A DNA stretch of 64,000 nt, from NCBI GenBank assembly GCA_951802425.1, contig OX637806.1:1178001-1242000 (forward strand), read 5' to 3'. This stretch comes from Clavaria fumosa (taxonomy: Eukaryota; Basidiomycota; Agaricomycetes; Agaricales; Clavariaceae). A program made the position numbers and the translations under genes. Shown one piece after another: positions 1 through 64,000 of this stretch (position 1 is its first letter; each line of letters starts with the position of its first letter). The notes beneath the pieces are model-generated. The model saw nothing but the letters and a program-made list of their open reading frames with translations, was not told where the DNA came from and made no database searches.

Positions 1-544
1 ACTGTTTGTAATGGGCGAGACCCACATTGAGGGCACCCGAGATCTCCCTGTTATTGGGTATCATATCTGTCTTCCCTTGCTCAATGAGGATTTTAAGTTC
101 GGCAAGCGTCAATGGTCTGGGCTCCATCGATGACGCCGTCGACGGCGTCTGAATGGACTTGTTGGACCCCAACAACGCCTCGTACGCTGCACACTCTGCT
201 ACTGTCAATGAACAACCAGTGATCCTTGTGGCGCTTCTTCAGCGAAGGGCTTCTTGAGGCTCTTTGGCGCACCGATTGAAGTAGAAGACCCTAGATCGAA
301 GTAGGGTGTCCTTCCGATCCTCCTCGGACCCACTGTTACACTCTTCGGCTGCGAGAACACTCGCAAGCCCTTGCTTGGGGATCCGGGTGAAATTGTGAGC
401 GACGGACGAAGGGATGATTGTGAAATCGCATACCTGGTAGGTTTCGTCTGTTTCAAAGGGATAAGTCGCGAACAGGTGTAAGGAGTTGACTGTATCCACG
501 TCCCCAGCGGGCGGTAAACCACGAGGATTCACAGACTCGGACAT
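1..544 (-). CDS. Partial PEX14-like KPWE-domain protein (runs off left edge)
   Basis: Minus-strand gene whose 3' part lies outside the window. A clear start block MSESVNPRGLPPAG begins at 544, but the same frame reads LAELFE just upstream, so the true start may lie in an earlier exon. An intron probably begins at about 432 (GTATGC). A later exon (about 1-195) reads LTLAELKILIEQGKTDMIPN, the pattern of the short 'PEX14-like KPWE' domain seen in fungal peroxisome-related proteins; the KPWE tetrapeptide itself would lie beyond base 1. Function is inferred from this pattern only. Exon joins in the middle are uncertain. Confidence 0.4.
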
Positions 545-709
545 TTCGAATAGTTCAGCGAGCCTGTCAGCGAGCCCGTCAGCTCACGCAACACGTCCCA
601 ATATGCGCGTTGTTGCCGCGTTGCCACCCCCATCATTATTTGCATCGCCACCAACAGCTCTACCTCCGTCGCGTTTCGCACTTGACCCACTTGACTAGTA
701 GCACCAGTC

Positions 710-2380
710 ATGTCGAGTGTAAACAAAATCACTACTGAAAGAAACCAACGGGCACTACTGGAACTTGCAGCCAAATCTGGGAATGGTGAGCCAGACGTCG
801 CTTTTCATTCGCGCGCAACCGTTCTGAAATTGTCACACTGCAGATGTATGTGCAGACTGCAAGAATCCCAATCCGCGGTGGGCATCTCACAACCTTGGTA
901 TATTCTTATGGTGCGTCGTCGTTCATAGTAATGCCAGCCCAACTCAGACTTTGCAGCATGAGTTGTGCAAGCATACACCGGAAGATCGGGACTCATGTCA
1001 GTAAAGTGTCAGTCCCGCTCCTTTCGTTTCTGAACACACACTCTCATTGCATGTTCTTTAGGAAGAGCTTGACTCTTGACTCGTGGAACAAAGAACAAGT
1101 CGAAGTTGGCCGTTTATCCTCATCTGCAGGTAGCCTTAATTATTAACCTCTTCCTCTGCTCTTTAAGACTATGAGGCAGAAAGGGAATATCAATTCGAAT
1201 GCATTCTTCAACCCAAATGAGTCTCGGCATCCGCCACCGGCGACCATGATGGACACGTCGCGGGATGGAGAAATGGAAATGTACATCCGCGGTAAGAATG
1301 CAGTATTTCACCCTGATATGCTTTCGTCGACTCAAGTCATTCCAATTAGCCAAATACGAGAGCAAGAAATTCATCGACAAGTCGGCTATCGTCGCGTCTA
1401 AACTTGGCCCATCTAAACTTGGCCCATCTGCAACTGCGCGCCTTTCTCCTATGCCTACGACATCCCCCACGACATCGAGGCCCCGCTCGACTTCGCCCAT
1501 CCCTCCTCCCATTGCAGGGACAGGATCCGTGTCTAGCCGTACTCTTCTATCTTCGCCCCCTGCTCCCCCTCGTCAACATCAATCTCGTGCGCCTCCAGAA
1601 CGGCCGCATTCCCTGAATCCGTCGAAGCTGCCACAAGCAACTCAAGTACCCTCGCAAGGCGGTGTTTGGGACGACCTCGCATCCCTACAAGCCCCATCCC
1701 AGAGTGCTTCGCTTCCTCTTCAGTATGCAGCACCCGCGAGCATTCCTCTACCTCCCCGTCAAGACAATCATATGCATGGTTCCTACGGTATGCTCTCTGC
1801 TAGTCCAGGCGATATTTCTGCATTCCAAGCGTCAACGAGTCTGCCCGGACCTTTTTTGAACACGGGAATGAATGTCGCGACGATGGAGGGACAGGGGCCC
1901 CACCCACCTCGGATATCCTCTTCGTACAATTCAGGCTCGCCTCTGACCGTCAACAACCCCATTATATCACACTCAATGCCCGCTCCTTTCCAGCAGTACT
2001 CGCAGCCGCAGCTACAAGCGTCGCTCCAGCTGCAAATGCCTATGCAGCTGATGGTCCCTCAGCCGCAGTCTGTGCAGCAACAGCCACAAAGGCCATCCTT
2101 CTTAGGAGCACCGTCCCACTTAGGCCAGCCGCCGGCCCTTGTACAGATGCCGCAGTCCACATCACCATACCTTCAGCAGCAGCCATCTCCATCCATCACA
2201 GTCTCCCAGCCGTCCACCCCGTTCCTCCCGCCTCCGGTCATGCCCGTATTCCTTCAGCAGACCCAGTCGCAAGTCGGTCATCAGAATGCTCAAATCGTCG
2301 TCCCCCAAGCTAGTAATACGGGCTCTTGGATGCCAGGACAGCCCACGACATTCTATCAGCAGAGCTGGAACCCGACTTAA
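710..2380 (+). CDS. Arf GTPase-activating protein (SMAP/Age2-like)
   Basis: Promotes GTP hydrolysis on Arf small GTPases in vesicle traffic. Six exons (710-785, 844-910, 957-1007, 1062-1104, 1168-1291, 1350-2380) join to an exact 463-residue frame. The N-terminal ArfGAP domain has a perfect CX2CX16CX2C zinc finger (Cys 28, 31, 48, 51), the arginine finger in SIHRKIGTH (about Arg56), then KSLTLDSWNKEQVE and NINSNAFFNPNE, all typical of the family. The last exon encodes a long Pro/Gln/Ser-rich low-complexity tail, as in Age2/SMAP-type proteins, ending in QQSWNPT. The start ATG is the first in frame and gives the usual short lead before the zinc finger. Confidence 0.93.
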
Positions 2381-3278
2381 ACGTTCCCGAAAGTTACGGT
2401 TTATATCGCAAATGAGATTACAAGCTTTAATCAGGGTTAGGTACCGGCGGAAGATGCTTTTAAACTCTTGCGTTTCAGGCTTCAGCGCTAACATAGACAT
2501 GCCTCTTTCCTTCGTGAGCCTCGTTAGTGCTGACGAATGTCGTCAACGGTTATTACTTCAATTTCTTACATATCTGTATAGCTTCATATAGTCCATAACA
2601 TATTGATTGCACAGACCGAGCAAAGGATAATGAGCAAACAATGGAGTTCGGTCCCATAGGCCAAATGATGACATAGTCGAACTCTTTTTGCCTCCTCCTT
2701 CGCTTCCTCGTCCTCCCAATGGAAGCCCGCAAGAACGAATGTGACACAGGATATGTCGAAGCCCAAGGAGCAGTTTTATTGGTGCATCTGTGTTGATTCA
2801 ATACATGTGCCTACAAGGCATCTTGGGAGTCCAATAAAACTCAGCATTTCACCCTGGTCATATGAAACTTCGTCTCGAGAAGGAAGTACTGGCCTCCCCA
2901 TTCGGCAACCAAGCGCTTGTCAGTATCCTTGACTGTTCGGTCCAAGATGAGATACCCAGGACAGAGCATTTTGAAGAGCTTGACAAGCTCTCAGCCAGAA
3001 AACCTTGTTAAATATCTGGTTGTGTTCGACCGTCGCGTCGCGCATCTTTACCCTTACACAGGTCGACATAGTCCGCGAACGAGTTCGAGACCGGTCGTGG
3101 ATATCAAGCCGATGAATTGGCTGAGGGCCTGAAGGGGACGTGCATGGAGGCAAGGTCAGGGTCATTGGGGTGGGCGATCCCAATACCCCTGACGGCTGAA
3201 GTCGTGACAGGCTCGCACGTGACGATGGGCGCCGTGTCTGGCTGGGGTGAACCAAAAACCTCGAAGGCCTCAACCCGC

Positions 3279-5744
3279 ATGTCAATATCATGGCAGAAAC
3301 GCAAAGCCCGCCTCTGTGCTCTGTTGCAAAGTCAAGGAGATGAGTGTCAGGATAGCTTGGCCCTCGACCGCATTCTCCATGGACAGACCATCATCGGAAA
3401 GACGTGTAAGAACGCCGGCATTACCGTACCACTCAATCTCGCTCATCTCCCAAGAAATTATACAGCCAAAACCGCGGAAATTGATGCGTTGCGTTTCAAA
3501 GAGCAGGATTTTGACATCCTGGGTGCCTTAGATCATGGCCAATTCGGAGTGGTACGTTCCATTTTGGCTTCCCCAGTCGATTTTGACAAGCCTTTCAAGA
3601 TTGACCTTGTAAGGTGCCATTTGGATGGTCGCGCGTACGTGAAGAAGTCGACTGAGAAAGTGTTTGCACTGAGGAATCGTAACGCAAGTAGCTCCTGTTT
3701 TGTAAGTTCACTATCTAATACTAGCATTGCTAAACAGCAATGCTCTCCGCAAACTGAGCGCGACATCTTGCTGCGAGCAACCGTCACAAGCGCAGAATGG
3801 GCACCGCACCTGTTGTGCGCTTTTCAAAGCACCACACACGTTCATCTGATTATGGAGTATGCAGAGGGTGGTACGCTTTGGGATGTCTTGGAATCTAGTC
3901 CACACAATGGTAGAGTCACGGAAAGCGACCTCAAATGGTGGGCTCCGCAAATGGTGAGCGCCATCAGTTGGTGTCACGCTCAGAACTTTGTTCACCGGTG
4001 CGCTTATCTCCTGCATTCTGGGTTGACCACCTATTCATCCCGAATCAAGCGATATCAAGCCACACAATTTTGTGCTGACGTCGACGTCTCATGTTCTGCT
4101 GATAGACTTCGGCTCAGCTGCTCCTTTATTAACCAAGAAGCATGATGGTTCACAGAAACTCCTTAGACGTCATTGCCTTGTTCCTTGCGGAACTTGCGAC
4201 TACATATCTCCAGAAATATTGCAGGCGCATGAAGAGGCTCTTATGGCCCAGGAGATGTCAGACGAGGAACTTTCGCCGGACGACCAAGTGGCAGAGGGTT
4301 ACGGTAGGGAAACAGACTGGTGGAGTTTAGGGTCAACATTATACGAATTGGCATACGGTGTTGCCCCGTTCTTTGCAAATGGCATCCGGCAAACGTATCT
4401 CAAAATCATAAATCATCAAGTCAGTTTCGGTTCTCTAGGCGGCATTTTCCTCTTATCCACTGTGTGTAGTCTAGCCTTCATTTGAACCAGTCCATTGCTT
4501 TATCCGGAGCATATCTGGATCTCATTCGTCGGTGCGTTCATCAGCTTATAGCAGCCCCCTCACACTTCTATCTATCACACCACAGGCTACTCACGAGCGA
4601 TGAGAAGCGTCTCGGACGACGGGACGTGAGTGAACTCATGACTCATCCCTTCTTCGGCGACGTCGATTGGGCGAATCTCAGGTCTCGTGAGTCTCCCCTA
4701 TATCGCCGCCAATGAATATCGAAGGAAATTGCTTTAGAAAGGACACCTGCAGATTTGCATCTACCTCAATTTATGTATGCGCCACCTGTTGAGACCTCCG
4801 GGCAACAACAGGATGCAGCCGCAATGAACACCAACACGCCTTCCAAGCCGTTCTCTTTCTCTCCGTTCTTTCGCTCTTCGAAAGATAGTCTCTCCCCACC
4901 CAATGTATCGTTCAACCATTCCACTCCCAGTCGCAGCAGCAGCAGCAGAACCTCTCGCACTTCTGCATCTGCATTCATCGGATTCTCGTGGGGTCCACTG
5001 CTCAATGCTTTTCCTTCAGCCGAAGGAACCGGATCCCAATGGCATTCTCCTCATGCGCTCTGGATACCTTCGACACATACCACACCTGAGCCCAAACTTG
5101 CGGTTCAGCCTCCTGATTTGCGGTTCGCCACACCAATGAGACTGAACGGCCAGTCTCCTTTCCCAGTCCATCCTCAGACTGGCACTCCCCGCCGCACGTT
5201 GCCCCGGAGAGGCGTTAGCGATCGCGAAGCAATGCAACAGCTCGCGGACTGTGTTGGAAGGAGCGCTCGGAAAAAGGTGCTCGATAGCGGGAGGAAACCC
5301 AGGATGCTACGCTCTTTCAGCCATTCCGAAAGTATTTCGTGGCAGAAAGAGCTCAGGTTCGACACGCTACCCGTGGATGAAGGCGTTGTGATCAAGGATG
5401 CCAATGGAGAGATCATCGATTTGCCTTCGGATACGGAGTCGGAAGGTCCTCCGAGCCCGAGTCCTAGTCCCAGGCCAACGTCGGTGATGTCATTCGCCTC
5501 CAAACGGAGCTGGACCCCTACGTACCGGACGTCTTCTTCGCGAGTTGGCGATGGGGAACCACTTGCTGGGACTTCTGCTCCGCCGGGTGTTAACGATGTC
5601 AGACAAGAGACCCCTTCGACCTCGTCTGAGAATAGGTCCTTGGAGTCTGACTTAGAACGCAAACACAAGCTACTGGTTGAGGAAATTGAGGACATAGAGC
5701 GGAGATTAGGATCATTCATGGTGAATATTCGAGGGGAGGGCTAA
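3279..5744 (+). CDS. AGC-family Ser/Thr protein kinase (DMPK/citron-like)
   Basis: Six exons (3279-3683, 3738-3997, 4050-4419, 4491-4531, 4586-4686, 4738-5744) give 727 residues. The kinase domain has a Gly loop (DHGQFGVV), the beta-3 lysine in RAYVKKS, the alpha-C Glu in TERDILL, HRDIKPHNF (split by an intron), DFGSAAP, and GTCDYISPE as activation segment. WWSLGSTLYELAYG and LLTSDEKRLGRRDVSELMTHPFF complete the C lobe. A Ser/Pro-rich C-terminal extension of about 330 residues ends in a short coiled-coil (RKHKLLVEEIEDIERR). The first intron has a GC donor (GCAAGT). The start is uncertain: 3279 is chosen as an ATG shortly before the conserved LHGQTIIGKTCKNAG block, but the frame is open upstream to 3117 and a further 5' exon is possible. 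Confidence 0.85.
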
Positions 5745-6125
5745 GATAGCACTGGCATTGAACGGTAGAATGCTTTCTCGAGGGCGTTGTATCAATCATT
5801 TACTGTATCTCTAATATCAAGGCGTAGGGAGTATGCGAAGCACAAGTGTATTTCCGTGAATGTTCAAACAATCCAAGGTTATAATGCCAGTAGTTAACGT
5901 AAGAAACATGTTGTTCAATGATGATATCGCATTATTAGTATTGTTGCAGTGAACATGGGGCTCACCAGGCTAGATGTCGCGCTCCTTGGACACGAGCCTA
6001 GTTTTGGCGATCATTCCAAAATATGACCATGGCTACTCTAAGCTCCCCTGCTTGGTTCAGCCTTTTACACTCAGTTTGAGGTTCTCTTTCTGCCTTCCAC
6101 AAGACTTCACCTCGCTACTACCCAG
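5745..6125. other. Convergent intergenic region
   Basis: Space between the 3' ends of the kinase and MRE11 genes. AT-rich; no coding pattern or RNA gene recognised. Confidence 0.6.
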
Positions 6126-9030
6126 TCAGTCACTATCCAGGTCCACCTGCCAAAAAATTGTCCGATTAGGGACAGTTTATTGATAATTGTGTCTGAGAAA
6201 CAACGCACCGCTTCTGTCATTCTCCCTCTCGCCTTCGAAGCCGCCGCTCTTGTTGAACTTCGACCCGCCGGCGCGAAGCTCAGAGTGCCTTGGGTAGGTG
6301 GCTTCTTCTTGGGCGGTGCTTTCTTTGTTGGCTGGCTGAGAAATATACAAGATATTAGTTCACCGTAGGCAGATATTGAAATAGAGCAGACCTGAGAACA
6401 GCTGCCCTGCTCGTTCGCTTCGCGGTTTTCGGCGGCTCCTCCTCTTCCTCTACCATGCTGCCATTTTCATTGAAATCTTCGTCCTCGTCACTCTGCATAC
6501 GAGCGGAAACGCGTCACTGTGTTACCCATGCAGCAGGCGAATGCACATCAACTCACGACTACCTTTTTCGCTTTCGCTCTGGAAGGTGCTGACTTGGCTG
6601 CTGGCTTCCTTGTTGTTCTTGCTTTGGAAGGAGCCGCACTGGTCTTCGTTTTGGCCGGCGGTGGTTCAGGCACTTCTTCAAAATCCGAGACAGCAGCATC
6701 GACGTCCATCATCATTGAGTCGATGCTAGCAGCGTCGGAATTCTCGTCGGCTTTGGCTTTGCCCTTGCATTAACGGCGACTCAGTAAGGCTTAGACATGG
6801 ACACGAAAAATGTGTACCTTGCCTCCTGAGGACTTCGTAGGCTTGACTTGCTTGATTTTGTCTGCGAGTTCTTTTTCGTGCTGCTCTTTGGCTTTGATAA
6901 GCTGATGTGGTGTCAGATTGGTCATGGGATGACGGGATGCACTGAGCAAACCATTTCTTCCAGCTCTTCCTCATCCAGGTTCTCTCCTGCTCGGACGCCC
7001 TTCAATAACGTTCTCAAAGCAGTTGACACATGTCTGACATCTCGATGAGCAAAAAACGGCCTATTGTTATGCGGAAGCAAAGCGCAACTTACGACTGAAT
7101 GGCGTGAGGGTCGTCTTTATCGACGAAGGTCTGGATAGCCTCGCTCATACCTACCTCGCCGAGCAATTGCAGCTCCTGCGCTTGCAAGTACTCCTTGACC
7201 AACGTCCCCACCCTAACCTTCGCCAGTTTCTCATTCGTCGTCAGATCCGGGTCGTCGATCGACAGCTCCGGTTGCTCAACGATGACCTTGCTGGCCTTGG
7301 TCGCCGGCTTTTTGGAACGGTGGAGGACTAGGATATCTCGAGGATTGGCGACACGTCCCTGGAATTCTTGGCCGAAGCGTATCGGATTAGACATCTCGGA
7401 AACGCCAGTCGTGTCGACCTGAATGAAGTCGGATTGTAGATGGAACAACCAGCCAGCGCAGTTGAGGTACAAACCTTTAAACGAACTAAAGGAAGAATGG
7501 GCTCGAGTTCCTCTTCGCCTTCAGCAATGCCCCTCTCATTTCGTTCGGCCCATTGTGCGTTTGCCTGATCGATCAAAACATTAACCTAGCAAGGTATAAG
7601 CAGAAGTCACAGCCAGAAGCGCCGCAACCCACTCTATTCTTCAAGTATTTTGAGATGGCCGTTTGGTCTGAAAGGTCGAACCCTTCCTCATCTGCTACTT
7701 CGCTTAACGCTAAATCGTCCACGACGAACGGTCGCACAGTTCGCAGCGGTATTGGGGTCAGCTGGAATTCTTTTCCCTGTATTTGCAGGAGAGCAACGTG
7801 TCTGCATTTGTAAGTTTGACTTGAATACAGGAGAACTGAGAGAGACGAACTTCTCTATCGCTTCGCCGTCCGCAAGCGAAGTAGCTACGGATGACCCAGG
7901 CTGCGAGATGTAATAGCTTTTACCAGCAACCGGCTCTGGAATGATCCGACAATCGTGCTCGTGCCCCCATATTACGAGATCAATACTATCATCGAACAAG
8001 CCCTCCGGGACGAATTCCTGTGGTCCATGCTTTGCCCTGCGAAATATGAGCGTCATAGCTCTCGTTATGAACTAAACTTACTGACCGATTTTGATGAAGG
8101 AGTAGGATATTAAACCAATCATGCTTGTCTTTTGGCATGTACATCCGAACTCTATTGCTCCGCAATTCGTAGTGCATCCTTGCATCCTTGACATTTCCCA
8201 CGCCATATAAGCCAAGATGGGTTGCTCCTTTGCGAAGAAGCACAGGACGTATAGCAATACCCTCGGCCCCAGACTCCACGTCGCCAACGGGCAGGTCGAA
8301 TTTACCCATATAGTTGACTAGCCCGGAGACAGACAGAACATCTAGAGCACAGAGAGCACCTTCCTGTGAAGACGGTTTCAAAATAGGAATGAAAAAGAGT
8401 GTAAAAATACGAACGGGGCCTGCGCCTTGAGGATCATCATGATTGCCATGTATCGAGAACACGGGGATAGCAACATTTAAATTCGGGTCCTCATAATTTA
8501 CGGCTGGAAACCTGAAGTCGCCTTCGCATGTATGAAAAGAATGTGTAATACAAGTACGCACGAGAAGCCGGGAGCCTTTCCCTCGTCTGGGTCCGACAGC
8601 AGTTCTATCTGCACTGGCTTGTCACCGAGGGTGTATTCACGAAGTAAAGCAATTGTCTTGTAGAGACAGTCTCGCGTAGGCCTGTTCTCATGGAACAGGT
8701 CGCCTGCCAGAAGGATGAAGTCGACCTCAACACGATGAATTCGATAAGTTAGGGGTGCTATTGATTCGGATTGGGTTACTCACATCATGCTTGACAGCTA
8801 GCTGCAAGATTTCGCGGAAGGTATTCATGGAATCTTCGCCACGAATTGGATCCCTCTCATTGTATCCAATATGGTTGTCGGTTGCTAGCATGATGCGAAT
8901 CATGTCGTTATCCACTATACATGATTTGTGTCAGTATCTGTAGGAACATACCACGGAGCAATTACTGACAAGCATGGCGAATGGCTGGATGCCTTGGATG
9001 TTGATCATCAGACTCAACAGGATCAGACAT
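6126..9030 (-). CDS. MRE11: MRE11 double-strand-break repair nuclease
   Basis: Nuclease of the MRE11-RAD50-NBS1 complex acting at double-strand breaks and telomeres. All phosphodiesterase motifs are present in order: LATDNHIGY (I), [12 protein letters not shown] (II), SIHGNHDDP (III), ILLLHQNR (IV) and VIWGHEHDC (V), so the nuclease should be active. The middle carries the Mre11 DNA-binding region ([20 protein letters not shown]). The tail is acidic then basic ([24 protein letters not shown]) and ends VDLDSD. The start is placed in a short first exon (MSDPVESDD, 8970-9030) spliced by a GTCAGT donor to [13 protein letters not shown]. The last intron is 6147-6208 and the stop is at 6126-6128. 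There are many short introns; some inner borders were not fixed to the base. Confidence 0.94.
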
Positions 9031-9211
9031 TGACGAACGACAAAGCAGACAGCTTCGAGCAGCCTCTAAAGCAAGCAGCGCGTCGGCTGCAGTGCACGCG
9101 TTGTAGTCGCGGCGGTGTCACTTTCCGACGTGACCGCATTTGCCCTATATTCGCGGTCACACACAAGCGCAAAGGACCTTGCACTGCAACATATTCCCCT
9201 TGGTTTTCGCC
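9031..9211. promoter_or_regulatory. Shared promoter region, MRE11 / sugar transporter
   Basis: Only 181 bp separate the two divergent start codons, so both promoters and 5' UTRs must lie here or overlap. No clear TATA box was seen. Confidence 0.5.
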
Positions 9212-10565
9212 ATGTCTCAACAACGCACCCCAAAACCCGCATCCCGGCTGCTTATTGTAAGCGAGCTTCTGCTTACCGTGACCTAGTGATGAATGTTTTT
9301 GCAGACAGCGACCGTCCTGTTCTACCTCTTCTCTGCTCTCGCTGTAAGTCATCGTGTGTTTACTTCCTGAGTTTTCACGGCTAAAGACCTTCATAGATGG
9401 TCATGGCGTATGTCTGAATGGTTAATTTTCCGTAACACACATCGATGACGGTAAAATTCAGTAATAAATGGGTTCTGAACACCACCGTCGTCCCCCTTTT
9501 TTTTCTCCACGTGCAGGTCCTCATTGCTGTTGGCCTCTTCCTCGCCACCAATGCCGCAGGGTTCATAGAGCTTCCACCTTCACCTGACCTACAATTATGT
9601 AAAGGGCTCATGCCCACAGTTAGCTTAAGCGTCATTGGACTTAGGTGCATCTTTGACTTGTGCTGGAAATATATTTTACGCTTGCTGAGCCCGACATTTT
9701 CTACAGCTTCAGCAACTACACTCTGAAATATGTCGATGCTTCATTCTATCAGGTGGCTCGTGGTCTCGTGCTTCCGTTTACCGTCGCTACCTCCCTCCTC
9801 CTCCTTCATTCGCGCCCTTCCACCCTGATTCTCTTTTCTTGCTCCATCGTGACGCTCGGCTTCTTCACAGGCGTATTCCTGGACGGTACCCCTATCTCGT
9901 TCCTTGGCGTGTTTTTCGGTGTCGCGAGCAGTGCAATCACTTCGGTACATGCGGTAGTGATCAAGAGGAGTCTGGAACTCGTCGGAGGCAATGCGCTGCA
10001 TCTGAGCTGGTACACCAACCTCCTCAGCACCGTGGTGTTGATCCCATTCGTGATATTTGCCGGGGAAGGTCCTGGTGTTGTGAATTTACTATTTGAAGGT
10101 AACAGCAACGGGACAAGCGGGCTGAAAACGTTCGTTTGGGGCTCCATCATTACGGTCAGTCTGACGTCCCCTTCCTGCCTGGCCCTCACTCACCTCACGT
10201 AGGGCACCCTTGGCTTCTCGATGGGTATTGCGAGTACTTTATCCATTAAAGTGACCTCACCTATCACGCACATGATCACTTCGGCCGTCCGTGGGGTCTT
10301 TGCGACCTTGCTCGGGATGTGGCTATTCCACGACATCGTCACAATGTGCGTCTACCAGGTCTTTGCAGTCCTTCGTGATTACTCACCGTCCTTGACACGC
10401 AGTGGTCGCACCGCGTCCATCGGGACAATCCTCGCTGGATCTATATACTACACCTGGCTCAAGCATCTGGAGCATTCCCCAGCTCCCCCAAGGACGAAGG
10501 AAGGGCACGGATACGCTTCTGTGGACATGGAGGCGGGCAAGGCGGAAGAGAGCAGGGAGTCTTGA
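9212..10565 (+). CDS. Nucleotide-sugar transporter, GDP-fucose/TPT type
   Basis: Multi-pass Golgi membrane carrier of the drug/metabolite transporter superfamily, closest by eye to GDP-fucose-transporter-like (SLC35C) proteins; the substrate is inferred. Seven exons (9212-9256, 9305-9343, 9397-9407, 9462-9644, 9707-10154, 10203-10345, 10403-10565) give 343 residues. Telling blocks are NKWVLNTT, LKYVDASFYQVARGLVLPF, FGVASSAITSVHAVVIKRSL, and LSIKVTSPITHMITSAVRG with IGTILAGSIYYTWLK in the last helices. Exon 3 is only 11 bases but is needed to keep the frame. It is divergent from MRE11 and ends with a short acidic cytosolic tail. Confidence 0.9.
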
Positions 10566-11519
10566 TATTTATGTTTAGATGGCAATCGCGCATACCATAG
10601 AATTCGCGTTTTGTACATTGTTACCTCTTCATATACACCTCAGATAATCCCCCTCGCTATAGTCTGTCAGTGGGAACTGACAGAACGACATTGGCAAATC
10701 GAGAGCTTTCTTTTCATTACCTGATTCCATCATCAGCGTTACATGACTTTCCAATCCTCAACACGGCTCAAAGCTTTCTCGTCGCAGGATACGGGATGGC
10801 GAGGTAGCAGCACTAGTATAGTGTTCTGGGAAATAGTTCAGGCAATTTCGCTCTAGGTGAGTCTTGGAGTTTACCCCGTAAATTCGTGCTAGGATTTACA
10901 GTTACACCTGCTAATGCTCGGTTCAGCAAGTGCGCGTCGCTTTCGTTTTTGACCGAACGTCTTCATGTTCTCTCTCCCCTTCCCAACGGTCCCACAATCT
11001 TCCATCTAAGGGTCTGACCTATCGCGTCTCGTTTCCGGCCTGCTGCGCCATATGCTCTCGCAGATACTAGAGTCCAGCCACTTCAGAGCTGCCGTTATCA
11101 CTCGTGGTATTCCACCGGCGAAGAAGCGTTTATCACATATCTTGGCGGGCAATAACCTGTCTGAGAGATACTCCAGCCTGTGGGTTACGCGTTCCGTCTT
11201 CGACGAGTGGATGGTAAGTAGGTTACGATTTGCTCGGGTCCGCATAGTCTGCCGAATTTTACCTCCATCCCGGTGTATCCTTTAGCAATTTTGGCCGCGG
11301 CTTGCATTTTTGCTTGCATGCTCGACCGAATGAATGTGTACGCGCCTGCTGTAGCATAATTCATCTTTGCTTCGAATGCTGCTGTTCGTTCTTCGCTGGG
11401 AGCCGTGGACCGAGTATAAAACCCAAGCAGTTTACTCGAGCTGCTCGACTTTTCCACTTGTGCGTGGACCGTCTTGCTCACCTGGAACTTCTGAGAATTG
11501 CCCGAAGCTGGTTTACATT
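10566..11519. other. Intergenic region
   Basis: No supported gene. A TATA box near the right end belongs to the downstream secreted-protein gene. Confidence 0.5.
11415..11420 (+). promoter_or_regulatory. TATA box of secreted protein gene 1
   Basis: TATAAA, 100 bases before the ATG at 11520. The paralogue downstream also has a strong TATA box, which supports a shared promoter type. Confidence 0.6.
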
Positions 11520-11898
11520 ATGGTCTGGCTGACTACGCTGCTCGTGGTCAGCTTGCTCTCTATTGCCACCTTCGCTCAGCTCATCACGTACGTGACGCTC
11601 ATTTTCCTTGGCCGTATATACTGATGATGTCTTCCCTCCCTTGGATGCGATTCACAGCGCCTTTGATGAAGAAGATTTCGAGGGATCACTTGTCGCCACC
11701 AATGGCCTAGGCCGAACTCAAATACCATTCCGTGCATACTCGTGGATCTGGGAGAATGCCCCGACCGAGGGTTGCTGCGTCACGTTCTGCGACTTCGATA
11801 CGATGCTAGGGAGCACTTGCCTCCCTGACTCCGACCCAACAGCCAGTGAATTCAACACTGTTGTTATCAGCTGTACCGGTTCACCGGCGCCATGCTAA
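11520..11898 (+). CDS. Small secreted Cys-rich protein 1
   Basis: 102 residues from two exons (11520-11587 and 11658-11898). A hydrophobic signal peptide (MVWLTTLLVVSLLSIATFA) is followed by a mature chain of about 80 residues with six cysteines arranged CC-x3-C ... C ... C ... C (GCCVTFC, STCLP, ISCTG, APC). I recognise no named family; it is not a hydrophobin (eight Cys expected). It is paralogous to the gene at 12507-12909: the first exon has the same length (68 bases), the intron falls at the same place and phase after an LIT tripeptide, and the Cys spacing is the same. Secretion is inferred from the signal peptide. Confidence 0.8.
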
Positions 11899-12360
11899 AA
11901 TCGTCGGAGGTGATTGCTACCATTTTTACCCTTCGAATATGTCCTCAGCGAGCCCGTGAGCCAGAATCTCCATACCTCAGGCTGAGCTCTATGCAAATCG
12001 AATGTGCCAGAACATCACGGCCCTTCCCACGCTCTAGTTCGAGTTCCAACACTGGCACACATGAGCATGAACTTTCTCACCAGCACCTTCTGGAAAATCA
12101 TCCTCGTTAATACTCTTGACATCTTTGTCACCTCTCTGGTTCATTGCCCATGGTGAAGAACTTCCCTGTAGACAGACAATTACGCTATGGATGCCTCGTA
12201 GCCCTTTTTATTCGTCTAATGAACAGCCCGCCGCCACACTACTGCCTCCTCTACGGTTGAACTCTCGCACTAATACCGGGCGGCCGGCTGTTGAGACCTA
12301 TTATTTATTCTGCCTCTAATATTCCCCGTTCATTCGTCCTAGACGAGGAACTTGGATGGG

Positions 12361-12368
12361 TATATAAA
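12361..12368 (+). promoter_or_regulatory. TATA box of secreted protein gene 2
   Basis: TATATAAA, 139 bases before the ATG at 12507. A possible 5' UTR intron follows (GTGAGT near 12436). Confidence 0.6.
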
Positions 12369-12506
12369 CCGAACAGTATACCCCCGTGTTCACGTCGTTT
12401 CTTCATAGCCGTCCAGTCTCTTGCTTCAGCATCTTGTGAGTAGTCCCTTTACTCTTGGGAAAACTTTTTTTATATTACAACAAGTCCAAAGTTAGTTTGC
12501 ATCGTT

Positions 12507-12909
12507 ATGGTCCGACTGACTGCCTTGCTCGCTGCCGCGGTTATGGCCGCTACCGCCAATGCTAACCTCATTACGTACGCGACGCTCACTTCCTCAATCC
12601 ATGACCGAGCTGGCTGACGATATTCATATCTCTCTGAACACGATCTGCAGCGTCTTTGCTGAGACAAATCTGTTCGGACAGAACTTCGTTATCAGTGCCC
12701 AAGGCAGAATTAAACTCCCATTCGTCGCGAAATCGTTCACCTACGCCGATAACGCCGATGATACGTGCTGCATTACACTTTGCCATGACCATGATCAAGT
12801 GGCGAGCATTTGTCCCGTCCCAACTCGGATGCAGTTCCAAAACCCGACGGAATTCAATATTATCTTTATCACATGCGGTGGTCCGCCTGCGACATGTTCA
12901 GACATGTGA
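12507..12909 (+). CDS. Small secreted Cys-rich protein 2
   Basis: 108 residues from two exons (12507-12574, 12651-12909). Signal peptide MVRLTALLAAAVMAATANA, then a mature chain with the six-cysteine pattern of its neighbour (TCCITLC, SICPV, ITCGG, ATCSD). The intron is at the identical position and phase as in protein 1, so the two arose by tandem duplication. They have diverged strongly outside the signal peptide and cysteines. No family is recognised; an extracellular, effector-like or fruiting-related role is only a guess. Confidence 0.8.
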
Positions 12910-13286
12910 AGGTGGGAGAGATTGTCTCGTTCGCGTTTTTGGCGTATTTTTGAGTGGTATTAGAAGAGCGCCGTAGAAAGGACGATTGAATGTAGTACTG
13001 TATATATTCCCTTACTTATGGGACCCCATTATTGAAGCCATTACCATTTTGGCTATACTACAGTGTGTCGTTCCCCTGCGACGACATTTCTTGCAGACTT
13101 TTTCTGGACATAGTGCAGTACTTACACTCAGTATGTACGCTTATAATTGTATGCTCAACTCAAGAATATGCTCAACTCAAGACTCAAGCAAGACTCTGCC
13201 GTTCTGAATATGGAAAGCTGTGCTGAGTCATCTATGGAGTCTAACCTTTTTTAAACACACGACGCGCTACTGGGAAGGGGAGTGCA

Positions 13287-13292
13287 TATAAA
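13287..13292 (+). promoter_or_regulatory. TATA box of UDP-glucose dehydrogenase gene
   Basis: TATAAA within CATATAAAG, 59 bases before the ATG at 13346, followed by a pyrimidine-rich leader. Confidence 0.55.
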
Positions 13293-13345
13293 GCCAGCCT
13301 AAGACCACGGTTAATCATTATCGTCGTCTCCCTTCCCTCATCGTA

Positions 13346-15222
13346 ATGGCCCCCGTTAAAGTCACGAAAATCTGTTGCAGTGCGATTTCTTTTTTTTCTC
13401 GTCAATGAGTATCGCCTGAACCCACGGGTTTTTCCACCACAGTCGGTGCTGGTTATGTCGGTAAGTTCTCATGGGACAGCCGCGGCTACAATTGCTCATT
13501 CGCGGATCTACGACACACCAACTTACCTTTATTCAACAGGCGGACCTACGTGTGCCGTCATCGCGCTCAAATGCCCTGACGTCACTGTGACCATTGTCGA
13601 CCTCAACCAGGCCCGCATCGACGCGTGGAACAGCCCCGATTTCGCCCTTCCGATCTACGAACCCAGGCTTGGGGAGGTCGTCGCACAGACGCGCGGGCGC
13701 AATCTCTTCTTCTCCACTGATGTGGACAAAGGCATACAAGACGCCGACCTCATTTTCGTGAGCGTGAATACGCCGACGAAGAAGACGGGCATCGGCGCAG
13801 GCTTTGCTGCTGATCTCAAGTGCGTCACGCTCTCGCGCATTCACATATCCCTCGTCTGTTTAAACTGTCGCTACTTGCTTACACCCGTAGTTACGTGGAG
13901 TTGGCGACGCGTCGAATCGCAGCCGTCGCGACGTCTTCCAAGATCGTCGTCGAGAAATCCACCGTTCCGTGTCGCACAGCTGAATCAATGCGTACTATTC
14001 TCGAGGCTAACTCGAACTCCAACTGCCGCTTCGACATCCTGTCCAACCCCGAGTTCCTGGCTGAGGGAACCGCCATCTCTGACTTGCTTCACCCGGATCG
14101 CGTCCTGATCGGTTCGCTGCAGACACAAGAAGGCAGAGACGCGTGTCAGTCCCTCTGCGAGCTTTATGCCAATTGGGTGCCGTGAGTTTCGCGCCACAAC
14201 GTATCTTCAATGCACTGTTTTTGATTTCTTTTCATCTTCGTGCAGACAAGATCGTATCTTGACGGTTGGCTTATGGTCGTCCGAATTATCAAAGTTAGCT
14301 GCCAACGCAATGCTCGCGCAGCGCATTTCCTCCATCAACGCACTCTCCGCGATTTGCGAAGCCACCGGTGCAAACATTGATGAGGTCTCGCATGCCGTCG
14401 GCTTCGACTCACGTGTCGGACCCAAGTTTCTCAAGGCGTCTGTGGGGTTTGGTGGGTCGTGCTTCCAGAAGGACATCTTAAACCTCGTCTATCTGAGCGA
14501 GAGTCTGCATCTGCCGGAGGTGGCTACGTATTGGAGGCAGGTTGTAGAAATGAACGAGTACCAGAAGAGGAGATTCTCGAAACGCGTTGTGGACACGCTC
14601 TTCAACACCATCACTGGAAAGGTGCGCAATTGCTTTCCTTTGTCGGAATGGGAGGAGTGCCTGTTTGTTCATGCCCGCGTGAGACAGCGCATCACTGTCC
14701 TCGGCTTCGCATTTAAGGCGGATACGGGAGACACACGCGAATCTCCTGCTATTACTCTGATACGCGACTTCTTGGCAGAGAGTGCCCTTGTGAATCTGTA
14801 TGATCCCAAGGTCGAGCATGCTCAAATTTGGGCCGATCTAGCTGAAGCCTCGCCGTCTATGTCGCTCGCAACCAGTCAGTACCCCTGACGCGCGATGACG
14901 AATGGTGGTTCGCTGACTTGACCTCCGCTTTCCAGTAAAGGAAAGTGTCACTATCTGCTCATCGGCTCTCGATGCGTGTAAGGGCGTAGAGGCGGTGGTG
15001 GTTGCTACTGAATGGACGGAGTTTCGAAATATCGATTGGGCCAGGGTCTATTCTAGCATGACCAAGCCAGCGTTTGTGTTTGACGGGAGGCTGATTTTGG
15101 ACGTTGATAGGTTGAGGGCGATTGGATTCAAGGTGAGACGTTATGCTGGTGTCGCATATGTGTAAGAAAATTTATCGTTCCGTCGTCAGGTCATGGCGAT
15201 AGGCCGAGGTGAAGAACTCTGA
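13346..15222 (+). CDS. UGD1: UDP-glucose 6-dehydrogenase
   Basis: Oxidises UDP-glucose to UDP-glucuronate with NAD+, feeding UDP-xylose and glucuronan synthesis. Eight exons (13346-13379, 13443-13460, 13540-13819, 13891-14181, 14246-14621, 14688-14874, 14936-15132, 15190-15222) give exactly 471 residues, the usual size. Motifs: NAD-binding [42 protein letters not shown], the central [11 protein letters not shown], the catalytic cysteine in [10 protein letters not shown], and [15 protein letters not shown] in the second domain. Exon 2 is only 18 bases. No residue loss is seen, so it should be active. Confidence 0.96.
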
Positions 15223-15512
15223 CCTTGAGCGGACACATTTCGATTTTTTTTGGGACTCATTCGTTCCCTCTTCATGGATACTGCGTGGACGATAGACCCC
15301 CATAGAGTAATCAGCTACGCTTACTGTACATCCCCATCCGTTATCGACCACGATAAGCTGCATCATAAGCTATTGTCTCATCCGAATCACGCCATGCCAA
15401 TTTTGCCTGAGATGTGAACGGCCCGATTACGTTATACTCATCAAACCCCAAACGCCAAAAACGCGCCAGCCTCAACCCACCACACCAGTGTGGGAGTCGA
15501 GGGCCACTTCCT

Positions 15513-17633
15513 ATGCCCGCTCCAACGATCACAGACGATTTCCACCGTCGCTCCACGACGCCCTCTGGCTTTGCGAAAGAATCTAGTTCTTCCCTTGTAT
15601 CATCCGCCTCGACCTATCTAGCCGCATTCACTGAGGCTGAGGCTCGAACGAGATCAGAGGGATGGGCCACCCTCACAACCTCCACGCCTGCCTTATCTCT
15701 GTCGTCCTCTCAAACTTCGAGCTCAGAGGATGCTGTACTCGAGGACAGTGACGACGACTCGTCTCTCTCCGAGTCACTAAAGGACTCTCTGACCAGAGAA
15801 GAACACGTCGAGTTCACCACGGTGCACACGGAATTTGGTCATTGCGCCAACCTGGCGTATCGATACACATCGCGCTACGACCCCGGGGCCGCGATAAAGT
15901 CTCACGAGGAGCAGGATCCACCGTATTATATCACTCTGACGACCTATGTCAGTTTCCTAATCTTGATCTGCCTCGGACACCTTCGAGACTTGTTCGGAAA
16001 ACGGTTTAATAAGTCAGCGTATCGGCATCTTATTCCGCGTGACGTGAGCCGCCACTTCTCTTTTTTTTTTCCAGTAAAAGAAACGCCATTAATGATTAAT
16101 TCCATCCGACTCCGTTGTTTCTCTCACTTGGCAGGGTTATGCCCCGCTCCATTCTGACTTCGACTCATTTTATACACGCCGTCTCAAAACCCGCATGGAC
16201 GAGTGCTTCTCCCAGCCTGTTACGGGGGTTGCGGGACGTACTATCGTATGCCTGGACCGCTACTCTCCGGATTACAACAAGACCCAAATTCTTACCGGGG
16301 GCCAGACGCGTACTCTAAATATTTCATCCTACAACTACCTAGGATTTGCACAGGCAGCAGGTGGCTGTGCTGACGCCGTCGAGGAATGCTTGAAGCGATA
16401 CGGAATCTCCACCTGCGGCCCGAGATTAGAGGGCGGAACGAATGACTTACATATTCTTGGCGAAGCCCTGGTAGCTAGTTTCATCGGGGCGGAAGCCGCT
16501 CTGATCAGTTCCATGGGCTTTGCGACTAATTCGACCATCATCCCGGCTTTGGTCGGCAAAGGCTGCCTGGTCATCTCTGATGAGCTCAATCACTCGTCGC
16601 TCCGCTTTGGCGTGCGTATAAGCGGGGCGAACGTGCGCATGTTTAAGCACAACGACATGAAATCACTTGAGGCGCTGCTGCGGGAAGTCATCAGCCAGGG
16701 CCAGCCCAAAACACATAGACCGTGGAAGAAGATCCTCGTTATTGTTGAAGGACTGTACAGCATGGAAGGCACGATAGTAAACCTGCCTGCCATACTTGAG
16801 CTCAAGAGGAGATACAAGGCGAGTGCTCGATAGCATTATTCTCATCGCCCTGCTCACTCGCATGACAGTTTTATCTTTTTGTGGATGAGGCACACTCTAT
16901 CGGCGCTTTGGGCCCGCACGGTCGAGGCGTCACAGATTATTTCAATATACCCCCCCGTCATGTCGACGTCCTTATGGGCACGTTCACGAAATCCTTTGGT
17001 GCCGCTGGTGGTTACATCGCTGGTTCCAAAACCCTCATCGACTCATTACGTATTCGGGGTGCCTCTGGTCCCTACGCCGAAAGCATGACGCCTCCCGTGC
17101 TGACGCAGATCATCTCAAGCATGGCCAGCATCATGGGAGTCGCAGCGGAGACGGGTGCGCATCCCGGTCCCACCTCGACTCGCGCGCTGCCGGGGTGGAT
17201 GGCGCTCCCGCCGGCGATGCGAGACGGGTCGGAGGGGCAGTCGCGTCTGCGGCGGCTCGCGTTCAACTTGCGGTACCTCTCGCGGGGCCTGCGGAAGCTG
17301 GGGTTCATCGTGTACGGGCACATGGACTCGCCGGTGGTGCCGCTGCTGCTGTTCAACCCGGGGAAGATGCGCGTGTTTCAGCGGATGATGCGCGAGCGCG
17401 AGCCGATGCCGATCGTGGTCGTCGTGGTGGGCTACCCGGCGACGCCGCTGCTGTCGGCGCGGGTGCGCTTCTGCGTTAGCGCGTCGCACACCAAGGAAGA
17501 CATAGATGCCGTCCTTACCGCGTGCGACGAGATTGGGGACGTACTTGATCTCAAGCATGGCCCTGGCGAGAGATGGCCGTTGCAGGAAATCATAACGAGA
17601 GCGGTAGAGTTGGTCCGTTGCGGGAAACCATAA
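15513..17633 (+). CDS. LCB2: Serine palmitoyltransferase subunit 2
   Basis: PLP-dependent subunit that condenses serine with palmitoyl-CoA, the first step of sphingolipid synthesis in the ER. Three exons (15513-16043, 16135-16818, 16869-17633) give 659 residues. An N-terminal Ser/acidic segment and a membrane helix (TYVSFLILICLGHLRDLFG) precede the alpha-oxoamine synthase fold: SSYNYLGFAQ, GTNDLH, DELNHSSLRFG, VEGLYSMEG, VDEAHSIGALG and the Schiff-base lysine in GTFTKSFGAAGGY. The second intron has a GC donor (GCGAGT), needed because no GT alternative keeps the frame. The stretch 17100-17480 is unusually GC-rich. The ATG at 15513 is the first in frame. Confidence 0.95.
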
Positions 17634-18068
17634 AGAGTTGGTCAATCTTTTAGACTGCAAATTTGTTCCTTTCCTTTATTCTTTTTTTTATTTGCATTTC
17701 TATTGATAAATTCATTGCTTCTTAGACGTAGTTTAGTCGTCTTTTGTATCATTTACTGAAGAGTTTGGATAGTGGGTAATTCTGGTTCTATCATCATCTA
17801 CAAGCGAGTGTGATATGTTGTAATCAAGGGTTGCTTATGTGATACATTGATCTGTTCACGTTCGCACCCCACCATTTCCTGCACTCCGATATGCACACAT
17901 GAGCAGACGCACGAGCACATACACGGTATACCAGGCTTTCACTGATAGGCTGCGCTCCATCTGTCTATCTTGTTTGTTCTGTTTTGAGTTTTGAGAGCCT
18001 GCGCATACAGTACACAACATAATGAAGGACGGATGGAGCGCTGGCTGAAGCCCTGTTGGTCACTGAGC
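17634..18068. other. Intergenic region
   Basis: T-rich 3' flank of LCB2 followed by the upstream region of the lactate dehydrogenase gene. Nothing else recognised. Confidence 0.5.
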
Positions 18069-19103
18069 ATGTCTACCAGTACGCCACACCGAATCGCTAT
18101 CATTGGTGCAGGGTCAGTCGGCGCTGCTTGTGCCTTTGCCATCTTGCTCCGACGGGTGGCTGGCGAAATTCTTCTGGTCGACATCGACGAACGTCTGCGG
18201 CACGCGCAAGCCCAGGACCTTTCTGACGCCGCTTTCCTTTCCAACACGCGTGTCCGGGAGGGCTCCTATCATGACGCAGGGCAATGCGATGTCGTCGTCG
18301 TCACGGCAGGTGCAAAGCAGCGCGAGGGTGAGACCCGGATGGACCTTGTGGGCAGGAATCTTGTGATTCTTCGTTCTGTCATCGCGCAGATGAGCCCGAT
18401 GAGAGAGGACGCCGTCCTGCTCCTCGTCGCCAACCCCGTGGACGTCTTGACCCAGTTGGCACAGTCCATCTCCGGCCTACCAAAGCACCGTGTTATAGGA
18501 TCCGGCACGTTCTTAGACTCCGCGAGGCTGCGAGGAGCGCTGGCTGAGGAAATAAAGGTATTGATAGCGAGAGAATCCTTCTCTAGTCCCTACTATAGCT
18601 CAATTGGCAGGTTGCGGATACAGATGTCTTGAGCTACGTCTTGGGCGAACACGGCGACAGCCAATTCGTGGGCCCTCCAATTTTTCTCCTCACATAGTTA
18701 CACTAACCCTCGTGCATCCAATAAGGTTGCGTGGTCTTCTGCCACCATCGGCGGGAGCCCATTATCCTCTCTCGTTCCGCCCTCGTCGTTCCCCAGTATC
18801 GCCGCCGCCACGCGGGACAAGGCGTACTCTATCATTGCCGCTAAGGGCGCGACAGCATATGGCATAGGCGCCGTCGTCTCCTCTATCTGTGAGTCGATAC
18901 TCTTCGACACGCACCATGTACGGCCCGTGAGCCACTGGCAAGATGATCTCGGCTGCTGCCTGAGCTTGCCTGCTGTGCTGGGCAGAGAAGGCATCGTCTC
19001 GACAATGCCGTTGTCGTTGGATGCGTCTGAGAAGAGAGCTCTTGAGCGGAGTGCGGAAGCAGTCAAAGCGGTTGTGAGCCAGTGCGACTCGCTAAAGATT
19101 TAG
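18069..19103 (+). CDS. L-lactate dehydrogenase
   Basis: Interconverts pyruvate and L-lactate with NAD(H). Three exons (18069-18557, 18611-18667, 18726-19103) give 307 residues. The Rossmann motif IAIIGAGSVGAACAFA sits at the N-terminus, which is why the ATG at 18069 is preferred over one 36 bases earlier. GAKQREGETR carries the Gln that marks lactate rather than malate specificity; GSGTFLDSARLR supplies the Asp and substrate-binding Arg; GEHGDSQF has the catalytic His. The C-terminal part is more divergent than the core (odd CCLSLPAVLGREG stretch) but reads to a clean stop. Confidence 0.9.
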
Positions 19104-19318
19104 TAGACGTTGTGTACCAATTATTGCTGCCACGCTCCACTCAGTCCCAAGCCCATTTGTTACCTTTGCTTACAACGTTGTCTCGCCCGGCACGATTGTG
19201 AATGACACTGCTGGGCGCATCTGGTCAGCGTGCAGTCCAAGTTAGTAGACACGTCAATATTGACGCGGTGTCGCTACACAACACCAAACAAAGTAGACTC
19301 TTTTCTGGACCTGAATCA

Positions 19319-20492
19319 ATGGCGTATGTTCAGGTAGAACAAGACGAAGTACGTTACTTGCCCATGCTTGCTGGGCTGCCATTCACGGTTTGACAGCGAC
19401 TAGAGGAGGGCCCAGAAGGCCTCGAATTCAAATGTACGGCGTTACATTCCTTCTGTCCGAGCCATCGTTGACGTGGAGTCACAGCTTTCTTGGGTTCGCA
19501 ACCTGCAGACAATAATGTACCTGAAGAATCAGGTAGTACACCTCGTGGTACTGTATTCCTCCCAGGCTTTTCCTAGATCAATACGGCTGATGACAAACCG
19601 TACTATATTAATAGCCAACGCGAGCTTCTGGAACATCGAGTATTACCAGTCATATTTTGATGTGGGCACAGCGACTGTGTTGCACCGGTGTTACAGCACG
19701 CTACTGCCAAGCTCGTCGTCCTTCATCTCGACGCACCTTTCGCCGTCGGCGGACCTCTATGGGCCGTTCTGGACACTGACCACGCTCATCCTAACGCTCT
19801 TCCTGTCGTCATCGCTGGCACAATCGGTTAGCGCGTACCTGAGCGCACCGGCAGGAAAGGAGGGGTACGACTATAACTGGGCGTTGTTGAGCATCGCCGT
19901 CACGCTCGTGTATGTGTATGGCCTCGCACTCCCGCTCGCGCTGTGGCTCGCGCTGAGGTGGCTTGGCGTTGGCGAGTGGAGCGTTGTCGAGGCTATTGCC
20001 GTATGGGGGTACGGACAGTTTGTTTGGATACCCGTTTCGGTGGGTTCTTTCTCTTTTATATAGTTCATAATTCGGAATTCTCTTGGCTTTGAAGCTGAAG
20101 TTAAAGGTCTGGGCACTGATCCATGTTTCTAACAGATTCTCTGCGTGATACCAGTCCCGGTTGTCCGATGGGTACTTGTAGGGGTCGCGTTCTGTCTCTC
20201 TGGATATTTTTTGATCGTGAACATCTATCCAATCCTTGCATCTGTATGTTTCTTTCTCTCTTCTCCTTCCCGTTTTGTGCACTAGTTCTCACTTGACTTG
20301 CTTATGCAGGCCGAGCGCAAAGCGACCCGACTGCTAGTTGTCTTAATCCTGGTGCTTCATGCGGCGCTTGCGCTCACGTTCAAGATCATGTTCTTTAGTT
20401 ACTATGTCGTGAAGGAGATCGGGCCAAGTGATCCCAAGGTAGGAGATGGTGGCGGTGGTGATGCGAACACAACCCGGACATTTAGGCCGTGA
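19319..20492 (+). CDS. Yip1-domain Golgi membrane protein
   Basis: Likely YIPF1/2-type protein of ER-Golgi vesicle traffic that binds Rab GTPases. Six exons (19319-19348, 19397-19433, 19485-19532, 19615-20039, 20136-20243, 20310-20492) give 276 residues. A hydrophilic N-terminus (LEEGPEGLEFKSFLGSQ) leads to NIEYYQSYFDVGTATVLHR and YGPFWTLTTLILTLF, both typical of the family, followed by about five membrane segments. WGYGQFVWIPVS and SGYFLIVNIYPIL are further Yip1 landmarks. The first three exons are very short, so the N-terminal model is less certain than the rest. Confidence 0.85.
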
Positions 20493-20717
20493 ATAATATG
20501 TGATATCAATGCCCAGTGACTGCTTGACTTATGCAATGCCTGGACTCACTTTGGGTACTAAGGCTGAATGCCTTTTGTGAGGGCACTCATGTGATGCTTA
20601 GTCACTTCCTTCTGTGTTCTGTGACTACCAAAAAAGGGAACGTCCAGAAATGTTGGCGCGGTTAGCCCTGATGATGAACTATCGAGACCCTCTCCCATCA
20701 CAAAGCTCTTCTATACC

Positions 20718-22661
20718 ATGAAAGTCTTGGTGTATCTGTCCATATTGCTTGTCTCTTTTGCACTTGCTTCACCTAACCAAACCGTTCTTGATTTCGAGCA
20801 ACCCGGTGAGGCGGCTCTGGATGATGACAAACTACACTTCGACGACAAAGTGTTTCTCGAGCAGGATGGCATCGTTTGTGAGTTCACTGGCTTGGTTTGA
20901 TATGTGGCAGTGAGACTGTGATTAGACGAGTTGTTCTCGCATCCTCTCTTCGTGAAGTACAAGCTGAGAATCAAAGAACCCATACTTTGCGACCCTTCTG
21001 TGAGGCAATATTCTGGATACCTAGATATCGCTACGGATAAACATCTCTTCTTCTGGTAATCCGTATCATTGTTGTTTCGTATCAATTATGAGCTGACTAC
21101 GTCGATCCCAGGTTCTTCGAATCACGTAATGAACCCGAAAACGCTCCTTTGATGCTTTGGCTTCACGGTGGTCCAGGATGCGCCAGTACTCTTGGTCTCC
21201 TCTTCGAAGTTGGCCCTTGTTCAATTACCGACAATGGAAAGAATGTCAAGTATAACCCATACTCATGGAACACTCACACGAATATCATCTTCCTCGACCA
21301 ACCAATCAACGTCGGACATTCGTATTCAAATAGGGAAACTGTCAATAATAGTCCTGCGGCTGCACAGGATGTGTATGCGTTCTTGCAGTTATTCCTCAGC
21401 AGGTTCCCAAATTATGCTCGTGCCCCTTTCCACTTGGCGGGGGAGAGTTATGGCGGTGTCTACGCTCCCAATATCGCAAATGTTATCCACAACAAAAACA
21501 AGCAGATCGCCGTTGCACCTCTTTCTGTTCCTGGCAATAAGCATATCAACTTGGCCTCAGTCATCTTAGGCAACGGTTTGACTGACCCATACATCCAATT
21601 TGGGAGTCTCGCGGACTACCTTTGTGAGGGGCCATATGCCGTCTACGACCCCGACGCACCAGCCTGTGCTTCGCTAAGACGAAAACAATCACTATGTCAG
21701 AACCGTATTAAAGCTTGCTATGATAGCCGCTCCCGATTCTCTTGCGTCTCCGCCGAATTATACTGTAGCGCTGAGTTGTTTGGCATCCTAACGAGTAACG
21801 TCGCATTCTGGTTCACTCTATCACATTTTTACAATTGAGCATTATCAGAGTTGGATCGCAGCCCTTATGACCTCCGGCGCAAGTGTGATGCTCAAAAAGT
21901 CCTCTGCTACAACCAGACGGAGTGGGTTGAAACGTGGATGAATGACCCGGAAACCAAATCCGTACGCCCTTCGTCCCTATGTTCCCCGCACTGATTGAAA
22001 ATAGAACCCAAGGCTCTCGGTGCTAATCCCACGTCCACATTTAAAAGTTGCAGCGAGTCAGTCCGTCGTGGTTTCGCGATGCAGGGAGATTCGGTGCAGA
22101 ATACTGCGTCTCTGCTACCAGAACTCCTTGACGATGGTGTGCGACTCCTTGTGTATGCTGGCAATGCTGGTACTTCTTTGAGCTCATTATATAAAGTGAT
22201 ACTCATCGTCTTGGTGCAGATGCCTTTTGTAATTATATGGCGAGTGCTTTGTCAATGACCTTGCTTATGGTCTAGACTCACATGTGGTGCAGGGCAATGA
22301 ACGTTGGGTAGAAAATCTTCCATCAAAGTATCACCAGGAGTTTTCGGCTGCCCCTTCTATCCCGTGGAATTGCTCGAAGACAGGGGTGACTGCCGGTCTT
22401 TCCCGCAGTGCTGGAGGAAGCGATTCTGCTATGGGGAGTCTCTCATTCGTGACCATTTTCGAAGGAGGGTGAGTCAATGCCGTGGGCGATTCGATTGATA
22501 GTCTAGATCTCATTATTGTCCACAGTCATTTGGTTGCGTATGATCAACCGGAGGCTGCCTTGGTAATGAATATTGCCTGCATCTCTGAAGCTTACTGACC
22601 ACTTTTATCTTATCGTTAGGAATTGATCGAGCACTGGATTTTCAACAAACCGTTGCATTAA
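20718..22661 (+). CDS. Serine carboxypeptidase, S10 family
   Basis: Secreted or vacuolar peptidase removing C-terminal residues. Nine exons (20718-20877, 20926-21055, 21112-21794, 21849-21961, 22013-22169, 22220-22239, 22293-22468, 22526-22562, 22620-22661) give 505 residues. Signal peptide MKVLVYLSILLVSFALA; oxyanion region LWLHGGPGCAST; catalytic Ser in AGESYGGVYAP; catalytic Asp in VYAGNADAFCNYMGN; catalytic His in GGHLVAYDQP. Two family motifs vary: HGGPGCAS for the usual NGGPGCSS, and HLVAYDQP for HMVPYDQP. Exon 6 is 20 bases and is followed by an intron with a GC donor (GCGAGT). Intron 4 needs an AAG acceptor to reach ALGANPT. Confidence 0.9.
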
Positions 22662-22826
22662 AAAGGCTTTTACTGTTGGTCGTTACCGATTCCTTCACAT
22701 GTACAGACTTGACACCTTGCAATTCCTTTATCTTTACTTTCAATTACCATACTTGTCTAGCTCAGAAATGTGGACCGTCAGACGAGATGTCTCACCGACT
22801 CCAATCCACTGTGGTATTGGTGATGG

Positions 22827-23879
22827 CTACATCTTGGGCGTGGGATCAAGTTCTACAATTTGGTCGACTCCAGGGTATTGCGGGAGGTTGAGCTGGAATT
22901 TGGCCTCCAGGACCCTGGCAAGCCAAAAGACATTAAAGATGCAACGAAACGAGCATCACGGCTGAGCGCACTTTGGAACGAAACGGCCCCCGAGGAAATG
23001 TCGCCCGCGGAAATGCCTCACCCCCTCCTTGGGGGCCGTCAAGCTGACCAGCACCTGTGGGTCAAGCCCTAGTCCTTGTTTACCCAATTCAACGTCCCAC
23101 CCTGAGGGTATGTCCACGGATACAATAGGAAGTTTAGAGGACATGAGGAGACGGAGAGCATCGTCAAACGGCGGTCGCACGGATCCCTTGAACGAGAATC
23201 CGAATATGGCATCGAGGATGACGTCTGTCGATGACAGCGCAGCACGAAGTGTCTGTGTGTCGTGTGTGGGTGGGAGAGTCTGAATTTCCATGTTGTCACA
23301 TTGAATTTGGAGCCGCTGAAAGGAAACGAATTGAAAACAGATGGAAAGCGCGTAGAAATATGCGGACCTTGTAGATCTCCTTGGAGCCAGGCTTCCTCGC
23401 AAAAATTTCAGCTGCCTGGAGACTCCAAGATCAGTTCAGACTCTCAGACCTTCGGCATGTATATCGTTGGCTTGTACCCGAACATTCCTGCACGAAGCAC
23501 CCAAAGAGATAGACTAGTCAAACTTTAGACACAGACGAGATCCTCCCCACTCACCCAAATGACGGGCGGCGACGAGCCCGTCGCCCCCTTGATTTCCGGG
23601 TCCACAACACACGAGTACACGAGAGTGTCGTTCCTTGCTATACACTTTCGCGACCGCTTGAGCGCAGGCAAGCCCGGCTAACTCCATTAGCTGCTTGTGA
23701 TCAGTTTCTCGACGATCGCTAATTACGAGACTCGCTTATACCTGATCGAGGCTGAAAGCCCCGGCTGCATTCATAAGCTCGTCATCAATCTAGGGTAACG
23801 GAAGTCAGCGCTAAACGCTATGAATGGTGGAGTCGCTCACTTGTTGCGCCAGTTGAGCGGTGAGATATCGAATTGCCAT
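22827..23879 (-). CDS. NAXE: NAD(P)H-hydrate epimerase (YjeF_N / AIBP)
   Basis: Repairs damaged NAD(P)HX by epimerisation so that the partner dehydratase can act; often mitochondrial. Starts [13 protein letters not shown] at 23879; then [30 protein letters not shown] and [20 protein letters not shown], the signature of the YjeF N-terminal domain. [27 protein letters not shown] and [11 protein letters not shown] follow; the Asp in VDIPSGW is the catalytic-site residue of the family. It ends VELDPTPKM at 22827. One intron near 23420-23470 has two possible acceptors. It is convergent with the carboxypeptidase gene and divergent from DUG1. Confidence 0.9.
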
Positions 23880-24019
23880 GACCCCTGCAGCGAATTACAG
23901 CAAGTGCTTCACGGTCAGGTGAAGGTCATGCGAGACATGTGATCTCTGCACAATCGATCATCCGCAAAAATGTGACTCGAAGTACCTTCCGGCCATTCAC
24001 CTTACCAAAACCTAGAACC
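23880..24019. promoter_or_regulatory. Shared promoter region, NAXE / DUG1
   Basis: 140 bp between divergent start codons. No TATA box evident. Confidence 0.45.
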
Positions 24020-25974
24020 ATGCCAGCGCCATCCAAAGTCCTCGAGTACATCGACGCTAACGCAGATCGTTTCATCGAGAGGCTTGCAAATGCTGTTGCG
24101 ATTCCGAGGTGCGACCAGAGCGCGGCTCTTTCAATTTAGGGCCCTTCTCTGATCCATATTCACTTCCTATCGATAGCATCAGCGGCGATGAAGCCTTTCG
24201 CGCAGACGTTTTCAAGATGGCGTCTTTCCTTGATGACCAGCTGAAGAATGTCCGAGTCGAGACTAAGCTTGTCGACCTTGGCAAGCACCTGATGGCAGGA
24301 AAGGAAGTCGCCTTACCCCCTGTAATCTTGGGTAAAATTGGGAACGACAAGGGCAAGAAGACAATCCTCATTTACGGGCACTATGATGTGCAGCCGGTGA
24401 GCCCTATGACTTAAGGCAGGCTCTCGAACATCATACACTGCCCTGTATGATGCAATGCGACGCTTCCTGCGAGTCCTCGTATCAAACTGATGGTTGGTGA
24501 TAATCATATAGGCTTCGTTATCAGACGGTTGGGACACAGACCCGTTCAAGCTCACCGCCGCCCCTGACGGTCGCCTCGTCGGTCGCGGTTCGTCGGACGA
24601 CAAAGGACCTGTTCTCGGATGGATTAATGTCCTGGATGCGCACAAGTCTCTCGCTCTCGAGCTTCCCGTAAACTTGAGGTTCTGCTTTGAGGGTATGGAA
24701 GAGAGCGGGAGCGAAGGCCTTGACGCGCTCATTAAAGAGGAGCACGCGAAAGGGAAAGACGGCTGGTTTGGTGACGTGGATTGCGTGTGCATTGTATGGC
24801 CGTTCTTCGCTTATTATATCATGATAGCTGATGCACGAATAGTCCGACAACTATTGGTTGAATAACCGCACACCCGTGCTCACGTATGGTCTCCGCGGAC
24901 TCTGTTATTTCCAAGTGACAGTTTCCGGTCCAGCCAGGGACCTCCACTCAGGCGTTTTTGGAAGGACGGTGCATGAACCGATGACAGACTTGATTTTGCT
25001 CATGAGCAAACTTGTCGACCCTTCTGGAAAGATTCTTGTCCCTGGTGTGGACGAAATGGTCTCCCAGGCTGATGTGGAAGAAAGGTCTGTATCTCTTACA
25101 TTCTACCTCCTAGGCGTCGTTCCAAGTGACATAGGCTGATTGTGCTGCAGAGCCATTTACGAACGCCTGGATTATTCTATACAGGACATCGAGCAGGCCG
25201 TTGGCGCGAAGATAGCCTTGTCGGAGAACAAGGTTGAGGTGCTCATGGGTCGTATGAGACAGCCGAGTCTGTCGCTTCATGGCATTGAGGGCGCCTTCAG
25301 TGGCCCAGGCGCCAAGACCGTCATTCCCGCCAAAGTCAGTGGTAAATTTAGCATACGGTACGCACTCCCCCGCAACGGACAGAACTTCCCGATTACATGA
25401 GCAACCTAGTTTGGTTCCGCCACAGACACCCGAAGTCGTTGAGCCGCTAGTTGTCACGTACCTTACCCAAGAGTTTGCCAAACTCAACAGCAAAAACACG
25501 CTCTCGGTCGAGCCCCACCACGGAGGCAAGCCATGGGTCACGGACCACAGGCACTGGAATTTTGAGGCAGCTAAGCGCGCTACCGAGGTACTTCATACAA
25601 TAGCACATTTTGGGCAGCCAGAAGTGATCTATGATGTGTCCCCTTGTAGGCTATTTACAAGCAAAAGCCTGATTTGACTCGGGAAGGCGGGTCAATCCCC
25701 GTGACTCTCACGTTTGCTGACACACTGGGTGTTAACGTGTTGCTGTTGCCAATGGGACGAGGAGACGATGGTGCCCAGTACGTCACCTTCTCTGGCATCC
25801 GACCCAGTGTAAATGCTTTCACAGTTCGACGAACGAGAAGTTGGATCGCTCCAACTATATTGAAGGAGTGCGTTCTTGCGTTATTCTGCGCGTTAATAGA
25901 CTGACTTTTTTCACCTTCAGACCAAGTTGTTGGGCACATATCTGTACGAGGTTGGCGCATCTACCGAGAAGTAG
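24020..25974 (+). CDS. DUG1: Cys-Gly metallodipeptidase
   Basis: M20-family peptidase that splits Cys-Gly in glutathione turnover. Nine exons (24020-24108, 24177-24396, 24512-24793, 24843-25084, 25151-25357, 25410-25587, 25650-25777, 25825-25867, 25921-25974) give exactly 480 residues. Metal and catalytic motifs: YGHYDVQPA (His and Asp), [10 protein letters not shown] (bridging Asp), [12 protein letters not shown] (Glu base and Glu ligand), SDNYW, and [19 protein letters not shown] (last His ligand). [16 protein letters not shown] marks the dimerisation domain. The frame is open upstream of 24020 but without an ATG, so a mitochondrial leader is not supported. Confidence 0.95.
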
Positions 25975-26154
25975 TGGCTGGGAACATCCTGAAGTGCAGC
26001 CGGCCACGGAAAGCATAGAGGTATCACTGTCTATCACGCAATTGCTGTCGCATTGCCGGCCGAATGTCATATTGTACAATAGGTATGAATATCACAGCTC
26101 GACTTCTGCTTTGATCCTTGGCTCCTCCGAGTATCTGGCGGACATGGCATGCCC

Positions 26155-26895
26155 CTACTTGCCGTCATTTCTTCTGCCTGAAAAGCCTCTGGCGGTTTCT
26201 GAGGAGTTTGTTGGTCCAGTGGGGTTGCGTATGACGGACGACGCTGGAGAAGAGACAGAAGCGTCGGATGGCTGTTTCTTCAGGAGAGGTTTCCCACCCT
26301 CAATGCCGGCCGCACAATGCTGGTCTCCATTTACGATGCCGTTGGCGCCGTCGTCGAATATCCTCTTTCGCGCCTCCCGATACATCGCCTCGCGCACCTT
26401 GTGAGGTAGTAATCGCCGAGCAGCAGCGTCCCCTGGGACGGGCGGTGTCGTCGACGATGACCCCGGGGGTGACGATGACGGCGATGCTGGAGGAAGACGC
26501 TTCAGGATGCGCACTGCGCGCGCGCTGGGAGGTAGAGACAGGGCGCTGGGAGGTAGAGACAGGGCGCTGGGAGGTAGAGATGGCGCGCTGTTCGGAACCT
26601 GGATGATGACGGATGTGAGCTTAGGCATGTCGCTCGCGCTGTATGTGTCCGAGTTCAACGAGACGCCTTGAGAGTCAAAGACTGTACATTTTTCGCTTAC
26701 TCTTCTGCGTCTACTGCAGTTGGGTCGCATTCCTGCTCGCCTTGGGCGTCGTCTTCCTGGTCATCCTCGACTTCCCAATCGTCTGGAATCTTACCCTAAA
26801 ATTGCACCCGATATTAGTCTGACAGGCTTCTCAGATGAATTACGTACGGGTCGTCGCTTCAGGGTATGCGACGTGCTCGCCATGAGCCGCGGCAT
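26155..26895 (-). CDS. SUZ-domain RNA-binding protein (SZRD1-like)
   Basis: Small, mostly disordered protein. An N-terminal exon (MPRLMASTSHTLKRRP) is followed after an intron by IPDDWEVEDDQEDD, then PKLTSVIIQ, AVRILKR, and REAMYREARKRIFDD, which matches the SUZ RNA-binding segment (ExEYxxARxRIF). GPTNSSETARGFSGRR at the end matches the SUZ-C motif. The order DDWE, VIIQ, RILKR, ARKRIF is that of SZRD1. A 21-base tandem repeat encodes three copies of an LPPSALS unit. The splice join between the acidic exon and the last exon (about 26665-26710) was not resolved. Confidence 0.7.
26522..26585. repeat. 21-bp tandem repeat, three copies
   Basis: Unit GGGCGCTGGGAGGTAGAGACA, about three near-identical copies, in frame inside the SUZ-domain gene, encoding repeats of LPPSALS on the minus strand. 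Confidence 0.85.
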
Positions 26896-27046
26896 GCTGG
26901 CCTTCGTTTCCAGCAAGGAGAGTGGCAAAGTCACGTGGTAATGGTATTAATTTTGGCGTTTATTTGGATGTCACGTGTGCGACCTCGTCTACCTCTACCT
27001 CCATTGCGAAAAACAAAATTCTGGCCTGCTGCTGGCGTTCTATGAT

Positions 27047-28664
27047 CTATTGCGTCTTTTTCGCCTCCTCGCCCTCACAGGAGCGGAGGGCAACCCCATC
27101 CTTGTCTCTGTAGAATATGATGTCCCCTTCATCTTCGATGAAGCAGCATTGAGTGAAGGTGCGATACAATGCACGGAACGTGTTCTGGATCGAGTGCATT
27201 GAGAATCCACCCAGAAAGTGGGTTTTACAACGCAAAGAACTTACAGTCGAATCGTAGTTGTAGTCGTCCTTCAGAACTTTCTTGATAGCCTCTGTGACTT
27301 GAGGCTGGTTGTAGAAGGGTATCATGGAGAAGAAGTGGTGTGCGACGTGGTCGTGTGAGACGTTGTGAAGGAAAAAGCGACCGACCCAACCCAAGAGGGG
27401 CCTGTCGATAGTGCCCACCGCACCGCGGAGGAAAGACCATTGCTTCTGGCGATAGTGAGGGAGAGTTGGATCAGAGTGGTGAAGGTAGGTCAGCATGACG
27501 ATCCAGTGATTTGACAGCTGTAGTATGCGTAAGTCTGGCGTCTAGATCGCGAGGTGAAGGCGAGCGCACCAAGTAAGGAATGAAGTAGAACTTGATGAAA
27601 TTGGCGAAGCCAAATCGCTTCGTGTAGTAGCCGACGATCGAGGACATGAACGCAAGCCCAATGTTTGAGATGATGATGAGCTTGCGTTCGTGCGATTTGA
27701 ACAGTGGAGAATCGGGGTCAAAATGCTATTCAATGAGTCAGCATTCCTTAGAGCATGGTATCAGTTCGTCACATACATTTGTACCCGGAGGATACATCGG
27801 AGAACCATGAGCATTGGTCAAAAGATAATATTGCCAACCAAACAGCTGCATCACGAGCATACGAAACAAGGTGTAGATCGGTGTCTCCTCGAATATTTCG
27901 TGATAATCAGCAATTTTAGCTTGCGAAGAGGGCGGAAGGTTGTAGAAAGAACGCGTCCGAGGGACGTAATTCTCGTCCTTCTCTAGTAAACCTGTGGCTT
28001 TCTGTTTGACACAAAATTGTAAATTCATCGACATGGGAAAAGAAAAGCGCGGCTTACATGGTGGGCATGATGGCTTGACCTCCAAGCAAAGTACGGGACA
28101 AAGAGGGACTATCGTGGGATGAGCGTACGAAGATATGCAATAAAAGGGACCTACAGTATGCAGGCTATATCCAATAACATGATTCACCCAGCTGTAAGGG
28201 GACAGGGTACCATGACCAGCCTCATGTGCTGTTGCAGCAAAGAACAGTCAGATGTTGAACGAACGTTGACTGAAAGTTGAATAGACTAACCCATACACCA
28301 ACAAGCCGCGAAGGCAACACCTTGCCAGTGCCAATATGTCGCCCAAAGACCCCACTTCAACGCGAATGCGGCTTGCCAAGGAACTCCACTGCGTAAAGCA
28401 GCGCGCGCGAGAGGTTCGATGTAGGTCGCGAGCTTGAAGAACAACGCTGTGAAAAAGATATCTCTCCCGACAAAGAAGAGAGCCTTGGTGGTGCTCTTCT
28501 GATACAGATGCTTGGGTACAGCAGCATGGATCTCTGCTAATGTAGCCTGCGGAGAATTAACGGTAAGAATAAAAAAGGTCCACAAGAAGGCTTACGGTTG
28601 GAGGTTTGAACGGCTTGTTTTTGCGCGCGATAAACTCTGGAGAGTCCTTGAAGAGAGAATGCAT
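27047..28664 (-). CDS. Fatty acid desaturase (delta-12 type), copy 1
   Basis: ER membrane di-iron desaturase, probably acting on oleate. It starts MHSLFKDSPEFIARKNKPF at 28664. The three histidine boxes are AHEAGH (about 28215-28235), RSSHHAHH (about 28060-28075) and HDHVAHHFF (about 27330-27350). Between them are LEKDENYVPRTRSFYN, HFDPDSPLFKSHERK and LHHSDPTLPHYRQ, and the end EDEGDIIFYRDKDG is shared with the second desaturase. Membrane segments flank the boxes. About seven introns. First box HEAGH differs from HECGH of the neighbour. Regiospecificity is inferred from family resemblance. Confidence 0.88.
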
Positions 28665-30026
28665 GGCTACCAAGAAAGAGGAGATGGGATGAGTAATCCC
28701 AAGCTACTCGGCGAAAATTTGACGCATTTTGAAGTGTCCATGAAAGCACCTCATCGAGATACAGATGAGGCGTGGTTCCCAAAGTGATTCGGCGCGGTCA
28801 TGGTACCACCGGGGTGCGACTACCACGGAGATCAATACCCTGTGTTTCCGCTGAGTACAATCATGCAGAGACCCCACACACTGCCATCAAGACGAATTTT
28901 GCGTTTTGGATCGTTGCATACAATGTATACAGCCGCTCACTCGAAATGGTCCGCGTCATGTGATGCGACCCTGTTTCCGAACGTTCGTTGCGGGACCGCA
29001 TACGGTATACCGTATGCCCCAATTGACCAATTGGAAGCTCGGCGCTGCAGATGCGGCTTCTTCAACTCTACCTTTGGCATGGCCATCGCCAGAACGGCGG
29101 AGTTGTTGGGTTATCGGGAAATTTTCACTGACCTTCGAGAATCTCCACCGTCTTGGCACTAGATTGGCCGGCGTTTTCGCAAAATGTCTGTTGGCGACTT
29201 CGCCGGAAACCCGAGCATCTCTCCATGACACAAACGTGGGCGGTTTACACCGCGACAGGACGTTACGGCGATGACTGGATAAAGATAGGGATGACTGTCA
29301 AAGCACCACCATGACCGAAGGCGACGGTAAGCCCGATTTCTCGATACCTCGTCGGATCGCTAATATTGATCTCCGTAGACAACATGTGCTCTAAAATGTA
29401 CCAGAAAAGTCGGTAGAAACACCGCATGCAGTCCATTTACACTATACACCCCGCTTCGCTCTTGGCATCGATCGGACCGTCCTTTCCAAACTCATCGCGC
29501 ATGTTAGGCTTCGAATTCTCGTGGCACTCCACCAGGTTAGATCAGAGCAAGTTACCCTGTAACGCCGCAAAATTTGCTTTTTCGTGGAAGAAAGTACTGT
29601 ACATTCACACGGTTCCATGCATTTCAACCCCTCTGCTAACAAGTTGGCAGCTTTCATTCGAGGATCTTACTCTCATTTCCCTAGATTTTGAGCGACGCAC
29701 TACAGATGGCTACCTCGGGTATTTGTCCTGACTCATACCCGCATCGCCCTTGTCATGGCTCTGACGGGTATGGTCACGTGTTGGTCGTGGTCTATCCCAA
29801 TCCGGAATATGGCGATCCTTATCAAGCAAGATACCTCCTTTTTGGCCAGATCTAAATTTCGTTATTCAATCTGGGCTATCGGTCATGATGCACATCTTTT
29901 TACCAAAACAGAGCAGAGGCGCTGGATTGGTGGGTGTGAATACAAGTTTAAAAGGCCAGGCCGTGCTGTTGGTTGAAACAAAGGAACGACTCACTTCTTT
30001 CTTCCTCTTGAGCGCCTTCTCTTATC
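28665..30026. promoter_or_regulatory. Divergent intergenic region between the two desaturases
   Basis: 1.36 kb holding both desaturase promoters; a TATA-like TTTAAAAGG lies near 29946. No coding pattern or repeat was recognised. Confidence 0.4.
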
Positions 30027-31613
30027 ATGACTATTAGCACAAACCCTTCCTCGAAACCTGGCACCTACAATGAGGACGACCTCCCAACTTTTGAGCCTAT
30101 GCCATGGTGAATAGACTTGGCTGCTCCCTGATGATCTATATTGACACTACTTTTTGAGGTCGTTGGCTGAAATTCGTTCCGCTATTCCCGCTCATCTCCA
30201 CATCCGAAATACAGCCAAAGGCCTAGCATATCTGGCTCGCGATATAGCCATGGCTGCTGTTTGCTGGAAGCTCGCTACATATATTGACCCTTACTTCAAG
30301 AGCACGAGCGTAAAGCAGCTCGTAACTCCCGCTGGTGCCGAAGTTGCTCGCTGGGCGACCTGGGGTTTATAGTGAGCTGACTTGCCCCGAATTTTAGCCT
30401 TGCGCTTTACTGACACAAATGGCTTCAGTTGGTGGTTCCAGGGACTCATATTCACGGGCATCTGGGTCATTGGTCACGAATGCGGTCATTCTGCCTTCTC
30501 CTCGCATAAACTCGTCAACGATGTCGTCGGCTTTGTGTGTGATGTTCGCTCTCTTCTCCGATCGTCCATCTCATCATTTGCTAGATAACTCACTCTTTCC
30601 TATGGACACCGTACTTCAGCTGGAGGATATCTCACCACCGTCATCACAGTAACCACGCTTCCATGGAGCGCGATGAAGGTGAAATTTACCCATGAATAGT
30701 AGCCCTGCTCACATTGACGACCCGGAACAAGTATATGTTCCGAAAACTAGGTCAGACCTCGGAATCCCTCAAGAAAAGCCAGGCCAGAAAATTGACTACG
30801 AAGATATCCTCGGCGATACCCCTCTGTATACGCTGTACATGCTTGTTCGCCAGCAGGTTCTTGCCTTCCCTGCTTACCTATGTGAGTTTTGGCGCTCTGT
30901 ACGCACCCAGCGCTGAGACTATCCGAACAGTGTTCAACGTTTCTGGACAAAAGGACTACCCCACGTGGACTAACCATTTCGACCCAGGTTCCATCCTCTT
31001 TACTAAAGGTCAACGTAATCTTGTTCTCCTCTCTAACGCCGGTATCGCCGCCATGATCTACGGCGTCAACTGGTCGAGCAGCAAGTGGGGCCTCTCGGAA
31101 GTTGTCAAATACTATGGCATTCCTTGGCTCTGTGTTACCCATTGGTTTATCATGATCACATACCTTCACCACACCGATCCCGCGCTCCCACACTACCGAC
31201 AGAAAGAGTGGACGTATCAGCGAGGTGCTGCCTGCACCGTCGACAGAGATTTCTTGGGCTGGCAAGGCCGTTTCTTCCTCCATGATGTGGCACACTACCA
31301 CGTGGTTCACCATTTCTTCCCCAGGATGCCGTTCTGTACGTTATCGCATCCATTCGAGCGCCTCCTCGTATTCTAACATGTACTCACTCTAGACAATGGC
31401 CCCGAGGCCACCGGATACCTTAGGCAATTTATCGGCGAACATTACATGCGCTCCGAAAAGCCGGTCTTCAAGGCGTTGTGGGACAGCTACAGCCTTTGTC
31501 AATTTGTCGAGGACGAGGGCGACATCCTCTTCTACAGAGACAAGCATGGGAGGGCCTACCGTCGCCCCAGCGACAAATACAGAGTGAAATCTAGTGCTGT
31601 AGAAGTAAAATAG
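30027..31613 (+). CDS. Fatty acid desaturase (delta-12 type), copy 2
   Basis: Seven exons (30027-30106, 30159-30371, 30429-30534, 30585-30678, 30732-30881, 30931-31335, 31393-31613) give exactly 422 residues. Histidine boxes: [19 protein letters not shown] and HYHVVHHFF, all complete. [46 protein letters not shown] and [16 protein letters not shown] are family landmarks. It is a paralogue of the minus-strand desaturase: the spacing of boxes and the tail [14 protein letters not shown] match. Introduces a double bond in acyl chains, most likely oleate to linoleate. One intron uses an AAG acceptor before YVPKTR. Confidence 0.9.
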
Positions 31614-33006
31614 ATGGATGCGACGGTACTCGTAAACGTATTTAGTTTGAATTTTCAATAGACACGTCTTCTTGAATTCAAGTTCATTCCTAATAATGTA
31701 GACCTCCTTCTGCCAGTTCACCGCCACCGGAAAACCACGGCTCTCCCCGAACTACCCTACTCGACACGGCTCCCCAGCCCACGGAGCCACCAGACCCAGA
31801 CTAAACTACGGCACTCCCACAACACCTACCCCACACCTCCGTCACCACCACGCCCCAAAATCCATGTACCTCATGTATAACTGCGTCTTTGTCTTAGCCA
31901 CATGCCGTGACGGTGGTCAGCGCTACTCTTTAAAGCATCAATCGGAACCTATTCTGACATGAACGCGCGTCGCCCGGGTGTGGAGCGTGCGCAAAAACTA
32001 TTGTGCGCCGTCTTGGGAAAAGAAAGCTCGTAGACAAACCGTCTGGTGATCACCGTCCAGTGGTGGCAACAATCTTCCTTCGCTCGCTGACTCGAAGTCA
32101 CTCACATCCAAGCCTCACGGGTTATGCGCTTAGCTTTTTCTGTACCTGAGTGGTATAGGAAAAATCTGTTCTATGCGCCGAATGCGTACGAATCTCTGAC
32201 TACGACATCCCTGTGCTCTTGTGCCATATCTCGCCCACCTTTGGTTTTATTTTTTCTTCGTTCGGCGTATGCTATGACTTGATGCCTTTGGCGGCTCCAC
32301 GACTTGTTCGAACACAAGGTCGCACTAGTCGTCTTTAGTCCTTACGATGGTTGTTTTGCCCGTCGTGAGAGAAAGGCGAAAGAATAGCTCGTCCCGACTC
32401 TGCTCCTTCCCCAAACCCTTTCCCGTTCTTTCGAGGCGTACGTACGCGGAGATAATAATCGAGCGCCCCGAAGAGTCCTCATGGCTCGGACGCCCCCGCC
32501 GATCCTCTGTAACGGCCTCGGGGAGTGTTTACATAACTTGCCCGCGCACCCACAAGGTCATTGGCGGGGAAAGATCATCAGAACGATCTTCGTTCATGCC
32601 CGACCGAGCTGTCCTTTACCAACCATGATTGTTTTGTGGGTGAATGTCTCTTCATTGAAACAGTGGGGGTCTCATTTTCGGCTAGGTGAAGGAATTTCTT
32701 ACGCCAATAAACCCTTGACGTTGAACCAAATGGAAATATCTCTGCATATTCCATGCCCTCGTTGCTTTTGAGAACCCTCACGCCGCGGAGAAGCGTACAG
32801 ACCTTTTCCCGTTCTTGTCTTCCCGCGAAAAAAAAAGTGAGATAGATTCTAAGAAACCGCCGATTGAGGCGCCTTGAATTACAGTACAGTATTGTTTCTT
32901 TGGCAACATTGCTGCGTGACTAACGAGTTGCTGCGTGACTCTTTCGGGGCTCTTGCCAAACAAGGTCAAATACATTCCCTGACGCTGTTCACGCAGACCA
33001 CGGTCA
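31614..33006. other. Intergenic region
   Basis: 1.4 kb, no supported gene, repeat or RNA. Confidence 0.5.
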
Positions 33007-35879
33007 ATGGTACAGATGCAGCTTAATCGCAAAACCGCTAATAGCAGTCCCGGAGCCAGTATGTCAGAAAGAGCGTCGACGCCCTTACCCAGCAGCGATA
33101 AGGAGCAAGAAGACGTAAAGACGCTCACCATGATCTCGCCGAACAGCTCCGAGACTATCGCCCTTCGCGTCCTTCGCAAACATCATGGCGACATCCAACG
33201 TGCCGCAGCCGCCATACTCGAAGGTGATATCGGAGAAACTTCAGAACCGCCGAGATACACCGTGCCGACTAGGCCGACGTCTCCGAAAAGCGCCAGGAAG
33301 GCCGGTCGTGGAAGTCCTGTCGTGGATCTCACGGGCGATGATGAGGATGTTGAACTCGCCCGCGCCCTGAAGGCCTCGCTCGAGACTGTGCACGATACTT
33401 CGCAAGTACGAGGTGTAAATTTCGGGCCCAGCACGCGCGCGCCCGACCCGAATTGGGCTGTTGTTCCCTCCAATGTGCGTTCTGTGTTTCGCAGACCCTC
33501 ATTCGTCAACGGCTTCAGTGCAGGTAGCGGCGTCAAGTACATTAGGCGCACCTCCAAACATAGGCCTCTCACAGGAGGATCGCACTCTGCAGCGTGTGAT
33601 GCAAGAAAGTCTAAATGCAAGCTACAACGAACTCTCCGTGGAAGAGTCATCCTTGGAAGACCGTGTCAGGCGAGACGGTCGGTGCGTCTGCCGTGCAGCG
33701 CAATCACTCAATCACCTTTTAATCTGCCCTGCTGGTTAGGCCAGTGGCGCTCCGCGCCTCTGAGACGTCTCTAATTTACGCGTCGCTGCTGATTCACGCA
33801 TTGTTCTTCGTACCTCAGGTCAGCGTCGACCTTTTTGTTCAGCTCACCTTCAACGTTTTGGCCATATTCATTTTTGATTTGATAGGTGAGGGCTCGCATT
33901 GCCGCCTGGCGGCCAACACAGCCATCCGGAGCGCAGAAAATAACCCCCCCAATTGCTGGACCTGGTACGGGTCCACGAATACCTGTGAAGCGATAACCTT
34001 GTGACCTTTGTGAAATTTCCCGGACATTCCCTTAGAACGTGCTATGTGGTCCTTGCTTGAGGCACATGCTAACATGGACATGGTATATATATCTGAACTC
34101 GAGTCGGATCGGACACTGGAAGTTTTCGGACCGAGAGGTTGGGACGGTACTACTGGTCCAACCGTGAGGGAACTGAGTCGGCGTACGTATCGTCTTATTC
34201 GAGGGCATCGATATCTCCTTGCACGCTGCGTTCGCTTCGCCGTGGTTTCTCCTAATTTTGAAATGCGTTTTTGCTGACTTCGCCGTACAGAATTTCTGGC
34301 CACAATAGCGAGGCTCGTGGAGTCACTCGTGATGAGCCCAGAACAACGGAGGTATTTGCTCTCGTTCTCCTGGCCGCACAGCTACATGTCCGCTGTCTGG
34401 TTTCTCTTAGGCTTTTTAGCTTCCGTTATGGTAACCTCGCCCCAATGGCGCCTTCTCAGCCCATGTCACAAATCATAGAGACTACGCCGCAACCCACAGA
34501 GACCGTATCGCCTCCCTCCGACGCTACGGGACCCTCTCCCGATCCGACCTCCAGCAATCCAACAATTACTCCCACGTCTGTGCAGGATGCATGTATCGTT
34601 GAAGTTGACCTCGACCTGCCCATTGGGCAAGAAAACGACCTCGTCTCTCGTCTCTCCGCCCAACTCCTCCGTGGAGGGGAAGGACAGGGTCAACAGGTGA
34701 TCATCGACCCGTCTGATGTCGTCACATTCCAGCTGCAGCGCAGCAACGGAGGGCGAAGTGGGAACGGGACCGGAGGCCAGGAGAGGAAGCCTTTTGTGTT
34801 TCCGAAGCATGTGTTCCTTGATCAATTTTTGGCCTCCAATGCGGAGTTAGCGAGGTCAAAACGAGACTTATTAACTTCGATAGAAAAGGAACTCGACAGC
34901 CTCAATACACGGAGAGGGGCACTGAGGTGGCACAAGGTATAATTTTAGCCAGAAACTAGGATATGCAATAACACACCTTGGTCCAGGGTAATGATACACT
35001 GAAGAATCTCCGCTCCTCGATTTACTACTTCGAGAATGTGGCCCAGGCGGATGACTCCGGACGGGAAGATCAGATAAAATCCGCGACAGACAAGCTGAAG
35101 AAGTGTTTGGCAAAACTGGAGCATGAACTTATCGGTATGTGCATTCTACGCCCAGACAATACAGTAATCATATGCAAGAACTCGTCAGTGATCACTGAAC
35201 AAATCGACAAACTACAATCGCAATTCAAAGGCTTGTTTGACACACAAGATTTCCAGCAGCATAGAGTGGGCTTATGTCCTCTGTTCACAATTGCATTCCT
35301 CGCCGACTGATCAGCGCTGTAATAGTATGATCTACGCGTGGTGTTTATGCACGATGGGCTATTCGGAAGACGGCAATTATACACATATGTTCAGGACAAG
35401 GCTAAATGGTGGAAAGTAATCGATAACGAAGTCACTGAAGTAGGATCCAAATATTTCTCTCGCTTTGTTCATCTCATTTGGCTAACGCATTCAGGTGTCC
35501 GAAGAAGTCGTTCTCACCGACACTACGGGCTTGCATTTGGGCGCTGGTCCGTATTTGTTGATTTATAGCCGCGCCTTGGCACCAGAGGAGCAAGTGAAGC
35601 ATGATTTCGAGAACATCAACTGGCCTGAACCATTGAGGGTTCGTGCTTCCTGTTGCCATGATTCTGTTTTCATTGCTCCTAACAAGCCCAATTGAATAGA
35701 ATTCAGTGCAACACAACAACGATGTATTTCTGTCCGCTTTAAGCCCAGAGACACGGGCGCGGCTCATAGGTAATCGAAAGAGCGCCTCGGTTCTAGATGA
35801 GTTCCGAGATGAAGAAATGTCCGTCAAGACACAGGACGTAGATCAACAGACCCAGATGGACATTGTTTCACAAAGCTGA
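33007..35879 (+). CDS. USP25/28-like protein, predicted catalytically dead
   Basis: Twelve exons (33007-33474, 33524-33681, 33740-33818, 33886-33964, 34036-34182, 34291-34351, 34411-34936, 34987-35134, 35189-35265, 35326-35439, 35495-35638, 35700-35879) give 726 residues. Order: a UBA-like helix set (ALRVLRKHHGDIQRAAAAIL), a SUMO-interacting motif (VVDLTGDDED), UIM 1 (VELARALKASLE), UIM 2 (QEDRTLQRVMQESLN), then a USP fold. This order matches USP25/28. Where the Cys box is expected the chain reads VALRASETSLIYASLL, with no cysteine in the exon. The His box reads FMHDGLFGRRQLYTYV, lacking the GHY histidine. VTEVSEEVVL and GPYLLIYSR close the fold. It probably binds but does not cleave ubiquitin chains. 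An ATG at 33061 is an alternative start. Confidence 0.8.
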
Positions 35880-35937
35880 AATTTATAATCTAATTTGCAA
35901 CTACACACGCTATAGCAAGTATTATATGTATTCCTAG

Positions 35938-38605
35938 TCACCCTTGGCTCTCGTATGCATTGCTTTTATGTTTGGGAATGAATGTCCACGACTCTGGAGC
36001 CGGCCCCAAGAACATTTCAGATATCTTGACCCAGTCCTGACTATCTGCACTGGCAAGTAGTGTCTCTGGAAGAGATGTGAATCACTTGATCTTTGCAGGT
36101 TTGATATCACGTACCTAGTTCGTCACGACCGCGAAAAGCAGGGGCTCGGTCGTTGATGCGTCCGGGAAGACGTTCAAGCAGACCTATCGGGATGTAGCGG
36201 TGCTGAAAGGACAATGCTTCACACAGGTACCGTCGAGTCGTGTTGACGCCCGTTGTATCCGACCCAAAATGGCTGAAATAACCTCAACCTCTCGGAAGCA
36301 GACTTAGGGGACATGACTTACCTGAGGCCAAACTCTGCATACTAAAATGGAGAATAGGTGAAGCGATGAGCAAATACGAGGCTCGTACTCGATCTCACCT
36401 TCCTAATCGCCTCCAGACGTTCCCTTGAGCTAATGTCCCATTCTCGTCGCTCTTTTACCTCAGTGAAGATCCAAGGCTTGATAAGCGCGCCTCGACCAAT
36501 CATGACACCGTCGACGCCGCTTGTCTCAACTTTGGACCAATAATCTTCAGATGAGAAACAGTCGCCCCCTCCGAAGATAGGCACACGCGGCACTACAGTA
36601 ATTGGCACGTGGGCATGGTGCATGCATCAAAATAGACTTCGTCCTTACAATCTTCTTCGGCTTCTCGTGCACGGACAGCGTCCACACACTGCTTAATGTA
36701 ATCCCAATCCGCAGACTTGGTGTAGCGTTGTTGTCGTGTGCGGCCATGCAACTAACGGAAACCATGAAAATCGTCTGTGTCAAACGTTCACGGAACCCCG
36801 AAATTACCGAGATACAGCCGACACCCCACTCTGCACTGAGACGAGGCATGAGTTTATGGGCATTGTTTCGGCCATCCTTTACCCCGGTCCGAAGCTTGAC
36901 AGTGACCGGGATCTCCCCCAACGCACGGTTCATTCCTGCCACAATCTTTCCTAGTCTGCCTGCAGCATCAAGCACTAAACGCCAACATCGTCAGGGCTTG
37001 ACGAGTCTAATTTGCATTGGAACATACAAGCCGAGCCGCTACCTGTTTTAAAAACAAGGTCGATCGGACAGCCACAATTTAGATCAACAAAATCAAGGTT
37101 GCCAGCGCATTCACTCGTGATAATCTCCGCGGTGGGAACGAGAGTGACCGGTTTGTTGCCTGCTAGCTGGATGCCGAATGTTGTCTCAGATGAATGACGT
37201 CGGACCAACGACCATTCTTCTCTGGAGCCCGAGAGGAAAGACGTCGCGAGGCCCACTACATGGCGGGTTGTCAATCAAAAGATTTCAACAAGCGGCGGAG
37301 CGTACTTTCACCACAAGTGATGTCCGCGCCGAAGGTCACACAGAGTCGGCGGAACGGCTAGGGTTTCCGAAGTCTGCAACTGGTATAATCAATATTCAGG
37401 CAGTCCACTCACCAGATTGCCGACAGTAGTGAGGGGTGCCAAATCTGGAACCGAAAATGAGTACCGGAATAGGCTTCATCGGGTGTCACTTACACATCTT
37501 GCCTGCCCAATTCAATCTTTTCTTCTCAACGGAACGGATGGGAGTATCTTGTGTTTCCGTCTGAGATGCAACAGAAGCAGTACGTTTTGCGATGATAGCG
37601 GCTGCCTCGGTTGAAATATTGGTGGCGTGAACGTCCAGTTTTGGGTCAGGTTGTGAGGTAAAAGGATCGCCGTTATTGCATAGCTTTAGCGTGCTCGAAC
37701 GCCAATCCTCGCCCGCGAGCTCTAATTCTCGTAGGAATAGATCAGATTTTGGATGCGGGTACTTTACACAATCAATCAGCTTCCAATCTGAGGAATGAGA
37801 AGAGGGTAATACCTTGCGAGCACGTAACTGTCTGAGGGTCTCTGGCGTAGTGAAGTTAACCTCGGAACATGAGATGGCAGTCCGCGCCCTCTTGTCTTCG
37901 TCTTTGAGTAAAATGACGTCTCCTTTCTCGTCTTTCTGCGCGTGCCCTCCTAGAAAGCGACATTTCAGTCCACTTTTACATTCTCCCTTCTCAGCAAAGA
38001 CAGGACATGTGGTCGTAAAATCAAGGGAGGGAAGACCTATGTCGTTGGTCGTATTGTGTTTGTCTAGGTGTTGCACGAACGGGGGAGTGACGGCGATCTC
38101 TGCGAAGGGATTAAAGGCGATATCTCTCGGTTTTGCGGCGAGGTACGCATGAATGTCGTGAGTATAACGGCATCTGACAGACTTTTTTCAAACCGTGCAC
38201 CTTGGTGGGACAATTAAGGTAAGGGGGATTAGGAAACTTACTCCAGACCATCCTCGCAAGCTGTTCCGCTTGCGATCTTCCAGCATAATTCCAGCTCGTC
38301 TCGGACTTTGCCAAACCTTCGGTTTTTGTTTTGTCCCCGTTGTGTTTTCTTCGCTTGCTTGGAGAGTCCTTTGTGGGATCTAACTGAGTTGCTTTCACGT
38401 TGCAGCGCATCTCGAGGCGCATGGTCATTACGGCGACTTGTCGAGGCCTCTGCCGCATCATCATCTGGAACAGACTTTGATTCGGCGAAAAGCCGGAATC
38501 TAGAGGGCGAGCATGTTAGCAGAAGACAAAGACAATTACACACTCCTCGGGGGCACTTGCTCTGATTTTACTGGTGCTGTTCCGACTGTGTGCGCCGCTG
38601 ACATC
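35938..38605 (-). CDS. DUS3: tRNA-dihydrouridine(47) synthase
   Basis: FMN enzyme reducing uridine 47 in the tRNA variable loop. It starts [11 protein letters not shown] at 38605, spliced by a GTAATT donor to [11 protein letters not shown] basic region ([16 protein letters not shown]) and two CCCH zinc fingers ([17 protein letters not shown]... and [18 protein letters not shown]) precede the TIM barrel. [20 protein letters not shown] holds the catalytic Cys region; [30 protein letters not shown] and [17 protein letters not shown] bind FMN. The C-terminal helical domain ([35 protein letters not shown]) ends at 35938. Convergent with the USP-like gene: only 58 bp between stop codons. Confidence 0.94.
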
Positions 38606-40660
38606 GTTGTTGGAGCTTTGGAGCTGCTGTGCGAGCTCAATCTCGGTCTTTGTGTTTCGTAGTCAGCTGTGCTGCAACTACAGTATTGTAGATAGGGTCG
38701 AGTGACTCGAGTCATCTAAAGCTACAGTTTCACTCGTTTCACTTATAATTGGTATTATGCAAGTCATTGATGAGTCTAATTAGAATTATATTCGGCTGTC
38801 CCTAGGCCTCCTGGGCCACAACGCGACGTCTGATTTCTGGGATTATTTGTCATACCAGGTCGGGGCTCGCAGTAAGTAATCGAGCCGCATGCAAGAATAA
38901 AACTCGCGAAGAGTCGCCCAGAGTCTAGCTCGTCGATCTTGCGAGAGTCAATTGAGATGATTCGACTACGCGAGACGTGCGATACAAGTCGCTTACCCGA
39001 GTACGATCTTGGCGAATGTGGCGCATGCCAAAGCGACTGCAAGACTTGACAATAGGATCGGTCGACAGGGCTGCAGGAGAACCGAGAGGAACAACAGTTC
39101 AACCAGAATGGTAAAAATATTATCAATAAAACGAGATGAGGTATGATGATTGTGTCCTTGGGTTACGCACACGTCGTCTGAGCCGCGCAGGACCCTCGAA
39201 CACCTCTACGGGCAACTCAACAGAACTAGAACCCGACGTTGGCAGCGGTGAGTTGGCATATAATAAGCACGACTGTGGTGCTCTCGAAACGCCACGTCTA
39301 CTCCGGGCCAATGGTGGCGGAAAGGTCGGACGCGCAGGCCCATCAAACATGATCGGAGTCGGGAGCGGCGCAGGCGGCGAGGATGCACGCTGTCGAGACG
39401 CGGTGAAAGGCGACGATAATGTACGAGCCGAAAAGCCCTCGCAGGGCGGACGTGAGCATATGTACGAGGTGGTCTCGCCCACCTTCGGAGTGTCTAGCGC
39501 GCCGTTCGCTGGTGTCCTGCACGTAGAGCCACCCTCGCGAATGGACGTGCCCGTGCCCGCGCTAACAGCAGATGAAAAACTCGACTTCTGGACAAGAGCC
39601 CGGGAAGATACAAGTAACTTGCGCATGGGAGCGAGAGGATAACGCTGACACTGGAGGTAGAGGTTGACTGTTTCTTTATAGCCGTGCGGTATCCTCCACA
39701 TAAAGGCTGAAGATCTCCATTCTGCGACCTGCATGAACAGGACAACAGCACCCGAAGAGAATCAACATCACTGGAGTCTCCTTATATAGGAAAAGGGGGA
39801 GCGGCTCGTGTGGTAAAAAGCTTGAGCGTACGCAGGGCATTCAAACGATTTGCCAGCGATTTTGGTTGCAACTTGCTTATCAGACCGCCGGATTCGCGCC
39901 TCTTGGAGCGTGATATTAGATCCTAGTGTTGCGTAGTGCGTCGGAACTAAAATTCCAGTCGGAAGCATATTTGCATGTTGCGACAGGTTGGCATATTCCG
40001 AAGCTGAGGGAAATTGACTAGCCATGCCTCTGATTATTTTTTTTTCGCTCCTTCACTCTGGGCGGGTCTTGTTGTGAGCGACAAGCGTCGGGAGGCGGAT
40101 GCAAAAGTTGCCAGGGAATCAAAAGAAAGAGGCTGTCACCGCACAGATGGGGCACGAGCAGTGCATCCCTCGCCTGCTGCAAAATGTATCCCCGTTGTTC
40201 GTGCACCGTCAAGCATTTGGCGGACTTGCTCATGATGACCAGAAGTGCCTGCCGCGCGAGACAAAGCTCCTTGAGGGACCACGTGACATCGAATGGGCCA
40301 AAAATCCTCGACGATAAATCTACCAGGGCCAAAAATCTTCGACGACAGATCCACTAGGGCTAAAGAGCACACGCACACGAGAACACCTTGCAAACTCAGG
40401 GTTGACCCAGAGATGCGGGGTCGTCATTCCATTCTGGGGTACACGGCAAGGACCCAGCCTTGCAGACCACACGTGTCGTCATCGCCCACAGTGTTGTGTC
40501 GCAACCTATCACTCGCTCGCCAGGCAGTACAGTGCTGCAGCGCAGATGTATCAAAAGTTTCGACTGCGCCAGGGAACCATGAGGACATCCGTGCACCATC
40601 TTATAGTCGTCGATTCTTGAAACCTCTTCGTGCTCTCCCCCTTTCGCAACTCCTTCGCTG
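38606..40660. other. Gene-poor stretch
   Basis: No gene I can support. An open frame on the minus strand at 39123-39734 (203 residues, Ser/Pro/Arg-rich, 45 bases downstream of a TATATAAGG box at about 39785) might be real but has no recognisable domain, and a 168-residue frame overlaps it on the other strand. Confidence 0.3.
40295..40356. repeat. 31-bp direct repeat, two copies
   Basis: Two adjacent near-identical copies beginning GGGCCAAAAATC, 4-5 mismatches, about 300 bases upstream of the DUF7587 gene. Confidence 0.7.
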
Positions 40661-42356
40661 ATGGATTCAACATTCTCTTTGCCTGAGGAGTTCCACTCTT
40701 TACCCCAATACGGATTTGACCCAGAGGATACCTTCGACCGTCTAGTGAAACAGAATCCCTTCCTCTTCCGGGTCTACACGCCGAAGCATCGCTCTCTTGA
40801 CGAGACAGATCTGTTCTTCATCGGACAATCCTTCAATGAGCGCTACACCTTGTTCCCCGAAAAGTTGTCGGGCCCTTCTGCAGAGCTTCATGATGTAGCT
40901 GCAACAGCCAGCTACTCCGATGTCGTCATGCATATGGAGTGGACTACCCGAGCGTCGTCTCCCTATATCTCCACCTCATTTAGCTTCGTCTGGGCACTGT
41001 GGGAAGCCGTCCGGCGTTATCGCTTGAGCATGAAACATGACGTCGAGATTGCCGTCATCGACGCCCAAGCACTGGCCGGCCGTGCAATCACAGCGGCTGA
41101 GCTACTACGAAGAGCCAAGAAACACGAGTAAGCGTCCGATCGAGAAACTGGAACTATGTTCTCGTTGCTCACTATCTCACAGGCGGCATAGAGACCACGA
41201 CAAGTGGTATCGTTTTGCTATGGAGTCCCAAGATGTCCTCGTCTACGAATCGATACCTGGATCGGCGATTTACTCATCTCTGCCGCTTCTCCCGCTCCTT
41301 GAGCGGATTCCATCGTATTTCCTCAGGTCCGACGCCTCGAAGGCATCGTCTTTAGATCGATTAGCATGGAGTCCATTGGCACCAAAACACAACTACCGCA
41401 AATTCTGCCACGCCATGTCCGAGCTCTTCTTGGGCATGCCGCCTGAGCTCCGGCTGCGGGACACCACGGTCGCTTCTGTCAGGCTCTCCGCCTGGCTTCT
41501 TCGCCCTTATATTCGTGATACGTTGTCTCGAGACACAAACAAGGCAACAGAGACGCTGTGCAAACTGTCGTACATACTGGCGCAATGGCCGGGCCGATGG
41601 TGGACGCGAGACCACACCGAGATGTGGGACATCATCCGCGCAACCGCGCGCGTCCTCGTCGAGGAGATGCAGGAGCACGACCGGTGCGTGCTGGCGGACA
41701 GTCGCGTCGTTGCCGCTGGAGAGCCGGCAGAGGCTTTCTTTGCGCTCAAGCGCTTTGTTGGCGAAGGACGCGAGTGCGGGCTCCCCCGCGCGCGCGCAAG
41801 CTCATGTTCTTCTACGTCTTCGGCGACGGTGGCTTCTGAGGCAGGGAGTGTACGGAGCGTCTTCACGTTGGTCGAGGCCGTGGATGCGCCAGAGGAGTCC
41901 AAAGATGATGTGGACATGAAGCGGGCCGTAAATGGGACAGCGGAGGACGAGCGCCCCGAGATGGGTACACAGACGCCCCCGGCGGCTCTCCTGTTGTCGA
42001 AGGCCATCGAGTTTGTTGGGCAGGTAGCACTGGTACCGACACTTCCCACGCCCACGCCCCCGCCATCCCCACCGCTTTCATCCAGTCTCACCGTTGGGTC
42101 CATCTCCGACTCAACGGAGTTAACCACAGATTCCGAAGCAGTGGTAGCAGAGGATCAGGACAGTCGTGAGCAGCAGTGTGCTCAAAGCACAACAAGTCCG
42201 AGCCCTACAACAATGGCAGCCCATTCTCCTGCATTGCAGCCGCATTCTATGGCAGAGACGGCGTCCTGCGTCGTGACGGCCTTACTGTTCGGCGCTTTCA
42301 TTGTGCTTTGCGTCATTTCCTCGCAGAGACGGACCCTTGCAACACATCTCTACTGA
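40661..42356 (+). CDS. DUF7587-type protein with C-terminal membrane anchor
   Basis: Two exons (40661-41127, 41183-42356) give 546 residues. The N-terminal 150 residues resemble the DUF7587 domain of fungi: NPFLFRVYTPKHRS, then SYSDVVMHMEWTTR, SPYISTSFSFVWALWEAVRR and DVEIAVIDAQAL, a fold that recalls ADP-ribosyl-transfer-like domains but whose role is unknown. A middle helical part and a Ser/Pro/acid-rich linker lead to one C-terminal hydrophobic helix (VVTALLFGAFIVLCVI) and a basic tail, consistent with tail anchoring. Function not assigned. The 3' end lies at the border of the repeat island, and its stop region is partly duplicated at 42552. Confidence 0.75.
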
Positions 42357-42700
42357 TTTATTGTATTGGTTCATTTGAAGCGGACTCTGATGTTAGGATG
42401 ATTTATTTTTGGCTGGTTATGTCAATCTCTTTGTTTTTCACTGTTTCTCCTGTACTAGTCTTTGGGCAATGTACCACCATTTATGCATTGAGGGTATTAT
42501 AAATTTACTATGAGTTTAGTCTTACAAGGAACTGCTCAAAATATTTACTGGCATCTCTACTGATTTATTGTATTAGTTCATTTGAAGGACTTTGATGATT
42601 TATTTTTGGCTGGTCATGTCAATCTCTTTGTTTCTCTTGTATTAGTATTTGGGCAATGTGCCACCATTCATGCAATGAGGGGTATTATAAATTCACTATA
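42343..42700. repeat. Degenerate direct duplication of the DUF7587 3' flank
   Basis: About 42343-42510 and 42552-42700 align as direct copies (both begin TCTCTACTGATTTATTGTAT and end in GGTATTATAAATT). The first copy includes the last codons and stop of the upstream gene. A 33-base piece between the copies (CTTACAAGGAACTGCTC, 42523) recurs at 44358. Confidence 0.75.
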
Positions 42701-43080
42701 CAATGTCTCATGCCATGCCATCACTGGATTTTAAGTTTAATTATCAGACTCAGTCTCACGCTCTAGGCTTGGTCACAAGTGCACTTGCAGATCACCTGGA
42801 TCTGTGCATGTGGGTAACTCATGGTGCATGGGGCCATACTTGGATCTGTGGGAAACTCATCCCCATGAGTACTCATGACAAGTACTCACAAGTACTCACA
42901 AGTAATTGATGATTCACCAGCCAAAATCTTGTCAAGACCATTGACTCAGATCCTCAAAGATCTTCAAAAAGCCCACACTAGGCAAACTCAGACTCATGAG
43001 TTTCCTGACTCACAGGTTTTCCCATGAGTTTACCTGTAGAGATCTGTGAGTAACTTGGAGTTATGACCAAGCCTATCATG
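42701..43080. other. Non-coding AT-rich DNA with CATGAGT-type short repeats
   Basis: Many scattered ACTCATGAGT/ACTCACAAG motifs, no coding pattern. Confidence 0.4.
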
Positions 43081-43316
43081 CTCACACAACTTAATGTAAG
43101 GTCAATGATGATGATACTAACATAAGGGGAAAAGGGTACAAGTAAGGAAAGGATGTAGTATATATAGCAGGAGCTTCAGGTGTTGCTGGCATTCCCACAC
43201 TTGGACCCCTTGTGTCATGTGATGCACCAGAGGCCTGGGTCACATGATGTATGATTACCTAATCTGTCTGCTGTGCCAGTCACATGACTTACCTGTGATC
43301 TTCCCACAACTCTTTC

Positions 43317-44292
43317 TGGGGACGGGCAATCCCCACTAAGAGTGCGTGATGCTTATATAAGCATTCTGCCTCTAAGGCTCTGACCCAAAAACACATCTCA
43401 GTATAGAGCCTTCCACACAACAGCTACAAAAAAACTTTGAGTGTAAAAGATGGCTGAAATTAAATTAAAAAACTTTTGTTCAAGATGGATTTTCGAAAAA
43501 TGCCCTATTTATTGAGATATTGTTGCTATCTAAACAACAAAGACATTTAAAAAAATTCCATCTTGAACAAAATGTTCAAATAATATTTCTGAACATTTCC
43601 CCTCAGCAAAAGTAAGTTCCAAAATGTGTGTAGAAGGCTCTATGAGGCCCACATATTTGGCACTGCCGGACTTGTGCGCTTATGTAATCAGTGGCTGTGC
43701 GCACACACTGCAAGGTTTCCTGCAGGTTTCTGTGGCCTCATTCTCTGGCTCTCATTCTCCCCCCACTTTCAAACACTCTGTGTGCACTTTGTGTGCAATC
43801 TAGGTTACAAAGTAAGCCTCCCAAACTTCATATTTACCTATCTTATCATTTAATTTACTGTTTTCTCTGCATTTCAGGCCAATTTCATCCTTCTGTCACC
43901 TTAGGGGACTGTGTGTACCTGGGGGAAGAATTTGGAGCTTTGGAACACCTAGATAAGCACTATTATACCATTTTCAAGTGAAGACTTTGTTATTGGAGGG
44001 ACAGACAATCTGGAGGACTAGAAGTATGCCCTGTGATAGGTACAAGGTTTTATGTCATGACCCCTTATGTTTCTGCTGTAATTGTATATGAGTGGAGATG
44101 TTTTGAATTATGTCTGTATTTTTCCTGTAATCTACATATAAAAGAGTCTGTGTTTACAAAAAATCCCATGCCAAATGCTTCAGAATTGACTGAGGAGAGA
44201 GTAAAATATCTTTGGGTCAGTGAAATCAAGGGCTTAGGCGCATTTTTGCTTATGTAAGCGTCACGCGCTCTTAGTTAGGATTGCCCATCCCC
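43317..44292. mobile_element. Non-autonomous hAT-like DNA transposon
   Basis: Ends form an inverted repeat of about 47 bases: the left end starts GGGGACGGGCAATCC and the right end is the reverse complement of GGGGATGGGCAATCC. It interrupts an LTR, and the LTR sequence CTCTTTC is present on both sides (43309-43315 and 44294-44300), a 7-base target duplication (hAT elements usually make 8). The tip resembles hAT-type tips. No transposase remains. Confidence 0.65.
43402..43643. mobile_element. MITE-like palindromic element nested in the hAT-like element
   Basis: Terminal inverted repeats TATAGAGCCTTCCACACA (43402) and its complement TGTGTGTAGAAGGCTCTA (43625-43642, one extra base), with an inner inverted repeat (GTTCAAGATGGA / TCCATCTTGAAC). 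AT-rich, about 240 bases, no coding capacity; the TA next to the left tip fits a Tc1/mariner-type insertion. Confidence 0.55.
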
Positions 44293-44754
44293 ACTCTTTC
44301 CCAATCCTTTGCTGGCTTCTCTGCCTGCTTATGTAAGCGATCCTGACATTGATCTTACAAGGAACTGCTCAAAATGTCTACTGGCATCAGGAAAGAGGCT
44401 CTGTAAGGCCATTGGCCTTCTCTTTATACAATTACATAAGCTTTTGTTTATTATATAATCTACTTATGTGTTGCAAGCACAGCCTAGCAGCTGTGGCCCT
44501 CATATACTGTATATACACTGTGCTACAACTTTATAGAAGGCTAGATCATTGTGAACTATATACTGTAGTATTTTGACCTTAGGTTCACACCACAGTTACA
44601 TAAGCATCATGTGACCTTATATTTGTGGTTCAGGTTTCAGTGGTGGGGTGTGACTGAACGGTTCCTTAGTTCATGCCCAAAATTTATCGTGTGCTACTGG
44701 ACTAGTTACATTTTTATTGTGTGCCACAAATTACATTACATTTCACCCAGCTGT

Positions 44755-44759
44755 GAAAT
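44755..44759. repeat. Target-site duplication of Gypsy element 1 (left)
   Basis: GAAAT directly before the 5' LTR; the same five bases follow the 3' LTR at 50654-50658. Confidence 0.9.
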
Positions 44760-45063
44760 TGTCAGGATCGCTTACATAAGCAGGTTGGAAAGGCCAAGAA
44801 AGGATCGCAAAAGAGTTGCGGGAAGTTTGCGGATGAGTCACGTGACCCGAACGGGTGGTGGCTTACATAATGGGAAATCACGTGACCCGGGCCTGGACGC
44901 ATCACGTGACGCACAGGGTCCGAGCGTGGGAACGCCGGCAACTCCCGAACCTCTCGCTATATATACTACGTCGCTTTCTTACTTGTACCCTTTTCCCCTT
45001 ATGTTAGTATCGTCATCATCGACCTTACGTTAAGTTGTGTGAACCGTGAGACTAAGTCTGACA
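44760..45063 (+). repeat. 5' LTR of Gypsy element 1
   Basis: 304 bases. Contains CACGTGAC-type boxes, a TATATATA box at 44958-44965, and the self-primer copy ATGTTAGTAT at 45001-45010, which probably marks the RNA 5' end. Confidence 0.93.
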
Positions 45064-45065
45064 CA

Positions 45066-45075
45066 ATACTAACAT
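45066..45075 (+). promoter_or_regulatory. Self-primer binding site of Gypsy element 1
   Basis: ATACTAACAT, two bases after the 5' LTR, is the exact reverse complement of ATGTTAGTAT at 45001-45010 within the LTR. This is the arrangement used by Tf1-type elements, where the RNA 5' end folds back to prime minus-strand synthesis instead of a tRNA. Confidence 0.75.
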
Positions 45076-45716
45076 CAACCCCTGTCTGCCCTAGCCCCGT
45101 GTCCTAACCCGGCTAGCCTGGACCCCTATCTCAAACTGTCACACTCTGTGACAGCTTATCCCCCTCATCCTCTTTCTCTTTACCCTGCCCACGGTGTGCA
45201 ACAGAACCGTGTGAAATTTTTACTGTGTGTAGATACACGTGACCAGACCCAGAGGAAGTCTACTGTGACCCTCCCCAAGAGACACCGAGTGCCAAAGGCC
45301 CGGAACTTTGCTTTACAGCTACGTACCAGTGAATCGTGTAGTGTACAGGGCGCGGAAAGGCCCTATACATAGTTTTTCTGTAGTTTCCTGGTCCAGTGGA
45401 CAGGGCCCTTGCTCTGTGACCATTGTCAGAAGGGCACACGGGCAACTCACTAGGAGTTGTGGAGTGACCACCTGGGACACCATTTGGGCCCCACGCTAGC
45501 AACAAGTTTTATAGAATAAGAGTTCTATAAGTACCTAGATACATAGAGAGCAGCCTGAGAGGACAGGACTGCTAAGAGATCGAAGAAATCCTGAGTGCCC
45601 AAGGCCCAGAATTCTATTTACAGCGTCTGCATCCGAGACCGGGTCGAGCCCAGCTCCCCCTTGATTCCCCTGTTACCAACGTCCCCGAAACCCCATCACC
45701 ACCACCAGGGTCTGTG

Positions 45717-46718
45717 ATGGCTGACCACGTCGCCCCGCCTGAAGTCCATGCCACGAGGCTGGATTTAGTCGTCGCCCCATTCGATGGGCAAAAAAGAAAT
45801 TTCCGTACATTCCTCCGGTCGCTCCGCCTCCTGTTTATGGCGAATCCGATAATCTATGCCACGGACCTGGCAAAGGTCCTCTACACCCTCAGCAAAATTA
45901 CTCGCGAGGGGTTTGCCGCAGAATGGGCAAATGTGAAGGGAGAGGAAATCCTGGGTAACAACGAGGTTGGAACCTGGGCAGAATTTGTGGAAGAGATGAA
46001 GCGAGCGTTCGATGACCCGAACGACCGTGCGACTGCCCTCGCAGATATTGCGAAGTTGAAACAGGGTGTCATGACGGCACCTGAGTTCTTCGCAAAGTTC
46101 GAAACAATGTTCCGAAGAGCGGGGATGACAGAAGTGGCCAATTCGGACATCCTGGTCCATTGGCTGGAGTCGAATCTGAGCAGGAGGCTAGTGGGAAAGG
46201 TCTATGGTGTTTCGCCAATGCCAGAGACCTACGTGCAGTGGAAGGCACTTGCTGAAAAGCTAGACGCTCAGCAGCATCGCCTCGACAGAGTCATCGCACA
46301 ACAGAACTCTGTGCATCCTGCTCTGCCCACAACCAGCCGCCCCCTCCCTCAACAAACCCGCTTCGCCCCAGCCCCCCGTCCCTTCCTGGCCCAGCCTCTG
46401 GCCCGCACCCCTGCCCCTCCCACCATGCCGCGTCCCACCAATGCCGGTGATGCCATGGTGGTGGATCGTGCCCATGCCCCTGGAGTGTTGCGCACCTGCT
46501 TCCGATGTGGCCAAGCTGGTCACATGGTGAGAGATTGCCAGCTCCAGGACACACGTCCGCAGATCCCGAGGCCGCAGATCCGTGCCGTGGAAAGCCAGGC
46601 ACGTAGTGCAGAGGACTATGAGAACGAGATCGCACTGCTCCGAGACCGCCTGGATTTGCTCGAGAGAGAGAAGAGGGCTCCTGTTGAAGAGCCGGATTTT
46701 GGAGACGAGGCCCAGTGA
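45717..46718 (+). CDS. gag: Gag polyprotein of Gypsy element 1
   Basis: 333 residues from the ATG at 45717 to TGA at 46716. Capsid-like N-terminal part (PFDGQKRNFRTFLRSLRLLF, FVEEMKRAFDDPNDRATA), then a Pro-rich linker and one CCHC zinc knuckle (CFRCGQAGHMVRDC), then a short coiled-coil. The pol frame lies at -1 and overlaps; the shared open window is 46688-46718. I see no standard slippery heptamer there. Confidence 0.9.
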   Translation: MADHVAPPEVHATRLDLVVAPFDGQKRNFRTFLRSLRLLFMANPIIYATDLAKVLYTLSKITREGFAAEWANVKGEEILGNNEVGTWAEFVEEMKRAFDDPNDRATALADIAKLKQGVMTAPEFFAKFETMFRRAGMTEVANSDILVHWLESNLSRRLVGKVYGVSPMPETYVQWKALAEKLDAQQHRLDRVIAQQNSVHPALPTTSRPLPQQTRFAPAPRPFLAQPLARTPAPPTMPRPTNAGDAMVVDRAHAPGVLRTCFRCGQAGHMVRDCQLQDTRPQIPRPQIRAVESQARSAEDYENEIALLRDRLDLLEREKRAPVEEPDFGDEAQ

Positions 46719-49700
46719 GTCCGAACTGGAGTCTCAGGAGTAGATATCCCAGCCCCCCTCCCGTCCCTGTACCCGCAGCTAGTATCCCAAAATACACTAT
46801 CTTGCAGCGGAGACACACCCGGATTGGGGCTGAGGTGAAGGACAAAGCGGAAACGGAAACCGCTAAAAGTGAAATACCGAAAAGAGAAAAGGGGACTAGC
46901 AGCCAAGTGGAGCCAACAAAGCACCTTGCAGAGGTGCTGAAGGACACCCTATTGCGTATGCCCCGAGAGCTCTCCATCCAGGTGCACCTGGAGGCTCTCA
47001 GCACTGGCAAAGGGGCAACTACGAAAGCCCTTGTTGACTCAGGCTGCACCAACTGCTTTATGGACTTGGAGTGGGCGAAAAAAGTGGGATTGGAACCATC
47101 TCCCTTGCTGAATCCAATCACCATGTATAATGTGGATGGAACACAGAACAGAGATGGTAAGATCCGGTATGGGATGGAGCTGCTTGTGACGGTTGGCGAC
47201 CACCAGGAGCGGATCCACTTCCTGCTAGGGAAGACTCAGTCCCACACGGCGATCCTTGGGCATGATTGGCTAAAGCGTCATAATCCAGAAATTGACTGGG
47301 TGAAAGCTGAAGTAAGGCTCACCCGCTGCCCCAACTCCTGTGCCTCCTCCCCACACAGCCACCGGTCCCCTGTTCGACCCTCAGGTCCACCAAAAGCGAG
47401 TACCCTGGCCTCGGCCAGTATCCCGGACACCCGTTTTCCCAACACTGGCCCTACCCCTGATTGGCCCAGCCGCTACCCTTTGGTTTTTAGTGAAGCAAAG
47501 TGGGATGAGCTCCCCCGCTCCCGCCCTGACTTTGATATCAAAATCGAGTTTAAAACAGACCCTGGACACCTCTCCTCTAAGCTATACTCTCTGACGCGAG
47601 AAGAGATGGTGGAAATGAATCGCTGGGTGGATGAGCAGCTAGCTTCTGGACGAATCCGACCTTCGAAGTCCCTGTACGCGAGCCCCTTCTTCTTCAAACG
47701 TGAGAAGGACAAGCTGCGGCCGATTATCGATTACTCTAGGCTGAACTCGTATCTAATCAAAGACAAGTACCCCCTCCCCCTCATACGAGACACTGTGGAT
47801 GTGTTAAAGGGGGCGACCATCTATTCCAAGATTGATGTGAAGGGAGGTTTCCCATCGATGCAGGTCTGGCCAGAACATCAGCACCGCTGTGCTTTCCTAA
47901 CGCCCCGTGGACTCTTCGAACTGGCAGTTATGTGGTTTGGGCTGCAGAATGCGCCTGCAACCTTCCAGCGCTTCATGAACCATGTGTTGAGAGAAGAGAT
48001 TGCAGGGGGGCATGTCCGAGCCTATGTCGATGATGTTATAGTGTTTGCAGAGGATTTGGCTACACATCGGTATTGGATGGATTGGGTCTTGAAGAAGTTT
48101 GGGGAGAATGGCCTGTGTCTCAGACTCAGCAAGTGCAAGTTCGAGAAGAGTGAGGTTTTCTTCCTGGGGATGAAGATCTCCCACAACCGTCTAGAGCATG
48201 ACCCAGCTAAAGGCGCGGCGATCCGTAACTGGCCCAGACCGAAAAATGTGAAAGAGGTACAAAGATTCAACGGGATGCTGAACTACCTCCGCCGGCACAT
48301 CCCAAATCTCTCTGCCCGGGCAAAACCACTCTTCCGGCTGACAGGGAAAGTCCCGTGGAGATGGGAGGAGGAGGAGGAAGCAGCCTTCCAAGATCTCCGC
48401 CTGGCACTAGTATCAGCCCCGGTCTTGGCTCTACCACAAGACAAAGGGAGATGGAAGGTAGAAACAGATGCGAGCAACTTGGCGACTGGAGGAGTTCTCT
48501 CACAGCAGCAGGTGGATGGGACTTGGAGAGTTGTAGACTACATCTCCAAAGCCCTCACTGCAGCTGAGAAGAATTACGATGTGTACGACAAGGAGTTCCT
48601 GGCTGTAATCTGGGCACTACGCGAGTGGCGGGCTTACCTGATTGGGGTGGAAGAGACTATCGAAATCTGGATGGACCATGCTAACCTCCAGTACTTCCGG
48701 AAGCCCCAGAAGTTGAAACCAAGGCAGGTCCATTGGGTTGGAGAGCTCCAGTGCTTTGACTTCGAGATCAAGTACCGTACTGGGAAGTCAAACACGAAAG
48801 CGGATGCACTCTCACGGAGGCCAGACTATGGAGAGATGGTGGAGGAGGATGCACCAGTACAGGTCTTCCCAGAGGCTGAGACCCGCACATCGTTCACATC
48901 GGAGATGGAGACGCTACTCCAGAAAAACAGTGCGGTATATGTGCAGAAGCCGGAGGAGCTTGATGATGAGTGGACGAGAGATCGGATGGGACTCTGGCGG
49001 AAGGCAGAAATCACTTGGGTGCCCCCAGAAGCACGTGAGGCAGTGCTCACCTTTGAGCATGACCTCCCCATCGCAGGACACCCTGGTCCACGGAAACTGA
49101 GGGCGGCTCTGCTGAGGTCCTATTGGTGGGTGGGCATGGTGAAGGATTCCAATCGGTATGCAGGTGGATGTGAGACATGCCAACGAATCAAGCCTGATCG
49201 TACCAGGCGCGCCGCTCCACTCCATCCGCACCCTGTCCCTGAGAGCCCCTGGGCAGTCATCTCTTGGGACATTGTTGGACCTTTCCCCCTCTCACGTGGT
49301 CACAATGCAATCCTTGTCATTGTCGACAAGTTTACAAAACGAACTCTCATCGAAGCTATTGGCCTTGACCTCACGGGACTTGGTGCTGCTCGGATCCTTC
49401 GAGACCGGGTCTTCCGCGACCATGGAGTCCCGCAGAAAGTTGTGAGTGACCGGGGAACCCAATTTGTGTCCAGATTCATGAGGGAGTTTTATGGGATGAT
49501 TGGAGTTAAGGCGAACCCGAGCACTGCCTTCCACCCACAAACAGATGGACAGACAGAGCGGGTCAATCAGGAGGTTGAAGTGTATCTCCAGGCCTATGTT
49601 GACCATCTGCAGGATGATTGGGCAGAGTGGCTATCCACAGCCGAATTCGCGCTCAATAACCGTGAGCACTCAGCCACTGGATTCACACCTTTCTATCTGG

Positions 49701-50338
49701 AGTATGGCCGGCACCCTTGGAATGGTGGTATCCGGCCGCCCTCTGAAGTGAACCCTGCAGCAGACGAGTGGATGGCCAAGCTCACGGAATCCTGAAGAGC
49801 AGCCAGGGATGCAATGGGGAAGGCGGCAGATGCGATGAAGGCTAGCTATGATAAAGGAAAGCGCCCGAGTTGTGAATACTCAAAGGGGGACTTAGTCTGG
49901 CTGGATACCCGGAACCTGAAAATGGATCGACCATCCAAGAAGCTTGACAACAAGTGGGCTGGACCCTTCACCATCGAAGAGAAGGTTGGACCAGCAGCAT
50001 ACCAACTCAAGCTCCCCCGAGCATGGCGCATTCACCGGGTTTTCAATGAGTTGCTACTCACCCCGTATATTGCTCCCTCTTTCCCTTCCCAGAACTTGCC
50101 TCCACCCCCACCCCCCACGATTGACGATGACCACTTGGAGTATGAGGTGGAGGAAATTCTTGATGTCAAGAAGGTTGGACGGGGAGTGAAGTATTTGGTG
50201 AAGTGGTTAGGATACCCTGCAGAGGAGAACACCTGGGAACCTCGTCGCAACCTCACTAATGTTGCACTGTTGCTCCGGGACTTCTTCCAGCAATACCCTG
50301 ACAAGGCGAAGTTGGCAGGTCGAGACGCCCAGCCTTAA
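46715..50338 (+). pseudogene. pol: Pol polyprotein of Gypsy element 1, one in-frame stop
   Basis: One frame from about 46688 to the TAA at 50336, interrupted only by TGA at 49793-49795. Order: aspartic protease (ALVDSGCTNCFMD), reverse transcriptase (YVDDVIVFAED), RNase H (KVETDASNLATGGVL), integrase with zinc finger (GHPGPRKLRAALL ... CETCQRIK) and catalytic residues in ISWDIVGPFPL, VSDRGTQFVSRF and TDGQTERVNQEVE, then a chromodomain (YEVEEILDVKKVGRGVKYLV ... NTWEPRRNL). At the stop the sister element has CGA, so a C-to-T change at a CpG is the likely cause. The break lies after the integrase core and before the chromodomain. Confidence 0.92.
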
Positions 50339-50349
50339 GAGGGGGGTGA

Positions 50350-50653
50350 TGTCAGGATCGCTTACATAAGCAGGTTGGAAAGGCCAAGAAAGGATCGCAA
50401 AAGAGTTGCGGGAAGTTTGCAGACGAGTCACGTGACCCGAACGGGTGGTGGCTTACATAATGGGAAATCACGTGACCCGGGCCTGGACGCATCACGTGAC
50501 GCACGGGGTCCGAGCGTGGGAACGCCGGCAACTCCCGAACCTCTCGCTATATATACTACGTTGCTTTCTTACTTGTACCCTTTTCCCCTTATGTTAGTAT
50601 CGTCATCATCGACCTTACGTTAAGTTGTGTGAACCGTGAGACTAAGTCTGACA
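50350..50653 (+). repeat. 3' LTR of Gypsy element 1
   Basis: 304 bases, nearly identical to the 5' LTR; flanked by GAAAT at 50654-50658. Confidence 0.93.
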
Positions 50654-50879
50654 GAAATCTTCAAAGCTCAAGATTGACCAACAAGCATCCATGATGAAGT
50701 GAGTATGCTTTGCCACCGCACCACTACCCATTCACCTCAGCTCGGCTCACTACATAGAACAGCAGCACACGATGCGCTGCATCATTGTGCCACCCTTCCT
50801 CCTTCGTTTCTTATGAACAATGCTCCATAGTTTACCCATAGTTAGTACTTATACAGTCACTTTGCACTTGTAGGAGTTC

Positions 50880-51060
50880 ATGTGTTCTCTTTCTTACTGC
50901 ATGAACTCCAGGTCAGTAACTCTGTCTATCTTACACTTATTCTACACTAATACACATGTTCTCTTTCTTACTGCGTGAACTCCAGGTCAGTAACTCTGTC
51001 TATCTTACACTTATTCTACACTAATACACACATTCTCTTTCTTACTGTGTGAACTCCAGC
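50880..51060. repeat. 74-bp tandem repeat, 2.3 copies
   Basis: Copies begin TTCTCTTTCTTACTG at about 50885, 50959 and 51033, with few differences. Lies just upstream of a Copia gag fragment. Confidence 0.85.
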
Positions 51061-51130
51061 TTTGTTACTGGTGTACCTGTGCTGCTGAAAGATTATGAGA
51101 CCTGGCAATGGACAGCTGGACTTGGCTACA

Positions 51131-51316
51131 ATGGACACTTTCAGATTTCTGAAATTGAATGGGCAAAACTACATGAATTGGTCTGTACATATGCAGTCTG
51201 TACTGCAGGCCAAGTACCTATGGTTAGTTGTAACTGGCATTGAGATTTGCCCCACCACATCAGCAAAGTGCAATCAGGCTATATGCCATTTGGCAGTGCT
51301 GCACAGACAGCTGTAG
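51131..51316 (+). pseudogene. Ty1/Copia gag fragment
   Basis: Open frame starting MDTFRFLKLNGQNYMNWSVH and continuing QSVLQAKYLWLVVTG, the usual N-terminal pattern of Copia gag (LNGxNYxxW). It ends at a stop at 51314. No protease or polymerase follows here; a Copia pol fragment on the same strand lies 11 kb away at 62.1 kb. Confidence 0.65.
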
Positions 51317-51567
51317 AGCCATAGAAGCCATAGACAACTTCCTTATATGTGTAGAACTGTGTAGCACAGCATGATTGCTTTGTAGGGGAACATGACCCAC
51401 TGCAGCACTACATAGGTCTAGAATAAAGCTACAGAGTCCTACATAGAAAACATGTAGCTAGTGGCAGGTCCTACATCTAAACTATGCTCAACTACACTCA
51501 ACTGCACAACCACACAATTGCAACTAAATCAGTATTTGTATTTGTTTTATGATCAACAAAGTCATGT

Positions 51568-51572
51568 GATAC
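51568..51572. repeat. Target-site duplication of Gypsy element 2 (left)
   Basis: GATAC before the 5' LTR, repeated at 57187-57191 after the 3' LTR. Confidence 0.9.
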
Positions 51573-51862
51573 TGTTAGGATCGCTTATGTAAGCCATCCC
51601 AAAGTGCAGTTGTGGAGAAACTGGGGAGGGTTGTTGGAAGGTCACATGACCTGTGGCTGTGGTCAGATTACATAATCGTAAGATCACATGACCTGGGCCT
51701 GGGCGCATCACGTGATCCGAGAGGTCCGAGCGTGGGAACGCCGGCAAATGCCGAAGCGTTCGCTATATATACTACGTCTTTTCCATTCTTGTACCCTTTT
51801 CCCCTTATCTTAGTATTGTCATCATGACCTTACGCTTAAGTTGTGTGAGACCCAGTCTGATA
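51573..51862 (+). repeat. 5' LTR of Gypsy element 2
   Basis: 290 bases with a TATATATA box and the self-primer copy ATCTTAGTAT at 51807-51816. Confidence 0.93.
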
Positions 51863-51864
51863 TA

Positions 51865-51874
51865 ATACTAAGAT
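51865..51874 (+). promoter_or_regulatory. Self-primer binding site of Gypsy element 2
   Basis: ATACTAAGAT, two bases after the LTR, is the exact complement of ATCTTAGTAT at 51807-51816. Compared with element 1 both strands of the pair have changed together (G-C to C-G), supporting real pairing. Confidence 0.78.
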
Positions 51875-52436
51875 CCGCCTGTCCGCCCTAGCCCTGTGTC
51901 CTAACCTGGCTAGCCTGGACCCTTAATTTCAAACTGTGACACGTTGTCACAGCTCAGCCCCTATCATCCTCTTCTCCTTTACCCTGCCCGCAGTGTGTAA
52001 CAGAACCGCGCGAAATTTTTACTGTGTGTAGATACACGTGACCAGACCAGGAGGAAGTCAACTGTGACCCTCCCCAAGTGATACCGAGTGCCCAAGGCCT
52101 GGAACTTTGTTTTACAGCTACGTACCAGTGAATCGTGTAGTGTACAGGGCAAGGAAAGGCCCCTACATAGTCTTTCTGTAGTTTCCTGGTCCAGTGGACA
52201 GGGCCCTTGCTCTGTGACCATTGTCAGAAGGGTGCACGGGCAACTCATTAGGAGTTGTGGAGCGACCACCTGGGACACCATTTGGGCCCCACGTTAACAA
52301 AAGTTTCATAGAATAAGAGTTCTATAGGTACATAAGTACACAGAAGAGCAGCCTAAGAGGACAGGACTGTTAAGAGATCGAAGAAATCCTGAGTGCCCAA
52401 GGCCTGGAACTTTATTTACAGCATCCAGGGCCTGTG

Positions 52437-55400
52437 ATGGCAGACCATGTCGCCCCGCCTGTAGCCCAACCTATGAGGCTTGACCTATCTGTTGCCCCCT
52501 TTGATGGGCAGAAAAGGAACTTCCATACATTCCTCCGATCCCTTCGCCTCCTGTTTATGGCGAACCCGACTGGCTATGCTGTGGACCTGGTGAAGGTCCT
52601 TCTTGCTCTGAGCAAAATTACTGGAGAAGGATTCGCTGCAGAGTGGGCGAATATGAAGGCGGAAGAGATCCTGGGTAGTGGCGAGGCCGGAACCTGGGCA
52701 GAGTTTGTGGAGGAGATGAAGCGTGCATTCGATGACCCGAATGACCGTGCGACTGCCCTTGCCGATATTGCAGGGCTGAAACAGGGTGCCATGACAGCAC
52801 CAGAGTTCTTCGCGAAATTCGAGACGCTGTTCTGACGGGCAAAGTTGAGTGCAGAGAAGGACTCAGGAATCCTAGTCCATTGGCTGGAGTTGAACCTGAG
52901 TAGGAGATTGGTGGAGAGAATCTATGGTGTCTCCCCAATGCCAGAGACATATGGAGAATGGAAGGTGCTGGCTGAGAGGCTTGATGCCCAGCAAAGGCGA
53001 CTGGATGGGATACTCACGGAACGGACACCGCGACCCACTGTGACCCCCGCGCGACCCACCGCGACCCTACCGCGACCTGCCGTGACCATTTCGCAACCTC
53101 TTGTGACCCCTCTGCTGTGTACTCCAGATGTGGCCATGGCCCGAGGATGGGCCCCTGCTGATGAGAGATGTTGTTTCCGATGCCACCAGACTGGCCATGC
53201 TGTCCGTTTCTGCCCCCTGCCTGATACACGTCTGCAGGTCCCAAGGGCCCAAACCCGGGCAGCACCATGTGCCCCCCAAATGGCGGAGGGATATGAGAAA
53301 GAGATTGCACGGCTCCGAGCCTGCATAGAGCTGTGTGAGAGAGAGAGGAGGACTCCCACTGGGGAGAAGAAGTGTGCCAGCCCCCTTTCCGTCCCTGTGC
53401 CTGCTGCAAGTATACCCCGATATACTATCTTGCAGCGGAGACATACCCGAATTGGGGTTGAGGTGAAGGAGGAAGTGAGACTGGCAGAGCGCCTAACCAG
53501 AGTGCGGCCAGAAGTGCGGAAACATGTGCCACGAGAGCTAGCCATCCAGGTGCACTTGGAGGCTTTCAGCACTGGCAAAGGGACCACAATGAAGGCCCTT
53601 GTCGACTCAGGGTGCACCAACTGCTTCATGGATTTGGAGTGGGCGAAAGGAGTGGGACTGGAGCCATCTCTCCTGCTGAACCCAATCACCATGTATAATG
53701 TGGATGGGACACAGAACAGGAATGGAAAGGTCCGGTATGGGATAGAGGTGCTGGTGAGAGTTGGTGACCACCAGGAGCGGATCCACTTTCTGCTGGGAAA
53801 GACCCAGTCCCACAAGGTCATCCTTGGGCATGACTGGCTCAAGCGGCATAACCCGGATATCGACTGGCAGAAGGCAGAGCTGAGCCTTACCCGCTGCCCC
53901 CCACAGTGTTCCCCATCCCCTCGAGCCTCCGCACCCCTGAAAACGAGTACCCTCGCATCCACGAGTATTCTGGACACCCGTTTTCCCAACTCTGGCCCTA
54001 CCCCCAATTGGCCCAGCCGCTACCCTTTGGTGTTTAGTGAAGCGAAGTGGGATGAACTTCCCCGCTCCCGACCAGACTTCGATATTAAGATCGAGTTCAA
54101 AAAGGACCCTGAGCACCTCTCTTCCAAGCTGTATTCTTTGACTTGGCAGGAGATGGTGGAGATGAACCGTTGGGTGGATGAGCAGCTTGCTTCTGGACGA
54201 ATCCAGCCCTCGAAATCCCCGTATGCCAGCCCCTTCTTCTTCAAACATGAGAAGGACAAGCTGCGGCCGATCATCGACTACTCGAGGCTGAATGCACACC
54301 TGATCAAGGACAAGTACCCCCTCCCCCGCATCCGAGACACAGTGGATGTGCTTAAAGGAGCGTCGATCTACTCTAAGATTGATGCAAAGGGAGGTTTCCC
54401 ATCTATGCAGGTCTGGCCCGAGCACCAGCACCGCTGCGCCTTCCTGACACCCCGTGGACTCTTCGAACCAGCTGTCATGTGGTTTGGACTGCAGAATGCC
54501 CCTGCTACCTTCCAACGCTTCATGAATCATGTGTTAAGGGAGGAGATTGCAGGAGGACATGTGAGGGCCTATGTGGATGATGTCATTGTGTTTGCAGAGG
54601 ACTTGGCTACACACCGGTACTGGATGGATCGGGTCTTGAGGAAGTTTGGAGAGAATGGGTTGTGTCTCAAACTCAGTAAATGCGAGTTTGAGAAGAGTGA
54701 GATCATCTTCCTGGGGATGAAGATCTCCCACAACAGACTAGAGCATGATCCGGCCAAGGGTGCGGCAGTCCAAGATTGGCCACGTCCCAAGAATGTGAAG
54801 GATGTCCAGAGGTTCAATGGAATGCTGAACTACCTCCGCCAGCACATCCCGAATCTTTCTGCCCGGGCAAAGCCACTCTTCTGGCTGACTGGGAATGTTC
54901 CATGGAAATGGGAGGAGGAGGAGGAAGCAGCCTTCCGAGATCTCCGCCAGGCACTCGTATCGGCCCCGGTCTTGGCTCTGCCTCAGGACAAAGGGAGATG
55001 GAAGGTAGAGACAGATGCAAGCAACCTGGCAACTGGTGGAGTGCTCTCGCAGCAGCAGACGGATGGAACCTGGAGAGTTGTTGACTATATCTCCAAGGCC
55101 CTCACTGCAGCTGAGAAGAACTATGATGTGTATGACAAGGAGTTCTTGGCTGTGATTCGGGCACTTCGTGAGTGGCGAGCATACCTCATTGGAGCAGAGG
55201 AGACGATTGAGATCTGGACGGACCATGCAAACCTCCAGTACTTCCGGAAGCCCCAGAAGTTGAAGCCGAGGCAGGTTCGTTGGGTTGGAGAGCTCCAGTG
55301 CTTTGACTTTGAGATAAAGTATCGCACTGGCAAGTCGAATACAAAGGCAGATGCACTCTCCTGGAGACCGGACTATGGAGAGATGGTGGAGGAGGATGCA

Positions 55401-56885
55401 CCGGTGCAGGTTTTCCCGGAAACGGAAGTCCGTGTGTCATTCACATCGGAAATGGAGACGCTACTCCAGAAAAATAGCGCGGTACACATACAGAAGCCGG
55501 AGGAGCTTGATGATGAGTGGACACGAGATCGTGCTGGACTCTGGCGGAAGGGGATAGTCACTTGGGTCCCCCTAGGAGCTCGTGAGGCCGTTCTCGAGTT
55601 TGAGCATGACCTCCCCGCTGCTGGACACCCTGGGCCCCGGAAGTTGAGAGCAGCACTAGTGAAGGGTTATTGGTGGCCGGACATGGTAAAAGATGTGGAT
55701 TGGTATGCCCAGGGGTGTGAGACATGCCAGCGGACGAAGCCCGACTGTACCAAGCGTGCTGCCCCACTGCACCCCCATCTGGTGCCCGATGGTCCCTGGT
55801 CGGTGATTTCATGGGACATAGTCGGTCCCCTCCCCCTCTCCCGTGGACATAATGCCATCCTTGTTATCGTCGACAAATTCACGAAATGGACACTGCTCGA
55901 AGCGATTGGGCTCGACCTCACAGGACTTGGAGCAGCGCATCTCCTCCGGGATCGAGTGTTTCGCGACCATGGAGTCCCTCACAAGGTTGTGAGTGACCGG
56001 GGGTCCCAGTTTGTGTCCCGCTTCATGAAGGAGTTCTACTCCATGATCCGGGTAAAGGCAAATCCAAGTACTGCCTTTCATCCACAGACTGATGGACAGA
56101 CGGAACGGGCGAACCAGGAGATGGAGATCTATCTCCGGGCTTATGTGGACCATCTCCAGGATGACTGGGCTGAATGGTTGTCCACTGCGGAGTTTGCTCT
56201 TAATAATTGTGAGCACTCAGCGACAGGACAGACACCTTTCTTCCTCGATTATGGACGACACCCATGGAATGGGGGGCTCCAGCCACCTTCTGAGGTGAAC
56301 CCGGCGGCGGACGAGTGGATGGCTAAGCTCACGGAGTCCCGAAGAGCAGCCAAGGAGGCAATGGAGAAAGCGGTGGCAGCGATGAAGAAGAGCTACGATA
56401 AGGGGAAACGCCCAAGTCGGGAGTACTCTGAGGGAGATCTGGTCTGGCTGGATACTAGAAACTTGAAGATGGACCAGCCCTGTAAAAAGCTTGACAACAA
56501 GAGAGCAGGCCCCTTTGCAGTTGAGGAGAAGGTGGGACCTGCTGGGTATCGTCTCAAGCTCCCTCGGGCCTGGCGCATCCATCAGGTCTTCAATGAGTTG
56601 CTGTTGACACCATACCACCCCCCCTCCTTCCCTTCTCAGAACCTGCCTCCCCCTCCACCCCCTACAATTGATGACGACCACCTGGAGTATGATGTGGAGG
56701 CGATCCTTGATGTTAAGAAGGTGGGACGTGGGGTGAAGTACTTGGTGAAGTGGTTGGGATATCCAGTGGAGGAAAACACTTGGGAGCCCCGTAGGAACCT
56801 CACTAACGTAACGTTGCTTCTCCGGGACTTCTTCCTCTCCCACCCCGACAAGGCCAAGCTAGCTGGTCGGGACGCCCAGCCTTAA
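52437..56885 (+). pseudogene. gag-pol: Gag-Pol polyprotein of Gypsy element 2, one in-frame stop
   Basis: Single frame from ATG 52437 to TAA 56883, interrupted only by TGA at 52833-52835 within gag (after PEFFAKFETLF). Element 1 has CGA at this codon. After the stop: the rest of capsid, CCHC knuckle (CFRCHQTGHAVRFC), protease (ALVDSGCTNCFMD), reverse transcriptase (YVDDVIVFAED), RNase H, integrase (WDIVGPLPLSRG, VSDRGSQFVSRF, TDGQTERANQEME) and chromodomain (YDVEAILDVKKVGRGVKYLV). Unlike element 1, gag and pol share one frame; the stretch that holds the gag stop in element 1 is missing here. The post-stop part (52845-56885, 1346 codons) is fully open. Confidence 0.93.
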
Positions 56886-56896
56886 GAGGGGGGTGA

Positions 56897-57186
56897 TGTT
56901 AGGATCGCTTATGTAAGCCATCCCAAAGTGCAGTTGTGGAGAAACTGGGGAGGGTTGTTGGAAGGTCACATGACCTGTGGCTGTGGTCAGATTACATAAT
57001 CGTAAGATCACATGACCTGGGCCTGGGCGCATCACGTGATCCGAGAGGTCCGAGCATGGGAACGCCGGCAAATGCCGAAGCGTTCGCTATATATACTACG
57101 TCTTTTCCATTCTTGTACCCTTTTCCCCTTATCTTAGTATTGTCGTCATGACCTTACGCTTAAGTTGTGTGAGACCCAGTCTGATA
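56897..57186 (+). repeat. 3' LTR of Gypsy element 2
   Basis: 290 bases, about two differences from the 5' LTR; followed by GATAC. Confidence 0.93.
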
Positions 57187-57204
57187 GATACTCTAATTGT
57201 AGGG

Positions 57205-57315
57205 AATGCTGCTGCCACCACTGCCGCCACTGCCATTGCTCCGTTGGTGCTGCTGCCACCATTGCCGCCGCTGTTGCTCGTCGCTGCCGCTGTTGCTTGT
57301 TGCTGCTGCTGTTTT
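57205..57315. repeat. Imperfect trinucleotide (GCT/GCC) tract
   Basis: About 110 bases of interrupted TGCTGC/TGCCGC triplets, directly beyond the A-rich 3' end of the LINE fragment. Confidence 0.7.
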
Positions 57316-58905
57316 TTAATTTTTTAATTTTTTTCCTTGTTTATACTCCTATTGGGGCGTTGCCCTAGGTGCATTAAAAAACCCCCAGCATGAGGGAAAA
57401 AGCTACCGGGTGCCGTTCGAACACTACGTACTGTACTGGCATGGGTTGGGGTTTTAGGGTGTCAGGTGTGGGGTGTGAGCATCGGGTGTGGAGTGTGGGG
57501 GGTTTTCGAGTGGGTGGGCGGGTGTTGTTCATGTTGTGTGCCGTGTGTCATATCGTGAGTCTCGTGTCACCTTGCGAGTCTTGTGTTGTGTCTTCTTTCG
57601 GCATTGCGTTTTATGTTTCTTTGGTGTTTACATTGCAGGGATGGTGATTTGGCGGCCAGTGGGGATGGGGATGGGGGGGTTTCGTCCTCTCTGTGGTGCG
57701 TGTCGAGTGCGTGGGCCATCCGTGGTTGTGTCGTGGTGCACTTGCCTGTTTCCTGTGTTCGTTGTAGTTGATCTTGTGTGGTGGCCGTCTCGTCTGAATC
57801 GCTTTGATGCTATGGTGTATTTGACCATTTTCGGGGTGAGTTCCGGGTCTGTTAGTAGGCATCGTATGCTTCGCGTTGCCCTCCCAGTTCCATTTATGAT
57901 GGCATTCCTTTCTGTGGTGGTTTGCATGCAGGTTAGGAGGAAGTGTCTTACTGTCTCTTCTTCTTGTTCGCAGTATGGGCATTGGGGGGTTTCGATCGTG
58001 CTGATCTTGTACAGGTGTGCGTTCAGGGGGGCGTGTCCGGTTCGTAGTTGTAATAGGATTGATGATTGTAGTTGGGGGGTGTCTGCTGTTAGTTTTAGGA
58101 AGGATTTCGAGGGGAGGGACTCGTCTAGTAGCGTGGTGCGGTTGTAGCGCAGTGATTTGCACCACCACTCTTTTGCCTGTTCTTGAATCTTCTTCTTCGC
58201 TGTCTGCTTTATGGCTGATTTGCATCTTGGGATGGGTCCATGTAGCGCCCTTGGGAGTCTTCTCGTAGGGCTCGAGTTTCTGCATGCGGCGTCTTTGGCC
58301 GCTTCGTCTGCGAGTTCGTTTCCCTTGACTCCTTGGTGTCCTGGTACCCAGAAAGCTTCACACGCAAGGTTCGGTCGTGATCTCTGTAGGCGCCGGATGG
58401 CATCAGTAAAGGTGTCTATGAGGGTATGAGATGGGGCTGTTTTGTGCAAGTGTGTTGTGAGTAGAGCTGCTTGATTGTCTGCTGCTATGATTGCTGATTT
58501 GGTGGAGTTCGGTTCTGTCTTGAGGAGGTGTGCTGCTAGGATCAGTGCTGTGGCTTCTGCTGCGTATACCGTATAGTGTGCCTCGCTGCCCAGGTGTAGT
58601 TTCAGTGTCCGGCTGGTTCTTCCATTCCTTATTAGTATGGCTGCAGCGCCGATGCCGCCCTCGATCCCCAACCCATCTGTGAATACGACGGAGTCAGCTC
58701 TTTTTTCGTTTAGTTTTTGTATCGCTTCTTCCTTGCTTGCGCATATGGTGGTGGGGATGGGCGCAGAGTTCTTGGGGTGTTGCCTTGCGGGGGTTAGTTT
58801 CTCTATGATATTTGGGTCTACCTCTGGGAAGTCGGCCGTGAGGCGGTGTATGGGGGAGTGGTGTCGTTTGGGGGTGTGTTTGTGTGCTCGCTGTAGGTGT
58901 CCCCC
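57316..58905 (-). mobile_element. 5'-truncated LINE (non-LTR retrotransposon)
   Basis: On the minus strand: an open frame from about 58900 to the stop at 57628, a 3' UTR, and an A-rich tail (57316-57345 as T-rich on the plus strand). The 5' end stops abruptly at the junction with Tc1-like DNA, as is common when LINE reverse transcription is incomplete. Confidence 0.8.
57628..58905 (-). pseudogene. LINE ORF2 C-terminal part (RNase H and zinc-knuckle)
   Basis: About 425 codons open at the 5' side. The RNase H domain begins VVFTDGLGIEGGIGAAAILI (first Asp), then YAAEATALILAAHLL (Glu), SAIIAADNQAALL (Asp) and WVPGHQGVKGNELADEAAKD (last His/Asp). A C-terminal zinc segment reads CPYCEQEEETVRHFLLTC. 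This RNase H plus CCHC order is typical of fungal Tad-like LINEs. Reverse transcriptase and endonuclease are absent because of truncation, so it is not autonomous. Confidence 0.85.
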
Positions 58906-59089
58906 TCAATGACATTGGAATAATGGAAATTGAATTCAGAAGAATTTTCGCAAAGTGTGCCTGTGGTTTGATATTGATGAAGAGGGCTTTCCATACCACA
59001 TTTGCATGATGCTGCCACAGGTCCAGCCAGCCAGTAGGGCAGATAAATTTGAGATCATCAACCTCAGTATGGATGAGGCATAGTCTATA

Positions 59090-59515
59090 TCATTGGCACT
59101 TTGGGAAATAAAGTGACTCTGCACAAACCATTAGAGATCCACCTCCAAACTTCTGAGTCCCTTGGACAAGCCTGTTACTCAGCCCCTCACCAGCCCTCTT
59201 CCACACCCATTTCCTCCCATCTGAGCCTAAATAATTAATCTTAGTTTCATCAGACCAAACTACTTTCTTCCAATCCTCCAAAGTCCAATCTCTGTGCTTC
59301 AGGACAAAGTTCATCCTCTCCTTCCTGTGTTGAGCAGACAGGAGTGGCTTCTTCTTCTTCACATGCACCACAGCCCTCATACCAGCCTGCTTCAGATGTC
59401 TATGAACAGTCTGTGCTGGGAGTGGCATCTTGGTGACATTGGAGAGGGCTCTTGTGACCTGAGGAGCATTCTCAGAACCAAGAAGCAGTGAAGGACATGA
59501 ACTGACTTACTTGCA
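59090..59515 (-). pseudogene. Tc1/mariner-like transposase fragment
   Basis: Minus-strand frame reads VTRALSNVTKMPLPAQTVHR, HLKQAGMRAVV, DWTLEDWKKVVWSDETKINY, GSDGRKWVWKR and KFGGGSLMV, matching the helix-turn-helix to first catalytic Asp (WSDE) of Tc1-family transposases. The rest of the DDE/D core is missing after GGGSLMV, and upstream DNA has stops. Some 58910-59090 sequence may be a rearranged C-terminal piece. Confidence 0.75.
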
Positions 59516-59672
59516 ACCTGGGAGACCAAGCAACTGCATCCTCTTGCAATTTGATCCCACAGATCAGACTGCCTTCAAACCTCTTATTCCTCCTTTAGGG
59601 ACTTGGATAGTCCCTGCACCAGATAACCTCATGGAAAGCTCATCCAAGCCTTCAGCACCACTTCCTGTAACA

Positions 59673-60843
59673 CTTTCAATAAACTATTGTAATTACAATA
59701 GGTGGCCATTGCAAGAATGACTGAACAAACAATGGCAAACAAAATATGCTAAAAATAAAAACAAAAACTCGAAATTGAGCAGCCCTGTGCCTGGTCTCTC
59801 AGGTACAGGTTACCAATCAGGCATAGCTGCTTTTGGTAAGCTGCTATGACCATGGGAAAAATTTTGCATGACTTGCAAAATATGACTTTTTATACACCAA
59901 AAAATTGGCAAAAATCAGGAGATTCCAGATCTGGACACCCCACATTTGTATCTGCCTTGGTTCAGTGTCAATTTGCAAAATACACCGAAAATATTCATTT
60001 TTCTACAATTCTGCAGTACTCTAGCTTGAAAATGGATAGGAGAGGATACACACACCTACACACACTACCTGTGGATATATGGGGAGGGTGTGGATTAGTT
60101 TAACAACTCACCCACCATCTCTGTCACCTCCCTGGAATCCATTACTAGGAATTAGGGTGTTATTGGCCTGGGAGCATGGCTATTTGTTATATTGCAAATT
60201 CCAGCCATCAGACTACACCTTATGACCTCTAATACAATGATACAAAAGCCCATAATATTTGGTGCAGAACTACAGATTCCCCATGTCTATTTTCCCAAAA
60301 TTCTCAAAATCTCTCCCCAGATAGCCCCCTTTGTCAAATCACATATTCCTGTTAGCAAGTAGCTGACAATGTATACATGAAGACATGTTCAAAGTTGGTG
60401 AAGTCAGGCCAAGTTCTCAAGAAGATAGCTCAGAGTCTTTTGGAGGACAGTCAAGGTTAGGTGTGTGTATCCTCTCCTATCCATTTTCAAGCCAGAGTAC
60501 TGCAGAATTGTAGAAAAATGAATATTTTTGGTGTATTTTGCAAATTGACACTAAACCAAGGCAGATACAAATGTGGGGTGTCCAGATCTGGAATCTCCTG
60601 ATTTTTGCCAATTTCCTGGTGTATAAAAAGTCATATTTTGCAAGTCATGCAAAAATTTTCCCATGGTCATAGCAGCTTACCAAAAGCAGCTATGCCTGAT
60701 TGGTAACCTGTACCTGAGAGACCAGGCACAGGGCTGCTCAATTTCGAGTTTTTGTTTTTATTTTTAGCATATTTTGTTTGCCATTGTTTGTTCAGTCATT
60801 CTCACAATGGCCACCTATTGTAATTACAATAGTTTATTGAAAG
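59673..60843. mobile_element. Foldback element with 386-bp inverted arms
   Basis: The left arm 59673-60058 and right arm 60458-60843 are reverse complements with few mismatches, around a 400-base spacer. Tips read CTTTCAATAAACTATTGTAA and include the palindrome ATTGTAATTACAAT. No open frame of substance. A target duplication is not evident. Adjacent to the Tc1-like fragment, but no tip of that element was identified, so the link is unproven. Confidence 0.85.
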
Positions 60844-60861
60844 GAATCTACATCACTGACT

Positions 60862-61745
60862 GACTAGATCCACAGCTAATAGCTGTAATTAGTCTACAAC
60901 TAGCTGCAACTAGTCCACTAGATCCACAGCTAGTAGCTGTAACTAATTCACCAGATCTACAACTAGTAGCTGCAACTAGTCCACTAGGTCCACAACTACT
61001 AACTGCAACTAGTTCATTACATCTCAAGCTAATAGCTGTAACTAGTTCACTAGATCTACAGCAACTAGCTGCAGCTAGTCTACTAGACCTACACCTACTA
61101 GCTGCAAATAGTTCACTACATCTACAACTAATAGCTGTAACTAGTTCACTACATCTACAGCTAGTAGCTGCAACTAGTCCACTAGGCCCACAGCTAGTAG
61201 CTGCAACTAGTCCACTAGACCTACACCTACTTGCTGCACCTAGTCCACAAGATCCACAACTGGTAGCTGTAACTAGTCCACTGGACCCACAGCTAGCAGC
61301 TGTAACTAGTCCACTAGGTCCACAGCTGGTAGCTTCAACTAGTTCACTAGATCCACACCTACTAGCTGTAACTAGTTCACTACATCTACAGCTAATAGCT
61401 GCAACTAGTCCACTAGACCTACACCTACTAGCTGCAACTAGTTCACTACATCTACAACTAATAGCTGTAACTAGTTCACTAGATCTACAGCTAGTAGCTG
61501 CAACTAGTCCACTAGGTCCACAGATACTAGCTGTAACTAGTTCACTACATCTACAGCTAATAGCTGCAACTAGTCCACTAGACCTACACCTACTTACTGC
61601 ACCTAGTCCACTAGATCCACAACTGGTAGCTGTAACTAGTTCACTAGACCCATAGCTAGTACCTGCAACTAGTCCACCAGGTCCACACCTAGTAGCTGTA
61701 ACTAGTCCACTAGATCCACAGCTATCAGCTGTATCTAGTCTACTA
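60862..61745. repeat. 33-bp minisatellite, about 26 copies
   Basis: Degenerate units of the form CCACTAGATCCACAGCTAGT followed by AGCTGTAACTAGT, period 33. Copies alternate TAGTCCACTAG and TAGTTCACTAG starts. Each unit contains CTAG and AGCT palindromes. Every frame is interrupted by TAG codons, so it is non-coding. Confidence 0.9.
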
Positions 61746-62084
61746 GTCCCCCATGTACTACCTTTGACAAGTTAACTTGACAAGTTGACTGACCATAAGG
61801 ATTCCTTGTCCAGCTGTAGCTGCAAAGAGTACACTATGAATTATACCTAACTGCTGTGTCTAGTTAATTATTTGATTCAGTACTACTGACCTGGAGGAGG
61901 TGCTGAAGGTCAGGGACCTCACCAGAACAAAGGACCAAAGGGTTCTAGGCAGGGACCATCAGCAAACATCACTGATTCAATCCCAGACTCCTCAGACAAA
62001 GAGTTTGCATTCACAGTAACTTGCACATCAACATTTGAAGATGTAGCAACTGCACTATACTCAGTCCCAGCAATTTGATGAGGT

Positions 62085-62580
62085 GCAACTATCGACTCTG
62101 GAGCCTTCAGCCACTTCTGTGCAGATAGGAACAAGTTTAGTTCCTTCAGAACAATCTCTCAGGCAATAAATGCAGCAGATGGACACACCTTCCAAGCTCT
62201 TGGGATAGGAAACATTGCTATTGAGTTACCCAACAGTTCAAATTTTACCAAAGTCACCCTCTGTGATGTTTTATATGCCCCTGACATTGCCTTCACACTA
62301 ATTTCAATGAGCCACATTGTTAAGCTGGATTTACAGTTCAGTTTGAAGGCCCATGGTGCAAAATCTCAACAACCTCACCTATTCGCCAAGTCATCACCAG
62401 GATCCCTGAAGTAAACAGGTTGTACAAGCTCATAGGGACCTCTTCTGCTGGTGTTACTGTGAATATTGCAACAGTGAAGATGTCTGTTGATGAATTGCAT
62501 AGGAAAATGGGTCATATCTCACCAAAGGCTGTGGAGATGATGGTAAAGGATGGACATGTTGAAGCAGAAGCAGTAAGTAA
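62085..62580 (+). pseudogene. Ty1/Copia pol fragment (protease and GAG-pre-integrase)
   Basis: Reads TIDSGAFSHFCADRNKFSSF (aspartic protease DSGA), VTLCDVLYAPDIAFTLISMS, then after a frameshift near 62400 NRLYKLIGTS and VDELHRKMGHISPKAVEMMV (GAG-pre-integrase with the first HxxH). Integrase, reverse transcriptase and LTRs are not present before the window end. Degenerate. Confidence 0.75.
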
Positions 62581-62599
62581 GCAGGAAGTCAGTCAGAGT

Positions 62600-63179
62600 G
62601 TGCATTCAGGATACACCACCAGTACAACCTGGTGGCCATGTCCTTCCCATCGAAAATCCACCAAAACACCCAAACATCATTTGCATGCGAATGTATTCCA
62701 GGTGAACGCTGCCTGGTAGCTGGGACACCGTGCCTGGAAACATGTTAAACCTGTTGGGTGGCTGCTCGAACGATGGTTGGCATGAAGACTTTGAAAAAGT
62801 GGACTATCCTTGGCGACGCTGACGAACGGCGTCGAAGGCATTGGGAAAGGACCCCTCAACTGGGAGTATTCTGCCAAAGATTGGGATGAGATCATAGGAG
62901 TTGTTATTTTGGCACTGATGACGTTGGACGAAGATACAACAAAAATGCCGGGAAGTAACTTAGCAGGTGAAGGGCGCACGAGATGAATTTGCCAGTAGCC
63001 ATGGAGATATGAAGAGGAAAAGACTGAAACAAAGTTGAAGCCCGTGGAGCGGCAGCACAAGGAGTACAGGGAAAGTGTCGAACTTCGAGCGTCTATCAAC
63101 AGCGGTGCTCGACTGAAACGTGACCGGAGGAGGGCTTAATTTCTCCGAAAGAAAAATTTGTCAAACGGACCACAGACAA
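62600..63179. other. Border between repeat island and unique DNA
   Basis: No recognised gene; base composition returns to that of the gene-rich left part from about 62700. Confidence 0.4.
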
Positions 63180-63948
63180 CTAAGAACCGCGTGGCTTCCG
63201 TGTACCCACAGGCAGGACATACGGCTTGCTCTGGAACAATTTCGCGGCGTGCGACTGGATGTGGGTATCTTCGGCTACTGCAGGAGGCGGCGGTGGAGGG
63301 CTTCGCGACGCGTCTTCGAGCCGTTTCTTCGGTGGTTTTGGCTTCTTCGCCTGTGTGATGGATCAGTAAAGCGCAGGTCCTGTTTACAAAAAAGCTATGC
63401 TCCTCCACTCACAGGGGCGTACGCGTCCAGTCCGGGAGCGATCTCTGCCATGGACGCCCTGGAAAGCTCCATCCAGCCGAGCGAGTGTCTGATTCGTTGA
63501 GCGACCCGAGGGGTTAACCTGAGGGCATGGTGGTCCGGCGTGGGCATGGCGGCCCTCCGGAGAGGTGTCCACACGAACTGTAATGTAAATTGGCGCTTCT
63601 TGTCAGACCCGGGAAACTCGCAGAAGAGGCTTGTAATTATTTGATTATCCATACCTTCTTGCCACCAGTTCCTTCTGGAGCTGAGTCTGCCTCGAGTGCC
63701 CTCTTGGCTGCATGTGTCTGCTCCTCTACTTTATGTGCCTGCTCAAGCATTGCATGCGCCTGCCCATGCCTCGGCTTCTCTTCCGTAAGATCCGACTCTT
63801 CTTCCGTAGGAGTCTGCCGCACATATGGAGAGCTCCGTTCTTCGGTGTGACTCTGCCACGACAATTCAAGTTTCTTCGCGGCTTGATGAACTACTCCAAG
63901 GGCGACCCGAAGTTGCTCGATCATATCAGTGTAAGGCATACTAAACAA
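63180..63948 (-). CDS. Unknown protein, partial at right edge
   Basis: Three exons can be joined on the minus strand: about 63948-63641 (MPYTDMIEQLRVALGVVHQA, then an acidic Gln/His-rich coil ending EGTGGKK), about 63587-63417 (FVWTPLRRAAMPTPDHHALR, VAQRIRHSLGWMELSRASMA, PGLDAYAP), and about 63356-63180 (AKKPKPPKKRLEDASRSPPP, ending TRKPRGS). Introns have GTATGG and GTGAGT donors and CAG acceptors. Upstream a TTTAG acceptor suggests a further exon beyond the window or near 63948. No family recognised; the basic Lys/Pro tail could bind nucleic acid or be nuclear. Function unknown. Confidence 0.55.
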
Positions 63949-64000
63949 GGTGATCGCGGGGTAGAATGTATAAGTCCAATCTGTTCAAGCCACAAGAAAT

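Follow-up and report, generated by a model that had tools for sequence, protein, structure and literature searches.

Self-priming of reverse transcription was first shown for Tf1 and, in the available parts of the relevant papers, is described as common to the Tf1/sushi elements (PMC10085805, PMC7175516). It has also been proposed for Tcn1 of Cryptococcus neoformans, a basidiomycete chromovirus (PMC7175516), and for Tj1 (PMC4600332), while the accessible text on plant elements gives most of the plant Tcn1 clade as predicted self-primers and extends the prediction to the Ty1/copia TAR elements (PMC6317226). The moss-type SM-Tcn1 (PMC2864245) and the dictyostelid Skipper chromoviruses (PMC5006619) are reported, in the portions of those papers that are accessible, to be without such complementarity. 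A -1 frameshift to pol is described in excerpts as predominant in the Tf1/sushi group outside the fission yeasts (PMC10085805 / PMC7175516).

The window analysed here, the whole stretch of 64,000 nucleotides of Clavaria fumosa DNA, lies in contig 13 of a genome that was searched as 48.8 Mb in 17 contigs, and the fungal names among the nearest-protein matches include Mycena, Phanerochaete and Agrocybe. It holds two elements, A and B, and it is suggested here, with a probability of about nine in ten, that both are Ty3/gypsy chromovirus retrotransposons that self-prime reverse transcription as Tf1 does. The features of element A are as follows.

44760-50653, plus strand: element A, a complete gypsy LTR insertion with a 5-bp target duplication
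44755-44759, second copy 50654-50658, no strand: target duplication GAAAT
44760-45063, plus strand: 5' LTR, 304 bp
44958-44965, plus strand: TATATATA box, starting 43 nt upstream of the primer site
45001-45010, plus strand: primer site ATGTTAGTAT, presumed RNA 5' end (putative start)
45066-45075, plus strand: PBS ATACTAACAT, exact complement of ATGTTAGTAT
45714-46718, plus strand: gag, Ty3_capsid/Retrotrans_gag with zinc knuckle
46715-49795, plus strand: pol, with protease, RT, RNase H and integrase, ending at TGA
49796-50338, plus strand: SH3_Tf2-1 and chromodomain, in the pol frame beyond the TGA
50350-50653, plus strand: 3' LTR, 98.7% identity to the 5' LTR, with identical primer site

The pol of A is in the -1 frame relative to gag and the two ORFs overlap; the LTRs terminate in CA. 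An A-like LTR fragment on the minus strand (43082-43248, 85% identity) also carries the ATGTTAGTAT site. The features of element B are as follows.

51573-57186, plus strand: element B, a complete gypsy LTR insertion with a 5-bp target duplication
51568-51572, second copy 57187-57191, no strand: target duplication GATAC
51573-51862, plus strand: 5' LTR, 290 bp
51764-51771, plus strand: TATATATA box, starting 43 nt upstream of the primer site
51807-51816, plus strand: primer site ATCTTAGTAT, presumed RNA 5' end (putative start)
51865-51874, plus strand: PBS ATACTAAGAT, exact complement of ATCTTAGTAT
52845-56885, plus strand: open frame with zinc knuckle, pol and chromodomain-like end, domains judged by eye
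56897-57186, plus strand: 3' LTR, 99.3% identity to the 5' LTR, with identical primer site

A single ORF in B joins the zinc knuckle to pol, where A has overlapping -1 frames, and the frame of B is open at the place where a TGA in A (49793-49795) splits RT-integrase from the SH3 and chromodomain. Both LTRs of B run TG...TA (ends at 51862 and 57186) and not to the usual CA. Elsewhere in the window are a minus-strand ORF of 347 aa (57628-58671), similar by eye to the RNase H end of LINE-type elements, and a tandem array (60899-61750) whose copy spacing is in multiples of about 33 bp.

The earlier note on this DNA had claimed that in both elements the ten bases lying 2 nt past the 5' LTR exactly complement ten bases within the LTR, and that the latter lie about 40 bases past a box. 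Read directly, A and B both have this complement, and the distance from the start of TATATATA to the primer site measures 43 nt in each. The 2-nt spacer between the 5' LTR and the PBS is CA in A and TA in B, the complementarity in B extends to 11 bases, and the primer site is the same in the 5' and 3' LTR of each element. Among Markov-simulated LTRs an equally long complement to the post-LTR bases arose in 4 of 3000 for A and 0 of 3000 for B, and the complementarity of primer and PBS in these two elements is confirmed to be well above chance. The RNA would start at the A of the LTR primer site, just past the TATA box, and its first 10-12 nt would fold back onto the PBS 2 nt after the 5' LTR, a step for which we rely on the complementarity, the predicted pairing and the paired change described below. 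By analogy with Tf1, the RNase H of the element would then cut behind the duplex and free the primer, which reverse transcriptase would extend through U5 and R.

The same layout was sought in 14 LTR pairs (eight of them of the A/B family) drawn from 37 repeat pairs in the window and 200 kb of contig 1; the pairs left out were the tandem array, pairs between copies, and duplicated segments without LTR ends. In 13 of the 14 the bases immediately internal to one end had a complement of at least 8 nt in the LTR, in none did those at the opposite end, and the single LTR pair without such a complement is a nested composite. The longest complement is 12 nt in family C, 12 nt in D, 15 nt in E (two elements) and, in F, 8 nt exact or 11 nt with one mismatch. 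Families C, D and E have primers unrelated in sequence to those of A and B, yet each primer complements its own PBS. Across elements A to F (five families) the complement lies 30-43 nt past a TATA box, with one mismatch in F, and the presumed primers all begin with an A preceded by C or T. The bases before this presumed first A are not always complementary, the first and second bases of the 15-nt match being non-complementary in 3 and 6 of 22 copies of E and the first base of the match in 2 of 17 copies of D, and this limits the extent of the primer. The self-priming layout recurs in every LTR family tested in the 200-kb sample, weakly so in family F, whose 8 exact bases were equalled by 111 of 3000 simulated LTRs. 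In element F one primer base of both LTRs misfits the PBS, and the fitting base occurs in another F LTR within the 200 kb.

Element F itself (L009:2052-6187) is 4.1 kb long, with LTRs of about 850 bp, a 5-bp duplication and a nearly complementary self-primer; it has only two ORFs of at least 150 aa and is therefore perhaps non-autonomous. Pfam detected PR-RT-RNaseH-IN domains in A, in C and, across two ORFs, in D, and it detected SH3_Tf2-1 and Chromo (PF00385) in A (after the TGA), C and D. In the E ORFs that were scanned it found RT and integrase core only, and no chromodomain. The SH3_Tf2-1 matches are suggestive of membership of the Tf1/sushi group.

When the predicted RNA that begins at the primer site and runs into the leader was folded, all bases of the primer and the PBS were paired in A (z -2.78) and B (z -6.95). 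Pairing between primer and PBS is predicted for C, D and E as well, and is missing from the predicted fold of F. The whole fold of E was better than its shuffles (z -2.40) and that of D no better (z -0.42). Tf1 has two side duplexes, and of these the duplex before the PBS was equalled or bettered by few of 500 shuffles in E (5), C (14) and B (26), by 52 in A, and by 213 in F and 370 in D, whereas the duplex after the PBS was unsupported in all six elements. The Tf1-like self-priming that the earlier note had proposed is borne out in its testable sequence features with the exception of this one side duplex.

The usual priming route of LTR elements is by tRNA, and it could be supposed that a host tRNA or tRNA fragment primes these elements too, with the LTR complement being incidental or serving some other fold of the RNA. 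At least 61 Rfam matches to tRNA genes were found in the genome, of which 40 (39 distinct) were compared; ARAGORN located no tRNA within the window or the 200-kb sample. A better match to a host tRNA 3' end, an outcome raised in the earlier note, did not emerge from these 40 genes, the longest being 1-2 nt in the six elements. Internal matches to tRNAs span 6-9 nt against 10-15 nt to the element's own LTR, except in F, where one tRNA matches the PBS region internally over 9 nt. On the PBS sequence, compared against 40 of the 61 tRNA genes identified, priming by tRNA was accordingly rejected, and since it also leaves the paired change in A/B and in D unexplained we regard it as highly improbable.

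This paired change is what distinguishes A from B at the primer. The one base pair that differs had been called compensatory, and it is so: G:C in one element against C:G in the other, a transversion on both sides with both LTRs concordant. A and B have a common ancestry, so the two elements alone amount to a single comparison, and the further comparisons come from the wider A/B family and from family D. A pattern with the variable positions left open found 589 junctions genome-wide (reversed-pattern control, 0), although it fixes most letters of the pairing and so badly broken pairs are invisible to it. In these further copies of the A/B family the pair co-changes, as the earlier note had led us to look for, and it is mismatched in only 3 of the 589 (two G/G and one C/C). 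Among 100 of these matches that were listed and read by eye, 96 were fully complementary, three had changes on the PBS side and one, a U-G wobble, on the primer side. The idea that the primer side mutates first was dropped because three of the four mismatched copies in this listed set were altered on the PBS side. A second pattern, with its anchor outside the pair, gave 457 genome-wide matches (control, 0), which is a pattern count only, the long-spacer strings stopping before the PBS so that pairs are unscored.

The G:C pair with the shorter spacing occurs 21 times genome-wide, and the C:G pair with the longer spacing was not found in the genome-wide pattern search. Targeted fetches, the 200 kb and the window together supplied 55 junctions, three of which were chance matches past 3' LTRs and were discarded; the remaining sample comprises 32 G/C, 17 C/G, two G/G and one C/C and was deliberately enriched for short-spacer G:C and mismatched copies. 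A tree of R/U5 and leader (51 rows) implies eight changes of the primer base and five of the PBS base, and a tree of U3 (50 rows) five and six respectively, with many branches weak in both. Tests on independent pairs, in the A/B family and in family D, yielded too few supported pairs to reach significance. We also considered whether the G:C copies with the short spacer carry a 10-nt patch at the PBS on an otherwise C:G backbone, and set this aside, their other segments leaning towards G:C or failing to resolve.

Family D is a separate repeat of the paired change, T:A versus A:T, again by transversions on both sides. Its 17 full-length junctions, among 40 scored matches, comprise seven T/A, nine A/T and one A/A (copy L107), and a tree built without those columns gives each side two or more changes. 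In seven of seven D elements checked the 5' LTR was concordant with the LTR taken from its position to be the 3' one, which indicates that the state of the pair was fixed before insertion. A few mismatched copies have moved, a sign that the earlier note had set against self-priming, namely the three A/B-family junctions, L107 of D and element F, and from these copies it seems that a single mismatch can be tolerated.

It might be argued that the covariation is accidental, the product of common ancestry or of a CpG decaying on each side. Being relatives, A and B owe part of their counts to inheritance. In family C, with at least 16 full-length matches in the genome, one of five copies viewed (L116) is altered on both sides of the pair, at a CpG, which decay could account for. 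Decay does account for family E, in which the CpG is variable on both sides (22 of 25 junction matches examined) and the primer-site CpG differs between an element's own two LTRs in seven of nine elements (L078-L097, E1, E2); this disagreement points to change after insertion and is not evidence of covariation. The changes in A/B and D are, on the other hand, two-sided transversions with concordant LTRs, mismatched combinations are rare, and complementarity also holds for C, D and E, whose primers are unrelated, so that there is very little likelihood of the covariation being accidental. Family E had looked good at first as evidence of covariation and was discounted as CpG decay. The differences between its LTRs are in themselves a sign that such decay has been heavy after insertion.

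If self-priming operates, the two sides of the pair may change together by copying. As LTR elements are reverse-transcribed, the primer, still attached, is copied into the PBS during plus-strand synthesis. Plus-strand strong-stop synthesis in the present elements could likewise copy the attached primer, such that the PBS of the new copy can become its complement, and a primer altered by mutation or template switch would reach the PBS one cycle later. That the PBS is rewritten in this way, and that co-change arises by copying and not by paired mutation and selection, is a tentative reading to which we give slightly less than an even chance. The C/C copy, L057, at C2:1997851, bears on this. Its U3 lies closest to C/G copies, at 11%, the figure for G/C copies being 17%, its R/U5 and its leader are nearest to A-type copies (2% each), and the U3 tree and the tree of R/U5 and leader place it oppositely, with support for the placements. 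The primer of L057 goes with U3, and the break is therefore at or just after the primer. This single case is as would be expected if the primer had already been cleaved from the RNA by the time of the first strand transfer, and it could also have come about by ordinary recombination. As to the other mismatched copies, the U3 of L055 is nearest to G/C copies and that of L056 to a C/G copy; of the three, mosaic status is claimed only for L057.

It is also possible, and we judge it not quite an even prospect, that the pair is maintained within self-priming by paired mutation and selection, the PBS not being rewritten from the primer. Mismatched copies demonstrate that the two sides can differ from each other temporarily, and change has occurred on either side (three PBS and one primer in the 100 matches listed). 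Against this, the general scheme of reverse transcription has the primer copied into the PBS, and in the mosaic L057 the primer goes with U3 and the PBS with the leader. Should rewriting of the PBS from the primer prove correct, self-primed families could drift until their primers were entirely new, and where two families recombined at the first strand transfer the break would fall at the 3' edge of the primer, with the primer accompanying U3. The presence of hundreds of copies and several primers in one genome makes PBS renewal in each cycle testable, and paired changes allow self-priming to be recognised from DNA alone. Among the literature titles listed, mostly outside subscription journals, none concerned self-primer covariation or PBS renewal in self-primed elements.

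Ty3 of Saccharomyces cerevisiae is tRNA-primed, unlike the reading given here for A. The solved structures closest by sequence to the pol of A are those of Ty3 (7q5b, E 9.9e-107; 4ol8). From the Tf1/sushi group the present elements differ in the TA at the LTR ends of B and, going by the accessible parts of the papers, in the CCHC knuckle of Gag, which the fission-yeast elements are without (PMC10085805 / PMC7175516). The three-duplex 'pretzel' of Tf1 is only partly supported by the predicted folds, and the primer, 11 nt in Tf1 as described in the excerpts available, would be 10 to about 12 nt here, depending on the family. Tcn1 is likewise a chromovirus with proposed self-priming, a comparison made by description from the available part of the paper (PMC7175516). 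According to the same kind of partial text, Tf1 and Tf2 of Schizosaccharomyces pombe, Tj1, Tosmo1-3 and Tcry1 likewise have an LTR-internal primer at the RNA 5' end, and the Tf1/sushi group shares with the elements described here a complementary PBS just past the LTR and a gypsy pol with chromodomain (PMC10085805, PMC4600332, PMC7175516). On our best reading the mechanism itself is that already known for the Tf1/sushi type and proposed for Tcn1, and what is new is these self-primed members.
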